Shown: positions 1 through 50,978 of the stretch, in pieces | How positions within the stretch are numbered: the stretch's first letter is position 1 | How the letters are laid out: every line of letters starts with the position of its first letter | IMG/VR virus record: IMGVR_UViG_3300010401_000014 | Location: 1 to 50,978 of that record | Reading direction: 5' to 3' (one strand) | DNA length: 50,978 nt | DNA from: a virus | Program-made: the position numbers and the translations under genes | Notes under the pieces: generated by a model | Database searches by the model: none | Told to the model about the DNA's origin: nothing | Seen by the model: the letters and a program-made list of their open reading frames with translations, nothing else

Positions 1-123
1 ATTGGACCTGGAAAAGATGTAGAAGATGTTGAATTTGAGATAGCTGGAAAGGGAAAATTTAAAGCAAAAAAAGTTTATAGAAAGCAAATGCTTCTACGTA
101 TTCCACCTAGGTTAGATGAAATG
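1..123. repeat. Terminal direct repeat (circular closure), copy 1
   Basis: These 123 bases are identical to the last 123 bases of the window (50856-50978). A repeat of this size at the two ends, falling inside one continuous reading frame, is what an assembler leaves when it closes a circular or circularly permuted genome. It is probably not a biological terminal repeat. Confidence 0.93.
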
Positions 124-255
124 ATAACTACTGCTAGTTTACTTCTAAACAAGCCAAAAAATCAATTTGAAATTGAATTCCATGAAAGATTTTTGGTTGC
201 ATTTATGCAAGAAAAAGGTTTAGACGTTATTAAAGGTGAGGTATTTTCCAGGTGA
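1..255 (+). CDS. Ribbon-helix-helix-like protein, 3' part (gene crosses the ends)
   Basis: This is the C-terminal 84 codons of a 97-residue protein whose start lies at 50817. The middle has the pattern of an Arc/CopG-type ribbon-helix-helix DNA-binding domain: a short strand (KQMLLRIPP), then a helix (RLDEMITTASLLL), then a second helix around FEIEFHERFL. Phage proteins of this kind usually act as small dimeric regulators. The stop codon overlaps the GTG start of the next small peptide. The fold assignment rests on sequence pattern alone. Confidence 0.7.
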   Translation: MGPGKDVEDVEFEIAGKGKFKAKKVYRKQMLLRIPPRLDEMITTASLLLNKPKNQFEIEFHERFLVAFMQEKGLDVIKGEVFSR

Positions 256-332
256 TAAGAATTTTGTTGGTAACAGTTTTAGTTATATGTATTTTACTTA
301 TGATACTAAAGGTTAAATATCCACATGATTGA
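252..332 (+). CDS. Tiny single-span membrane peptide
   Basis: This is a 26-codon reading frame with a GTG start that overlaps the preceding stop (GTGA). It encodes one hydrophobic stretch (ILLVTVLVICILLMIL) followed by a short charged tail. It ends 5 bases inside the macro-domain gene. The tight coupling on both sides supports translation. No function can be assigned beyond a probable inner-membrane peptide. Confidence 0.45.
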   Translation: MIRILLVTVLVICILLMILKVKYPHD

Positions 333-780
333 ACTAAAAGAAAAATGTAATATATTTGATAAAGTTGACGAAGGCTTTGTTGGTATACTTACGAACGGCG
401 TAGTAAAACCTAATGGTTGTTTAGTAATGGGAGCAGGCCAAGCTAAAGAAGCTTTAGATTTGTTTCCGTTTATTGACGCAGTATTAGGCGATCATGTAAA
501 AGAACATGGAAATATTCCAAAGTTATTTGAGATGCTTGATAAATTTGAAGTACCTGCTGATTTATTTTCATTTCCTACAAAGGTACATTTTCGTGAACCA
601 TCGTCATTTGAACTTATCAAGAATTCCGCAAAATGGTTAGATGATACTGCTAGAGAAAATGCAAGTGAATTATTCTTTTTACCTCGACCTGGATGCGGAT
701 TAGGTGGATTAAGATGGGATGATGTTAGATATAATATTAGTTTCTTACCTGATAATGTAATAATTGTAACTAACACATAA
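325..780 (+). CDS. Macro-domain protein (ADP-ribose-binding type)
   Basis: This 151-residue protein reads like a single macro domain. The N-terminal part GFVGILTNGVVKPNGCLVMGAGQAKEA corresponds to the strand and glycine-rich loop that bind ADP-ribose. The later segment LPRPGCGLGGLRWDDVR matches the second conserved loop (G-G/C-G-L-G-G). Macro domains bind or hydrolyse ADP-ribose and its derivatives such as ADP-ribose 1''-phosphate. In phages they may reverse ADP-ribosylation or take part in NAD metabolism. It lies in the rightward block between the ribbon-helix-helix gene and the ParB-like gene. The substrate and whether it is catalytic are unknown. Confidence 0.75.
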   Translation: MIELKEKCNIFDKVDEGFVGILTNGVVKPNGCLVMGAGQAKEALDLFPFIDAVLGDHVKEHGNIPKLFEMLDKFEVPADLFSFPTKVHFREPSSFELIKNSAKWLDDTARENASELFFLPRPGCGLGGLRWDDVRYNISFLPDNVIIVTNT

Positions 781-782
781 TT

Positions 783-1079
783 ATGGAACATCAATATAAT
801 AGCGGTGATAACGAACCTGAATATTTAAGGTTTCAAGAAAACTTACAAGTAGATGTTAATGAGAAATTCTATAAAACAAGAAAATGGTATGTTATTATAG
901 AATTCAAATCTCTAACAATTGGAGAAGTTAGATGGTATTTTGGATGGAAAAAATACTGTTTTTATCCTAATGTACTAAAAAAAGAAATACCACTAGAGCA
1001 TAGATGCCTAAAAGACATTGCAGAATTTTGTGTTGAACAAACAAGAGAGTATAACATTGGAAGAACTAATAAAAACTAA
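783..1079 (+). CDS. Conserved phage protein of unknown function
   Basis: This 98-residue protein starts 3 bases after the macro-domain stop. It carries an aromatic, basic centre (IGEVRWYFGWKKYCFYPN) and a C-terminal CLKDIAEFC segment. I recognise this pattern from small uncharacterised proteins of many phages, but no function is known to me. Its last 62 bases overlap the beginning of the ParB-like frame. Confidence 0.65.
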   Translation: MEHQYNSGDNEPEYLRFQENLQVDVNEKFYKTRKWYVIIEFKSLTIGEVRWYFGWKKYCFYPNVLKKEIPLEHRCLKDIAEFCVEQTREYNIGRTNKN

Positions 1080-2052
1080 AATCTCAGACATTTATGTTAC
1101 AAAAGAACGTGAAGAAATTGATGGTATTGAACCATTAGCACAATCAATTTCTCAAGCTGGCAGATTAATTGAACCTGTAATTCTTTATAGAGATGAAAAA
1201 AATAGAATACTTGTAGCAGCAGGTAGACGAAGAATTCGCGCCTTAGAAATGCTTAAATGGGAATATGTTGATGCTATATTTTGCACACAGCAAGAAGCTG
1301 AATTAATTAGAATTGATGAAAACTTACGTAGACAAGAATTAACTGCTTTTCAGCGTGCAAAATCTATTAGAGAAAGAGTAGAAATATTAAAACGGATGGG
1401 AATTGGAGTAGGAAAGAATGAAGGAAAAAGAGGGCGTCCACCTGGTGGAAAAACAGAAGCAATTAAAAGAGCGGCTAGAGACATTGGAGCTAGCGTTTCT
1501 ACAATTAAAAGAGAACTTCAAATTGCTGACATATCGAAGAATGCTTCTGAGAAGATCGCTGGGACTAAGCTAGAAAATGATAAGATGATGTTAGTTAGAA
1601 TTGCTCAACAACCTAAAGAAAAACATTTAAGGTTAGTTGACGCAATTCAATCCGGTGAGACTTTTGAAGAAGCAATGAGAAAGCTTGAGTCTAAAGAGCT
1701 AAAAGGACAAGAATGGCCTGATGATTTCAACGATATCTTTATTTACAATAGACGTGAACTGTTCTTTCTAATTAGCAAGATTAAGGGAGAGTTAAATCGA
1801 AATTATAGCATTCTATCTAAGTATAAAGGAAAACCCCATAGGAACCAAATTTATCAAGCAGCAGTAAAAATGAGAGAATTCTATGAAGAAATAATCGCCA
1901 ATCTACTGCTTGCAATTCCTACAGGGCCTTGCCCGTATTGCGATTTTAAAGGTTGTGAGAAATGTTTATTTGATGGTTATGCTCCTAAAGGTTTATTAAT
2001 AACAGCAGAAGAAGAAGGAATTATGGTGAAGAAATACTATTTCAGTAGATAG
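1018..2052 (+). CDS. ParB/Spo0J-like nuclease-fold DNA-binding protein
   Basis: The N-terminal part (residues about 15-110) has the ParB domain with the GRRRIRALE box and the ENLRRQELTAFQRA box used by the family for CTP binding and DNA contact. A helix-turn-helix follows (AIKRAARDIGASVSTIKREL, about 150-170). The C-terminus carries a probable zinc knuckle with CPYC and CEKC. The family partitions plasmids or acts as a transcription or nuclease factor in phages. No ParA partner is visible. The start is uncertain: TTG at 1018 gives the full frame, but a GTG shortly after is also possible, since both lie inside the previous gene. It ends directly against the oppositely oriented late block. Confidence 0.8.
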   Translation: MQNFVLNKQESITLEELIKTKISDIYVTKEREEIDGIEPLAQSISQAGRLIEPVILYRDEKNRILVAAGRRRIRALEMLKWEYVDAIFCTQQEAELIRIDENLRRQELTAFQRAKSIRERVEILKRMGIGVGKNEGKRGRPPGGKTEAIKRAARDIGASVSTIKRELQIADISKNASEKIAGTKLENDKMMLVRIAQQPKEKHLRLVDAIQSGETFEEAMRKLESKELKGQEWPDDFNDIFIYNRRELFFLISKIKGELNRNYSILSKYKGKPHRNQIYQAAVKMREFYEEIIANLLLAIPTGPCPYCDFKGCEKCLFDGYAPKGLLITAEEEGIMVKKYYFSR

Positions 2053-2856
2053 CTAAACTAGATCCTTTGCAATCAAATCAGCAGCAAGATTCTTTAGCTT
2101 TTCAATGCGATCTTTGCCTATTGGCCTTCCGCCCCATCCGACCATTAACTTTACTGTCTCTTTAGATGCATCAGAAAGTTTTACAGATTTAGGCGATTCA
2201 ACATGAGGCGTTTCCACTGGAACAGGATTTGTAGTAGGTTTAGGAGTTACATTTAAATTAGTAGCCTCTTTAGGAAGAACAAAGCTAGTAATTTCACCTT
2301 GACCCAAAGCGTTCATTATATAAACTTCTCTACCATCAAGATTCAACTTCCACATGAAACCGTTTTCTTTAGTTTCATCTTTAGTTAAATAAGGCTTCTG
2401 CAGAGTACCGTTAGGAGAAAGATCAATTTTTACTTTGTATTGCGCCAGTGCTCCGTCAGTACCAATTCCAGTTGCAGCTAAATCAACTACTTCTTGAAAT
2501 GTTGGGATACCATCATATTTATCTTTACTACCAAGTAATCCAGCTTCAAATGCTCGTTTTAGAACTTCAAAATTATTCGGCATTCGCTCGGCAGAAGGTC
2601 CTACCCACTGAACACCTGGAATTGCTTCGCCATAACGCATCGCATAGTTATCGCGTGAAGTAACTTGTCCTGATCCACCATCGTAATGCTGAGGAATAAA
2701 CGCTTGAATCTCTTCACGAAATTGTCCAGATGTAAGAATTCTTTTAACTCTATTTGTGTTTGGGTCAATAGCTCCAGTAGGATCAGCAGTAAACCATCTA
2801 ACAGTTTTCACACCAAACATTGAAGGCTTGAATCCAGTACCTAGCTCTTTTTCCAT
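2053..2856 (-). CDS. Unknown protein, last gene of the late block
   Basis: This is a 267-residue protein with an ATG start preceded by AAGGAATATTAAA, a good ribosome binding site. It has an N-terminal globular part, a Pro/Val/Thr-rich linker around residues 205-222 (PKPTTNPVPVETPHVESP) and a short basic C-terminal domain. I do not recognise the family. As the distal gene of the leftward late transcript, it may be a virion or lysis-associated protein, but this is inference from position. Its stop codon abuts the stop of the ParB-like gene and I see no terminator hairpin there. Confidence 0.65.
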   Translation of the reverse strand: MEKELGTGFKPSMFGVKTVRWFTADPTGAIDPNTNRVKRILTSGQFREEIQAFIPQHYDGGSGQVTSRDNYAMRYGEAIPGVQWVGPSAERMPNNFEVLKRAFEAGLLGSKDKYDGIPTFQEVVDLAATGIGTDGALAQYKVKIDLSPNGTLQKPYLTKDETKENGFMWKLNLDGREVYIMNALGQGEITSFVLPKEATNLNVTPKPTTNPVPVETPHVESPKSVKLSDASKETVKLMVGWGGRPIGKDRIEKLKNLAADLIAKDLV

Positions 2857-2880
2857 TTTAATATTCCTTTAACTAGTTAA

Positions 2881-3066
2881 CTAATCTCCACCGCCTGCGC
2901 AATTAGAAGGATCTATTTTTCTCCAGTTATCAATATTATCTTTCTTGAATTGATCTAAATTCCTTTCCCACTTGCTTTTAGTAGTTAACTTTCCTTGAAA
3001 CAATTCTTTTACTGCTAAAAACAAAACTCCAAAAACAAGTATTGCAATTGCTATTAGCCAATCCAT
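2881..3066 (-). CDS. Small single-span membrane protein
   Basis: This 61-residue protein starts MDWLIAIAILVFGVLFLAVKEL, one N-terminal membrane span, followed by a basic and then acidic soluble tail ending in Gly-Gly-Asp. A longer frame exists upstream but overlaps the preceding gene; the ATG at 3066 sits just after that gene's stop and is preferred. It belongs to a run of small membrane or coiled-coil proteins (2881-4420) that looks like a lysis or membrane module. Confidence 0.55.
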   Translation of the reverse strand: MDWLIAIAILVFGVLFLAVKELFQGKLTTKSKWERNLDQFKKDNIDNWRKIDPSNCAGGGD

Positions 3067-3067
3067 A

Positions 3068-3385
3068 TTAATTACCAATTGGAAAATTTGCTTGCTGTTC
3101 TCCTGCGCTTCCTTTGATTGGTGTAAATGTAACCTCTCTACGATAGATATTAAAAATACCAGCAGCAACACCAATAACCTTAACTGAAATTACTGCAATT
3201 TTTGGATCAAAAGCTTCATTAAGAAAATCACAAATCAATTTAACAATCTCATCAGATCCAAATAGAATAGTAAAAATGAAAGCTATATTACCCCAATGTG
3301 TAATAGATTTAATTCTATCCTTTGGAGTAACTACTACTTGATCTTTTGAATTATCTACTACTACAAGCTTTTCATCTGGCTGCAT
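3068..3385 (-). CDS. Probable holin-like membrane protein
   Basis: This 105-residue protein has two hydrophobic segments, about residues 31-50 (WGNIAFIFTILFGSDEIVKLI) and 61-78 (PKIAVISVKVIGVAAGIF), separated by a short polar loop, with charged ends. That layout is common in class II holins, which make lesions in the inner membrane for endolysin release. Its neighbours are other small membrane proteins. No family signature identifies it with certainty. Confidence 0.5.
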   Translation of the reverse strand: MQPDEKLVVVDNSKDQVVVTPKDRIKSITHWGNIAFIFTILFGSDEIVKLICDFLNEAFDPKIAVISVKVIGVAAGIFNIYRREVTFTPIKGSAGEQQANFPIGN

Positions 3386-3393
3386 AATTTATC

Positions 3394-3879
3394 CTAACCT
3401 GCAAACTTAAAGATTAAAGTTAATATAGCAACCAGTGCTATAATTCCAGAAATAATCCATCCTAGAAATTGAGTTATTCCTCCGCTTTTACCTTCTTGCT
3501 TATCAAGCTTTGAGGAAAGTGAATTAACTAGAGTAGTAACATTCCCTATTTTTTCATCTAATGCTGCAAACTTTGCATCAGATTCAACTCTAGTTATATT
3601 TAATCTTTGAGCGTCGGCCATAGCTCCGCGAATTTCATTCATTCCCTCAAATCTTTTATCAGAAGCACTTTCCGCTTTCTGTACTGCTTTTTCAGCAGAA
3701 GCCATTGCTACAGTCGTAGCTTCTTTAGATAAATTAAACCTTAAATCATTTTGTTCCTGTGCTGCTTTTAGCAAGCTTTCAAGATGATTAACTTTAGATT
3801 CAAGTAAATCTATAAAGTTTTTCTTTTGAGCATTATATAGCTCTTCAAAGAAACGCAGTATAGGAATTTCTAATTCCAC
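3394..3879 (-). CDS. Coiled-coil protein with C-terminal membrane anchor
   Basis: This 161-residue protein has a GTG start preceded by GGAATTAAGTAA. Residues about 20-130 are a long alpha-helical, heptad-rich region with many Lys, Glu and Ala. The C-terminus is one strong membrane span (FLGWIISGIIALVAILTLIF). The topology resembles tail-anchored phage membrane proteins. It could act in lysis or superinfection exclusion. The family is not recognised. Confidence 0.6.
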   Translation of the reverse strand: MELEIPILRFFEELYNAQKKNFIDLLESKVNHLESLLKAAQEQNDLRFNLSKEATTVAMASAEKAVQKAESASDKRFEGMNEIRGAMADAQRLNITRVESDAKFAALDEKIGNVTTLVNSLSSKLDKQEGKSGGITQFLGWIISGIIALVAILTLIFKFAG

Positions 3880-3899
3880 TTACTTAATTCCAGTTTAGT

Positions 3900-4115
3900 T
3901 TAGATCGCCTTTTGCTGTTCCAGATAATCTAGAATTTCTTGACAATATTTAGCTACAGCTTCTGTTCTAGATATAAATTCTTTAACTTGATCCTGCGTAG
4001 GCTCTACATTAAATTGATCTCGATATTCGACAATTGTATTCTCAGTGCATTTCATTTGATGAACAAGTGCAGCCATGTTATCAATGATTTCTTTTGCGCA
4101 GCGAATTCCGCCCAT
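3900..4115 (-). CDS. Small alpha-helical protein of unknown function
   Basis: This 71-residue protein is predicted to be mostly helical (CAKEIIDNMAALVHQMK and a C-terminal coiled-coil stretch ending YLEQQKAI). It has four cysteines and no membrane span. It lies between two membrane proteins in the same leftward transcript. Function unknown. Confidence 0.6.
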   Translation of the reverse strand: MGGIRCAKEIIDNMAALVHQMKCTENTIVEYRDQFNVEPTQDQVKEFISRTEAVAKYCQEILDYLEQQKAI

Positions 4116-4120
4116 TTTAT

Positions 4121-4420
4121 TTAATCCTCGTCTTTCTTTAATCTAAAACCGCGTTCTAATAACTGGCGCTCTAGTCTTTCTCTTTTTAAGATTTCAACCT
4201 TCAAATCTTCTCTCAAGTCTAAATCCCTAGATTTTGATTCTATTTCTATTCTTGTTTTCTCCTCTCTTAGATTGTTATATCTTTCTGTTAAAGTTGCACC
4301 CCACCAAACGCCGCCTATTAATTCACCTAAAGCAAATAAGAAAACAACAATTGGTATTGTAATTCCTGATTTAGAATCTAGGCGTACATTTCCATTTCCG
4401 TTGCCATTATCACCAGCCAT
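4121..4420 (-). CDS. Membrane-anchored coiled-coil protein (spanin- or holin-like layout)
   Basis: This 99-residue protein has a Gly/Asn-rich start, one membrane span at about residues 20-45 (ITIPIVVFLFALGELIGGVWWG), then a long charged coiled coil (RYNNLREEKTRIEIES and onward) to the C-terminus. An N-terminal anchor plus coiled coil is the layout of inner-membrane spanins, which join the membranes of Gram-negative hosts at lysis. No outer-membrane lipoprotein partner is visible nearby, so this remains a topology-based guess. Confidence 0.5.
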   Translation of the reverse strand: MAGDNGNGNGNVRLDSKSGITIPIVVFLFALGELIGGVWWGATLTERYNNLREEKTRIEIESKSRDLDLREDLKVEILKRERLERQLLERGFRLKKDED

Positions 4421-4459
4421 TTCTCACCTATAAAATTTAAATATACATTCTAGATAGTA

Positions 4460-4858
4460 TTAAGGCTGAATATCAGAATCGTTATTTATTGCTATAGTTG
4501 TTGCAATTGTTGCGTTTGCTTCTTTTTCTTCTCCAGATTTTCTAGCGTTTCGCAGAAATGTAATCACAGCAACATCAATTGCCTGTAAACAAGTTTGAGG
4601 ATTAGGAACCTGCGTGTTAAGTTGTCCCGATGTACATTGTCCTGCATTTACCATCGTCTGACCGCATAAAACAGTCGCAGTCCACCCAATTCCGCGGCAA
4701 GTATCATCTTTAACATCTACGGCTTTTGTAGTAGCTATAACGTATGAAGCTTTTAATGTAGTTGTTCCGTCTCCATTATTAGTAGTAATAACAGTAGAAA
4801 ATAATGGAATAGATAAAAAAACCAGTAAAGCAATGAATACTATAGTTTTCTTATACAT
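4460..4858 (-). CDS. Secreted small cysteine-containing protein
   Basis: With the ATG at 4858 the protein is 132 residues and begins with a clear Sec signal peptide, MYKKTIVFIALLVFLSIPLFS. An upstream ATG at 4912 lies inside the preceding gene and would hide the signal; the site AGGACATTAGCA before 4858 is a good ribosome binding site. The mature part has five cysteines (CRG, LCG, QCT, TCL and others) consistent with disulfides outside the cytoplasm. Unknown family, in a run of four exported proteins. Confidence 0.65.
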   Translation of the reverse strand: MYKKTIVFIALLVFLSIPLFSTVITTNNGDGTTTLKASYVIATTKAVDVKDDTCRGIGWTATVLCGQTMVNAGQCTSGQLNTQVPNPQTCLQAIDVAVITFLRNARKSGEEKEANATIATTIAINNDSDIQP

Positions 4859-4887
4859 TGCTAATGTCCTATCTTGGTTGAAAATAA

Positions 4888-6282
4888 CTATGGAGAATCC
4901 CACGCACGGCAAAATGAACCTCTATATATTGTTAATGTTCCAGAACTATGCGTAGCTTGAGCATATCTAGGAATAAACGTACCATTACCACTGGATTCAA
5001 ATGAAAAATGAACCTGAATTTCGCTGTCTCCAGTAACAGTAGCAACCGAAACAGCCGTACTTAATGACGTAACTTGTTGTGATTTTATAAGAGCTGTGTC
5101 TGTAATTTTAACATGAGCTCTAAAATCTGTTGCAGTTGCAGTCCCTCCATTAAAATCTACCTGTACACCTTCACCTGCTACAGAATCATTGACAAAGAAA
5201 GTACATTCACCATCATAATTTCTACCAGTTGTTAAAGTCATTGAAAGGCCAGTGGTTGCCATTGTTGCAGTTGCGTTTGTACCATTAGAAGAAAGATGAG
5301 ATTGGCCAGCCCATTGGTACCACTGATTATGCGAAGAACCTCCAAATCCTAAAACTTTAGTGGTTACAGATCCTATTGTGATAGCACCGCCATTTAAAGC
5401 AAGCGTACATCCGTTTGCGCCAAGACAAATATTAACTCCGCCGCTATAAAGAACTTGCAATATACTATCATTAGGATTACCGCTATGTACATCTAATAAT
5501 GATGTACCAAGTGGATCAGACATAATATAATAATTAGCATTTGATACTGCTGCTAATTTTAAAGCGCCAGCACTAGGTGAACTGCTATTTGTTATAACAC
5601 CAAGGGTAGAGCTAGTGCTTCTAGTCATAACTTCTGTACCACTTCCCGGTACCGTAATTCCGGGTAATGCGCATGTGAGATTTCCAGAAGCATCAATTGC
5701 ATTAGCAAAATTTGATCCAGAGCAGTCTGTAGGATTTGTAACTAATGCTGTAGCAGTTGTAGCTGCTCCACCTGGACTAGAACTTCCTGCGTAATTTCCT
5801 GTTACACTTACTCCTAATGCAGGAGTTAAACAAGTTAAATTTCCAGAAGAATCAATACTAACTGCAAAAGTATTAGATCCGCAATCAGTAGGATTAGTAG
5901 CAAGTGCAACAGAAGTTAACGCAGGTCCACCTTCACTTGAACTAGTTGCATAATTACCATTTGTTTCAGTGCCAAGTATAGGCGTTGAGCAGGTAATATT
6001 TCCAAATGTATCTATACTTGATGCAAATGTATTAGCTGGACAATCAGTAGGATTTGTTACTAACTGAACGCATTGTAAAGCAGAACCACCTTCACTTCCG
6101 CTTAATGCCCAATTAAACTGTACTTTTGCAGCAGTAACAGCATCATCAACAATTTTAACAGTAGTTACAGAATTATCATCTGGCGTTCCACCACCAGCTT
6201 CCGTATAAATTCCTCCAGAGCTTTGAGAATTTCCAATTGATGGAAACAATATAATTATAAGTAATAATAGAAACTTTTTCAT
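4888..6282 (-). CDS. Secreted repeat protein, tail fibre-like
   Basis: This 464-residue protein begins with a signal peptide (MKKFLLLLIIILFPSIGNS). It then carries three imperfect repeats of about 48 residues, each built around NPTDC..NTFA..IDxxGN.TC, each with a cysteine pair. A region rich in Ser/Thr/Gly follows (about 215-330). The C-terminal part (about 330-464) looks like an all-beta trimerising or receptor-binding domain. Such Gly/Thr repeats are typical of phage fibre shafts and bacterial surface proteins. A Sec signal on a fibre-like protein next to tail genes is odd, because virion proteins normally assemble in the cytoplasm. Confidence 0.7.
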   Translation of the reverse strand: MKKFLLLLIIILFPSIGNSQSSGGIYTEAGGGTPDDNSVTTVKIVDDAVTAAKVQFNWALSGSEGGSALQCVQLVTNPTDCPANTFASSIDTFGNITCSTPILGTETNGNYATSSSEGGPALTSVALATNPTDCGSNTFAVSIDSSGNLTCLTPALGVSVTGNYAGSSSPGGAATTATALVTNPTDCSGSNFANAIDASGNLTCALPGITVPGSGTEVMTRSTSSTLGVITNSSSPSAGALKLAAVSNANYYIMSDPLGTSLLDVHSGNPNDSILQVLYSGGVNICLGANGCTLALNGGAITIGSVTTKVLGFGGSSHNQWYQWAGQSHLSSNGTNATATMATTGLSMTLTTGRNYDGECTFFVNDSVAGEGVQVDFNGGTATATDFRAHVKITDTALIKSQQVTSLSTAVSVATVTGDSEIQVHFSFESSGNGTFIPRYAQATHSSGTLTIYRGSFCRAWDSP

Positions 6283-6291
6283 CTGATATAC

Positions 6292-6657
6292 CTACTGAGT
6301 GTGAATCGTAAGCTCTGTAGTACCTGAGTTTCTGTCTACAAACAATCCAAGAGTAATACGTGGCCCTGTAGAACCTAACGGAATTCTTGTACTTTCGCCA
6401 GCGTTTAATGTAATCTTAGAAAGAAGTTTTTCTCCGGCAACGCTAGTACCATTTCTTAGAGTAACTTCTGCCCTGTTTACATCAGACGTGTTAGTTACTG
6501 TAACAAAAATAAGTCTATAAAATCGACCAGTACCAGGGGCAGAAATAGCTTGAACATCACCACTTCCAGAAACCACATTAGTTACTACTGTATCAGTGGC
6601 GGCAAATACAGGAAAAGATAAAATAGCTAGTAGTAGAAAAATTGAATATCTCTTCAT
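6292..6657 (-). CDS. Secreted small beta-sandwich-like protein
   Basis: This 121-residue protein begins with the signal peptide MKRYSIFLLLAILSFPVFA followed by a cleavage-like Ala-Ala/Thr site. The rest is rich in Val, Thr, Ser and Gly with alternating hydrophobic residues (YRLIFVTVTNTSDVNRAEVTL), suggesting a beta sandwich. It lies 9 bases downstream of the next exported gene. Function unknown. Confidence 0.65.
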   Translation of the reverse strand: MKRYSIFLLLAILSFPVFAATDTVVTNVVSGSGDVQAISAPGTGRFYRLIFVTVTNTSDVNRAEVTLRNGTSVAGEKLLSKITLNAGESTRIPLGSTGPRITLGLFVDRNSGTTELTIHTQ

Positions 6658-6665
6658 ATATTCAC

Positions 6666-7166
6666 CTAGCTAAGCGTAGAGCATTTCCATGTATTAGTAG
6701 CAGTACAGGCGCAAATAGCTGGAACTTGTGTATCGATGTAAGTATTACCAACTGCGCAAGTAGCTGGTTTTGATACAGTATTCCCGTTTTGTTGAACAGT
6801 TAGTTGACATGATAGATTTCCAGAAGCATCAATTGCATTTGCATATTGATTAGCAGAACAATCAGTTGGGTTAGTAACCAAAGATACACACTGTAATGCT
6901 GATCCACCTTCGCTTCCACTTAATGCCCAATTTACTTGCAGCTTTGCAGCAGTAACCGAATTGTCAGCTAATTCCGTAGTAGAAATAATTCCTGCGCTAT
7001 TGGTATCATCGCACAAGGCATCCAGGTTTGCCCAATTTTTTATAGCTTCTCGATAAGTCATATGAAGTTTTTCAGTGGTAGTATTAGGACATACACTTGC
7101 CGCATATGCAGGCCACGAAGAAAAAACAATAGAAAGAACAAAGATTAGAATTCGTAGAAAATTCAT
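6666..7166 (-). CDS. Secreted protein with one NPTDC/GNLSC repeat
   Basis: This 166-residue protein begins with signal peptide MNFLRILIFVLSIVFSSWPAYA. It shares with the larger exported neighbour the segment ADNSVTAAKLQVNWALSGS and one copy of the TNPTDCSANQYANAIDASGNLSC-type repeat. The C-terminus has further cysteines (PATCAVG, PAICACT, WKC). It appears to be a shorter paralogue of that neighbour, probably arising by duplication. Likely periplasmic, cell surface or virion-tip. Confidence 0.68.
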   Translation of the reverse strand: MNFLRILIFVLSIVFSSWPAYAASVCPNTTTEKLHMTYREAIKNWANLDALCDDTNSAGIISTTELADNSVTAAKLQVNWALSGSEGGSALQCVSLVTNPTDCSANQYANAIDASGNLSCQLTVQQNGNTVSKPATCAVGNTYIDTQVPAICACTATNTWKCSTLS

Positions 7167-7178
7167 TTATCCAACTCC

Positions 7179-7679
7179 CTATTCACGAGTAAATCGTTGT
7201 GGAATTCCAACTGAACCTGATTCATTCCAAGTTGCCAAAGCTTGTGTTTCTCTCTTAAATCCACTTACAGGACATTCTAAATGTAAGTGACTTGGATTTA
7301 GATTGTAAATAGTCGATAATTTATCTCCTTGAGCCATAGGGAAAAGATCATTTAATCTGCGAGTCGCAAAATTAGCCTTAGGAAATCTCTTTTGCATCAT
7401 TAGATCAATACTGTGGACTCTTGGATCAACTAATTCTCTAACTGAAACATCCGCAGCGCATCCATAGTAATGCGGAGAATCTTTCTTAGCTAACTCTTCT
7501 GGAGTATTACCCAATAGTCTAATAATTCTTAATCTAGAAGCTCCTAACTCGTGATAAATCATTGCTGATGATATAATCATAAATCTCAATGATGGCTCAA
7601 TATTTGAAGAATACCATTGTTTCTCAAGAATTTCTTCAAACTGAGTTGTAAATCGAATGTGCGCGCCTGGCCGGATCAT
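7179..7679 (-). CDS. M15-type zinc D-Ala-D-Ala peptidase-like protein
   Basis: This 166-residue protein contains SPHYYGCAADVSV, matching the SxHxxGxAxD zinc and substrate motif of peptidase family M15, and HLHLECP, matching the C-terminal HxH zinc motif. Enzymes of this family cut peptide cross-links of peptidoglycan. Its place among tail fibre genes suggests a virion-borne wall-degrading enzyme used at entry or a second endolysin, while the GH24 lysozyme lies at the other end of the block. It has no signal peptide. The catalytic Glu is not unambiguous from sequence alone. Confidence 0.72.
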   Translation of the reverse strand: MIRPGAHIRFTTQFEEILEKQWYSSNIEPSLRFMIISSAMIYHELGASRLRIIRLLGNTPEELAKKDSPHYYGCAADVSVRELVDPRVHSIDLMMQKRFPKANFATRRLNDLFPMAQGDKLSTIYNLNPSHLHLECPVSGFKRETQALATWNESGSVGIPQRFTRE

Positions 7680-7680
7680 A

Positions 7681-9156
7681 TTATGGGATCTCTAAGTTAA
7701 GAGTTATTAAAATCTTACTGGGTCCAGTGGCAGGAATATCATCTACTTCTATCTCTAATCTAGTATTTTTTTCTAAAACTCTATCAGTAGGCCATGCATC
7801 ATTAAAATGAAAATCATCTCCTTGAATTATTGGCCGCAAATTTTGATCGTCAAAGATTGTAGTAAATGCTGAACCATCAACAGACTTGTTTATATCAACT
7901 TTTGTATCACCTGCGCCAGTGCCACCAATAACGGATGAATAAATAGAAATTATATATGCTTTTCTACTTCCATTATAATGAGCGTAATCAACATCAGAAA
8001 TTGCAAGCAACGGTCCACCACTTGCATAAATATCTAATTTTTCAACCTGTACACCAATGAATCTACGTAAATCTACTATTTGAGTAATAACCCCAGCAAC
8101 CGTAAAGAAGATATATAGAGGCATTTCTTTCTCTTGATCTATTTCTCCTGTAATGTTAAGCGTGAAGTTACGATCATTTCTAAGAAATAGATAGTTAGTT
8201 TCGTTGTCAGTAAGTGCGAAATTAGTTACTTTATTATGGTATAGAAGATTATTATTTACCTGTGCTATACCATGATGAATTACGATGTTTAACCCGTTTG
8301 TAGTTACTGCAAATCTATCCAGATTCCATACATTCTCAATATCTGCATCTTGAATTAATCCAGTAGAATCTTGTTTAACCCACGCTAAGATATAAACTAG
8401 ACTTTCATCTATAACTGGTTTAACTGGTGGATTTCCGTTTAATCCTTTAACTATACCAACAGAAGATCCATCGAAAGTTAATGCTGCATAAAACTTATTA
8501 GCTCCAGCAGGAACTGCTGATGCAGAATCATCTGTCCCAATGTCAACTAAATCTTCTTTAACAGCACCAGCTAAATTATTAACCCATCCAAATACTTTTG
8601 GAACTAAAACTTGCGAATCTGCGCCACCTGGATTTTGAACTACATTGGCAAAATCAATTAAAAAATTTCTAGATGAATCACCTAATCCAGAAACAATACC
8701 ATTACCAATTCCTTCAAAGAATCCATTACCTAAAGCTATGTATGGTTTTCTTTCTACTCTAACTTTAACTTGGTAAACAGCAACTTGAGAACTTTCAAGG
8801 GAAAGAATTCTAGCCTCTATAGCAATAAAACCACCGTCTAATAAACTTGGGATAATTAAATAAGATCCCGCGCCCATTAACTGCCATGCAGAATCACCTT
8901 TAATTCTAGCTTGGAGATACTTGTTTTCTACAAATTCTTCATTCTCTGCTACAAATGGATCTTCACTAACTTTTCGACAAAGAATAGAAACTAGTAATCC
9001 TTCTTCATTCTGTCCACTGTTATTTTTAAAATGCCATTCTTGAATAGCTGTAGCTGTACCACCAATAACATCATTAAATTCAAAACCTACTCCACCCTCA
9101 CTTACAGGAGCAAGTTTAACAGTATCATCAGAATTACACCATTCAAAATCAGCCAT
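7681..9156 (-). CDS. Tail fibre/baseplate-like protein
   Basis: This 491-residue protein has no signal peptide and is rich in beta structure. The centre (about residues 260-370) resembles the repeating shaft-attachment region of phage receptor-binding proteins (YLFLRNDRNFTLNITGEI). It starts right after the upstream gene and ends one base before the peptidase gene. Its position after the tail-tip genes supports a distal tail or fibre role. No exact family is recognised. Confidence 0.65.
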   Translation of the reverse strand: MADFEWCNSDDTVKLAPVSEGGVGFEFNDVIGGTATAIQEWHFKNNSGQNEEGLLVSILCRKVSEDPFVAENEEFVENKYLQARIKGDSAWQLMGAGSYLIIPSLLDGGFIAIEARILSLESSQVAVYQVKVRVERKPYIALGNGFFEGIGNGIVSGLGDSSRNFLIDFANVVQNPGGADSQVLVPKVFGWVNNLAGAVKEDLVDIGTDDSASAVPAGANKFYAALTFDGSSVGIVKGLNGNPPVKPVIDESLVYILAWVKQDSTGLIQDADIENVWNLDRFAVTTNGLNIVIHHGIAQVNNNLLYHNKVTNFALTDNETNYLFLRNDRNFTLNITGEIDQEKEMPLYIFFTVAGVITQIVDLRRFIGVQVEKLDIYASGGPLLAISDVDYAHYNGSRKAYIISIYSSVIGGTGAGDTKVDINKSVDGSAFTTIFDDQNLRPIIQGDDFHFNDAWPTDRVLEKNTRLEIEVDDIPATGPSKILITLNLEIP

Positions 9157-9176
9157 AATCTATAAAACTCCCAGCT

Positions 9177-9758
9177 TTAACTTCTTGATATTTCGAACCA
9201 GATTTTATAAGTTAAAATTTCTGTTACTGGAGTATCTGGTGAAGTATCTACTGTAATATCTAATTGTTTATCAGATATCCAAACAACTGAATTAACTGTT
9301 AAAAATGGATCGTCATCCCATTCCTGAGTTATATTATTGAATCTTACTGCTCTAACAGAGTCTACAGGAGTTTCCAGAAAACCGCCACCTAGCAGCGACA
9401 CGGCGAGGTCCGAGCTACCGGCGGGAATTGCTTGCGGCGCCGCCTCACGAAGCGCCAGAGCGTCGAACGGACCGGAGCCTAGAGAGAGCACTGGCCCAGC
9501 GCTCGCGCCCCTCCTGCCAGGCGGTGGGAGGCTGACGATCGCCCGCTGCTGGCTACCCTGAATCCTTGCAATATTTACTGATGTTCCTGGTGCATAACTT
9601 CTACTACCTTGTCCAGCAGAAGCACGGAATAATTTATTACACCCTAAACCCTTGATTAACCAAATTCCACCACCTAAGTATCTCCTAATGATACCTTTTT
9701 CTAGGTCTGCTTTTCTTGCACTCTCATTGCTAAGAGCTTGCTTAAGATTTCTAGCCAT
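9177..9758 (-). CDS. Tail protein with IPT/TIG-like domain and G+C-rich linker
   Basis: This 193-residue protein has three parts. The N-terminal 75 residues include a basic beta region (IIRRYLGGGIWLIKGLGCNKLF). Residues about 68-130 are a Pro/Gly/Ala/Ser-rich linker. The C-terminal 65 residues (LLGGGFLETPVDSVRAVRFN onward) resemble an IPT/TIG immunoglobulin-like domain. The linker is encoded at 9361-9555 by DNA far richer in G+C than the flanks, with G or C favoured at third codon positions, so the linker looks acquired. It overlaps the next gene by one base. Confidence 0.65.
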   Translation of the reverse strand: MARNLKQALSNESARKADLEKGIIRRYLGGGIWLIKGLGCNKLFRASAGQGSRSYAPGTSVNIARIQGSQQRAIVSLPPPGRRGASAGPVLSLGSGPFDALALREAAPQAIPAGSSDLAVSLLGGGFLETPVDSVRAVRFNNITQEWDDDPFLTVNSVVWISDKQLDITVDTSPDTPVTEILTYKIWFEISRS

Positions 9759-12001
9759 TATATTGTATAGATTCTACCTGAAACTTTAGTAACGATTGTA
9801 CTGCCAATTCCATTCCATGAGCCACTTACGTTCCTTACAAATACATGCTCATTGATTCCAGTGCGCCTTAAATGTAATCTTACTTTCTTTCCACAATCTA
9901 TTGGGATGTTAAATGGAATAGAAAAACTAGCTGGCAATGCAGAGCTTTCTCTTAATTCGCTAATTGCTAATAGTTGAGCGTTTTCCTCTGATTCAACTAA
10001 TGAATTCTGTAACTCTTTTTCGTACTCCGGATGCGAGTCTAATAAAACTGGAGCAGCTATTGTAAACTCAAATGACTGTACTTTTAGATTCTTACCTTCT
10101 CCATTTTTAAAAGTTGCAAATGGTAAGAATCCGTCACTATCTTGAGTTTCATCTTTAGATCTAGGTGGAGTAGTAGAATAATCTACAGTTGTTTTAATAG
10201 TTTGCAATCCGGTTTGTTCATCTGCTGAATAGATATTTATTTCTTTAGATTCAAAGTTTTCTTCTGCCAGTATTAATCCGTCTATTCCGTAAGCTAAGAC
10301 TGCTGATAAAGGTTTTTCATCTACATATTTACTATAAAATGGCCCATTGTAAAAATATGATCCACCTGGAACGATTCTAGTTTTATATTGAAACTTTCTA
10401 TCTCTAGTGATATAACCATCGTCTCTAATATCATTAACCATTAAATCAAATTGCAAGTAACCTTGACCAGTGCCGGCCGCTTCTGTATGCCCTGACTTTT
10501 CTCCGAAGTATTCTTCTATAGTATGAGTATCAGAAACACCGTCACCGCCACCAGTAACCTTTTTATTAGTAATGAAATTAGTCTGCTCCCACGGTAATGT
10601 AGGATCTGATATATTTGTTTTAATTGCAGACTTGAGTAATTGATAGCCACTATATAAAACTCTATTTCTGTAATTAGAAGCAACTGGTGGATACAACCAT
10701 CCTCCGTCAAATGCCAAACCTTGATCCGCTGAAAAATCTGTATATGTAGTAACTTCACTAGTTTGAATAAACTTTTCTTCTGGCCAATAATATAATTCAG
10801 AAGATATATTAGGGGCAGATTGATCCATGAAATAACCAAAATTCCATCCTACAATTGTTCCAGATAAATCACCATCAACTCTATATCTCCACGTTCTAAG
10901 ATTTTTCCATTCCCATGTAATTAGCTTTTCACAAATTACAGTTTCACAATCATATGTTAATATTTTTCTAACTATCTTTCTTGTTCTACGAATAACTGGT
11001 AATGGCGCTCCATATGGATTAATTCCACCGCCTGTATCCTGAGAATATAATGCACTTAATGGGGCAAAATCATCTTCAAGAATATAATCAGTTGATACGT
11101 TTTTTAGTCCACAATCATCGATAAATGCAGTTTCTCCAGTAACTAATATAGATGTAGGTACTTCTCCACCATCTGATTCTAAAGTAGCATCATCGACTTC
11201 TAAAATATTAAAATCATGAAAATACTGAGACTGAGGTATATTAGGATCATATCCTTTTTCTATCAGTCTAACATTGTTTTCCTTATCAAAATATAATATC
11301 TTAGCAATTGAATCAGCTTGATTTCTACATTCTTGTAATCCGGGTTGACATACTATATCTATAGGTTTATTTCTCTTTATAGTGCCGTCGCTTATAGTTA
11401 CGTTATTTATTCCAAGTAGATCAAGAATTTCTTTAATAACCTTCTGTGGAGTCTTTCCATGTCCTGTGTCTAAAGTATAATCAACTTTCTTAGTTTCATA
11501 TCTATATTCAGGACCTAAAACGCTTATTGTCATTACTGCTTGTTTACTATTAATCCTTGAACTAGAATGATCTGCAACTGCTCCAGAAATTATTTTGCTC
11601 CAACGTGGAATTCCACCTGAAACATAAGCGCCCCATAAAGTAATTTGACGCATTCCTGGCGGCGGACCTTTCCACTGAATCTCATTTCCAAATGGTGGAT
11701 TTTTTCTATCTACTGTTAAAGTTATTTTAGCTCCACCTTCAATATCTCTTTCCCATGAAATGCCATCTGTAAGCTGTGCCGGCTTAATTAATCCATATCC
11801 TTCTATTTCTAAAGCTAGAGAAACTATCTGAGGAACAACTCCAGTAGGATTTACAGATTGATAGTAATATGGATCAAAATTAACTACTCCACCTAATTCA
11901 TATGAATCATCATTTTCTGCTAAATATACCTTTCCTTCAAGATCCTGCAACGGACCTTCTTGTGAGATTCTAACAGAACCTAACAATTCAGAGATTATCA
12001 T
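9758..12001 (-). CDS. Tail tip/baseplate hub-like protein
   Basis: This 747-residue protein starts with ATG overlapping the next stop by four bases. The segment of about residues 60-330 has the mixed beta pattern of phage tail hub proteins: ITLTVDRKNPPFGNEIQWKG, then a domain with VIKEILDLLGINNVTISDG, typical of the LysM-like/late-control-type module in hub proteins. Its place after the tape measure fits a distal tail protein that plugs the tube and carries fibres. The exact homologue is not identified. Confidence 0.65.
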   Translation of the reverse strand: MIISELLGSVRISQEGPLQDLEGKVYLAENDDSYELGGVVNFDPYYYQSVNPTGVVPQIVSLALEIEGYGLIKPAQLTDGISWERDIEGGAKITLTVDRKNPPFGNEIQWKGPPPGMRQITLWGAYVSGGIPRWSKIISGAVADHSSSRINSKQAVMTISVLGPEYRYETKKVDYTLDTGHGKTPQKVIKEILDLLGINNVTISDGTIKRNKPIDIVCQPGLQECRNQADSIAKILYFDKENNVRLIEKGYDPNIPQSQYFHDFNILEVDDATLESDGGEVPTSILVTGETAFIDDCGLKNVSTDYILEDDFAPLSALYSQDTGGGINPYGAPLPVIRRTRKIVRKILTYDCETVICEKLITWEWKNLRTWRYRVDGDLSGTIVGWNFGYFMDQSAPNISSELYYWPEEKFIQTSEVTTYTDFSADQGLAFDGGWLYPPVASNYRNRVLYSGYQLLKSAIKTNISDPTLPWEQTNFITNKKVTGGGDGVSDTHTIEEYFGEKSGHTEAAGTGQGYLQFDLMVNDIRDDGYITRDRKFQYKTRIVPGGSYFYNGPFYSKYVDEKPLSAVLAYGIDGLILAEENFESKEINIYSADEQTGLQTIKTTVDYSTTPPRSKDETQDSDGFLPFATFKNGEGKNLKVQSFEFTIAAPVLLDSHPEYEKELQNSLVESEENAQLLAISELRESSALPASFSIPFNIPIDCGKKVRLHLRRTGINEHVFVRNVSGSWNGIGSTIVTKVSGRIYTI

Positions 12002-12699
12002 GGAACTGTAATATTATAGTTTCTATTTGGAAGATGTTCTTCCATTGACAAGCCCATCACGTATTCGTCTGTATCTGGAATTTCTTCATTAAGTGATACT
12101 TTGCAAATATAAAACTTGGGTGGATAAAAGAATCTAAGATACGTACCAGCTATACCGTCTGGTGTAATAATAGACGATGATTCTATATCAGGCAAAACTT
12201 TAACCTCACCAGCACCAGGATCTCCAGCTTGTATAATATCTTGTGGAATATTATCAATAAAGGCCTTTGGCAGGTAATCACTAGTAGGATCATTAATATC
12301 AATTAAATCATAGGCTGTATTTCTAGATGTTTGCCAAACTGTTTGACCGGCAGCTTTAGCTGGAATATACCAAATATCCTCTAGCCAAATACCTGCAAAA
12401 AAAGATTGTGGCGAAAAAGAACAAAGGCTCCCAAATCTCTGTAAAGCAAAACATTCATCTTCTGCGTCAGGTTGAAAATCAATTTCAATTGGCATTTTCA
12501 TTAAGTTAATAGGAGCATCACCGCCAAACCAAAATGGCTGATGAATACTTGTACCTGCTAAAGTTGTTAATGAATTTGCTTGACCTTCCCTAGGATATCT
12601 AATTCTGGCTGGATTATCATAAACAATTTCAGTACCTCCAATAAATAAACGTCTAAAAAACGCAACACTCCATTGTGACCATCCAGATAAATTATTCAT
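11998..12699 (-). CDS. Tail-associated protein, unknown
   Basis: This is a 233-residue protein with no recognised domain. It is rich in aromatic residues and Pro (FWFGGDAPINL, YLRFFYPPKFYIC), as are several distal tail proteins. It overlaps both neighbours by four bases (ATGA), so it is translationally coupled inside the tail operon. Confidence 0.65.
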   Translation of the reverse strand: MNNLSGWSQWSVAFFRRLFIGGTEIVYDNPARIRYPREGQANSLTTLAGTSIHQPFWFGGDAPINLMKMPIEIDFQPDAEDECFALQRFGSLCSFSPQSFFAGIWLEDIWYIPAKAAGQTVWQTSRNTAYDLIDINDPTSDYLPKAFIDNIPQDIIQAGDPGAGEVKVLPDIESSSIITPDGIAGTYLRFFYPPKFYICKVSLNEEIPDTDEYVMGLSMEEHLPNRNYNITVP

Positions 12700-13604
12700 A
12701 GTTTCTGACGCCTAAAATCTAATGAACTGCTAAGAATTGCATTTTCAACACGTGCAAGACTTTTAACAATTCTTTCATTACCTACATTAACAGCTCTTGT
12801 AATTGTATCTAAAGATTTACCACCCGAAACATCTGGAGGTACATAAGATCCTAAATTAGGCTGACTATAATCTATTCCAGGAGCATTTAATCTTGGATTT
12901 GCATTACTAATTCTAGATCCACCTCCAGAAGTGGTAGAGGATTTTACACCACCTGATCCGCTTCCACTAGATGAATAACTAGGTAATGTATCTGGAAGTG
13001 GAATAAATCCAGGAATAGTTACATTACTTCTAACTAGTAAATCGTGTACTGATACAACTTGATCGTAAGAAGGAAAAGCTAATTCAAAATCAGGAGAACT
13101 AACTTTTCCACCATTGTCACCAAAAGATTTTATCCATGCGCTAAGCCATAATCTACTATTTGTAGGTAATCCTAAATCCTCTAAAGCTTTTCTGCCTATC
13201 TTTTGTAAATCACCTAATCTAATCCCACCGCTGGTAGCTCTACCAGGCGCAGCTGTTGGATATTTTCTTGGTTGTCTTAATTGATGACTTCCACCAAATG
13301 AATCTCCAGCATCAGTATCAATTCCACCACCAAATGGTCCTGCTGGAGTCGTTCCAAATGGTGAAGATCCACCAGGTACAGGAGCAGGCGGTCCAAATGG
13401 TTCGCCTTTTTCATTTAATATTACTGATTGATTGCTGTGGCTAGGTTTCTTTTTTCTAACTTTATTAGTAATATCAGAAGCTTGGAGTCCTAATTCTTTT
13501 AATTTGTTAACTTCAGTAACTAGTCCTGCAGTTTCCTCTTTTAGATCCCTCATATGGATCTTGCTAGCATTTATATCTTCTCTAGTTTCTCTAAAAAATG
13601 ACAT
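12696..13604 (-). CDS. Tail-associated protein with low-complexity centre
   Basis: Using the ATG at 13604 the protein is 302 residues. A longer frame begins at 13670 but would lie mostly inside the neighbouring 62-residue gene. It starts with a helical segment (FRETREDINASKIHMRDLKEETAGLVTEVNKL), then a Gly/Pro/Ser-rich middle (GGSSPFGTTPAGPFGGG; GSGSGGVKSSTTSGGG), and ends in a helix. Function unknown. Confidence 0.6.
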   Translation of the reverse strand: MSFFRETREDINASKIHMRDLKEETAGLVTEVNKLKELGLQASDITNKVRKKKPSHSNQSVILNEKGEPFGPPAPVPGGSSPFGTTPAGPFGGGIDTDAGDSFGGSHQLRQPRKYPTAAPGRATSGGIRLGDLQKIGRKALEDLGLPTNSRLWLSAWIKSFGDNGGKVSSPDFELAFPSYDQVVSVHDLLVRSNVTIPGFIPLPDTLPSYSSSGSGSGGVKSSTTSGGGSRISNANPRLNAPGIDYSQPNLGSYVPPDVSGGKSLDTITRAVNVGNERIVKSLARVENAILSSSLDFRRQKL

Positions 13605-13779
13605 CTTCTGCCAGCCATTCCGGAGTAATGTTAACTTTATCTGATGATGTAGATTTGTTATCAGAAACAACAGAATGATATATTATAGAAGTATCACCCT
13701 GCATAGATTGTAAATCTGAAACAATAAGCTTCAAATCATCCCTAATTTCTTCCATTAGATCAGATAATGATTCAGACAT
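13591..13779 (-). CDS. Small tail-module protein
   Basis: This is a 62-residue acidic protein (MSESLSDLMEEIRDDLKLIVSDLQ) beginning one base past the tape measure stop. Its 3' end overlaps the next gene by 14 bases. The N-terminus is predicted to be a helix that could pack with the tape measure or tail hub. Function unknown. Confidence 0.6.
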   Translation of the reverse strand: MSESLSDLMEEIRDDLKLIVSDLQSMQGDTSIIYHSVVSDNKSTSSDKVNITPEWLAEDVIF

Positions 13780-13780
13780 T

Positions 13781-16700
13781 TTATACGGGAGTGCCTATTG
13801 TTTGCTCTGTACCTTTAATAATATCTTTCCATTTCTGAGTTTCTATTTGTGCTTTAGGTAACCAATTTTCAACTATATCTTTTAATACATCCCTAGACGT
13901 TTCAAATTGAGTAGTAACACCTTTCATTGATTCTTCCATTTTAGGTCCTGCATCTTTAACCTTTTTAGAAGAATCTTCTACTACATTTCCAAACCTATCT
14001 ACTTGAACTATAGTATCACTATATTCTTGATTTGTAGTAGTAATTACAGCATTAAATTCATCTTGTCTATCTGATAACCCGGCTATTGCATCTTTATTCT
14101 TTTCAAACGCCGTTGCTTGTTCAGTGTTAACGTCTGAACTTATCTGTATAGAATCACTTAATTCATCAGTTGTATTTTTTAATATTCTAGTCGTATCTGT
14201 AATAGGTTCTAATTGCTGTCTTGCTTTATTAGTGGCATCAGCTAATTCGGATAATCCAGATGCTGATTTTCCAACCGATTCTGTGACTTGATCTTGAGAT
14301 TCTACTAGCTTGTCACTTCCTACTACATATTCATCTTGTCTACTATTAACTTCTGCAATAATATCGCCTTGGCGTTTTACAGTAGATTGCAATTCACCAA
14401 TACTTAATGTTCCACTACTAGCAGCAGCTCTTAATTGATCGTATTCATTTTTTAACTCATCTATTGATTTAGAAGAATCATCAGTTTGACTTCTTAAACC
14501 TTGTAAGACTCCATTTTGCTCAACCCATATATCTGATAATTCACCGGCTGTTTTTTTTACTTCATCTATAGATGCTACCGCTTGAGTGTTATCTACAGCA
14601 GTAGAAGGTTTATCTTCTCCAGTTTTACTCTTATTAGATGAATCAATTTCTTTCTGCGCATCAAGAATTTGAGCTCTTAACTTATCCGTTAATGTAGCCG
14701 TAGCACTTAAAGAAGCAACAAATCCATTAATATCTACGCCTGATTGTTTGAATATCTCAGAAAGTTTTTTTCCAAAGTCCTCTAAATCTAACTCGCTCAC
14801 TTTGCTATGAGTAGCTAATTCATCAAATCCTTGTACTAGCGAAATAAAAGCTTGTTGAGCAGCCGGAGAAAGCCTTGCTACACCTTCAATCAATTTATCA
14901 TTCTTAAGGATTAATTCTTCAAAAGCTTTACCTATATCTTGTTTAGCACTATCAAAAACTTCTCTTATTGCGTCTCCGGCGTTTTGTTGTCTTTGAAGCA
15001 ATTCACCTGATAGTTGATTAAATCTATTCAATTCTTCAATATTTAATGGTCCTTCGTTAGACTTTTTCTGTAAGTCAGCAAATTCTTCTTTAAGTTTCTT
15101 TAAATCATCAGCAGCGCCATATATGTCTTGGCCTGAAATTTTTTCCTTAAGCTGATCGAAGATTTTACCTATCTCGTCTGACAAACCTTCAAATGCTCTA
15201 GCGGTTTCTTTCCTAAGTTTTTCAGCTTCTTTTGCAGCCTCTGTAGTAAACTTAGAATATTTACTTTGTACAGATTCTAGAGATTTTTCTAAATCTACAA
15301 ATGCTTCACGCTGACCTTGAGGAAGTTTTCTTATTGCTTCAAGAATATCTTTAATAGATTTAACAATTAAATCAGCTTGCTCTCTTGTAATCTTTCCAGA
15401 ATCTTTAAACGTATCAAGATATTCATTTAAAGCATCTATTGATGTATGAATATATTCAGGAGATTTGATTCCAAGCTCTTTTAGTTGAGCATTTAATTGA
15501 CCGGCAGCTAAAGCGGCAGGTGTGAACCTTTGTTCAAGTGCTCCGATTTGTGTTGCTAATTCTCCAGTAAATAAACCAGCTTGCTTAGCGTCAATCTTAA
15601 TTTCTTCTAGTCTAGTTGCATATTGAGTTTGCGCTACTATATCAACAGACCATGTTTTTTTAGTCTGTTGTTCAATATCAGTTAAACCATCCTCTACTTC
15701 ATTTAAAGCTTTAGCAAGTTGTCCTACTTTTCCTTTAGATTTATCTAAATCCTGATTAAATCCTTCAAGATCAGAAGATCCTCTATTCCTTAATTTCTCT
15801 AAAGCTTTTTGTACTTCATCAACCGCTTTAGCTGCACGGGTATTATGTTCTACGGCAACATCGCCAGCAGTTTTTGTTGCGCCAATCCAAAGCTTAATAC
15901 TTTCAATAACTTCATTTATATTTTCTTTATGAGTTTGATAAGCTTGTAATACTTTTTGTCCAGCACTTTCGCTAAATACACTTATAATCTTTGCAGCTAC
16001 TTCGGTTAATACTTCCTGAGTTTTAGATATTTCAGAAATCCCAGCTTCTAAAGAAGCACCAATAATCTTTCCAGGATCTAAAGTTGTTATACCAATTAAA
16101 ATATCTACAACCGATTTCAATGCTACTGCAATTTGATGTGCATCTTCTGTAATTTCATTTAAATCTGTACCTTCCTTTAATTCTGTTAATTCTCTAATTA
16201 AGTCAATAACTACTGGAAGTAACCCATCGCCAATTGCTTTCTTTAGGTCTAATACAGTATTAGAAAACCTTCCAAATTCAGCACGTCCAGAACTGACATT
16301 TGCAATAGCTGCGCCAGAAAAAGTTTTAAGAAGCTCTTCTGCAATCTTTGGAACAACATCTTTAGATAAAAGAGAACCGCTTCTTAAAAGTTTTTCTAAC
16401 TCAGCATTAGAAACTCCAATGGCGCGAGCTGTAAGAGAAAACGCACCAGGAAGATTGTTACCTAACTGTCTACGAATTTCTTCTGCTGATAGAACTCCCT
16501 TAGAAAGAATTTGTTCAAATGCCGTAATTGTCCTATTTAATTGACTAGTAGACTGATTTAAAGCAGCAGAAGAAACGATAATCGAATTAAAGATAGCATC
16601 TGTAGACTCTGCTGTTAAATTAGCAGCGTCACCAGCAATTCTAAATCTAAGATAATTCTCTGTTACATCTAAAAACTTCTTACCAAATGTATCGGCAGTA

Positions 16701-17836
16701 TCTCGTAATCTTCCTAATACTCTATCGGCTTCTCCAGAATCTCCGATAATAGCAACAAACGAATTATGTAAAGCTTCTAATTCAGTTGAAGCCTCTACCG
16801 ATACAGTAGCTACATCTTTTATTTCTCTAAATATTCTAGAAAATATTACAGCCTTTATTACATTACTAAGACTAAATAACGAATCAGTAAAACTTTTAAC
16901 AGGAGTCTTAGAAGACTCTATATTTTTTGAAGCATCTTGTATTGATTTTGCTGCTGCTTTTGCGGCTTTATCAGCTTCTTTTTGAAATTTATTAAGATCA
17001 CTATTAACTGATGTTAAGGAGCCATTTACAGCATTTCTTAAAGTTTGAAATCTTTGAGCTACTTCTGGAGTATTCTTAGCTATGCTAACTATCTTAGGAG
17101 CTATAACATCTAATTGTCTTGATATTTCAACATATCCAGACTTGCTTTCCAGTAATCCTTCTTTAGACTTTACAGCAGCAACTCTTAACTGTAATAGTAT
17201 ACTTTCAAGACCACCTAATTTATTAGATAAAGATGTAGCTGTACTTTCCGAACCCTCTTTTAATGTTTTTAATTCTCTAGTTACAAGAGATAGCGATGCT
17301 CTTGCATTAGATCCAAAGTTATTATAAAGTCTTAGTAATCCATCTATATGAGAACCTTCTTGCTCAACTTCTGAACCAAGAGATTTGTACTGATTTAATA
17401 ATCCCTGTATTTCTGTTCTAGCCTTAGAATAATCTCCAGCTTCTCTAGATTTATTTACAGATACAATGGTTTGAAGTAAAGAATTATTTAACTCACCTAT
17501 TTTCTGAACTAGAGGATTTAGCTCAAATGATGCCTTTTCCGCAAAAGCAGAAAATCTTATTCCAAGTCTATCTGATTTTTCAATTAATGAGTCTAGCTGT
17601 TTTTGAAAGTCTGCTGATATTCCTACTTTTAAAGCTTTAGATGCATTTAACTGTAAATCGGATAATATTTTATTAGCTAAACTTAATTGACCTATAACCT
17701 TTTCAATATCAATCTTTAATGTAGTTTCTTTACCAGTTTCAGATTCAAATGTTTTAATTAAAGATAAAGCTTGCCCTAGCTTACTAACTAAGTCGTCAGT
17801 AACAGCTTTATACTCTAGAATTGTCGGTTCAGGCAT
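13781..17836 (-). CDS. Tail tape measure protein
   Basis: At 1351 residues this is the longest gene, almost entirely helical with many coiled-coil heptads. The segment about residues 325-520 (AVIFSRIFREIKDVATVSVEAS onward, and LSAEEIRRQLGNNLPGAFSLTARAIG) is the classic phage tape-measure N-terminal domain. The tape measure fills the tail tube and sets its length; at about 0.15 nm per residue this gives a tail near 200 nm. It begins about 40 bases beyond a strong terminator, so its expression probably depends on read-through. No overlapping tail-assembly chaperone pair is seen upstream. Confidence 0.88.
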   Translation of the reverse strand: MPEPTILEYKAVTDDLVSKLGQALSLIKTFESETGKETTLKIDIEKVIGQLSLANKILSDLQLNASKALKVGISADFQKQLDSLIEKSDRLGIRFSAFAEKASFELNPLVQKIGELNNSLLQTIVSVNKSREAGDYSKARTEIQGLLNQYKSLGSEVEQEGSHIDGLLRLYNNFGSNARASLSLVTRELKTLKEGSESTATSLSNKLGGLESILLQLRVAAVKSKEGLLESKSGYVEISRQLDVIAPKIVSIAKNTPEVAQRFQTLRNAVNGSLTSVNSDLNKFQKEADKAAKAAAKSIQDASKNIESSKTPVKSFTDSLFSLSNVIKAVIFSRIFREIKDVATVSVEASTELEALHNSFVAIIGDSGEADRVLGRLRDTADTFGKKFLDVTENYLRFRIAGDAANLTAESTDAIFNSIIVSSAALNQSTSQLNRTITAFEQILSKGVLSAEEIRRQLGNNLPGAFSLTARAIGVSNAELEKLLRSGSLLSKDVVPKIAEELLKTFSGAAIANVSSGRAEFGRFSNTVLDLKKAIGDGLLPVVIDLIRELTELKEGTDLNEITEDAHQIAVALKSVVDILIGITTLDPGKIIGASLEAGISEISKTQEVLTEVAAKIISVFSESAGQKVLQAYQTHKENINEVIESIKLWIGATKTAGDVAVEHNTRAAKAVDEVQKALEKLRNRGSSDLEGFNQDLDKSKGKVGQLAKALNEVEDGLTDIEQQTKKTWSVDIVAQTQYATRLEEIKIDAKQAGLFTGELATQIGALEQRFTPAALAAGQLNAQLKELGIKSPEYIHTSIDALNEYLDTFKDSGKITREQADLIVKSIKDILEAIRKLPQGQREAFVDLEKSLESVQSKYSKFTTEAAKEAEKLRKETARAFEGLSDEIGKIFDQLKEKISGQDIYGAADDLKKLKEEFADLQKKSNEGPLNIEELNRFNQLSGELLQRQQNAGDAIREVFDSAKQDIGKAFEELILKNDKLIEGVARLSPAAQQAFISLVQGFDELATHSKVSELDLEDFGKKLSEIFKQSGVDINGFVASLSATATLTDKLRAQILDAQKEIDSSNKSKTGEDKPSTAVDNTQAVASIDEVKKTAGELSDIWVEQNGVLQGLRSQTDDSSKSIDELKNEYDQLRAAASSGTLSIGELQSTVKRQGDIIAEVNSRQDEYVVGSDKLVESQDQVTESVGKSASGLSELADATNKARQQLEPITDTTRILKNTTDELSDSIQISSDVNTEQATAFEKNKDAIAGLSDRQDEFNAVITTTNQEYSDTIVQVDRFGNVVEDSSKKVKDAGPKMEESMKGVTTQFETSRDVLKDIVENWLPKAQIETQKWKDIIKGTEQTIGTPV

Positions 17837-17872
17837 TACTTTTTCTTTATATCATAACTAGCTACGTAGGCC

Positions 17873-17905
17873 AAAAAAAGGGCCGAGGTAACTTGACCCC
17901 GGCCC
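17873..17905 (-). terminator. Strong rho-independent terminator after the tail tube gene
   Basis: Read leftward, a 10-bp stem (GGGCCGGGGT / ACCTCGGCCC with one G-U pair) with a 6-nt loop is followed by seven U residues. It stands between the tail tube gene and the tape measure and would sharply reduce downstream transcription, fitting the need for many tube subunits and few tape measures. It is much more G+C-rich than its surroundings. Confidence 0.9.
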
Positions 17906-17940
17906 GGACCCATTCGGACACGCACCGACCACCGCAAAAT

Positions 17941-19287
17941 CTAAGCCGCTAATGATGCGATAGTATTGGTATTTAAAATAGTTAAATCATCTGGATAAGT
18001 AACATCACCTGATGGATGAGCAGTAAAGTTATAGTTTTCATCCATCGAGTCTTGACCACCAACCGATGGAGTTTTACCACCAAGAACGAAAAGACCGCAA
18101 ATTAGAGATAACTGGCCTTCATAACCACCTGCAATTACTTCACCATCAAAAGCGTCTACCTGCAACCATGCAGGATGAGCACGCTCTAAACGCTTGCGTA
18201 ATTCGACACTAATGTATTCACGCTTAATTGTTCCTGTAACTGTACGCTGCCCGCGAACCTTAACACGCTTAGCATGTCGTCCGCCAATTGCAAACTTAGG
18301 AGCAGCAGGCCGAGTTACGGTAAGATCGAAGGCGTCAATTTCAAATTCCTCAGCAGTAGCAAGAGTTTCGCCAAGTAGAATCTTTGCAAAGATTTCATTA
18401 AACTTAGGAACCGAAGGATATACAGGAGTCCAAACAGGACGTTCTCTCTGAATACTAAATTCCTGATTTACTACATAACTAGCTACAGCATCAACATGAA
18501 CTTCTACAGGAAGATCACGAGTGCCCATTCTTGTTCCAGTATTACTATCAATAATTTCATAGAATCTTGGGCGACCCTGAGAATCGTTTCCTACAGTGAC
18601 ATTAAATGAAGTTGCACCATATGCGCCTGTACCAAGCTTTGCGAGGAAAGTAATAATACTTCCTGCAATTACAGTAACTTTCAATCTTACTTGACCATCA
18701 GCAGCAGAAAGATTCCAATCATCATATTCAGGCAAGCCACGAATAAACGGGTAAGTTGGTTCTGCGCCACCTAAAACGTCAATTCTATCTGTATCATCCC
18801 AATATTCACCACGAGCAATCGCGGCGCCAATTTCACCAGTATAGAAACCTTCTGGCGCAAGAGAAAACTTCAACGAGTTAACACGAAAGTCAGTAGAAAT
18901 TTGTGGAATACCATCATCGCGTGATACTTCTACAGAAAGAGATTCCTTGAATGATACAGCAGTTTCTGATGGTGCAAGTTTGTGAACGTAAACACCTGGA
19001 GTAGGATTGGCAACAGAACCTTTTCTTTGAAGATTTGCAATGTATCTAGAATACATCTCAGAATCCCATTCAATAGGAATACCACCTGCAAAAGTAATCT
19101 TAGATGGTTGTCCAGCAGGAATCTGAGAATTTTTAGTAATTGATTTAGGTTGAATTAATCCATAATCTCCAGAAATAGCCTCTGAAACAATTTCATTATC
19201 GTGCCAGTTTGCTTCATCGGGAATACCCACTACGGTTTCCCATGCATGGCGCATTAACGCGTTGGCTGGATTAAAATCATTTGACAT
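17941..19287 (-). CDS. Probable major tail tube protein
   Basis: This 448-residue protein is rich in beta strands and lies between the connector genes and the tape measure, the usual place of the tail tube gene. The ATG is preceded by GAAAGGATAATTAA, one of the best ribosome binding sites in the window, and the gene is followed by a strong terminator; both suit an abundant structural protein. Codon use here is less A+T-rich than nearby. It is longer than most tube proteins, so an extra surface domain is likely, and no separate sheath gene is visible. Confidence 0.65.
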   Translation of the reverse strand: MSNDFNPANALMRHAWETVVGIPDEANWHDNEIVSEAISGDYGLIQPKSITKNSQIPAGQPSKITFAGGIPIEWDSEMYSRYIANLQRKGSVANPTPGVYVHKLAPSETAVSFKESLSVEVSRDDGIPQISTDFRVNSLKFSLAPEGFYTGEIGAAIARGEYWDDTDRIDVLGGAEPTYPFIRGLPEYDDWNLSAADGQVRLKVTVIAGSIITFLAKLGTGAYGATSFNVTVGNDSQGRPRFYEIIDSNTGTRMGTRDLPVEVHVDAVASYVVNQEFSIQRERPVWTPVYPSVPKFNEIFAKILLGETLATAEEFEIDAFDLTVTRPAAPKFAIGGRHAKRVKVRGQRTVTGTIKREYISVELRKRLERAHPAWLQVDAFDGEVIAGGYEGQLSLICGLFVLGGKTPSVGGQDSMDENYNFTAHPSGDVTYPDDLTILNTNTIASLAA

Positions 19288-19291
19288 TTAA

Positions 19292-19588
19292 TTATCCTTT
19301 CTTCTCTTCATCTTTATCTTTAATCACAGCCTTCTTTTCCTTAATCAGAGAAGCCTTAAATCCATAATGATTTCGCAGATCGTTGACTTCTGTTTCAGTG
19401 AGCATCATTTCTTTAATTGGATAATCTTGCTTTTGCTTAGCTTCTTCTTGATCTGGATCATTAAGTCGATTTAGATTAAAAACTTGACCAGTACCCATTA
19501 CTACTTTTCTAGATCCTGGATGATTTTCTGGAAGCCAAACCTTCCATCTTTGCTTTTCTTCTACCTTGACTTCTTCTTTGTCTGCCAT
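19292..19588 (-). CDS. Small charged morphogenesis-module protein
   Basis: This is a 98-residue, highly charged protein. It has basic/acidic ends (MADKEEVKVEEKQRW and KKAVIKDKDEEKKG) and a central WKVWLPENHPGSRKVV segment. It sits between the probable tail terminator and tail tube genes. Unknown function. Confidence 0.62.
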   Translation of the reverse strand: MADKEEVKVEEKQRWKVWLPENHPGSRKVVMGTGQVFNLNRLNDPDQEEAKQKQDYPIKEMMLTETEVNDLRNHYGFKASLIKEKKAVIKDKDEEKKG

Positions 19589-19590
19589 GT

Positions 19591-20103
19591 TTACATCCTT
19601 TGTCTACTAATGAAATTAATATCAACTATATATTCTACATGGTATGCGGCGTATATTGTAACCTTATCATGTTCTGGCTTGCCACCATATGAAGATAATT
19701 CAAATCTATGTATTCTCTCAGTCTTTATAACTGCATCATCAATCTTTAAATGCGGATCAGATAGGAGTATTCGTTCAAATTCATCAACAACTGAAACAAT
19801 TGTTATATCGTCATCCTGTAATTCCAGGTATGGTTCCTCCCATACAAACAAAGATCCGCATACTACTGTTTTTCTTTGCCTTACATTCGCTCTAAACTCA
19901 GATGAAGTTGTCAATATCTGATTAAGAATATATGGAGTAGGAACACCTTCAATTGGTTCAAATGCAGATGATGATCTTAATATATGTCCATTTGTCCATT
20001 CGAGTAATGAATCACTAGATCGAATTAGCTTATTAAAAGCAACCCCAATATTATCAACTGGAGCTAAACTAAATACATTATTAATTAACCTATTATCATC
20101 CAT
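19591..20103 (-). CDS. Probable tail terminator/tail completion protein
   Basis: This 170-residue mixed alpha/beta protein ends with an alternating hydrophobic strand segment (KVTIYAAYHVEYIVDINF), as in tail terminator proteins of siphoviruses. It follows the gpG-like virion morphogenesis gene and precedes the tail tube gene. The assignment is by gene order and general pattern rather than a clear motif. Confidence 0.5.
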   Translation of the reverse strand: MDDNRLINNVFSLAPVDNIGVAFNKLIRSSDSLLEWTNGHILRSSSAFEPIEGVPTPYILNQILTTSSEFRANVRQRKTVVCGSLFVWEEPYLELQDDDITIVSVVDEFERILLSDPHLKIDDAVIKTERIHRFELSSYGGKPEHDKVTIYAAYHVEYIVDINFISRQRM

Positions 20104-20573
20104 TACGTAGTACCAAAAACTATGAATTCAAGAATTGTTTCTCTAATCTTTTCGTCTAACTCTGGATTTCTAGTGCCATGCGGGCGAGGAGTAATATTTT
20201 TCCACAATGGAGATTGTTGTATATCACTTCCTGTTCCTCCGCGCTGCACTTCCGCATATGGCAAACTAGATCCAATTGAGAAAGTTTTAGGTGTAATCAC
20301 TGGTTGACCTTCTGTCCATTCTAAAAATAATGCTCTAGTAAGTATCAGTAACGGATGATTAAGATTATCTTTTCTTCTTTCCCAGCTTACTTGACCACCA
20401 GAAGGAGTTTTCCAATAACTACCTAAAAACTCTTGTCTAACTGATTCTTGAGCTTGCTTTGCACCTTTTTTTAATGCTTGAGTTAAATTTTTAGCTCGTT
20501 TGAATCTTTGATCTACTTGCTGTAATATTACACCAGTTTTAAGAAAACGAGTCTGGAACTTAACTACAGACAT
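20103..20573 (-). CDS. Phage virion morphogenesis (gpG-like) protein
   Basis: This 156-residue protein matches the virion-morphogenesis/tail-completion family (Mu gpG type). It has a basic helical N-terminus (FKRAKNLTQALKKGAKQAQESVRQEF), a central WERRKDNLNHPLLILTRALF segment and the characteristic FSIGSSLPYAEVQRGGTG. It shares its start codon with the stop of the preceding connector gene. The family helps join head and tail. Confidence 0.72.
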   Translation of the reverse strand: MSVVKFQTRFLKTGVILQQVDQRFKRAKNLTQALKKGAKQAQESVRQEFLGSYWKTPSGGQVSWERRKDNLNHPLLILTRALFLEWTEGQPVITPKTFSIGSSLPYAEVQRGGTGSDIQQSPLWKNITPRPHGTRNPELDEKIRETILEFIVFGTT

Positions 20574-21025
20574 TAAAATATTCTAGATGTTCTAAATAAC
20601 TGAGTTGTCAATTCATTTTCAACATCACCTACTACTGCAAATGCAGGAGATATTCTACCAGTAAGATATGGAAGTCTATATTTTCCGACAATTAAATCAT
20701 TAAGTCTTGATCTAACTCTATCATAAGATATCTGAATACCAAGTGGAACACCAGAAGATCCCTGAGGAATTAACGCATAAAGAACTAATGCAACTATCCA
20801 TCTTTTTAATAAATCAGTAATATTATCTTGTTGTTCGCTTGTTAGTCCAGATATATCAAGAGGAAGATTATACAACTTACCTATATAAACGTCCATTTCT
20901 CCTGATTGCGCATTAATAGTTTGTTGTATAATTGCATCTATATCACCTGCTGCATACGGAACAAACGTAGCTAACCTATTAGCAGTAATTGCATCTTTAA
21001 CATCGTCTACTACTGCGTAAGGCAT
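20573..21025 (-). CDS. DUF1320-type head-tail connector (Mu gp36-like)
   Basis: This 150-residue helical protein starts MPYAVVDDVKDAI and has the layout of the DUF1320/Mu gp36 family: N-terminal helix-turn, then IDAIIQQTINAQSGEMDVYIGKLYNLP, then LLKRWIVALVLYALIP, and a C-terminal LVGKYRLP-like stretch. The family forms a ring under the portal. It agrees with the Mu gp29-like portal. Confidence 0.72.
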   Translation of the reverse strand: MPYAVVDDVKDAITANRLATFVPYAAGDIDAIIQQTINAQSGEMDVYIGKLYNLPLDISGLTSEQQDNITDLLKRWIVALVLYALIPQGSSGVPLGIQISYDRVRSRLNDLIVGKYRLPYLTGRISPAFAVVGDVENELTTQLFRTSRIF

Positions 21026-21030
21026 TTTAT

Positions 21031-21411
21031 CTACTTCTTAACTAGCGCCTGTTTTGGTTTTTCAGAAACATCTACAAATTCAAGCTCTTCTCGTGGAACG
21101 CCTTGTTCCCTTGCAGTCATTACCAAATCTTTTCTATCAGTATCAATATCAAGATCACGTTTCTTTAGAGCTTTCTTAAGTGATTCAGTCGTTGCATTCT
21201 GATAAAAATCAAGCTTTTCAGAAGGAGTTACATCAGAAGCAAACTGCAAAAGATGCTGGTCATGCTTAAGAGTTTTTTCAGAAAGAACTACTGTATCTCC
21301 GCCTTTTGCTCTTTTTCGATCTCCATCTTCATCGACAGTAATAACAGCGCCTTTATAATCCTTCGGAAGGACTACTGTTCTATAGCCGTCTGGAACTTCT
21401 TGTTTTTGCAT
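21031..21411 (-). CDS. Capsid-module protein, unknown
   Basis: This 126-residue protein has a beta-rich N-terminal half (YRTVVLPKDYKGAVITVDEDGDRKRAKGGDTVVLSEK) and a helical C-terminal half with a LKKALKKRDLDIDTDRKDLVMTAREQG segment resembling a small head-tail or HeH/LEM-like motif. A strong ribosome binding site (AAGGATAACATAA) precedes it. Located directly after the major capsid gene. Confidence 0.62.
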   Translation of the reverse strand: MQKQEVPDGYRTVVLPKDYKGAVITVDEDGDRKRAKGGDTVVLSEKTLKHDQHLLQFASDVTPSEKLDFYQNATTESLKKALKKRDLDIDTDRKDLVMTAREQGVPREELEFVDVSEKPKQALVKK

Positions 21412-21422
21412 TTATGTTATCC

Positions 21423-22394
21423 TTATACTAATGAAGATGTATTAGTAATAATGAACCCAAGTTTATTGTTAATGATTTTTGGATTTGCGTAATCTTGATA
21501 TGGGAACCACCAGCAAGTTTCTTTCTTCTCAAACCAAGTTTCAAGAGCTACGCCTTTGTTCCACTTAAAGTTAACACCAAAATCAAACTCACCATATTCA
21601 GTATCCCAATCGCCTCCAGAAAGATTACGAACAAATCCAATAGCAATATCATCATATAGTGGAGAAACAACGCCAGTAGAAGAATACTCAATCATATTAG
21701 CAGTAAGAACTTCGCGAATTCCCCAATAACGAGTTAGAGCATCGCGATTTGGAGTATCAGTATCGAAATTTTGGCGAGCACCTAAGAAAGTAGGATCTGA
21801 TAGTGCTGCATTTAGCGAAGATTCTGGAAGATAAACACTGACATCTTCAATTGACACTCCGGAATCAGCAGCAACCTCGGCAGCCATTCCTCGAATATCA
21901 GCACGAGAATCGCCGCCTGCTGCATCCCATTCAGAACCCGCACCAATTGCAAGACGATGAGTAACTGGATAATTAGTGACAGTAGAAAATAGATTACGAA
22001 TAATACGTTCAATATTCATGTCAACTTTAAACTTAGCCTGGAAAGCAAGAAGCTCGCGAAGTCTTAGACTCGGATGAGCATTCTTAATTTCATCTTCATC
22101 GCGCTTTAATGCGTGAGTAAAACGACGAAGCTTTCCAACTTGCTGTTCAAACTCAACATCCGAGGTAGTAATTTCAGCGCGCATCGCACGTTCAGTATCA
22201 ATATCTTCCCAAGCTTCAAAACCATATTGATTATACTGGAACGTCCAAGTATCTACTTCAATATTTCTAACTAAAAATGAGCTTGGTCTAGTTTTTCGAT
22301 ATGGAGCACCAACTACCAGTTTAGTAATAACTGGATCTACTCCACCTTGAACGTTGTGCATTGGATCTGCTAAATCGTAAATAGAACCTTGCAT
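21423..22394 (-). CDS. Major capsid protein (HK97-fold, gpE-like)
   Basis: This 323-residue protein lies after the cement protein and protease/scaffold, as in lambda. The long central helix region (LRRFTHALKRDEDEIKNAHPSLRLRELLAFQAKFKVDMNIERIIRNLF), followed by an A-domain-like part with DVSVYLPESSLNAALSDPTF and GIREVLTANMIEYS, fits the gpE-type capsid family. It assembles around the scaffold to form the prohead. Codon use is slightly less A+T-rich, typical of an abundant protein. Confidence 0.8.
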   Translation of the reverse strand: MQGSIYDLADPMHNVQGGVDPVITKLVVGAPYRKTRPSSFLVRNIEVDTWTFQYNQYGFEAWEDIDTERAMRAEITTSDVEFEQQVGKLRRFTHALKRDEDEIKNAHPSLRLRELLAFQAKFKVDMNIERIIRNLFSTVTNYPVTHRLAIGAGSEWDAAGGDSRADIRGMAAEVAADSGVSIEDVSVYLPESSLNAALSDPTFLGARQNFDTDTPNRDALTRYWGIREVLTANMIEYSSTGVVSPLYDDIAIGFVRNLSGGDWDTEYGEFDFGVNFKWNKGVALETWFEKKETCWWFPYQDYANPKIINNKLGFIITNTSSLV

Positions 22395-22425
22395 CTTTTT
22401 TATACTCCAGAATTTAATTTCACAA

Positions 22426-22794
22426 TTAAGGCTTAATGTACTTACCGCGATAAATCCTAAATTCGATCACGTCACCATCTGCCAATGCGGCCTGCAATGC
22501 TTTTCCTAAAACATGCTCACCGGCTGCTGCGACTTGACCCTTGCCATTTGCCGCTGCTGAAATTTCATCGTTCAATGCTACAGCTTCTGATACTTGCAAT
22601 TTAACATCGCCATCTTGATGAACTGTTCCGACGTCACCATTTACAGTATCAAATTTCAATACGCCCATGCATTTTTCACCAGCACCAGCATAAACCATTC
22701 CTTTTGCAGCTACGCCTTCTTTAACAAAACGATTAGCAAGAAGGTCCGCTTCTGCACGAGCAGTAAATGGAAAATGTTCTCTGTTTCCTTGCAT
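22426..22794 (-). CDS. Capsid cement (DUF2190-like/decoration) protein
   Basis: This 122-residue beta-rich protein has the repeating Gly/Val/Ala pattern of capsid cement proteins (GVAAKGMVYAGAGEKCMGVL and then DEISAAANGKGQVAAAGEHVLGKALQAALADGDVIEFRI). Decoration proteins of this type bind the expanded capsid at three-fold sites and stabilise it. The order protease-scaffold, cement, capsid is the lambda C-Nu3-D-E order. Confidence 0.75.
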   Translation of the reverse strand: MQGNREHFPFTARAEADLLANRFVKEGVAAKGMVYAGAGEKCMGVLKFDTVNGDVGTVHQDGDVKLQVSEAVALNDEISAAANGKGQVAAAGEHVLGKALQAALADGDVIEFRIYRGKYIKP

Positions 22795-22811
22795 TTTATA
22801 AATTTCCTATA

Positions 22812-23378
22812 CTACTTAACGTCAGCTTCTTTTTCTGGAACAACTGGCTTAGGCGGTACTCTCTCGCCAGCTTGAGCATAAACACGCTTCCTAAAATCAT
22901 CGTAAGATTCACCTTCAACGTTCAATGAATCAAATGCGGCAATCGCAGACGGATGAGGAATTTTATGTCCATTATCCTTTGTAGGAACAGTAAAATCTTT
23001 ATCCAAAACACAGCTCTTGGTTGAACCGTCACCCTTGGTAACTTCTACTGAAAGAACTCCATTTGCAATCTTATTACGTGATTCTAGTCCTTTTACGTAT
23101 TCTTCACCAGATTCTTCATCAAGTTTATTTACAATCTTTACAGCAGAATCACGTTCTACTGGAGTAACCTTTCCAGCAGAAACGCATGCATTAACACGAT
23201 TGACAAGTAGCTTACGTTTATCTTCTACAGTAGAAAGTCCCTGCTTTTCCTTGTATTCTTTAAGCTCTTTTTCAGCAGTTTCTGCGCGAGTCTTTAGTCC
23301 AGTAATTTCAGTAGTAAGTGGTTCTACAGCGGCTTTAATACCGCCATCTAACATAGCTTTAATTTCTTCTTTTGTCAT
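22812..23378 (-). CDS. Nested scaffold protein from an internal start (Nu3-like)
   Basis: This is an in-frame internal start inside the protease gene (MTKEEIKAMLDGGIKAAVEP), with AGAGG five bases before the ATG. The product would be 188 residues: coiled coil (about 10-55) followed by the C-terminal capsid-binding region. Lambda makes its scaffold Nu3 in the same way from within gene C. Inferred from position and ribosome binding site. Confidence 0.5.
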   Translation of the reverse strand: MTKEEIKAMLDGGIKAAVEPLTTEITGLKTRAETAEKELKEYKEKQGLSTVEDKRKLLVNRVNACVSAGKVTPVERDSAVKIVNKLDEESGEEYVKGLESRNKIANGVLSVEVTKGDGSTKSCVLDKDFTVPTKDNGHKIPHPSAIAAFDSLNVEGESYDDFRKRVYAQAGERVPPKPVVPEKEADVK

Positions 23379-24095
23379 TTCATCCTCTGTATCTTTTTTA
23401 TCTTCTTTATCTTTATTCACAGTTGTAGGTTTATCTTCACGATTAACTAGATTTTGAATAAATACTGGTACTGCATTAAAGCTACCATATCTATCACCAG
23501 CAAATGCTGCAACTTCGACTTCTTCGCTTAATTCATCAGCAAATCCTTTTTCAATAGCTTCGTCAGCCGTTAACCATGTTTCCTCCTTTACGAGATTTTG
23601 TATTTCTTCCCTTTTAATTTTAGCTCTGGATGCATACGTATCAACAATGTTATTTTCAATCTTATCAAGTAAGTTAGCTTGATTTCTTAATTCATCAGAC
23701 TTTCCAAAAAATAAACCTTTTGGCTGATGCATCATCATAAATGCATTTTTAGCCATAACAACTGAATCACCTGCCATTGCAATAACACTAGCAATACTCG
23801 CAGCAATACCATCAATCTTTACATTAATCTTTGCAGAATGAGAATTAAGCATTTCATAAATAGCAAAACCTTCAAAAACCTTACCACCATTTGAATTTAT
23901 GAACACGTCGATTTCATCGACATTACCGATTTCTTTAAGTTGATTTCTAAAATCCTTTGCAGTTAAACCAAAGAAAAAGAAACCACCACCAATATCATCA
24001 TAAATATCAATCTTAGCTTTCTTATCACCTTTATTTTCAATCTTGAACCAGGGTGGACAGGCTTTGTTCTTAATTTTATTTAGGAATTCTGACAT
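22812..24095 (-). CDS. Prohead protease (ClpP/S49-like) fused to scaffold
   Basis: The N-terminal part (about residues 35-200) is a ClpP-like serine protease: oxyanion loop INSNGGKVFEGFAIYEML, nucleophile region IDGIAASIASVIAMAG and the His region MMMHQPKG. The C-terminal part from about residue 230 is a charged coiled-coil scaffold. In lambda-type phages this enzyme matures the prohead and degrades the scaffold. The start at ATG 24095 is chosen over TTG 24104. A good internal start at 23378, with AGAGG five bases upstream, would make the scaffold alone, as lambda Nu3 does. Confidence 0.82.
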   Translation of the reverse strand: MSEFLNKIKNKACPPWFKIENKGDKKAKIDIYDDIGGGFFFFGLTAKDFRNQLKEIGNVDEIDVFINSNGGKVFEGFAIYEMLNSHSAKINVKIDGIAASIASVIAMAGDSVVMAKNAFMMMHQPKGLFFGKSDELRNQANLLDKIENNIVDTYASRAKIKREEIQNLVKEETWLTADEAIEKGFADELSEEVEVAAFAGDRYGSFNAVPVFIQNLVNREDKPTTVNKDKEDKKDTEDEMTKEEIKAMLDGGIKAAVEPLTTEITGLKTRAETAEKELKEYKEKQGLSTVEDKRKLLVNRVNACVSAGKVTPVERDSAVKIVNKLDEESGEEYVKGLESRNKIANGVLSVEVTKGDGSTKSCVLDKDFTVPTKDNGHKIPHPSAIAAFDSLNVEGESYDDFRKRVYAQAGERVPPKPVVPEKEADVK

Positions 24096-24255
24096 CTTCT
24101 TCAACCTCTGTATTAGTGCTTACAGTATGTTGAGAAATAGCAAGTCCAAGCTTTTCATCTAATTTCTTTTCTAATTCAGCCTGTAATTCAGCTCTAAGAA
24201 TAGCTCTCAATCTTTCTTTTTCTTTCTGACTAATTAACTTGCTAAGCCATCCCAT
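24076..24255 (-). CDS. Small helical protein between portal and protease
   Basis: This 59-residue reading frame starts immediately after the portal stop and overlaps the protease start by 20 bases. It is strongly helical (LISQKEKERLRAILRAELQAELEKKLDEK). Its place recalls the small head-tail joining gene (W-like) in lambda-type head operons, but no family match is visible. The tight packing and lack of any other frame support it. Confidence 0.55.
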   Translation of the reverse strand: MGWLSKLISQKEKERLRAILRAELQAELEKKLDEKLGLAISQHTVSTNTEVEEDVRIPK

Positions 24256-25623
24256 TTAATTACTCCTTCTAGTTTGTTCATCTTGCTTTTGAACTTGCTT
24301 TTTAGGATTGGATCCAGGGTTTTCTCTATTAGGTCCAGTTGTCTTTGTAGGTTTAACTAACTTTAAAATATTAGTAGTATCTTCATCTGCAAGTGGAAGG
24401 TAGAACCTTCTTGCAATTTCATCAGCATCTAATTTCATTCCCATATTATATGCAGTTTTAACATCTGCCAGTGTTAAAGGGATTCTACAATGTGAAATCT
24501 GTTTTGGTGCATCGTCTGGATCAATCTCGCCGAAGTTGTATTCTAGAACTGGCAATATAAAATTATCATTCCATTCGCTATCAAACCATCCACCATCAAC
24601 CATTGCCGTCTTATTACCAGATTCAGCATGCATTACTGACTGCGCTCTAGATCCAAATTTTCCTTCCTGGAAAGAAAGAATCTCAGAAGCAACAATTAAA
24701 GTAATTTGCTTGTCAACATAATCAAGAGCTTTAATCCAGCCATCAGCAAAACTAACATTGTTTAGAAAATCAAGAGTCCATCCAGCTTTTTCAACAAGAA
24801 TATTACTAGAATTAAGAACCTCGATAATTTCTGTTATATCTCTAACAACAGAAGAAAAAACTTCTTGCGCGTTTGCAGCTTCTTCCGTAGCTCTAGAAGC
24901 GGCTGGAGCAACCATTCCGCCAAACCCTGTCTGCTTAGCCTTTACCATTCCAAGGCTACGCTGCATTCCCTGAGAAAACATTTCAAAGAATTTAGACTTA
25001 GCAAAATAAATCAAAAATACTGACTGATATATTCCGACACCTTGAGGAATATCTAAGCTGCCATAAGAAGGAATAAACCATTTAAGTCTTGCAATCTCAT
25101 TTTCAAAGATTACATATTCACGCTTTTGTCTATCAAAATAAGCAAGATCTCGCTGTTCTGTAAATCTAAAATTCTCTTGATTTTTCTCTTTTGGGCTAAT
25201 AGGAGCTAAATATGGCTTTGATCTAAACGAGATTTCTGAAAAAGTATTCTCAAAAGGTCTAAATCCTTGATACATCGCATCAAGTGATCTAATTCTAAAT
25301 GTCTGTAATTTTTTAATTCTCTTGAACCAATTTATAGTAAACTCATGAAGAGTCTTAGAACCTCTTGATTTACTTGATCCTTTTCTAATAGAAAAACCTG
25401 GATTAAGAAGATTGTTATCTCTATTTTGACGTCCAGCTTTAACTGCTGAATCGTTTCTTTCCATTATACGATAAGCACGTTCATCATTATTGGCAATATA
25501 AAGAAGAACTGGATCTGGATTTCCCATTATTCCTCTATTGCCAAAACTTCTTGTAATTCCAGAACTAAAAGGAATTAGCTCTTTTTGTAAGAACTTACGT
25601 TCGCTCCGGGCGGGAAGTGCCAT
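24256..25623 (-). CDS. Portal protein (DUF935/Mu gp29-like)
   Basis: The portal ring forms the unique vertex through which DNA is packaged. The sequence has the DUF935 pattern: MERNDSAVKAGRQNRDNNLL near the start, MYQGFRPFENTFSEISF in the middle, and FGEIDPDDAPK near the end. With ATG at 25623, preceded by AGGAATTCCGCT, it is 455 residues; a TTG 10 codons earlier would overlap the terminase stop. It follows the large terminase by 10 bases. Confidence 0.82.
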   Translation of the reverse strand: MALPARSERKFLQKELIPFSSGITRSFGNRGIMGNPDPVLLYIANNDERAYRIMERNDSAVKAGRQNRDNNLLNPGFSIRKGSSKSRGSKTLHEFTINWFKRIKKLQTFRIRSLDAMYQGFRPFENTFSEISFRSKPYLAPISPKEKNQENFRFTEQRDLAYFDRQKREYVIFENEIARLKWFIPSYGSLDIPQGVGIYQSVFLIYFAKSKFFEMFSQGMQRSLGMVKAKQTGFGGMVAPAASRATEEAANAQEVFSSVVRDITEIIEVLNSSNILVEKAGWTLDFLNNVSFADGWIKALDYVDKQITLIVASEILSFQEGKFGSRAQSVMHAESGNKTAMVDGGWFDSEWNDNFILPVLEYNFGEIDPDDAPKQISHCRIPLTLADVKTAYNMGMKLDADEIARRFYLPLADEDTTNILKLVKPTKTTGPNRENPGSNPKKQVQKQDEQTRRSN

Positions 25624-25633
25624 AGCGGAATTC

Positions 25634-27289
25634 CTAGCACACAGTCCGAGCAATACCTAGCGTTTTTGACAAAGTATTTCCACCCAACGATAAAGAACTC
25701 TTTTTTAATTCTGACAAATCTTCATTCTGAGGCTTTAGCAAATATCTAACTACACCACCAACTAAATACAAAAGAGCATTTGCTGGATGTGAATAACCAT
25801 CCTTTTTTGGGGCTATCCATGCTTTATCAATATTGTCTATCGGAATCCCTTCTGGAATATTATATCTCCATTGCTCAATAGCCTCCCACGTTAATCTGCA
25901 TCTTTCATGTATTCTAAGCTTTCTAGAATCAAGAAAATTCTGTACTAACTTAACATTTGTATCAATACCAACTTGAGTATTAAACACCGATTGCTCACAT
26001 TGTGTTATTGGTATTCCACAGTTAGCAAGATTGTCAATCCATGATGATTGATCTGATTCTCTATTCTTTCCAGCAGGATCGCCGAAATGTATTCTAAAAG
26101 AACTTCCATATTGCGAAAGTCTTAAATTTGCATCGGTCGCAACAGTATCATATCCTGCTGACTTCCATGCTAACTCATCATCTAACCAAATACAAGGAAT
26201 AGGATCATTTGGAAAATATTGTAATATAGAAAATAAACAACAAGTTAAAGATGGACCACTACCAAAATCCCAACCACCTACATGTGGCCACAATCTCCTA
26301 GCTTCATCTTTAATAATCAACCATTCAGAATCGGTTTCACCATAAGAAGATGCATCGCGTTGTGACTTAAAAATCTTACCTACACGTATAGCAGAAAATG
26401 AAGCTCCATGCTCTTGTTCAAACTCATCTTCTGTAAGCGTAAGAAGTTTGTTATCTTTCCATGCTTTATCTCTATATGGATTAGCTTCCCATTTAATCTC
26501 AAATGTATATTCTTGAGGAAATGATGAATACAAGAAATAAAATTTATTACCCTTTCCATTTGGAGAGCTAGGAAGCCATGCACATTTTGTAACTGAATCA
26601 ATAGATTTCCAAATAGAATCTGCAATAGCAGGAAGATTGTGCGCATACTCATCTAACATTACAACTGTTTTTCTTCCACCTCGACCAAATCCAGTATTTG
26701 TAGCTTCACCAATAATTTCAGAATTATTACGGTTATTTATGATCTGTAGATAAATATCCTTAATGTTCTTTTCTTTTAGATGCGGCGGTTGCTTGTCCAA
26801 GATAAATCTAAGCTTTCCAAACAAAGAATCCATAGTAGAATCATCAACCAATGATTCTTTTCTAGACCCAAGCTTTGCAGAAAATAGCTTAGAAAATCTC
26901 CAAGCATGGAATATACGATAAAGCATTAACCACGAAATACCTAATTCTCTTCCTTTATTACAAAGAACTGGATGCCCTAATTTTAAAGATTTATTCAATA
27001 ACTCAAGAAGTGCAATCTGCTGATTAAACATTACAAATGGAAATTCTCTAATAGATTCTTTATCCTCTTGCGGATTAGCTAGCCATCCATAATTCTCAAT
27101 CCAATATTGAGGATTTTCTTTACAAGCTTGGTAATCTGCGTTTAGTACATTTTTTCTAAGTTGTGGATCATGTATCGTATACATTTTTCGTAGACGTCTA
27201 GCTCTACGAATTAATTCTAATTTATTCCAATCTTCAAACGATCTAACTTCAGGTAAATGTCGAACGGGTTCAGATAAATTTAGCATCAT
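25634..27289 (-). CDS. terL: Large terminase subunit
   Basis: The packaging motor: 551 residues, with a Walker A-like loop CNKGRELGISW (about 103-113), Walker B with the acidic pair VVMLDEYAHN (about 210) and a C-terminal RNase H-like nuclease with acidic residues in GGWDFGSGP and HFGDPAGKN. It translocates DNA into the prohead and makes the terminal cut. It starts one base after the small terminase stop. The type of packaging (cos or headful) is not decided; circular closure of the assembly favours headful or cohesive-end phages. Confidence 0.88.
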   Translation of the reverse strand: MMLNLSEPVRHLPEVRSFEDWNKLELIRRARRLRKMYTIHDPQLRKNVLNADYQACKENPQYWIENYGWLANPQEDKESIREFPFVMFNQQIALLELLNKSLKLGHPVLCNKGRELGISWLMLYRIFHAWRFSKLFSAKLGSRKESLVDDSTMDSLFGKLRFILDKQPPHLKEKNIKDIYLQIINNRNNSEIIGEATNTGFGRGGRKTVVMLDEYAHNLPAIADSIWKSIDSVTKCAWLPSSPNGKGNKFYFLYSSFPQEYTFEIKWEANPYRDKAWKDNKLLTLTEDEFEQEHGASFSAIRVGKIFKSQRDASSYGETDSEWLIIKDEARRLWPHVGGWDFGSGPSLTCCLFSILQYFPNDPIPCIWLDDELAWKSAGYDTVATDANLRLSQYGSSFRIHFGDPAGKNRESDQSSWIDNLANCGIPITQCEQSVFNTQVGIDTNVKLVQNFLDSRKLRIHERCRLTWEAIEQWRYNIPEGIPIDNIDKAWIAPKKDGYSHPANALLYLVGGVVRYLLKPQNEDLSELKKSSLSLGGNTLSKTLGIARTVC

Positions 27290-27916
27290 CTAATCCCACC
27301 CGTCAATTTCACCGGCAAGAATGTTTGACAATTCTTGAACTTCTTCTTCATCATCTAAATCATCAACATCAGGAACATACTGACCATCACCATTTAAAAA
27401 CATATCAATAACACCCTTTGGATTATCCATAACAGTTGGTGCTGATTCTAAATCAACCTGCTGAGCAGAACCAATTTTCTTCATATCAACACGACGAACA
27501 TCTCCAAATTCCTCTGGATAAGAAACTTTCAACAATTGAATAGCGACTTTACCATCAGGAGGAATTTCCTTAGTTGTAACTGTAGATGATGTTAATTGTT
27601 GTTCTTTAGGCCCATCTGGATTATTTGGATCTATTGGCCTAGTTTCATAATTTTCTCTAACCTCTCTAACTACGGAACCTTTCGTTGCAATCCTATTTAC
27701 AGCTCTAACTAAGTTAACTTTAGACTTAGCTTTGGCGATGGCAAATCTCTCTAAAACTTCTGGTATTTTTCTATATCTAGCTAACTTTTTTGATTTTGGA
27801 TTAATGCCTGCTGCGATTGAAGCTTCTGCTTCTGTAGCACCTTCCTCTAATGCTTTTTCTATGGTATCAATAATACCGCTTGCTAAAAGCTGTTGTCGAG
27901 TTAAAAGACTAGACAT
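27290..27916 (-). CDS. terS: Small terminase subunit
   Basis: This 208-residue protein has an N-terminal helical DNA-binding region (TIEKALEEGATEAEASIAAGINPKSKKLARYRKIPEVLERFAI), typical of small terminases that recognise the packaging site. An acidic tail (DVDDLDDEEEVQELSNIL) probably contacts TerL. The ATG at 27916 is preferred because AAGGATGGTTAAT precedes it, although an ATG three codons earlier exists. It directly precedes terL. Confidence 0.72.
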   Translation of the reverse strand: MSSLLTRQQLLASGIIDTIEKALEEGATEAEASIAAGINPKSKKLARYRKIPEVLERFAIAKAKSKVNLVRAVNRIATKGSVVREVRENYETRPIDPNNPDGPKEQQLTSSTVTTKEIPPDGKVAIQLLKVSYPEEFGDVRRVDMKKIGSAQQVDLESAPTVMDNPKGVIDMFLNGDGQYVPDVDDLDDEEEVQELSNILAGEIDGWD

Positions 27917-27917
27917 A

Positions 27918-28337
27918 TTAACCATCCTTCATCATATCTGATAAAGTCTTAGCTCTTTGTCCGACCTGTTTTGCCCATAAACTATCAAGCATTGCAATAG
28001 CAGCAAGTTTATACTTTCCATTTCTGATTAGATTAAGAGTATTCTTAAATTCTAGCAATCTAGATATACCAAGATTAAAACACATATCAAGTAAAACTAA
28101 TCTACGATTTTGAGATAAACCTCTCCACCACGAAAGCGAATTATCTAAATCTCTCTCGCATGAGTCAATATCATTATTCAGTAAGTATAAGGCTTCTTCC
28201 TTTGTAATACCTCTATCTCTAACATTTCTACCAATGCCAATTGTGGGTATTCCCTTACTATCAGGATATACTTTAAGTTTTAATCCTTCGTTCTGGATTA
28301 ACTGATTTGTAATTAACTCTCTATCAACTTGTTCCAT
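27918..28337 (-). CDS. GH24 (T4-type) endolysin lysozyme
   Basis: This 139-residue protein has the GH24 catalytic site: Glu in LIQNEGLKLKVYPDSKGIPTIGIGRN, with the Asp in YPDS and Thr in PTIGIG. It cleaves the sugar backbone of peptidoglycan. The ATG at 28337 gives a normal lysozyme length; an upstream frame would add 33 unrelated residues. It is the first gene of the late block, placed before the terminase genes. It has no signal peptide, so release would need a holin. Confidence 0.8.
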   Translation of the reverse strand: MEQVDRELITNQLIQNEGLKLKVYPDSKGIPTIGIGRNVRDRGITKEEALYLLNNDIDSCERDLDNSLSWWRGLSQNRRLVLLDMCFNLGISRLLEFKNTLNLIRNGKYKLAAIAMLDSLWAKQVGQRAKTLSDMMKDG

Positions 28338-28702
28338 TTTTAAACTCACTATTTTTAGGTAATTTTGCCCAAAACTGGCGATACACGTTATAGATTCAGA
28401 ATTCTGAGAAGAAGGGATTATGGATATTACAAGCAATCTATATAGCTATAATCTGGAATATAATCTGTATAATCTTGCAAGTAAGATGTCTCTCCTAGTG
28501 AGTGGTTCTTCCTGGGTTCTGTATGTAAGATATATCTTATATTAGTGATTACTCTAGGTTCAAGATTAATATAGGATTCATATATATGGAATCCTCTTAT
28601 CTTGTACATCTTCTCTTGTCTTATATATCTTCTCTTCTCTTAAGAGGTGATCCATAATTGATTAATGGCTCAGCGGTGCGGCCGCAGGTTAGGTCTGAGA
28701 TC
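28338..28702. promoter_or_regulatory. Intergenic control region between the late block and the rightward operon
   Basis: This A+T-rich gap without a good gene separates two divergent transcription units, so the late promoter probably lies here. It holds three copies of TATAATCT (28447, 28459, 28468), a perfect 14-bp palindrome TAAGATATATCTTA (28526-28539), and an inverted repeat with 7-bp arms AGGATTC/GAATCCT (28573-28595). Pyrimidine-rich sequence follows, and a G+C-rich stretch with the palindrome TGCGGCCGCA (28677-28686). No standard -35/-10 pair for leftward transcription stands out. Confidence 0.5.
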
Positions 28703-28732
28703 TTGACATTACGGCCGTTCCCATGCTAACAT
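28703..28732 (+). promoter_or_regulatory. Rightward sigma70-type promoter
   Basis: Consensus -35 TTGACA, an 18-bp spacer, and an extended -10, TGC-TAACAT. The expected transcription start, near 28739, leaves almost no leader before the ATG at 28742. The spacer contains the 8-bp palindrome ACGGCCGT, and the palindrome TGCGGCCGCA lies about three helical turns upstream, so both could be operators. Confidence 0.75.
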
Positions 28733-28741
28733 ATCTTCATT

Positions 28742-29053
28742 ATGGCAAAACAAGAAATTGATGAAAACGTAGAAATCGGTCCAGTAAAACTTCTCTACTT
28801 CGCACTATCTACAAAAATCTTAGCATCTAACGATCACGTAGATATTCTTCCACTTTTTGGGAATGTTAGACAGCTTGGTTTTACTAATAATAAAGATTCA
28901 GAAAATCAGGTTTTCTTTAGAGTACCACCCGACTGGATTGAACAATTAAACGACGATAGCAAAAGAGACACATTCTACTTTGTTAGAATTAAGAGTAGCG
29001 AGGTTGATAATCTAAAAAGATTAATGGAAACTGCGGTGTACGAGAAAGATTGA
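28742..29053 (+). CDS. First gene of the rightward control operon, unknown
   Basis: This 103-residue mixed alpha/beta protein shares no recognised motif. It is transcribed from a promoter so close that the mRNA would be nearly leaderless, and no Shine-Dalgarno sequence is present. The stop overlaps the TTG start of the PadR-like gene. It may act with the regulator, for example as a partner or target of control. Confidence 0.65.
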   Translation: MAKQEIDENVEIGPVKLLYFALSTKILASNDHVDILPLFGNVRQLGFTNNKDSENQVFFRVPPDWIEQLNDDSKRDTFYFVRIKSSEVDNLKRLMETAVYEKD

Positions 29054-29388
29054 TAAATACAATAGACTTTCCAGTTAAGATATCTATAATGCAAGCATTG
29101 TTTTACGGACCAATGTATGCTAAAGGTATATCTGAATGGATTGAAAAAAGAACTAATGCTTTAGTAATGATGCAAAGTAAGGAGGTAACATACCATCTAA
29201 AAAGACTAGAAAAAGAAGGAATGATTGAATTTAAAGGCGAGAAGAAAGAAGAAGGAAGAACAAGAGGAACCGAAAGAAGGTACTACAGAATTACTGACAA
29301 AGGAAGGATATCTATTATAGCATTACGTGAAGCTCTAAAAATGGTATTTTCTCAACCACCTGATGAAGTAATGGAGAATTACAAATAA
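29050..29388 (+). CDS. PadR-like winged-helix transcription regulator
   Basis: This 112-residue protein has a winged-helix core: IMQALFYGPMYAKGISEWIEKRTN, then VTYHLKRLEKEGMIEFKGEKKEEG as recognition helix and wing, then RRYYRITDKGRISIIALREAL, the typical YxLTxxGxxxL ending of PadR proteins. Such proteins are dimeric repressors. Its TTG start overlaps the previous stop. The likely operators are the palindromes at the operon promoter, but this is inference. Confidence 0.68.
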   Translation: MINTIDFPVKISIMQALFYGPMYAKGISEWIEKRTNALVMMQSKEVTYHLKRLEKEGMIEFKGEKKEEGRTRGTERRYYRITDKGRISIIALREALKMVFSQPPDEVMENYK

Positions 29389-29738
29389 TGTCATTTTCTG
29401 AGATGATAGAAGAAAATTTACCAGAAAATTATGTTCAAGGATTAAGAGCTATAGCATACGAAGGTGCCGACAATCTTTACCCACTTAAAGAGGTAGATTA
29501 TCGCTACTGTGAAGATCAAAAATACTCTTCTATCCATATAGATGATATCAGATTAGGAGAGAATGAAACTCATATAGCTGAATGTTTGTGGATATGTTGG
29601 TATAAATCAAGAGCTTATACAGATGCAATCTGGCTACTTTCTACACACTCTGTTCCAAGACTTCCAACATTAGAAGAGTGTAAAGCAATACTTACATGGT
29701 TTAAAAATAAGTATCCATTCCTCAGAATTGAGATTTAA
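29388..29738 (+). CDS. Unknown phage protein
   Basis: This 116-residue protein has several Trp and Tyr residues in its middle (ECLWICWYKSRAYTDAIWLLSTHS) and an acidic N-terminus. It begins at an ATG overlapping the previous stop (TAATG). No recognised family. Confidence 0.6.
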   Translation: MSFSEMIEENLPENYVQGLRAIAYEGADNLYPLKEVDYRYCEDQKYSSIHIDDIRLGENETHIAECLWICWYKSRAYTDAIWLLSTHSVPRLPTLEECKAILTWFKNKYPFLRIEI

Positions 29739-29740
29739 TA

Positions 29741-29896
29741 ATGAGTAAAACGTATTACACTGGGAGATTGACAGTAAACGAATTCTGTAAAATGGTAATA
29801 ACTGTCGTTGGTACATTTTGGCTTATTGCTGTTATTACTTGTTTTGGATTTGCCATGTGTACGGGATTTCTTACATGGGCTGGCGTACTTAAATGA
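29741..29896 (+). CDS. Small membrane protein
   Basis: This 51-residue protein has one long hydrophobic segment (MVITVVGTFWLIAVITCFGFAMCTGFL) near the middle, so it is probably an inner-membrane protein. It starts two bases after the previous stop, and its own stop overlaps the next ATG (ATGA). The operon context supports it. Confidence 0.55.
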   Translation: MSKTYYTGRLTVNEFCKMVITVVGTFWLIAVITCFGFAMCTGFLTWAGVLK

Positions 29897-30222
29897 AAAA
29901 ATTTATTAAAGATGTATTTAGAATAACTCTGTCTTATCTACTAGTAGATTTACTACATCATTCAGTTGAAAATAAAAATAGGTATACATGGATTTATAAA
30001 CGAATCCAGTGTGTAATATTCGGACACTATGCATCACTACAAGAAAAACCAATAGCTTTAAATTTGATTAAACGGAAAGGAGATTTTCTTGCGTTAGCTA
30101 CATTTACTTGCGTTAGGTGCGGATGTATTGAAAAGGAAATTATGCCAGCTAAATTCTGCATAATTCCACTGAGAATTCAAAAACTGTTAGACGAAGAAGA
30201 AGGAACGGAAGGACTAAACTAA
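29893..30222 (+). CDS. Small protein with CxxC-type zinc site
   Basis: This 109-residue basic protein has an N-terminal amphipathic region. Its C-terminal half carries VRCGCIEKEIMPAKFC, a possible zinc ribbon with Cys residues and an earlier His in the region. Basic, possibly nucleic-acid-binding. Unknown family. Confidence 0.55.
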   Translation: MKKFIKDVFRITLSYLLVDLLHHSVENKNRYTWIYKRIQCVIFGHYASLQEKPIALNLIKRKGDFLALATFTCVRCGCIEKEIMPAKFCIIPLRIQKLLDEEEGTEGLN

Positions 30223-30471
30223 ATGGCTGACGAACGCTACAATATTGTATTCTTTAAGCGGTTTCCAGAAAATTACGTAGACAAATCAGGCAACGATCGC
30301 AAGGGTGTATTTCGTAGAATTGGAAATGCTATAGCAAGGGATGATGGAAGTTTTCTATGCTTTATTGATTCAATTCCGTTAAATTGGGATGGTCAATTTA
30401 AGTTGTATAAAGCAGAAAGTCAATCAGAAAGAGAAACTAGAGAATCAGAGGCTGCTGGAGATTTTGAATAG
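30223..30471 (+). CDS. Small phage protein with conserved-looking N-terminus
   Basis: This 82-residue protein has a beta-rich core (YNIVFFKRFPENYVDKSGNDRKGVFRRIGNAIARDDGSFLCFIDSIPLNW), a pattern I know from uncharacterised proteins of many phages and plasmids, followed by an acidic tail. It is the last gene of the rightward operon, ending 14 bases from the convergent nuclease gene. Confidence 0.6.
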   Translation: MADERYNIVFFKRFPENYVDKSGNDRKGVFRRIGNAIARDDGSFLCFIDSIPLNWDGQFKLYKAESQSERETRESEAAGDFE

Positions 30472-30485
30472 ATGTACGACGGTCT

Positions 30486-30824
30486 CTAAAAAATCTCATT
30501 TCCAGGGTTTAAGTAATTCCATAAAAACTTAACAGCTCTATCATTTTTAATATCTTCGCTAGTAAACCTAAAAATCTTAAATCCTAATGCTTGAGCTTCG
30601 TTATACTTATTGCAATCATCTTGATATCCATGCATTCTAACGTGCGAACCTTTCATCCAGATACCACCTTCGATTTCAATAAGGATATTTAGCTCAAGTA
30701 TAGCAAAATCCACTCGCCATTTTCGTTTTGGATGAAATTTAACCTCTCGCTGTAATGGTGGGAGGTTAGTTTTTTTATACTGTACTAGAAATAACTCTTC
30801 GTATTGGCTTTTCTTATTTGACAA
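30486..30824 (-). CDS. PD-(D/E)XK-type nuclease (DUF559/Vsr-like)
   Basis: This 112-residue protein has a restriction-endonuclease fold: basic start, WRVDFAILELNILIEIEGG (Asp and Glu as the D...ExE metal site), and a downstream HGYQDDCNKYNEAQALGFKIFRF segment typical of Vsr/DUF559 enzymes. It may nick or cut DNA in repair, recombination or competitor exclusion. It overlaps the small upstream gene by 11 bases. Confidence 0.7.
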   Translation of the reverse strand: MSNKKSQYEELFLVQYKKTNLPPLQREVKFHPKRKWRVDFAILELNILIEIEGGIWMKGSHVRMHGYQDDCNKYNEAQALGFKIFRFTSEDIKNDRAVKFLWNYLNPGNEIF

Positions 30825-31005
30825 AGTTTCTACCTCTAGGAGATTTGTCTCTAGTTAGTATTGCTTTACGATTTTTGTTATTCATAATTCCAATAAAGCA
30901 ATTATATCCAGCTTGGATTAATTTCTCAAGAGCATCTTGTTGAGAAACCTTAAAATGCTCTGAATATGATTCAATCATTTTTTTATATCTATTATCTAAA
31001 GTCAT
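30814..31005 (-). CDS. Small protein, possibly ribbon-helix-helix
   Basis: This 63-residue protein has a helical segment VSQQDALEKLIQAGYNCFIGIM and a basic tail. It could be a ribbon-helix-helix regulator, judged only by pattern. It overlaps the nuclease gene. Upstream is a G+C-rich non-coding stretch in place of an ordinary A+T-rich leader. Confidence 0.5.
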   Translation of the reverse strand: MTLDNRYKKMIESYSEHFKVSQQDALEKLIQAGYNCFIGIMNNKNRKAILTRDKSPRGRNFVK

Positions 31006-31017
31006 GGCGTTAGCCTC

Positions 31018-31200
31018 GGTTTCGGCTGAGCGGTCACAGGCGCCTCTGGACGTGTCGATCTAGGTCGGAGGTAGGGCAGCGTCCGTCGCTTCGATCCTGG
31101 GCTTAAAGAACTGGCGCCGCTTGCCTATCTAGCACTAGCAGCCGGCCGGCGAGGGACCGGACGACGGGCCGTCCGACCCTCTGCCGCCCACGTACAAAAA
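31018..31200. other. G+C-rich non-coding island with hairpin
   Basis: About 180 bases that are far richer in G+C than the flanks and carry no convincing gene. It includes the palindrome GCCGGCCGGC (31141-31150) and a hairpin with 6-bp arms CGGACG/CGTCCG (31158-31175), extended by an outer AGGG/CCCT pairing. It separates the tandem terminators from the next leftward gene, so it may hold a promoter or be a 5' leader of that gene. Confidence 0.5.
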
Positions 31201-31207
31201 TAGTTAG

Positions 31208-31236
31208 AAAAAAACTCCACAACGCTACCTGTAGAG
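31208..31236 (-). terminator. Second leftward terminator
   Basis: Read leftward: a 6-bp stem CUCUAC/GUGGAG with a 10-nt loop, followed directly by seven U residues. It backs up the terminator just upstream at 31269-31295. Confidence 0.75.
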
Positions 31237-31268
31237 ATTTACATTTTCTTTCTATGTTTGCCAATAAC

Positions 31269-31295
31269 GAAAACGCCGCCTTATTTAAGACGGCG
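31269..31295 (-). terminator. First leftward terminator of the small RNA
   Basis: Read leftward: a 10-bp G+C-rich stem (CGCCGTCTTA / TAAGGCGGCG, one G-U pair), a very short loop, then UUUU. It lies about 115 bases after a consensus promoter. The U-tract is short, which could explain the second terminator behind it. Confidence 0.72.
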
Positions 31296-31408
31296 CTAAC
31301 GTCGCGTTTCTTGGTAAGGATGGACGCGATACCAACCAATCGGGAGATTCTAAATCTTGCAGCTATGGAGCTTATCTGCAAAGTTAGATTCCCTGTAAGC
31401 TGCTCCAC
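31269..31408 (-). ncRNA. Small structured RNA with own promoter and terminators
   Basis: A consensus promoter (31415-31443) would start an RNA near 31408 that ends at the terminator near 31269, about 140 nt. Read leftward, it can form a 7-bp 5' hairpin (GUGGAGC/GCUCCAU) that competes with AGCUUA/UAAGCU. Downstream it carries two interleaved 6-bp helices, UUGGUA/UACCAA and UCGCGU/ACGCGA. With no spare bases between their 5' strands, these form either a compact pseudoknot or two alternative hairpins. The open frame across it (31103-31408) starts exactly at the expected RNA 5' end and has no ribosome binding site, so I read the locus as an RNA. Its partner is unknown. Confidence 0.68.
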
Positions 31409-31414
31409 TTGTTA

Positions 31415-31443
31415 ACTATACAGAACGCATACAAGCTTGTCAA
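31415..31443 (-). promoter_or_regulatory. Leftward sigma70 promoter of the small RNA
   Basis: Read leftward: -35 TTGACA (31438-31443), a 17-bp spacer, and -10 TATAGT (31415-31420). This is the best promoter match in the window. The -35 box overlaps the 10-bp palindrome ACAAGCTTGT, a candidate operator. It overlaps the end of the preceding gene, showing a unit distinct from the operon. Confidence 0.82.
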
Positions 31444-31664
31444 TGGATAAATGGAATTAGTATTTCGTATTGTATCTTTCCAAATTCATCAATAACTACT
31501 AATCTACTATCAGACTTAAGGTACTTATAAATTAGTACAAATACAGCTAATGATGTTCTTAGAATAAATGATTTAGTTTGTTTATGTGTAGCTGAAATAT
31601 CATGCAATAACTTAAATTCATCTTTATTAACTTCTACGCGAATTGTCTTAGTTTGATCTACCAT
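31440..31664 (-). CDS. Small regulator-like protein (possible ribbon-helix-helix)
   Basis: This 74-residue protein starts with TKTIRVEVNKDEFKLLHDIS, then KSFILRTSLAVFVLIYKYL. A strand-helix-helix pattern like this suggests a ribbon-helix-helix DNA-binding domain. Its stop lies inside the small RNA promoter. It overlaps the upstream 64-residue gene by 7 bases. Confidence 0.55.
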   Translation of the reverse strand: MVDQTKTIRVEVNKDEFKLLHDISATHKQTKSFILRTSLAVFVLIYKYLKSDSRLVVIDEFGKIQYEILIPFIH

Positions 31665-31852
31665 AGTATAATTTTACCATCTTTAATTTCGCTACTTATA
31701 TTTGATCTTTCGTTATTTTCATCTAAATGAAATTCTACTATTTTCATTAGGTGTTTAGATAGAGATCTTTTTGATCTTTCTGTAATTTTTAGTTTCTTAC
31801 ACAGCTTTATATAATTATTATATTCTTCATTGGAGACTTTTATTCTTTTCAT
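31658..31852 (-). CDS. Small basic protein (possible ribbon-helix-helix)
   Basis: This 64-residue, Lys-rich protein (RIKVSNEEYNNYIKLCKKLK then RSLSKHLMKIVEFHL) has the general layout of a ribbon-helix-helix protein. It overlaps the SLOG-type gene by four bases (ATGA), so it is coupled to it. Assignment tentative. Confidence 0.5.
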   Translation of the reverse strand: MKRIKVSNEEYNNYIKLCKKLKITERSKRSLSKHLMKIVEFHLDENNERSNISSEIKDGKIILW

Positions 31853-32250
31853 AGTGATAATGTAAGCTGTTCTAATTGTTGTTGTTTTTCTGTCTTTTTA
31901 ACTATTATTGGTATTACAAAAAACGGCGTTCCTACTTCTGCACAATACTGCATAGTGTAAAATGTACCTCCGTATTTTCTTCCATCCCATGCAAAAATCA
32001 TCAAGTTAGATTCTGCTACAATTTGTCTATTGCGAGTTAATGGAGCAGTTTTAGCAGGATATAGTGTATAGTTAGGTAAATGAATTTCAGTTTTAATTCC
32101 CCTTTGTTTAGCAAATCTTTCAACTTGAGAATCAAAACCTCCAGCTCCGCCATGAACCCAAACATTAAACATTGGGAATCTTTTTCTCGCCCATTCTAAC
32201 CATTTCAGGTTAACTTGGCGATTTCTATGCCCGCTAAATCCTAGCTTCAT
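31849..32250 (-). CDS. SLOG/YspA-like Rossmann-fold protein
   Basis: This 133-residue protein has the SLOG pattern: GFSGHRNRQVN at the start, VHGGAGGFDSQVERFAKQRGI as the glycine-rich loop, TRNRQIVAESNLMIFAWDG and a GGTFYTM loop. The superfamily binds nucleotides or their derivatives and is found in phages with nucleotide-signalling or NAD-linked roles. Here it lies with ThyX, MazG and macro-domain genes in the same genome. Confidence 0.68.
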   Translation of the reverse strand: MKLGFSGHRNRQVNLKWLEWARKRFPMFNVWVHGGAGGFDSQVERFAKQRGIKTEIHLPNYTLYPAKTAPLTRNRQIVAESNLMIFAWDGRKYGGTFYTMQYCAEVGTPFFVIPIIVKKTEKQQQLEQLTLSL

Positions 32251-32252
32251 AA

Positions 32253-32423
32253 TTAATAGTCTTGTATTTGAATGTACTCGTTATTATTGTGAATCTTATT
32301 CTTCCTAAATCTAATATTTGTGATTTTAGATGGAAATCCTCTTTTACCGCATACTACAACATCAATATTTCCATGTCTAACCCAATAAAAAAATAATATT
32401 CTTATAGTTTCAGATATTTTCAT
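32253..32423 (-). CDS. Small 'MKISE' family protein, copy 1
   Basis: This 56-residue protein begins MKISETIRILFFYWVRHGNIDVVV, matching two other genes in this genome (44246 and 44622) at the start MKISE and at the position of GxxxV. The family is common among phages and has no known function. It ends three bases before the SLOG-type gene. Confidence 0.6.
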   Translation of the reverse strand: MKISETIRILFFYWVRHGNIDVVVCGKRGFPSKITNIRFRKNKIHNNNEYIQIQDY

Positions 32424-32428
32424 TGTAA

Positions 32429-32635
32429 TTAAAATGGTATCTTGTCATATTCTTGAATAATTAAATCTTGTATTGGGTCAAGTACAAACATATCAGATTC
32501 TAGGATAATGAACTTATGACCCTTGTTTGCTTTAGCGAGTCTTTTTGCTTCAATAATAGCTTCATTCCTAACTCTGTGCTTAAATACGATATATCCAGTC
32601 GATTCATTTAGTACCATCCAAAATTGCTTTTCCAT
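32429..32635 (-). CDS. Small conserved phage protein
   Basis: With ATG at 32635 it is 68 residues; AAAGGAAACTAAA just upstream is a good ribosome binding site, better than that of the longer frame. The pattern QFWMVLNESTGYIVFKHRVRNEAIIEAKRLAKANKGHKFIILES resembles a small beta-alpha-beta fold of the kind seen in DUF2188-like phage proteins. Confidence 0.62.
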   Translation of the reverse strand: MEKQFWMVLNESTGYIVFKHRVRNEAIIEAKRLAKANKGHKFIILESDMFVLDPIQDLIIQEYDKIPF

Positions 32636-32648
32636 TTTAGTTTCCTTT

Positions 32649-32744
32649 TTAGTAATCATAGAAAGGTATGTCTAAATACTCTTCAAGATATGAAAGACTC
32701 ACACGAACGTCTAATACTGGCGAGGATGTGTAATAATAAAACAT
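32649..32744 (-). CDS. Possible short peptide
   Basis: This 31-residue frame (MFYYYTSSPVLDVRVSLSYLEEYLDIPFYDY) lies between the tRNA and the next gene, with a weak AAGAGA ribosome binding site. Acidic and aromatic. The lack of other support keeps confidence low. Confidence 0.3.
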   Translation of the reverse strand: MFYYYTSSPVLDVRVSLSYLEEYLDIPFYDY

Positions 32745-32758
32745 ATCTCTTAATTTGG

Positions 32759-32831
32759 TATGCCCGGAAAGAATTGAACTTTCTACCTTCGTCTTATAAG
32801 GACGCCGCTCTAACCGATGAGCTACGGGCAT
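32759..32831 (-). tRNA. tRNA-Ile (anticodon UAU)
   Basis: A complete 73-nt cloverleaf: acceptor stem ATGCCCG/CGGGCAT (7 bp), D stem GCTC/GAGC with loop ATCGGTTA, and an anticodon loop CTTATAA giving anticodon UAU. The T stem is GAAAG/CTTTC with loop TTCAATT, and the discriminator is A. The lowest anticodon-stem pair is G-A. UAU reads AUA codons, which are common in this A+T-rich genome, so the tRNA can supplement a rare host tRNA. No CCA is encoded. Confidence 0.88.
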
Positions 32832-32844
32832 GTTTATTTAGTTT

Positions 32845-33192
32845 TTATTCTCCGTATGTTCTTTCTACTAAATTATCACCATCGTTATCAATGATAGGTA
32901 AAGGTTTCATGTTGATAAATCTTTGTATATTTTCATTCATTTTTTGATACTTGCAAAAACACTCCTGTCTAATTTGATTAGATACTGACATGAAGTTAGA
33001 TTCTAAATAATCGTATTCTTTTGTAGTAATAACTCTTTCTAGTCGTGCATTTTTCAATAGATTTCTAAATTGATGCTCAAGTGAACGAAGAGATTTGTTT
33101 AAATTTAGTCTTGTAATTTTTGAAACGTTACCACTCACTATTTCCACAGCAGTTTCAACTGATGAATTCTTATATTCCTGATTTATTGTCAT
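32845..33192 (-). CDS. Alpha-helical protein of unknown function
   Basis: This 115-residue basic, helical protein (LNLNKSLRSLEHQFRNLLKNARLERVITTKEYDYLE) ends 13 bases before the tRNA. It has a coiled-coil-like centre and no recognised family. The start overlaps the upstream gene by 23 bases. Confidence 0.55.
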   Translation of the reverse strand: MTINQEYKNSSVETAVEIVSGNVSKITRLNLNKSLRSLEHQFRNLLKNARLERVITTKEYDYLESNFMSVSNQIRQECFCKYQKMNENIQRFINMKPLPIIDNDGDNLVERTYGE

Positions 33193-33526
33193 AACTTGCT
33201 CCTATTCCATCTATGTTAACTATAAATTTAATGTATTCTTTTGGTTCACGTATGTCTTGAAGTGGGATGCATTTTTCCAAGACTTGATCTAGCTCAGCTT
33301 TATTTCTAGGTTTATAGATAATTAAGTCTGATGATGGTTTATTATTTCTTGCTATAAATGGTAGATCAATCCAGTTAACAACTTCTACTAAATATCTAGT
33401 ATTTTCATACGGCCAAGCTTCACTAATTCTTATAAACGCCTTATGTTTTTCTGACCAGTAGAAATCGTTATGCGATGCTACTATTAAAGATCCAAAACTA
33501 GGATTACTTAAACTATCTACGCCCAT
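33170..33526 (-). CDS. Unknown protein
   Basis: This 118-residue mixed protein contains several Trp residues (NDFYWSEKHKAFIRISEAWPYENTRYLVEVVNWIDLPF). It overlaps the upstream gene by 10 bases. No recognised motif. Confidence 0.55.
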   Translation of the reverse strand: MGVDSLSNPSFGSLIVASHNDFYWSEKHKAFIRISEAWPYENTRYLVEVVNWIDLPFIARNNKPSSDLIIYKPRNKAELDQVLEKCIPLQDIREPKEYIKFIVNIDGIGASYDNKSGI

Positions 33527-34353
33527 GCTTTCTTTACACTTACGAGATTATCATTTTCCACTACAACTTCATTACAAACCCACGAATCATTTACTTGTCC
33601 ATTTTGCGGACTCTGCAAAAATGCTCTATAGCCATTACCTGTTCTTTGAATAAACAATGGACAACGCATCTTAGGAATCGAGCTAGAAATCTGAACTGCT
33701 TTAAGTTGTACGTTACAATAATAAGATGCAACAAAACCAGTCCAATATCTATCATCTTTAATATTATCAATAGGAGGTACTTTAACTAATTTTCTACCGC
33801 TATAAAGCCTCCAAATACTAGACATAATCTTTTGATATGGTTTATCTTCTCTTGAGTTACAGCAAGGTGAATAAACTTCACCATTAGATGTACTAAGATT
33901 CTTGCAAATAAACAGATACTTAGAGATCCAACTACTAACCATTTCAAGAATTTGAGTATCATTAAAATAATTAGCAGCCATAAAGCAAACAAAAATTGCA
34001 CCAGCCCACATTCCTGCATGCGGATCTGGCGCGCATTGTTCTGCTACCATCCATTCATTTTCTTGCCGCTTGAATTCATCAATTAGTACATTTCGCCAAT
34101 AAATTAACCTTGGATCATTTGCGCCATAAGCCAAAGTAAAATAGACGTAAGCTAACACCCTACCCATAATCTCGTAATTATTCGACCTTCCGCCTTTGGT
34201 AATTGTACCAGGTTTCATTAGCCAATCTTCTGGCGGTTCTGGAGGTAGGGATAATTTTTCAACATTTTTGTATTTTTGTAATTGAGGAATCATTAAATTC
34301 AATAAATTCAAAAGATTCTGTGCAATACCTGAAATTCCTGATTCTTGGCTCAT
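33517..34353 (-). CDS. Unknown protein, tail- or host-interaction-like composition
   Basis: This 278-residue protein is rich in Trp, Tyr and Cys (EWMVAEQCAPDPHAGMWAG, SPCCNSREDK). It has a helical N-terminus (LLNLLNLMIPQLQKY) and a beta-rich C-terminus. It is larger than its early-block neighbours. No family recognised. Confidence 0.6.
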   Translation of the reverse strand: MSQESGISGIAQNLLNLLNLMIPQLQKYKNVEKLSLPPEPPEDWLMKPGTITKGGRSNNYEIMGRVLAYVYFTLAYGANDPRLIYWRNVLIDEFKRQENEWMVAEQCAPDPHAGMWAGAIFVCFMAANYFNDTQILEMVSSWISKYLFICKNLSTSNGEVYSPCCNSREDKPYQKIMSSIWRLYSGRKLVKVPPIDNIKDDRYWTGFVASYYCNVQLKAVQISSSIPKMRCPLFIQRTGNGYRAFLQSPQNGQVNDSWVCNEVVVENDNLVSVKKAWA

Positions 34354-34365
34354 TTTTTTCTCCGC

Positions 34366-34575
34366 TTACTCTACAAATTGACTAATATATTCTTGCGTTG
34401 TGACGACCTTTTCTACCTTATTTTTGCCTAATTTCTTTAATTCTAGCTCTAATTTTTGTATTTTTCTATAACAATTATGATGTTTTGTTGTATAAATCCT
34501 CATTCTACGTTGATAATTCTTTAGTTTTATTCTTTCTTTTCTTAATTCTTCTCCAATTTTATCAAATTCTTCCAT
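34366..34575 (-). CDS. Small coiled-coil protein
   Basis: This 69-residue, highly charged helical protein (EEFDKIGEELRKERIKLKNYQRRMRIY) is very likely a coiled coil. Located between two other small genes in the leftward operon. Function unknown. Confidence 0.55.
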   Translation of the reverse strand: MEEFDKIGEELRKERIKLKNYQRRMRIYTTKHHNCYRKIQKLELELKKLGKNKVEKVVTTQEYISQFVE

Positions 34576-34580
34576 AAATC

Positions 34581-34841
34581 TTATCTATTCTTACGTCTAG
34601 ATTCTTTTTGAATTCTTTGTTTATTCTTACGCTTTAATTGTCTTTGTCTTTTGGACCAATTTGACAACTTACCACCAGATGTTAAAGAAACCATAGCTTC
34701 ATCATTCTTGCCAAGCTTCTTTTTTGCAGCTCTTTCTAAAGACTTTGGAACTTGTGTAAATTGTTTATCAAAATCTTCCATCATCTTTCTTAATTCTTCT
34801 GCTTTTTCTGGAGATACCAACCTACCTGTACTTGTATCCAT
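34581..34841 (-). CDS. Basic small protein
   Basis: This 86-residue protein has an acidic start (MDTSTGRLVSPEKAEELRKMMEDF), a pattern seen in small phage proteins, and a strongly basic tail (SKRQRQLKRKNKQRIQKESRRKNR). The tail suggests nucleic-acid binding. No known function. Confidence 0.58.
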   Translation of the reverse strand: MDTSTGRLVSPEKAEELRKMMEDFDKQFTQVPKSLERAAKKKLGKNDEAMVSLTSGGKLSNWSKRQRQLKRKNKQRIQKESRRKNR

Positions 34842-34846
34842 TTCTG

Positions 34847-35209
34847 TTATTCCCTTTCTTTCTCTCTTTCAATCATTGCGCGAAGTAGCATAAGATAAAC
34901 TCTAGCATCTTTAATTCTTCCCTCAATAGGCTCCCTTTGTTGTTCATTTCCTTCTACGAAAGAAAGTATACCATCTATATGCTTTAGAAAGAAAGTCATT
35001 AATACAATATAAGGTCCTATTTCTTTTTTACAGCTTTGGCATTTTAACATCTTGCCAATTCTATCAAAATTAGCAAGTACATTGTTATCTTCCCTAGCAT
35101 ATTCTTTTTGAGCTTTAGATCTAACTAAATTTTCTTCCTTAATCATTTGAGCAAACAACGCAGTCATATAATCAGAATTAATCTGTCTCATTAGTATCAA
35201 AAGCCTCAT
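34847..35209 (-). CDS. Small phage helical protein, MazG-associated-like
   Basis: This 120-residue helical protein has a pattern seen in phage proteins of unknown function (EYAREDNNVLANFDRIGKML, then LKHIDGILSFVEG, then EPIEGRIKDARVYLMLLRAMIE). The acidic and His residues in conserved positions suggest a metal- or nucleotide-binding helical bundle. It has two CxxC cysteines. An ATG six codons downstream would reduce the overlap with the upstream small gene. Confidence 0.6.
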   Translation of the reverse strand: MRLLILMRQINSDYMTALFAQMIKEENLVRSKAQKEYAREDNNVLANFDRIGKMLKCQSCKKEIGPYIVLMTFFLKHIDGILSFVEGNEQQREPIEGRIKDARVYLMLLRAMIEREKERE

Positions 35210-35339
35210 TAACTGATTTTAAAGTCTTGTTAACTAATTTAATATCTCTATTTACTTGATGATTTCTTCCGCCTTGCCACCCAGACCAAAATGCAATAGA
35301 CATTAATACTATAACTTCTAATAAGTCTATTAATGTCAT
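35178..35339 (-). CDS. Small membrane-associated protein
   Basis: This 53-residue protein has a hydrophobic N-terminal segment (LIDLLEVIVLMSIAFWSGW), probably a membrane span, then a polar tail (GGRNHQVNRDIKLVNKTLK). Its ATG overlaps the ThyX stop by one base (TAATG), strong evidence of translational coupling. It overlaps the next gene by 32 bases. Confidence 0.5.
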   Translation of the reverse strand: MTLIDLLEVIVLMSIAFWSGWQGGRNHQVNRDIKLVNKTLKSVNEAFDTNETD

Positions 35340-36145
35340 TATGTTGTTCTTTCTAATTCAAAGAGGCCAAGTGAACGAGGAAATTTTTCAGTTAGAAATT
35401 CTTGTACAATTCTAGCATATTCTCTAATTTCAAACTGTGCATGTCCACCTTGTGGAGGGTTCCCCGTAGCATCGTTTCTAAGAGATAGAAAATGTAACCA
35501 ATTTCTCAAATTAGCACTAGCGCGCATTTTTGAAAATCTAGAAACTGGAGTATTAATTCTTGCTACTTCTTTAGAAATTCCTACACTTAGCCAGTATTCG
35601 TATTGCTCATAAATTCTATCTTGAGTTGCTTTAATAGAAAGTTGTAATCTAAATGCATCTTGTTCATTAATCTCTAGTTTTTTACTTCCCTGTTTATTCT
35701 TAACGTCTTGTCCAGAATTCATTATTCTTTCAATAGTTGGCACATAATGAACATTTGGCATCTGTATATAACGTGCTGACATTTCATTATAACTTTGCGT
35801 TCTATGTCTATGCCATTCACGAAAAACAAAGATAGGTGCGGAAATTTCAAACGTAGCACCGCACATTTCAAATGGAGTTAAATGGTTATTTCTATATAAA
35901 TATTCAAGTAGCTTTTCATCACCAGATTTTGTAAAGTTATGAATTGTTAGTCCATCTGAATCTTCGCAATAATTACCAGCTAACTCTTCAGTATAGCCGC
36001 ATCTTTTGCAAACATCGGATGGTAGGGGTCCCCATCCTAAAAATCCTTTATTTGTAGACATTCTAGCTGATTCAATAATTCTTTCATCAGAGCCCCATGA
36101 TTCGATTAGTTCTACATAGCCGTAAGTAAACAATTCTTTTTTCAT
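35339..36145 (-). CDS. thyX: Flavin-dependent thymidylate synthase
   Basis: This 268-residue protein makes dTMP from dUMP using FAD, NADPH and methylene-tetrahydrofolate. It has the ThyX motif REWHRHRTQSYNEMSARYIQ, matching RHRxxSxNxxSxRY exactly, and conserved downstream PVSRFSKMRASANLRNWLHFLSLR. It is a common phage enzyme for raising thymidylate supply, which suits an A+T-rich genome. Confidence 0.93.
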   Translation of the reverse strand: MKKELFTYGYVELIESWGSDERIIESARMSTNKGFLGWGPLPSDVCKRCGYTEELAGNYCEDSDGLTIHNFTKSGDEKLLEYLYRNNHLTPFEMCGATFEISAPIFVFREWHRHRTQSYNEMSARYIQMPNVHYVPTIERIMNSGQDVKNKQGSKKLEINEQDAFRLQLSIKATQDRIYEQYEYWLSVGISKEVARINTPVSRFSKMRASANLRNWLHFLSLRNDATGNPPQGGHAQFEIREYARIVQEFLTEKFPRSLGLFELERTT

Positions 36146-36150
36146 TTTAT

Positions 36151-36354
36151 TTATACTTCACATCTGATATTACTAAATTTAATAGCTCTAATTAATTTAT
36201 CCCATTCAATTTCTGTTAATCCTATGGTTGCTTGTAGCTCAAGAGAATCTCCTCGTTTTACTGCAATATATAGCCGTTCGCTAACTTGAGAATCTTTTTG
36301 TTTGGGCGCATAATCAAGTTGTATTGGACCAAGTATAATGGATTTATAAATCAT
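36151..36354 (-). CDS. Small unknown protein
   Basis: This 67-residue protein is mainly beta with a short helix (ATIGLTEIEWDKLIRAIKF). It overlaps the following zinc-ribbon gene's stop by 11 bases. Function unknown. Confidence 0.55.
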   Translation of the reverse strand: MIYKSIILGPIQLDYAPKQKDSQVSERLYIAVKRGDSLELQATIGLTEIEWDKLIRAIKFSNIRCEV

Positions 36355-36556
36355 TAATTACCTCATCATCTATTATTTTAATTTCTTTTAAGTGTAGAGT
36401 AGTTAGACCGCTTGATTCATTTTCATGTAAAAATGCACATTTCCATCCTGCGCCACAATTTCTACATCGCCATTTAAAGTTAGGTTTTTCAACTCTCTCA
36501 TCTTCTCTAACTCTCTTCCTGGCGCTACATTTTAAGCAATTAAGATATAATTCCAT
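36344..36556 (-). CDS. Zinc-ribbon protein
   Basis: This 70-residue protein has CLKC near the start and CRNC near the middle, the two halves of a small zinc ribbon, with an acidic tail. Such proteins bind nucleic acid or RNA polymerase. The TAATG link with the upstream gene suggests coupling. Confidence 0.62.
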   Translation of the reverse strand: MELYLNCLKCSARKRVREDERVEKPNFKWRCRNCGAGWKCAFLHENESSGLTTLHLKEIKIIDDEVINDL

Positions 36557-36864
36557 TAATACTTGTAATTATTATTTATAATTCTTGATAGATCTGTTTT
36601 ATAATTTAATTCTACAAGATACCAAAATTCGCTTAAAACTCTTGTAGGTAACTTTAGAATTTCTCTATTCTTTTGTCTGTTAAAGTTATGTCTAGCTTGT
36701 TTTATATTCTTTTTAAGTTTTTCAATTTTATCTTTTCGTGACTTTATTTCATGTTCGCAATCCATGCAATAGCCGCGAGTGCTGATATCGTCTTTCTTTA
36801 ATCTACAAAACTTACAGTGCGTAATACGCGGAATACTAATATCTCTAAATTCAATTTCTTTCAT
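36556..36864 (-). CDS. Zinc-binding helical protein
   Basis: This 102-residue protein starts with a metal site CKFCRLKKDDISTRGYCMDCEHE (CxxC...CxxC), then a long basic helix (SRKDKIEKLKKNIKQARHNFNRQ). A nucleic-acid-binding role is likely. It is the first gene of the leftward operon, so the promoter should lie in the control region to its right, though I find no clear consensus there. Confidence 0.6.
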   Translation of the reverse strand: MKEIEFRDISIPRITHCKFCRLKKDDISTRGYCMDCEHEIKSRKDKIEKLKKNIKQARHNFNRQKNREILKLPTRVLSEFWYLVELNYKTDLSRIINNNYKY

Positions 36865-37650
36865 TCTTGTCTCATCTTATTAAATTTATCAACTCTTGAT
36901 TTATCTAGCAAGGGTTCATACGCTTCTGCTACATAATCATCTATGAGATATTTAAGATATGCCTACATGCTATTTTTACATCAATAATAATTTATAGTCT
37001 AATCCCCTGACCTAACCTCCGGGTAGCCGGCTCGCCTGGCGTCTCTAGCCATGCCATAATAGTACCACAAATCAGACCTAAAACAGCGCCTTCAGCAAGT
37101 TGCTATAGCAGCTAAGTCACCACACGAGGTACCTCACTACAGCTAATTGCTATAGGGAGCTAGCTCGTCACGCTCGGTACCGGCCACAACCATCCCGCTA
37201 ACTGGCATCAAACTTACTTGGAGGTTAGCTGGCATCTCTTTTGCTTACCATCCAACCCGGCAAGTCATGCCGCATTGCGGCAAATTGACGTCTTAGCGCG
37301 GCAAGCTCTAATGCCGCATTGCGTCATACCGTGCTTTTGGCTCACTACTGGTGTAGTGCGTGCTGTACACCGGGTGGAAACGCTACCCACCGAATCCTCG
37401 AGCTGGCCCTGCTCTAGAGCTCGCTGTGCCATCCTCCGACCTCAGCACGACCACCAGCACAGCCACCAGCAACCAGGGTCACACAGGCCTCTACAGCAAG
37501 CGCCACAGGGGAACGGATCCACCATGGGGATTGGCTCACTACCGTCGATCGCTGCGCTCCTAGCTGAGCTAACACAAGCTACAGCTGTAGGTATTCCCGC
37601 TCTGTATCACCTATGCTATCACCTGTTACCAAAGTGCTCATCCTGTAACA
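36865..37650. promoter_or_regulatory. Palindrome-rich non-coding control region
   Basis: Starting near 36990 this stretch is clearly richer in G+C than the flanking genes and has no convincing protein gene. Perfect palindromes include TGCTATAGCA (37101), GAGGTACCTC (37126), GAGCTAGCTC (37157), CGGTACCG (37175) and CTACAGCTGTAG (37579). It also has an inverted repeat TGCCGCA-T-TGCGGCA (37268-37282), with ATGCCGCATTGCG repeated at 37311, and a hairpin CACTAC/GTAGTG (37343-37358). The motif AGACCTAAAACA occurs here (near 37076) and again near 37731. An origin of replication or a multi-operator control region are the natural readings; the DNA cannot decide. Confidence 0.55.
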
Positions 37651-37654
37651 CGGC

Positions 37655-37780
37655 TGACAAAGAGTGTCAGTAGGTGACAAAAGTTGTCAGTACCCAGTGA
37701 CAAAGATTGTCAGCTTAGATCTGATCCTTAGACCTAAAACAAAGTGACAAAGTTTGTCAACTCTATGACACAAAGTGTCG
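37655..37780. repeat. Array of five 15-bp operator-like palindromes
   Basis: Four near-identical palindromes fit TGACAAARNTTGTCA: at 37655, 37675, 37698 and 37745. A fifth degenerate copy at 37766 reads TGACACAAAGTGTCG. Copies 1-3 start 20 and 23 bases apart, copies 4 and 5 start 21 apart, so sites lie near two helical turns apart on the same face. Single half-sites continue at about 37856 and 38084. A dimeric repressor, partition protein or initiator would bind such an array. Confidence 0.82.
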
Positions 37781-37964
37781 ATGGCGTAAGTTACTGGTAC
37801 TAAACGACTTAGATATGGTTATGTTACCTATAGTAACGTTGGCACGGAAAAGAATTGTCAGTCTTAGAGTCTACATAGAGAAATCTCCCTCTAAAGATAG
37901 CTGGCATTTGCTTTGCTATGTAGATCAGAGAGAAAGGCAAGACAAAACGGACGGCCGAAAGGTC

Positions 37965-37993
37965 TTGACAGTCTCACGGTTCTAGGCTACGAT
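37965..37993 (+). promoter_or_regulatory. Possible promoter for the structured RNA
   Basis: Consensus -35 TTGACA (37965-37970), an exact 17-bp spacer and -10 TACGAT. Expected start near 38000. The upstream flank has CGGCCG (37952). The -35 also falls in an inverted repeat CAAGAC/GTCTTG (37938-37967), so the region could instead be part of a longer transcript. Confidence 0.5.
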
Positions 37994-37999
37994 TCGCGG

Positions 38000-38625
38000 A
38001 GTAGGAAACAGACGGTTTGAGGTTCGTTGAAAACCTAGAATCTAGAATGATTCGCACTAGTTTAGTTTATGTTGAACCAGTGTGACAAACTAGGAACAAA
38101 TCACATGCTCATTTATGCGTTTCCTAGAACGAAAAATGAGAAAGCGATAACGCAGTTACCGCCTAGCGCGAATCATCTTAGACTTTAGGTTTAGCAGGAA
38201 AAACAGGAGAAGAAAGCAAGCCTGAAAAGAACGATTGCGAAATCAGCGAAACGGCTAGACAGGATCTGTAAAGGTCCACGGAGCATGGAGTAGCTGTCAA
38301 AGTAGCGAAAGATCCTAGTAAGGCTTGACTTTCTCCTGTTTCGGTTCTTTGAAAATCAGCTCAGTATCGCGATAGGGATAACCCCGTCGCTTCACCTAAA
38401 ACTAGGTGGTGAAAAGGCGATACTGAAAAAAACAGTGTGTGGAAACTCATGCGCTAATGTTTGAAAGAAAGCATGATAATCTAAGCCAAATCATGCGCCT
38501 GTACTTAGCGGGAAAGTGTCAGTAATCGAATTAAAATCTGTTTCACGAATGCGTTGTGGACCTCGGAAAGCAACGTGCTAGTGAATGCTGGCGCCGCGTT
38601 AGCGCAGTAGCTTCCACATACTGAA
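38000..38625 (+). ncRNA. Large highly structured RNA candidate
   Basis: About 625 nt without a good open frame but with many perfect helices. Domain 1 is ATGATTCGC (38047) with GCGAATCAT (38168), extended by CTAG/CTAG. It encloses a pseudoknot, CTAGGAA (38090)/TTCCTAG (38121) interleaved with CTCATTT (38108)/AAATGAG (38134). Domain 2 is AAACAGGAGAA (38201)/TTCTCCTGTTT (38331), CAAGCC/GGCTTG and AGGATCT (38261)/AGATCCT (38310), with a GNRA-type loop GATT-GCGA-AATC. Domain 3 is TCAGTATCGC (38361)/GCGATACTGA (38417), with inner hairpins. Domain 4 is the 12-bp CAGTGTGTGGAA (38433)/TTCCACATACTG (38612), with GCATGAT/ATCATGC, TTCAC/GTGAA and others inside. The size and architecture recall ornate phage RNAs such as GOLLD and ROOL, but I recognise no family sequence. 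Confidence 0.78.
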
Positions 38626-38672
38626 AACTCTGGGGCTTCTTCCTGCCGTCAAGTAATGCAAGGAATGAAAGA

Positions 38673-38771
38673 ATGAATTACATCGTCGTAATTGGTAAAG
38701 ACGTTTACAAATTCAAAATGCGCTTCACTGCCGAGCTTTTTGCAAAGCATTTCGGTGCGAAGGTTTTTTAG
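38673..38771 (+). CDS. Short peptide after the structured RNA
   Basis: This 32-residue peptide (MNYIVVIGKDVYKFKMRF and on) is preceded by AAGGAATGAAAGA, a good ribosome binding site. It begins about 48 bases after the last RNA helix, so it may share its transcript. Basic, beta/alpha-like. Function unknown. Confidence 0.45.
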   Translation: MNYIVVIGKDVYKFKMRFTAELFAKHFGAKVF

Positions 38772-38774
38772 TTT

Positions 38775-38945
38775 ATGAAAGAGTACACGAAGCATATGAA
38801 ACCTATCTGTACATGCGGTGAATACTGGCCGTGTAGCGACAGTGAAAGGAAAGATATTTCTGGTATTTTGCGCGCCAGTCATCATCTTGCATCATTTTGC
38901 AGAAAAGAAATACGAGTAACTACGATAGAAAGAAAGATTAAGTAA
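38775..38945 (+). CDS. Small protein with CxC...C and His-His motif
   Basis: This 56-residue basic protein contains ICTCGEYWPC, SHH and FC, giving a possible metal site. It follows the 32-residue peptide by three bases, so the two form an operon. Composition is less A+T-rich than most of the genome. Function unknown. Confidence 0.5.
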   Translation: MKEYTKHMKPICTCGEYWPCSDSERKDISGILRASHHLASFCRKEIRVTTIERKIK

Positions 38946-38977
38946 GCAAACAGACGGCAGAAAAAAGTCTCAGAGAA

Positions 38978-39111
38978 AGAATCCATCTAGCAGGGAATCC
39001 GTAAACATATCCGGAATCCTGCAAGAAACCGCAAAAGCCGCTAAACAGAAAGACGTGCAAATGAAAAATACCGCACAATTTTCTCAGCGGATTCCTTGCT
39101 ATATGGATTCT
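38978..39111 (+). other. Long inverted repeat/structured RNA element
   Basis: A 24-base strand at 38978-39001 pairs with 39088-39111. Fourteen of 15 positions pair in the outer part (AGAATCCATCTAGCA with TGCTATATGGATTCT) and all 8 in the inner part (GGAATCCG/CGGATTCC), separated by one mismatch. A repeated GGAATCC at 39013 could compete for the same 3' strand, which suggests a switch. The loop includes GTGC/GCAC and other pairs. It precedes the 104-residue gene and could act in its leader. Confidence 0.68.
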
Positions 39112-39182
39112 AGAGTTTCAGCGGCCGAAAGCTAGCTGGAAAAATCCCGTCGAATAAACGTCGGGAAGCGAAAGGATGTATT

Positions 39183-39497
39183 ATGGCCCGTCCAAAGGCG
39201 CAAGTAGAGAATGACGATTTCGATGCAGACCCGGATGCCGCTGCCGATGCAGCCGAGGAAACGTCAGATGACAAGCGTTCGCCAGAAGAGAAGTTTACGG
39301 CTGCCGCAAATCGACGTTTCAAGGTTTGGGTAGTTCGCACTCGCGCCATTGCAAAGCTTCACAGTAAGACTTACGGTTATTCGACGGATCAGGCGGAAAA
39401 GCTACTTACTGCGATGCAATCAGAATTCGATAACATGGCGACTCTTCTCCGCACTCGACCTGAGCGAGACGACGCCGCAACGCCAGACCTGTTCTAA
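39183..39497 (+). CDS. Acidic-Ala-rich small protein
   Basis: This 104-residue protein has an N-terminal Asp/Ala-rich part (DDFDADPDAAADAAEETSDDKRSPEEK) and a helical C-terminal part with VWVVRTRAIAKLHSKTYGYSTDQAEKLL. A good site AAAGGATGTATT precedes the ATG. It is far richer in G+C than genes on either side, matching the control region before it. Unknown function. Confidence 0.7.
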   Translation: MARPKAQVENDDFDADPDAAADAAEETSDDKRSPEEKFTAAANRRFKVWVVRTRAIAKLHSKTYGYSTDQAEKLLTAMQSEFDNMATLLRTRPERDDAATPDLF

Positions 39498-39514
39498 AAA
39501 CAGCATGTAGATTT

Positions 39515-39548
39515 GGCACTCCGGTAGTCAAAGGATTATCGGAGTGTC
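39515..39548. promoter_or_regulatory. Hairpin after the acidic gene
   Basis: A 9-bp stem GGCACTCCG/CGGAGTGTC (one G-U pair) with a 16-nt loop. No U-tract follows, so it is not a standard terminator; it could stabilise mRNA or act as an RNA processing site between the control region and the next genes. Confidence 0.5.
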
Positions 39549-39577
39549 GCTGTGTACATACTGGAAGGAATGCTAGA

Positions 39578-39646
39578 ATGGAAATTCTAACTAGGCTAAT
39601 TAGAGGAGTTTTTTACAAAGTAGGAGTAGGATCAATCTGTTTATAG
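39578..39646 (+). CDS. Possible short peptide
   Basis: This 22-residue frame (MEILTRLIRGVFYKVGVGSICL) has AAGGAATGCTAGA just upstream, a good site. Too short for any family statement. Confidence 0.28.
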   Translation: MEILTRLIRGVFYKVGVGSICL

Positions 39647-39673
39647 ACTTTCAAGAGACGCACCTAATGCAAA

Positions 39674-39814
39674 ATGATGAAAATATTTAAGACTATTTTT
39701 AATGCAATAGATTATTGCAGGTTATTTTTAATGTGGTTAATTCCTGGAAATTACCACGAAGATGCAGTATACTATTTATCTAGAAAATCGAATGAAAAAC
39801 TTAGAATGAGATGA
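39674..39814 (+). CDS. Small hydrophobic protein
   Basis: This 46-residue protein has a hydrophobic stretch (YCRLFLMWLIPG), a possible membrane segment or amphipathic helix, and a basic tail. Ends five bases before the next gene. A double ATG at the start leaves one residue of doubt. Confidence 0.45.
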   Translation: MMKIFKTIFNAIDYCRLFLMWLIPGNYHEDAVYYLSRKSNEKLRMR

Positions 39815-39818
39815 ATGA

Positions 39819-40073
39819 ATGAAATTTTTAATCGCTACAAAAGGCACAATAGAAGATTTACGTAAAGAGCTTCTAGAAAAAGATATTCAATTTAGCTTAG
39901 TAACTATACATAAGTCAGAAGATAACATTCTTTATTCTAACGTTGAATTTCATGATTCTAATATATTTAATATTTGGATGAATGAAACAACCGAAAATGA
40001 TATAATTCCTGAATATGGATATCCTAATGGTTCTCTAATTTGGTGGAGTACAATAAATGAAACAAAAGACTGA
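39819..40073 (+). CDS. Small unknown protein
   Basis: This 84-residue mixed alpha/beta protein has MKFLIATKGTIEDLRKELLEKDI at the N-terminus, then acidic centre (NIWMNETTENDIIPEYG). No recognised motif. It overlaps the next small gene. Confidence 0.5.
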   Translation: MKFLIATKGTIEDLRKELLEKDIQFSLVTIHKSEDNILYSNVEFHDSNIFNIWMNETTENDIIPEYGYPNGSLIWWSTINETKD

Positions 40074-40176
40074 AAAAATTCCTGTTATATGTAATGAATG
40101 TAATAATAAATTCAAAACATCTAAACTAATTCCAGAATGTCCTAAATGCGGTGGAGTAGATATAGAACCGAGGTAG
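40057..40176 (+). CDS. Short zinc-ribbon protein
   Basis: This 39-residue protein has CNEC and CPKC separated by 15 residues, the arrangement of a small zinc ribbon (VICNECNNKFKTSKLIPECPKCGG). It is too short for general annotation but fits the many mini zinc ribbons of this genome. Overlaps the previous gene by 17 bases. Confidence 0.55.
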   Translation: MKQKTEKIPVICNECNNKFKTSKLIPECPKCGGVDIEPR

Positions 40177-40180
40177 AATT

Positions 40181-40330
40181 ATGAAAAAAGACATTACTGA
40201 AAGAAATAGAAAGCTCATGAATGACCTGAAGGATCTTTTCGTAAAGCATGGACTAAATATTCTAGAAATAAAGTATGAATTCTTAGATGGTACAGAGCAT
40301 TTTAAGTCTTATAAAATATCAAGAGATTAA
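40181..40330 (+). CDS. Small unknown protein
   Basis: This 49-residue protein has a helical start and beta end (MKKDITERNRKLMNDLKDLF, then ILEIKYEFLDGTEH). Placed between neighbours with short gaps in the same orientation. Unknown function. Confidence 0.45.
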   Translation: MKKDITERNRKLMNDLKDLFVKHGLNILEIKYEFLDGTEHFKSYKISRD

Positions 40331-40335
40331 AACCA

Positions 40336-40563
40336 GTGGAAGCTAAAACAGAGAAGGTATTTGTTAAAGGTCCATTTTGGCCTAACAACTCATACATTGT
40401 AATTCGTAAGATTCAAAATGGAGATATTGAATCTAATATAAAAGTATATTCTAGAGAGACTAGAAAAAGAGCAGAAAAATCTGCTAGTGAATTATGCAAC
40501 CATCGTAATCTAGAATTTGGTGGATTCTTGAATGCTGAATTTATGGAAAAGGAACCGCGATAA
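40336..40563 (+). CDS. Small unknown protein
   Basis: This 75-residue protein starts with GTG. The basic centre (NGDIESNIKVYSRETRKRAEKSASELCNHRN) is compatible with a small DUF2188-like alpha/beta fold. The stop overlaps the following ATG (TAATG). Confidence 0.5.
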   Translation: MEAKTEKVFVKGPFWPNNSYIVIRKIQNGDIESNIKVYSRETRKRAEKSASELCNHRNLEFGGFLNAEFMEKEPR

Positions 40564-40736
40564 TGAAAGAATTAAACAAGTTAGAATGTACAATTAGAGA
40601 ATTATTTGATTCTTATTTTCATTATAGAATGCACTCTGCATGCGGAGTCTTTGAGTCAATTAAGCGTACCGTTATATTTCAAATTTACGGACGCGAGAAG
40701 TGGGTAAAGTATCCAAATGATACAGAGTTAGACTGA
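40563..40736 (+). CDS. Small unknown protein
   Basis: This 57-residue protein (MKELNKLECTIRELFDSYFHYRM and then IFQIYGREKWVKYPND) has its ATG overlapping the previous stop. Basic with several aromatics. Unknown function. Confidence 0.5.
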   Translation: MKELNKLECTIRELFDSYFHYRMHSACGVFESIKRTVIFQIYGREKWVKYPNDTELD

Positions 40737-40772
40737 TATCACTAGTCACGAATGAGCCAAAAATGAGATAAT

Positions 40773-41012
40773 ATGGCAATACTTAAAAAGCGTAAATATA
40801 ATCCATCTAGGATTACAAATAAGATTTTAGCGGAATCAGACTTAATATTTACGCCAGTTAAACGTGGTGAAAATGAAATTATTGAAATACGTATTGTATC
40901 AAAAAGCTTAGATAAATTAACGCTAGATTATGATACTATATATATATTAGAAATTAATAGATCGGATATTGCTGATTTACTAATTTGTGAAAAAAGATTA
41001 GATACACTTTAA
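40773..41012 (+). CDS. Small unknown protein
   Basis: This 79-residue protein has basic N-terminus (MAILKKRKYNPSRITNKIL) and alternating hydrophobics in the C-terminal part (YDTIYILEINRSDIADLLI). It overlaps the stop of the convergent 322-residue gene by four bases. Confidence 0.5.
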   Translation: MAILKKRKYNPSRITNKILAESDLIFTPVKRGENEIIEIRIVSKSLDKLTLDYDTIYILEINRSDIADLLICEKRLDTL

Positions 41013-41977
41013 TCTAAGCAAAACATATAACTTGGCGTTGTTGCAAGTGGTGAATTATCTATATTCAACCAAACCGGAGGAACATCCGAATTAAGTAGAA
41101 TATGTGATAATTTATCAGTTTCAATAATTAATGCAGTTTCTCCATCACTAGATGGATCGCACGATTTTGCATATACCCCACTTGTATCTAAACTTGCATT
41201 ACCAATGATTTGCGTATAAACAGCATCTTGAGATAATTTTCCAATTTCTCTAGTTGCATTTGTTGAATTTGTATTTACGATTAATGAATCTGTAGATCCT
41301 GGAATAGTACTTCCTTGAATGTAATTCAACCATGAACCATCAGATGGATCGTTTGGTAAAAAATCATTACTAGGAACGAATTCAGATTGAAATGCTCCAA
41401 CCTTAATATATCCAGATTCTCCAGGATCTCCATAAACAGGGATGATTCCAATATCTCCACAAGATAAAACAGAACCACTTGAAGATCCTAATAATGGACT
41501 ACTAAGGTTTTCTAATGCAGCAGGAGATATCTCTTCTGGACCTATAGACGTTAATTGGTATAAAGCATAATAATCTTCTGAACGCTTATAAGCAGTAAAA
41601 TAACATTTCCCGTTCTTACCGTCACTATTCATTAATCTAGTAAAAGCTCCATTTGTAACAGCATCGAATGCTCCATATAATATGTCATTATCAAAATCAT
41701 AAACTACTGTTTTTCCATTGCTTCTATTGAATCCTATTACAAGTGGCGAAAGCGATAATACTTGACATGAAACAATTGTACCAGTTAATATACCCGAATA
41801 ATCTTTTGATCCTATAAAAGAATCATAAGTACCACCTATATATTTGTGTAGGTAAATAATGTTAGTATCAAATGTAACTCCTAAATATGGTCTATTGACT
41901 ATGCTAGGAGTATCGTCACCTTTTGTAACTTCCAACACTTGTGAAATAACTTTTGCTTTTCCAATTCCTAATGCCAT
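41009..41977 (-). CDS. Orphan leftward gene, beta-rich, unknown
   Basis: This 322-residue protein is the only leftward gene in a rightward block. It has a good ribosome binding site (GGAGCAATTAA). Short beta-strand and turn repeats (YDFDNDILYGAFDAVTNG, LTGTIVSCQVLSLSPLVIGF) suggest a beta-propeller or fibre-like protein. Its isolation suggests an independently acquired, possibly host-modifying cassette. No family recognised. Confidence 0.62.
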   Translation of the reverse strand: MALGIGKAKVISQVLEVTKGDDTPSIVNRPYLGVTFDTNIIYLHKYIGGTYDSFIGSKDYSGILTGTIVSCQVLSLSPLVIGFNRSNGKTVVYDFDNDILYGAFDAVTNGAFTRLMNSDGKNGKCYFTAYKRSEDYYALYQLTSIGPEEISPAALENLSSPLLGSSSGSVLSCGDIGIIPVYGDPGESGYIKVGAFQSEFVPSNDFLPNDPSDGSWLNYIQGSTIPGSTDSLIVNTNSTNATREIGKLSQDAVYTQIIGNASLDTSGVYAKSCDPSSDGETALIIETDKLSHILLNSDVPPVWLNIDNSPLATTPSYMFCLD

Positions 41978-42074
41978 TTAATTGCTCCATTCTAGCTGGT
42001 TAACTAACAATGAAAACAAACCATAAAAAAGAGGCTTTGTAGATCCTGGATCGTTTAGAGATAGAACATTCGAC

Positions 42075-42263
42075 TTGCCAATTGGTAATGACTTTTGTTG
42101 TGGAAAACATGGACATTCTAGAGCTGTTCATGGTTTTAAAAAATCAATCAGGACTCATAATAGGAGGATTGGAAAAAAGATTGAATATAACGAATTACGA
42201 GATAATGAATATATCATTCAAAAAAAGTCATTTAAAGTTAGACTTCATAGATGTAGAAAATAG
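42075..42263 (+). CDS. Small basic protein
   Basis: This 62-residue protein starts with TTG and has a CC...GHSRAVHGFKKSIRTHNRRIGKK core that is highly basic and may bind nucleic acid. It begins close after the divergent orphan gene. A competing frame overlaps it but has a poorer composition. Moderately uncertain. Confidence 0.4.
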   Translation: MPIGNDFCCGKHGHSRAVHGFKKSIRTHNRRIGKKIEYNELRDNEYIIQKKSFKVRLHRCRK

Positions 42264-42278
42264 CACATTTTGCTGCCG

Positions 42279-42308
42279 TTGACAAGGTGATAGCACCTAT
42301 GATATCAT
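42279..42308 (+). promoter_or_regulatory. Rightward sigma70-type promoter with operator
   Basis: Consensus -35 TTGACA (42279-42284), 18-bp spacer, extended -10 TGA-TATCAT. The spacer holds the inverted repeat AGGTGATAGCACCT (42285-42298), a likely repressor operator. The expected start is near 42315, giving a short leader with AAAGGAA before the ATG at 42349. Confidence 0.8.
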
Positions 42309-42348
42309 CCCTGTGTAACTTGATGAATTATTTAAAGGAATAAATCTC

Positions 42349-42726
42349 ATGGCGCAACCTGTAAGGAAAACGCAAAGCCGTAGGTCTAATGTAATCAATC
42401 AGTTTCTACTAGAACAATTCTATAAGACTAATAAGAAGATAGTATCTCTAAAACAAGAGATCGAACAAAAGACTCTTGTACTACAAGATGAGCTACTGTA
42501 TGAAGTGCAGCAATTGGAAAGCTTACAAGAAGAAATTCTTGAAAAGCGTAGAAACGGCTGTAAAGTAGAAGATGGACGTAGAATTCTCAATATTAAAGTA
42601 ACTAAAGGTCGCAGGGTTCCTAAGTATAAGGAAATTCTTATTAGTGTGACAAGCGAAGCATACGTTGAAGAGATTATCGAAAATACCATCCCTACTCCTG
42701 ATAAAGAATCTGTAGAGGTACTGTAA
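42349..42726 (+). CDS. Coiled-coil protein, first gene of a new transcript
   Basis: This 125-residue protein has a long coiled-coil helix (about 15-75: YKTNKKIVSLKQEIEQKTLVLQDELLYEVQQLE) between a basic start and a beta-strand end with VTKGRRVPKYKEILISV. It is the first gene after a consensus promoter and has a strong ribosome binding site, so it may be among the most expressed early products. Confidence 0.65.
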   Translation: MAQPVRKTQSRRSNVINQFLLEQFYKTNKKIVSLKQEIEQKTLVLQDELLYEVQQLESLQEEILEKRRNGCKVEDGRRILNIKVTKGRRVPKYKEILISVTSEAYVEEIIENTIPTPDKESVEVL

Positions 42727-42728
42727 AA

Positions 42729-42893
42729 ATGTCATTAGAAGTAATCGTAAATAAAAGAAATAGAATATTAAGGTACGCAAGAAAGCATTTTGCATATTCA
42801 GGAATACAGAGACTTGCTTTTCTAAAAAAGAAGCTTAGGAAACTAAATTATTCATCTTCTCGTATTAAAACTTTATGGATAAATTTTACATAA
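42729..42893 (+). CDS. Small basic protein
   Basis: This 54-residue, strongly basic protein (VNKRNRILRYARKHFAYSGIQRLAFLKKKLRK) starts two bases after the previous stop. Nucleic-acid binding is likely from its charge. Unknown family. Confidence 0.5.
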   Translation: MSLEVIVNKRNRILRYARKHFAYSGIQRLAFLKKKLRKLNYSSSRIKTLWINFT

Positions 42894-42902
42894 CGTGATG
42901 TA

Positions 42903-42968
42903 ATGAAACTATCTCAACTTTGTAAAGAACAAAGATTAGAGAGTGTAAATTTGAAGAAGGCGAAATAG
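42903..42968 (+). CDS. Possible 21-residue peptide
   Basis: This short frame (MKLSQLCKEQRLESVNLKKAK) follows the basic protein, without a clear ribosome binding site. Low confidence. Confidence 0.2.
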   Translation: MKLSQLCKEQRLESVNLKKAK

Positions 42969-43022
42969 ATTTTTTTATTCGTAGGTACTTATTCTCCATT
43001 CGGAGTTTCTTTTGGTTTATAA

Positions 43023-43427
43023 ATGTCTAAATATTACTTGCAACCACTACTAGAAGAAAAAGAAAAAGAAAGAGATAAAATTAGAATTGAACATAGAGAA
43101 CAGATTAAAGTATTACAAGAAATAGAAAAAGATTTATGTAAGGTTGAAAGAGAAATTGAAGCATTGAAGTTTTATTTAGAAGGAAAAGAATTTCAATCTG
43201 AACAGTTAAACAATAATCATTCTAAACTGGTAAATATTCTAGATATCATTAAAAGCAGACCCGAAGGAATAACATCTAGAGAACTAACAGAATTGACAGG
43301 TAAAACATACAATAGTATTCAGGGTACTCTAGATTATCATACTAAAAAGAAAAGATTAATTAGAGAGGGTCCATTTGTTGGTAAGGTTAAATATAGGTAT
43401 AAATATAATGAAATCGCTGACAAATAG
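43023..43427 (+). CDS. Coiled-coil and winged-helix-like protein
   Basis: This 134-residue protein joins an N-terminal coiled coil (about 8-60) to a helix-turn-helix (about 70-115: LVNILDIIKSRPEGITSRELTELTGKTYNSIQGTLDYHTKKKRLI), resembling a winged-helix DNA-binding domain. A regulator of the early block is a reasonable inference. The stop overlaps the next peptide. Confidence 0.62.
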   Translation: MSKYYLQPLLEEKEKERDKIRIEHREQIKVLQEIEKDLCKVEREIEALKFYLEGKEFQSEQLNNNHSKLVNILDIIKSRPEGITSRELTELTGKTYNSIQGTLDYHTKKKRLIREGPFVGKVKYRYKYNEIADK

Positions 43428-43491
43428 AGAGTTTGAAGTAGACAGAATAAGTAAAGAAATTGAGAAAGTAGCTCAATGGCTTTATAGCTAA
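43408..43491 (+). CDS. Possible short peptide
   Basis: This 27-residue frame (MKSLTNREFEVDRISKEIEKVAQWLYS) overlaps the end of the previous gene by 20 bases. Helical. Low support. Confidence 0.28.
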   Translation: MKSLTNREFEVDRISKEIEKVAQWLYS

Positions 43492-43494
43492 TCT

Positions 43495-43632
43495 TTGAAA
43501 AATATAAATCTTCAACCTCTTACACTTGAAAGAAGGCTTAAAGAAATTATTAAATTTTGCAAGCAATTGCAACTTACTGATGAAGATATTATAGCTTTAC
43601 AAATGCAAGGTAGAGGAAATAGAAATGGATAA
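43495..43632 (+). CDS. Possible small helical protein
   Basis: This 45-residue frame starts with TTG and overlaps the next gene by 8 bases. Helical and basic (LERRLKEIIKFCKQLQLTDEDIIALQMQ). It fills an otherwise empty gap, so it may be real, but the start is weak. Confidence 0.33.
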   Translation: MKNINLQPLTLERRLKEIIKFCKQLQLTDEDIIALQMQGRGNRNG

Positions 43633-43984
43633 CACTGATAAAGTGCAAGTAACAGTGGCTTTATTTAGTTGGGTTGTTAAGTGGGAAAGAAAAAAAGAAT
43701 ACGTATTTACTAAAGATGAAATAGAATTTACACACGGTAAAAGTAAAATCAATTTCTTCACTAATAGATTCAAGAAACAACTGCTAGATGAATTCTTTTC
43801 TGATAAACTTGAAAAGCTAGAAAATAGTGGGTTTGTACTAAATATTTCTTTTACCACCAAACAATATCCAAATCTAAATAATTTCGTTTTAGAAGTAAAA
43901 TGCACCGTTAGCGTTCTTGGAATGGAAGATATAAATGAAAGCAAATTTGCATACGTTGATTTCAAGAATGAGGAACAAGTCTAA
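43625..43984 (+). CDS. Small unknown protein
   Basis: This 119-residue protein is beta-rich at its ends and helical in the middle (KINFFTNRFKKQLLDEFFSDKLEKLENSGF). Acidic start. It overlaps the deaminase-like gene. Unknown function. Confidence 0.55.
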   Translation: MDNTDKVQVTVALFSWVVKWERKKEYVFTKDEIEFTHGKSKINFFTNRFKKQLLDEFFSDKLEKLENSGFVLNISFTTKQYPNLNNFVLEVKCTVSVLGMEDINESKFAYVDFKNEEQV

Positions 43985-44243
43985 ATCTATTCCTTGTAGG
44001 TATAGAATAGTTGCAGTAGGTATAGATGTAAATGGAGTTATCATTGACATTACTGGAAATTCGCATCGACTTGAACAGCGCAGTTGGCATGCAGAAGAAA
44101 AGCTTATCCATAGAAACCCGCGGTCACTTAAAAGAATTCTTATCGCACGATTCAATAAGACTGGTCAACTTCTACCTATTGCAGCTTGTAACCATTGTTC
44201 AAAGCTCGCAAAAAATCGCGGTATAACTATTGAGGCTTATTGA
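43935..44243 (+). CDS. Cytidine deaminase-like protein
   Basis: The 102 residues keep the two zinc motifs of the deaminase fold: WHAEEKLI (HAE with catalytic Glu) and AACNHCSKLAKN (CxxC). An N-terminal strand pair (YRIVAVGIDVNGVIIDITG) precedes them. The domain is shorter than most free-standing deaminases. It may act on nucleotides, feeding the dUMP pool used by ThyX, or on nucleic acid. The start at 43935 has GGAAGA upstream; an ATG at 43968 would shorten the overlap with the previous gene. Confidence 0.65.
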   Translation: MKANLHTLISRMRNKSKSIPCRYRIVAVGIDVNGVIIDITGNSHRLEQRSWHAEEKLIHRNPRSLKRILIARFNKTGQLLPIAACNHCSKLAKNRGITIEAY

Positions 44244-44245
44244 AA

Positions 44246-44419
44246 ATGAAAATATCAGAATTAATGAATAAGTTATTAGATTTGAGGCGAAATTATGGAG
44301 ATTTGCTAGTTACCGTTTTAGACTTAAATGATAATGAATTTGATTTCAATGTTGAGTATTTTACTGGAAATGAAGATCCTCAAGTAATTTTAGCTATTGT
44401 TGAAAGTGAAGAAGAATGA
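44246..44419 (+). CDS. Small 'MKISE' family protein, copy 2
   Basis: This 57-residue protein (MKISELMNKLLDLRRNYGDLLVTVLD onward) is paralogous to the genes at 44622 and 32253, with the same MKISELxxxL start and GDLxV motif. Acidic C-terminus. Starts two bases after the deaminase-like gene and overlaps the next ATG (ATGA). Confidence 0.6.
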   Translation: MKISELMNKLLDLRRNYGDLLVTVLDLNDNEFDFNVEYFTGNEDPQVILAIVESEEE

Positions 44420-44604
44420 TTCGCGAACCTTTACTTAACGGTAAAAAGACTTGCAATAAATGTCACAAATCTAAACCATATATATCATTTTCTGTGTCTA
44501 AACATCATAAAGATGGATTAAGTAATACTTGTAGAGAATGTGATTCATCAAATCCAAATAGGAAAAAGAGAAAGAAAAAGCCTCATTTTATTAGTGAGTT
44601 TTAA
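44416..44604 (+). CDS. Small zinc-finger protein (HNH-like zinc knuckle)
   Basis: This 62-residue protein begins MIREPLLNGKKTCNKCHKSKPYISFSVS and continues with NTCRECD: two CxxC pairs around an aromatic basic core, a pattern common in phage HNH-associated zinc proteins. The C-terminus is very basic. Likely DNA- or RNA-binding. Confidence 0.62.
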   Translation: MIREPLLNGKKTCNKCHKSKPYISFSVSKHHKDGLSNTCRECDSSNPNRKKRKKKPHFISEF

Positions 44605-44621
44605 CTGTATTTAGGTGAACC

Positions 44622-44819
44622 ATGAAAATATCTGAACTAATTAAAAATCTAGAAAAAGTTAAAAAAGACGTTGGCGATCTAGAAGTTTATGGCATGGATG
44701 AAATTTGGGACGAAGATTGTAAAAAGATATCTATCACATATAATGAAGAAGATAAAGGTAGAGTTGATATAAGTTTTGTAAAATTGATGGATAAGGATTT
44801 TTCATTTGAAAAGTTTTAG
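44622..44819 (+). CDS. Small 'MKISE' family protein, copy 3
   Basis: This 65-residue protein (MKISELIKNLEKVKKDVGDLEVYGMDEI) is the best match to a recurring phage family (MKISELIxxLxxxxxxxGDLEVY) of unknown function. It ends three bases before the helicase gene. Confidence 0.62.
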   Translation: MKISELIKNLEKVKKDVGDLEVYGMDEIWDEDCKKISITYNEEDKGRVDISFVKLMDKDFSFEKF

Positions 44820-44822
44820 ATA

Positions 44823-46484
44823 ATGCAACTGCGCTACTACCAAAAAGAAGCCAAGGATTCTATTCTTGATGAATTGATTTATCAAGATAGACATTCTACG
44901 CTTCTTGTTATGGCAACTGCTAGCGGTAAAACCATAACATTTTCACATGTCATTAACGAATTCATTAAAGCTGGAAAACGTGTATTAGTTTTAGCTCATA
45001 GAGACGAATTAATTCAACAAGCTCATGATAAAATTTGCGATGTAACTGGACTAAATTTTGAGGTATCAATTGAGAAAGCAAACGAACACGCTAATTTGTT
45101 TTCTAGGATTGTTATTGCGTCTGTTCAGTCACTTAAAGGTGAACGTCTAAGATTCTGGCGTAGAGAACATTTCTCATTAATCGTAATTGACGAAGCGCAT
45201 CATACTGTAGCAGATGGTTATTTAAAGATTATTGCTCATTTTGATAAAGCTAAAGTATTAGGAGTTACAGCAACACCAAAACGACTAGATAAAAAAGGAT
45301 TGGGACAAATCTACGATAGCATTGCATATGTTTATACATTGCAACAAGGTATTAAAGATGGCTTTTTATCTCCTATCATAAGAAAACAAATTATTGTTGA
45401 ACATTTGGATCTATCTAAAGTTAGAAGAGTTAGAGGAGATTTTGTTGAGTCTGACTTAGAAAAACAGCTAGTACAAAAACCAACATTATACGAAGTTGCT
45501 AAACCTACTATTGAGCTAAGCGAAAATAGACCTTCTTTAGTTTTCTGTGTTACAGTAGATCATGCTAAGCAATTGTGTGAAGTATTAAATACGATCAAAC
45601 CTAACTCATCGGACTATTTATATGCAAAAGACACTCCGCAACGTAGAAAGATGGTTTTGGAAAGGTTTAGGAAGTTTGAAATTCAGTATCTTGTTAACTG
45701 TTTATTATTTACCGAAGGTGTTGATTTACCTTTTGTTCAGTGTATTGTCTGTGCTCGTCCTACGCAATCGGAATCAATGTATTCCCAGTTTATTGGAAGA
45801 GGCTTACGAATTTGCGAAGGAAAAGAGAATTGTCTGATTCTAGACTTTACAGATAACAGTGATAAATATAACCTTGCTACTTCTGAGAATCTATTAGGAG
45901 AAGAAGATGAAGAAGAAGTAAAGATTAGAGAACAAGTATTCATTCCTAAAGAAGAAGAAATACAAGTACCTGAAAACGGCGAGCCAAAAGAAAATATAAA
46001 TGATGATCTAGAAAAAGAAAAACAACGAGCGCTAACTCAAGAAAGAGTTAACTTTAAAATAAAGCAAGTCGATCCATTTGGTATTATTGGAATATACATT
46101 AAACATCCAAAACTAGGAGGAATACCACCAACACAAAAACAAAAAGACTACATAGAAAAGCATGGTTTATGGAGAGATGATTTAACTAGACGGCAAGCTT
46201 CGATGATTTGCCAAAAGATTTCAGAACGTATTAAGCAAGGTTATTGCAGTCCAGGACAAGCTAGAATATTGGCTCAGTTTGGTTTCAATCCTAATTATTC
46301 AAGAGATCAGGCTAACGTAATCATTATTGAGTTAAAGAATAATCATTGGCATTTAACTAAGGAATTAGAGAAACAAAAATCATGGGATCTAACAACGAAC
46401 AAAGTACAGAACAAATTAGGCAAGAATCTATCACAGACGACAAAACGCCTAATCGAAACTGGAAATATAGGCAAACTGAAATAA
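44823..46484 (+). CDS. Superfamily II DNA helicase (ResIII/DEAD-like)
   Basis: This 553-residue helicase has motif I MATASGKTITF (residues about 31-41), motif II VIDEAHH (DEAH-like), motif III GVTATPKR, and the C-terminal RecA domain with a VLERFRKFEIQYLVNCLLFTEGVDLP stretch and motif VI QFIGRGLRI. A C-terminal about 85-residue region has repeats (PPTQKQKDYIEKHGLW and GYCSPGQARILAQFGF) that recur in phage replication helicases. It probably unwinds DNA for replication or recombination with host factors. Confidence 0.88.
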   Translation: MQLRYYQKEAKDSILDELIYQDRHSTLLVMATASGKTITFSHVINEFIKAGKRVLVLAHRDELIQQAHDKICDVTGLNFEVSIEKANEHANLFSRIVIASVQSLKGERLRFWRREHFSLIVIDEAHHTVADGYLKIIAHFDKAKVLGVTATPKRLDKKGLGQIYDSIAYVYTLQQGIKDGFLSPIIRKQIIVEHLDLSKVRRVRGDFVESDLEKQLVQKPTLYEVAKPTIELSENRPSLVFCVTVDHAKQLCEVLNTIKPNSSDYLYAKDTPQRRKMVLERFRKFEIQYLVNCLLFTEGVDLPFVQCIVCARPTQSESMYSQFIGRGLRICEGKENCLILDFTDNSDKYNLATSENLLGEEDEEEVKIREQVFIPKEEEIQVPENGEPKENINDDLEKEKQRALTQERVNFKIKQVDPFGIIGIYIKHPKLGGIPPTQKQKDYIEKHGLWRDDLTRRQASMICQKISERIKQGYCSPGQARILAQFGFNPNYSRDQANVIIIELKNNHWHLTKELEKQKSWDLTTNKVQNKLGKNLSQTTKRLIETGNIGKLK

Positions 46485-46744
46485 CAGTTGAAGGTTTTAC
46501 ATTCATTAATAATGAACATGGATATACACATTACTGGTACGATAGAAGAATTGAACTAGAACAGAAACCTTTCTTTATGAAAGGAATTTGGCATCCACCT
46601 ATTCTATTAGTTAAAGATATCAATTTATCAGTTGAAGATATTTTCATGTTTTCTCAATGTTTAGAGAATTCTTTTATCATAGCTCAATTGTTACAAAAGA
46701 GAACAGGAAAACAGATTGAGGAAAACAAAATCTTTAACGGCTGA
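46382..46744 (+). CDS. Unknown protein overlapping the helicase end
   Basis: This 120-residue protein begins inside the helicase gene (about 100 bases of overlap) because no later start is available. Its region after the overlap is Trp/Tyr-rich (YTHYWYDRRIELEQKPFFMKGIWHPP). A genuine but awkward arrangement; an alternative start codon inside the overlap is possible. Confidence 0.5.
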   Translation: MGSNNEQSTEQIRQESITDDKTPNRNWKYRQTEITVEGFTFINNEHGYTHYWYDRRIELEQKPFFMKGIWHPPILLVKDINLSVEDIFMFSQCLENSFIIAQLLQKRTGKQIEENKIFNG

Positions 46745-47114
46745 CTTTATTGGATGGAAAGGAGTTATTAAACTAGCCGAATTAAAGTTACCAAATAAAG
46801 ATAAATGTAATCTAAAATGTTGCGAAGGCATAGGAAGAAAAGTAAGAATTCAATTAGGAAAAGATTCTATATCTAAACGTGAAGGAATTGTTACTCACTT
46901 AAACACATCAAGAGCAATAATAGAGCTAAATAAGAAAGAAGGAGAGGTGTCAATAAATAAATTTCAATTAGGCGCATTGGAAATGTACAAAAATGATGTA
47001 GAAGAAAGAAAAATGAAAACTGATAATAGTGGTAACATGGATAGATTTAGACCTTCGATGCTAACCGACACACAAGAAACAATAAACGATGATTTCGATG
47101 AGGTAGAATTCTAA
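46716..47114 (+). CDS. Unknown protein with basic N-terminus
   Basis: This 132-residue protein starts with TTG and has two cysteine-rich spots (CNLKCC) and an acidic tail (DTQETINDDFDEVEF). A strong AAAGGAG site follows it, before the next gene. Unknown function. Confidence 0.5.
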   Translation: MRKTKSLTADFIGWKGVIKLAELKLPNKDKCNLKCCEGIGRKVRIQLGKDSISKREGIVTHLNTSRAIIELNKKEGEVSINKFQLGALEMYKNDVEERKMKTDNSGNMDRFRPSMLTDTQETINDDFDEVEF

Positions 47115-47130
47115 AAGGAGACCTTCAAAA

Positions 47131-47346
47131 ATGACAAAGATTGAAGTAAAATACGCTGGATACGATAAAGGTTGGGATATTTTTAGAGATGGGACTTACG
47201 TTCAATCAAGTATGGATAAATCCTCATGTATATGGCATGCTTTAAGAATATCAAAATCATATAAAGAATCTAACCTAATTGTACAAAATGAAAATGGTGC
47301 AATTGAGAGATCAATGAAATTTTTTAATGGAGAGCTATATGGCTAA
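47131..47346 (+). CDS. DUF2188-like small protein, copy 1
   Basis: This 71-residue protein (GWDIFRDGTYVQSSMDKSSCIWHALRISK then LIVQNENGAIERSMKF) has the alternating strand-helix pattern of the DUF2188 family. AAAGGAG upstream is a strong ribosome binding site. The next gene looks like a diverged copy of it. Confidence 0.6.
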   Translation: MTKIEVKYAGYDKGWDIFRDGTYVQSSMDKSSCIWHALRISKSYKESNLIVQNENGAIERSMKFFNGELYG

Positions 47347-47575
47347 AAGAGTAATAATTACAGTTAGATGGAATAAACAATTACAACTGTGGGATGTTCA
47401 TGTAGATAACATTTATAAATGGGATGAGACTAGAAAAAATTATGCAGTAGCAGAAGCTGTAGCAAGAGCAAAACAACAAGAAAAAGCTACATTAGTTATC
47501 TATAAAAAGAATGGTAGAATTCAAGAAGAAAGAACATATCCAAGAAAATCTGATCCAAGAAAGTCTAAAGGATAA
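47339..47575 (+). CDS. DUF2188-like small protein, copy 2
   Basis: This 78-residue protein (VRWNKQLQLWDVHVDNIYKWDETRK then LVIYKKNGRIQEERTYPR) shares the layout of the preceding gene, as in tandem duplication. The ATG at 47339, with GGAG seven bases upstream, overlaps the previous stop by 8 bases and is preferred to an ATG four codons earlier. Confidence 0.6.
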   Translation: MAKRVIITVRWNKQLQLWDVHVDNIYKWDETRKNYAVAEAVARAKQQEKATLVIYKKNGRIQEERTYPRKSDPRKSKG

Positions 47576-47577
47576 TA

Positions 47578-49206
47578 ATGACAGATGCTCAAATTGCATT
47601 TCATCTTCCATCTAACGAACTAAAAGATTTCTTACAAGAAGAACAAATGGAACAATCTTTAGATAATAAATTCCAAGCTAAACCTTCAATGGTAATGCCT
47701 GCTATGAATTCTGAGGAATTCTCAGCTAGGCTAAGTGCAATTAAGAAATTTGTATCTGAACAATTAGAAGAAGGAATCGAAAATGACTATGGTATTCTTC
47801 CTTCTACTAAAAAGAAAACTCTATTACAACCAGGCGCACAGAAATTTGAAAGGTTCTTTGGATTAACAACTGAATCTATTCTAGTTGAATCTACTGTTGA
47901 CCCATTTGGATCTATTTTAGGAACCGCACAACCATTCTATTACTATCGCTATGAAACTAAAGTATTCAAGGATGGAATTTTAATTCACGTTGGACATGGA
48001 AGTGCTAATAGCCAAGAATCTAAATGGGGTTATAAATGGGTAGATATTGAGTTATTTGGTAATCAATCTACGGAAGGATTAGTAACTAGAACATCTAGAA
48101 AATCAGCATTTGTTTTTCAAATTGAAAAAGCTGAAACCACTGGACAATATGCAAAGCCTCAAGAATATTGGGATGAATTTAATGAAGCCATTAAAAATGG
48201 CACTGCAAAGAAAATTGAAATGGAAACAAAGCGTGGAATGCAACCAGCATGGGAAATTGGTTCCACGCAAGTTAGAGTAGCAAATGACGATGTATCGTCT
48301 CAAACAAATACCATTCAGAAAATTGCTAAAAAGCGTAGCTATGTAGATGGTATTATCTACGCATGTGCCATTAGTGATTTGTTTACACAAGACATGGAAG
48401 ATTTTGATACAGGTCCACAATGGAACCCTGTAACTGGTGCAATTTCTACCAAAACTGAAACAAATGAAAAAGGTACTGACAAACCAGTAGAAACCAAGCC
48501 GCCAACTCCGGCCGCTGTAGCGTCGTCTAAGCCGCTAGACCTCCCGCCCATCGCCCAGCCTAGGGAGCTTCCAGGATCGCCACAGCCGCTTAAACAACAG
48601 GCGCCGCAAGCACCTTCTAAGGTCCAGCACGACCAGAGCTGCAACTGCCAGCAATGCCACCCCGAGCCAACCAAGAAACAGGGAAATAAACCTACTGCAA
48701 CACAGTCAGTAAAATCTGCTCCTATTCCTGTGCTATTTGATGATAGTAAAAAGGAACCCGAAAAGCAAGTAATTAAAAAACAGTCTACACTAGAAGAAAA
48801 AACTCAAACTTATACATGGTACGTACCTAGTCAAATCTTACCACCTGATGGAATGAAATTAACAGATACTATTGGACATGACCAATTAGTATTCTTGCAA
48901 GATGAATGCAAAAAGCGTAATGTTGGAAAGGAATGGGTTAAGCGCTTCGTTAATGAGTATTTTGATGGTAGGGCAGTTAAGGCAATGAATTTTGTACAAC
49001 TAAAGATTACTTACGAAGAATTCCTAGTGAAGGGTTTACAAACTGAAAAGCAAATTAAGTCAATTCAAAATCTAGCAAATGCAGCTAAGCTTACATGGGA
49101 AAGTGTAGAAAATTGGGTACAAGATAAGTTTAACAAGCCTGTTAAATATTTGTATCCATCAGAAGTAATTCAAGTAACAGAATATATCCATGAGAGTACA
49201 GAATAA
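47578..49206 (+). CDS. Probable recombination/single-strand DNA-binding protein
   Basis: This 542-residue protein has an N-terminal domain (about 50-290) with a pattern I associate with phage single-strand annealing/Rad52-like proteins (KKKTLLQPGAQKFERFFGLT near the start and IAKKRSYVDGIIYACAISDLFTQDMEDF near 275). Then comes a Pro/Ala/Gln-rich linker (about 300-365) encoded by an unusually G+C-rich stretch, and two related C-terminal motifs (IGHDQLVFLQDECKKRNVG; TEKQIKSIQNLANAAKLTW). It lies with helicase and exonuclease, as expected for recombination. The exact family is not certain. Confidence 0.6.
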   Translation: MTDAQIAFHLPSNELKDFLQEEQMEQSLDNKFQAKPSMVMPAMNSEEFSARLSAIKKFVSEQLEEGIENDYGILPSTKKKTLLQPGAQKFERFFGLTTESILVESTVDPFGSILGTAQPFYYYRYETKVFKDGILIHVGHGSANSQESKWGYKWVDIELFGNQSTEGLVTRTSRKSAFVFQIEKAETTGQYAKPQEYWDEFNEAIKNGTAKKIEMETKRGMQPAWEIGSTQVRVANDDVSSQTNTIQKIAKKRSYVDGIIYACAISDLFTQDMEDFDTGPQWNPVTGAISTKTETNEKGTDKPVETKPPTPAAVASSKPLDLPPIAQPRELPGSPQPLKQQAPQAPSKVQHDQSCNCQQCHPEPTKKQGNKPTATQSVKSAPIPVLFDDSKKEPEKQVIKKQSTLEEKTQTYTWYVPSQILPPDGMKLTDTIGHDQLVFLQDECKKRNVGKEWVKRFVNEYFDGRAVKAMNFVQLKITYEEFLVKGLQTEKQIKSIQNLANAAKLTWESVENWVQDKFNKPVKYLYPSEVIQVTEYIHESTE

Positions 49207-49568
49207 TGGAAAGAGAACTAGAAATTGAAACAGAGCCTGGATATTTAGAATTTCTTAGTAATATACAAAAAGCATGTTATGAGCAAGCAGTTAAATCTGG
49301 ATGGACTGAAAAAGAAGTACCAATTCCTGAAATGATTGCACTAATTCATTCAGAAGCAAGTGAAGCATTAGAACATTTTAGACTTGGAAATCCAATTTCA
49401 TTTACAGATAATGATAAGCCAGAAGGCTTAGCATCTGAGTTTGCAGATATCATTATTCGTATTTGTCATTATTCTTCTTTACTTGGAATTGATCTTACGT
49501 ATGAAGTAAATAGAAAAATGGCATATAATGCGACTAGACCACATAGGCATGGTGGAAAGGTAATTTAA
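49206..49568 (+). CDS. MazG-like nucleotide pyrophosphohydrolase
   Basis: This 120-residue all-helical protein has the MazG pattern: MIALIHSEASEALEHFRLG (ExxE-type metal site in a helix) and ASEFADIIIRICHYSSLLGIDL (D-x-x-x-D in the second helix), then VNRKMAYNATRP. The family hydrolyses NTPs or dNTP-like signals such as (p)ppGpp-related nucleotides. It fits the nucleotide-focused gene set (ThyX, deaminase-like, SLOG-type). The ATG overlaps the previous stop. Confidence 0.78.
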   Translation: MERELEIETEPGYLEFLSNIQKACYEQAVKSGWTEKEVPIPEMIALIHSEASEALEHFRLGNPISFTDNDKPEGLASEFADIIIRICHYSSLLGIDLTYEVNRKMAYNATRPHRHGGKVI

Positions 49569-49573
49569 CTAAT

Positions 49574-50326
49574 TTGCCAATAGCAATTTCATTCGACAAA
49601 AAACTACATAAATATACTTGCAGCAATGGTGTAGTATTACCTAATGTAACTGATATAATTAAAGCTGTTAAAAAACCATATATTCATCTTCCACCTAGAA
49701 ATCCTGAATTTCTTAAATGGGAAGGAGAAAGAGGAACTGCAATTCATAAAGCAATTCAATTTGATTTACAAGGATCATTAGATCAATCAACAATTACAGG
49801 AATCATTGAACCATATTTCAGATCATGGCTTCATGTTAAAAAACATCTTAACATTCGAGTTGTGTGTATTGAAAAGATTGTTTATAGTTTACGAATGGGT
49901 TTTTGTGGAACAATGGATCTTCGTGCCTTAGTAGATATTCCTGGATATAAAAAGGATGTTTTTGCTACAATTGATTTTAAGTCGTCCAAGAATTGGTGGG
50001 ATCATTTTAAGTATCAACCTCCGATTTACATGCTAGGATGGTATGAAAATCAATACTACGCTCCAAAAGAAAAGAAACTTGAATCGGTGGGAAGTTGGTT
50101 AATTAGTAATACTTCTTTATGCTTACCGAATGATTATCTTAGTGAGTTATTCATTGTAATACTTTTAAAAGAAGATGGATCATTTCCAACATTGAAGATT
50201 TTTCCAAAAGAAGGAGATGCACAGCCATACGGATTAGTTAAAGAGTCTTTAGAATTGCTTGCAAAATATCACGAAATGAATGGTGGATGGAATCCAGAAA
50301 AACTATTTGGAGCTGAATATGCATGA
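49574..50326 (+). CDS. PD-(D/E)XK exonuclease (RecB/Cas4-like)
   Basis: This 250-residue protein starts with TTG. It has the RecB-type nuclease layout: GERGTAIHKAIQ (GxxxH motif), MDLRALVDIPGYKKDVFATIDFKSSK (Asp plus D-x-K metal site) and YQPPIYMLGWYEN (QxxxY-type motif). It probably resects DNA 5'-3' for the annealing-type recombinase two genes before it. The stop overlaps the next gene. Confidence 0.82.
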   Translation: MPIAISFDKKLHKYTCSNGVVLPNVTDIIKAVKKPYIHLPPRNPEFLKWEGERGTAIHKAIQFDLQGSLDQSTITGIIEPYFRSWLHVKKHLNIRVVCIEKIVYSLRMGFCGTMDLRALVDIPGYKKDVFATIDFKSSKNWWDHFKYQPPIYMLGWYENQYYAPKEKKLESVGSWLISNTSLCLPNDYLSELFIVILLKEDGSFPTLKIFPKEGDAQPYGLVKESLELLAKYHEMNGGWNPEKLFGAEYA

Positions 50327-50810
50327 TGAAATTAAACTAGATAAAGAGATAGAAGATAAGGTAGTTTCCAAACTAGAAAAGATTGATAAGTTTAGAGAAA
50401 GTCTTTATGTAGATGAATCAAATATTGATAAGGCTATTTTAGCAGTTAAGGAATCTGAAAATATAGGACAAGTTCTTTCTAGTGCTACAGGCAAAGCTCA
50501 GTTTTATGAAAAATACGCAGAAGCTTCGAATCTTATTAAACCATTTGTAGAGAAAGCAGAAGAACTAAAAAAGATAATTAGATATAAGATTTGGCTATGG
50601 GTTAGAAATGGAGGAAAGCATAAATTACTCTCAACTAGGAATGATGGTTATGAAGCAGAAGTAACTGACGAATCTATGGTTCCCGATGAATGGAAATGCG
50701 CCGATATTAGTAGAATCCAAAAAGAAGCAAAAAAACTAGATGGACATTTAATCGTTCCAGGAGTAATAATTAAACCAAAACAAACGCTTGTAATTAAAAA
50801 TAAGGAATAG
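50319..50810 (+). CDS. Gp157-like coiled-coil protein
   Basis: With ATG at 50319 the protein is 163 residues; GGAG seven bases upstream supports it over an ATG 13 codons earlier. It has a coiled-coil centre (IDKAILAVKESENIGQVLSS and EKYAEASNLIKPFVEKAEELKKII). The C-terminal stretch (MVPDEWKCADISRIQKEAKKLDGHLIVPGVIIKPKQTLVIK) matches the pattern of the Gp157 family, usually next to phage recombination exonucleases. Confidence 0.68.
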   Translation: MHDEIKLDKEIEDKVVSKLEKIDKFRESLYVDESNIDKAILAVKESENIGQVLSSATGKAQFYEKYAEASNLIKPFVEKAEELKKIIRYKIWLWVRNGGKHKLLSTRNDGYEAEVTDESMVPDEWKCADISRIQKEAKKLDGHLIVPGVIIKPKQTLVIKNKE

Positions 50811-50816
50811 TATAAA

Positions 50817-50978
50817 TTGTCAAATAAAGGTACAAGATATAAAGAAGCTGAAAATATTGGACCTGGAAAAGATGTAGAAGATGTTGAATTTGAGATAGCT
50901 GGAAAGGGAAAATTTAAAGCAAAAAAAGTTTATAGAAAGCAAATGCTTCTACGTATTCCACCTAGGTTAGATGAAATG
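50817..50978 (+). CDS. Ribbon-helix-helix-like protein, 5' part (gene crosses the ends)
   Basis: This is the N-terminal part of the 97-residue protein that continues at position 1. It starts with TTG 6 bases after the previous stop and has AAGGAA just upstream. The first residues (SNKGTRYKEAENIGPGKDVE) form a flexible arm before the putative DNA-binding fold. Confidence 0.68.
   Translation, partial: MSNKGTRYKEAENIGPGKDVEDVEFEIAGKGKFKAKKVYRKQMLLRIPPRLDEM
50856..50978. repeat. Terminal direct repeat (circular closure), copy 2
   Basis: This is an exact copy of positions 1-123. Joining the two copies restores one open reading frame (50817 through 255) and gives a circle of about 50,855 bp. Confidence 0.93.

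Follow-up and report, generated by a model that had tools for sequence, protein, structure and literature searches.

A candidate large multi-domain noncoding RNA with two boxA elements in the control region of a siphophage

Fold modelling indicates that the control region of a siphophage genome (IMG/VR record IMGVR_UViG_3300010401_000014; the whole stretch analysed, 50,978 nt, is called the window here) encodes a real large multi-domain noncoding RNA, NC1, which is neither GOLLD nor ROOL nor a member of any Rfam family. By analogy with those two families, we somewhat favor the reading that NC1 is a free-standing ornate phage RNA made by Nus-modified RNA polymerase. The elements new in this analysis, both identified in sequence, are the two boxA copies in NC1 and a promoter-boxA leader ahead of GOLLD and ROOL. 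The original prediction of a large multi-domain RNA, similar to GOLLD and ROOL yet outside both families, holds up, while its pseudoknot counts as possible and its roles in replication or late particles as suggestions.

As predicted, NC1 lies in the phage control region, a 2.3-kb noncoding stretch between divergent gene blocks. The left block, read leftward, encodes terminase, portal, protease, capsid and tape measure; the right block, read rightward, encodes helicase, a recombination-type protein and an exonuclease. NC1 adjoins early genes and is not in a tRNA island, the only tRNA of the window (32756-32831, minus strand) being 5 kb away, and small ORFs at 38673 and 38775 come after it. The site in the control region that best fits a sigma-70 promoter stops 7 nt short of 38000 and the last helix of NC1 closes at 38624, in good agreement with the boundaries originally drawn. 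Promoter-like sites overall are no more frequent in the region than in shuffles, and hence it is the place and quality of this site that count. We infer that NC1 is transcribed rightward from it. The palindromes farther upstream (Table 1) are a probable control site and are candidates for operators or partition sites; an ORF at 1018-2052 shows weak ParB_N similarity.

Several other elements of the window can be noted here. In the segment 38945-39160, the second structured element comes after AGCAAACAGACGG, which closely resembles the AGGAAACAGACGG found at 38003, where NC1 starts. A strong hairpin with a stem of ∼16 bp (GGCACTCCGGTAGTC...GATTATCGGAGTGTC, 39510-39560) lies just 3' of an ORF ending at 39497. 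The segment 37101-37640 is noncoding, with a G+C content of 52-59% against 35% for the genome. The idea that 36961-37640 is vector-like or palindrome-rich DNA was rejected, as the 16 six-base palindromes found versus 12 expected do not represent a significant excess. On the minus strand, 31443-31010 is a second candidate noncoding RNA. There, TTGACA-17-TATAGT, a consensus promoter, stands ahead of ∼400 nt that are rich in G+C, fold well (z -2.8) and contain no boxA.

Table 1. Predicted elements of NC1 and its surroundings, in window coordinates
Feature	Coordinates	Strand	Details
Five operator-like palindromes, TGACA...TGTCA type (TGACAA-n3-TTGTCA)	37655-37779		200-300 nt before NC1 promoter
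Sigma-70 type promoter, TTGACA-N17-TACGAT	37965-37993	+	10/12 consensus; putative start ∼38000
NC1, candidate large structured noncoding RNA	38000-38625	+	626 nt; fold z, no Rfam match, no ORF above 39 aa, A-rich loops
boxA1-like element, GTTCGTTGAAAA (GTTCgTTGAAAA at 38022)	38022-38033	+	one core mismatch; +23
Domain 1	38031-38192	+	long interrupted closing helix, 38031-38060/38163-38192, 83% complementary, 5' end inside boxA1; perfect 9-bp stem ATGATTCGC/GCGAATCAT, 38047-38055/38168-38176
Possible H-type pseudoknot	38090-38140	+	38090-38096/38121-38127 and 38108-38114/38134-38140
Domain 2	38201-38341	+	perfect 11-bp closing stem AAACAGGAGAA/TTCTCCTGTTT, 38201-38211/38331-38341; GUAA (GNRA) hairpin within
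boxA2, GTTCTTTGAAAA	38344-38355	+	exact match to Firmicute rRNA boxA; +345
Domain 3	38361-38426	+	perfect 10-bp closing stem TCAGTATCGC/GCGATACTGA, 38361-38370/38417-38426, 5 nt 3' of boxA2
Domain 4	38433-38624	+	12-bp closing helix CAGTGTGTGGAA/TTCCACATACTG (38433/38624), one G.U
Second structured element	38978-39111	+	same direction as NC1; 24-nt arms, z -5.3

Folded in silico, NC1 has a minimum free energy of -204.4 kcal/mol, compared to -160.9 ± 6.8 for dinucleotide-shuffled sequences (z -6.4). This comparison had been set beforehand as a check, and none of the 200 shuffles folded as well. In a scan of 338 windows covering all 51 kb, where the fold z averages -0.4 ± 1.3, those of NC1 rank second to fourth. 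Perfect stems of at least 7 bp number 23, against 9.7 expected and a maximum of 19 in 60 dinucleotide shuffles; three disjoint domains with perfect closing stems of at least 9 bp were seen in 0 of 60 such shuffles (mean 0.5). The claim that this density of pairings exceeds chance is thus upheld, as is the claim of a region without an open frame: no ORF starting inside NC1 is longer than 39 aa.

One could argue that the fold is a by-product of base composition or of overlapping inverted repeats in protein-binding DNA, with no functional RNA involved. Both strands of the NC1 region fold well (z -6.0 and -6.65), as expected of any long inverted repeat, and the G+C content of the region is 42-46%, compared to 35% for the genome. 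However, z was computed against dinucleotide-matched shuffles, the predicted loops are A-rich on one strand only (51% A in the sense orientation, compared to 40% U in the antisense), and the orientation of promoter and boxA fits the sense strand. A-rich loops are typical of known structured RNAs. We consider the by-product explanation highly improbable, the least likely of those weighed here.

All of the pairings listed in the original prediction were found in 38000-38625. Three of its four closing stems of 9 to 12 bp are perfect as described, but the fourth, the 12-bp helix of domain 4, is not, because of the G.U inside it. The GNRA-capped hairpin appears in the predicted fold of domain 2 (GGATCT-GTAA-AGGTCC, 38262-38277). 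For the pseudoknot, both strand pairs are present (CTAGGAA/TTCCTAG interleaved with CTCATTT/AAATGAG), but its reality is another matter. Of 60 shuffles, two contain an equally good pair, and the CTAGGAA/TTCCTAG stem has a weak nested hairpin as its competitor (-7.6 versus -1.4 kcal/mol, pseudoknot penalty excluded). For these two reasons, and with energy alone being indecisive, we conclude that the interleaved strands may, but need not, form a pseudoknot.

Against 4,227 Rfam families, those of GOLLD and ROOL included, NC1 gave no match either at the gathering score or at E ≤ 5, consistent with the earlier statement that no family could be recognized. When NC1 was compared by blastn with cultured phages and plasmids, the outcome was nothing or chance matches at E about 8. 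Covariance models built from the one available sequence for domains 1, 2 and 4, run over ∼2.5 Mb, returned the window itself and nothing else. With no relatives detected by either method, the fold is predicted from one sequence. The spacing of the two boxA elements was also tried as a homologue finder and abandoned, as the nine loci retrieved included no NC1 homologue. Two hints of distant kinship to GOLLD, a 13-mer (AAGCAAGCCTGAA) common to NC1 and locus L247 and the overrepresentation of AGTAGC (3 versus 0.27), were set aside as post hoc. No close IMG/VR relatives of the phage were found via its helicase, terminase, ThyX or the ORF at 39183. Alignment-guided searches yielded helicases with 37% identity and a protein of the recombination type with 43%, but the genomes carrying these otherwise have next to nothing in common with the window, making this phage an orphan. 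Kin of the helicase occur in phages of Streptococcus, Bacillus and Enterococcus (36-37%); this kinship, the boxA sequence and the TTGACA -35 hexamer are all compatible with a Firmicute host.

Across both strands of the 51 kb there is a single exact boxA sequence, at 38344, and forms with up to one mismatch occur three times, the one-mismatch sites being at 38022 and 33641. The sequences around the two elements of NC1, GGTTCGTTGAAAA at 38021 and GGTTCTTTGAAAA at 38343, nearly repeat each other. Counted from where the -35 hexamer begins, boxA1 ends after 69 nt. Under a first-order Markov model, a boxA that deviates at no more than one position and lies at the proper promoter distance, together with an exact boxA elsewhere in NC1, has a joint chance of ∼3e-8. 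Both elements sit next to closing helices, boxA1 overlapping the start of that of domain 1 and boxA2 just preceding that of domain 3. For reference, we inspected the leaders of 10 rRNA genes from five Firmicute/Tenericute genomes. The boxA core TCTTTGAAAA was present in all 10, 80-184 nt upstream of the 16S gene, and in two it also occurred downstream, on the side of the 16S-23S spacer. In boxA1, a G replaces the T found in every rRNA boxA inspected, and by our own alignment of positions this mismatch neighbors U-141 of E. coli, where the point mutation U-141G abolishes the complex (PMC10250234).

To see what follows such elements elsewhere, we searched 2.9 million viral contigs for the pattern TTGACA-N16-18-TAnnnT-N8-38-GTTCTTTGAAAA, with downstream sequence left unconstrained. 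At least 120 viral loci (L190-L309) carry it. Among the 120 loci listed, 89 have a boxA that ends 69-72 nt from the start of the -35 hexamer, a range that includes the NC1 value, and the Rfam matches directly 3' of promoter and boxA are GOLLD, ROOL, tmRNA and tRNAs. GOLLD accounts for 72 of these 120 (based on a profile from 11 Rfam-confirmed GOLLDs), although many listed loci are near-identical and distinct GOLLD leaders number 39. Its core lies 416-697 nt after boxA, on the same strand, in all 47 loci inspected. ROOL is found at two listed loci (L236, L296) and tmRNA at two others (L206, L257). In both ROOLs, boxA forms the 5' strand of the helix that closes the molecule, with 21-24 consecutive pairs. 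The first ORF of at least 40 aa begins a median of 510 nt after boxA, and within 60 nt in only 2 of the 70 loci sampled, indicating that promoter and boxA mostly head noncoding RNA. On this sequence evidence, the promoter-boxA combination in phages marks noncoding RNA units, mostly known ornate ones, and GOLLD and ROOL appear to use a leader like that of NC1. We found no paper linking boxA with GOLLD.

One caveat here is that these loci were selected for boxA and hence are uninformative on the share of GOLLD or ROOL that has it. Of three GOLLDs found without such selection, one carries GTTCTTTGAAAT where boxA would be expected; boxA is absent from the other two (L311 and L312, from Streptococcus phages), and therefore is not obligatory for such RNAs. 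Among the listed loci, tRNA clusters are also boxA-led, and at others (e.g. L205, L214, L241 and L269) boxA is followed by well-folding sequence with no Rfam match there. Two successive promoter-boxA units lie ∼330 nt apart on the reverse strand of L100 (5309-5750), the second with a GOLLD-type leader, and at L233 boxA and GOLLD lie farther apart (697 nt). In these two cases an extra small boxA-led RNA possibly precedes GOLLD.

The main rival to a free-standing RNA is that NC1 serves as the untranslated antiterminating leader of the early rightward operon, comparable to lambda nut or HK022 put, with boxA and structure rendering polymerase resistant to termination as it reads the genes from 38673 to 50.8 kb. 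The two roles are compatible with each other. In favor of this, NC1 follows the region's best promoter match and precedes the rightward genes, with operator-like palindromes just 5' of the promoter, two boxA elements, and further structure downstream. Moreover, the plus strand 3' of NC1 contains no intrinsic terminator up to 40.4 kb, so NC1 may not be a separate transcript. On the other hand, 626 nt in four compact domains far exceeds what antitermination needs, lambda nut and HK022 put sites being ∼60-75 nt, and the long boxA-to-ORF distances at the listed loci also speak against a leader role. Overall, we judge it rather unlikely that NC1 is a leader of this kind.

Alternatively, NC1 could be a structured replication RNA, a primer or regulator like ColE1 RNA II, at an origin in the 2.3-kb region. 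The large size of this noncoding region and its iteron-like palindromes would suit such a role, and RNA II is similar in size to NC1. But no replication-primer family in Rfam matches, the opposite strand offers no RNA I-like promoter beyond a weak 9/12 site, and boxA is not known to have a role in such systems. We view a replication RNA as very unlikely.

Returning to the free-standing RNA, NC1 is grouped with GOLLD and ROOL because of its size, phage origin, promoter, boxA distance, dense long-range helices and A-rich loops. Counting against this reading are the failure to find homologues, the core mismatch in boxA1, the lack of a plus-strand terminator after NC1, its location next to early genes instead of a tRNA island, and the existence of GOLLDs that have no boxA. 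In rRNA, boxA with NusB bound to it is proposed to keep hold of the 5' strand of the leader-trailer helix while the partner strand is still to come (PMC10250234). We envision that boxA of nascent NC1 would likewise bind host NusB-S10, as in rRNA operons, and that the Nus-modified polymerase would be shielded from Rho along this long untranslated RNA. Tethered at the RNA exit, boxA could hold the 5' strand of the next long-range helix until the distant partner emerges, aiding closure of domains 1 and 3. The product would most likely be stable, abundant and free-standing, and would work like GOLLD and ROOL.

We know of no function for GOLLD or ROOL, or of any explanation for their high output by phages. 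The promoter-boxA anatomy of the 74 listed loci suggests that transcription and folding of both are driven by boxA and Nus factors. It is quite possible, although we hold this more tentatively than the reading of NC1 itself, that phages have a general class of 'rRNA-style' units, in which a strong promoter and boxA precede a large ornate RNA that the host ribosomal antitermination complex makes and folds, with GOLLD and ROOL as two families and NC1, with its internal second boxA, as a third. If transcription and folding do run on boxA and Nus factors, mutating one 12-base element or depleting NusB would probe expression, folding and function at once; NC1 would be evidence that one common leader has been taken up by unrelated RNA sequences; and promoter plus boxA would offer a homology-free route to such RNAs in orphan phages.

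Like NC1, GOLLD (RF02032) is phage-encoded, large, ornate and noncoding, and in most of its 72 listed loci a sigma-type promoter is followed by boxA at 69-72 nt. NC1 shares this leader, which lies outside the Rfam definition, with a 69-nt spacing and one mismatch in boxA1. It differs from GOLLD in going unmatched by the model of the conserved 3' domain, also at E ≤ 5, in having no tRNA embedded or adjacent, in its early control region location, and in its second, internal boxA, seen in 0 of 63 GOLLDs among the loci listed. ROOL (RF03087) is also of phage origin, nearly the same size (611 nt in L236 versus 626), multi-domain with long-range helices, and boxA-led in both loci listed. NC1 does not match its covariance model, and whereas a single helix that includes boxA closes the whole ROOL molecule, NC1 has four separately closed domains. 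In one strain, ROOL is reported to be as abundant as 16S rRNA (PMC12286853). HK022 put and lambda nut, ∼10 times smaller than NC1, provide a precedent for one possible role, that of a phage early-leader RNA acting on RNA polymerase. Compared to the bacterial rRNA operon leader, NC1 has no rRNA, a boxA1 off by one base, and no boxB or boxC identified, but the two appear to be organized alike: boxA, or in NC1 a boxA-like element, comes soon after the promoter and boxA again further in (PMC10250234), the sequence of boxA2 is the same, and a long-range helix follows each copy.
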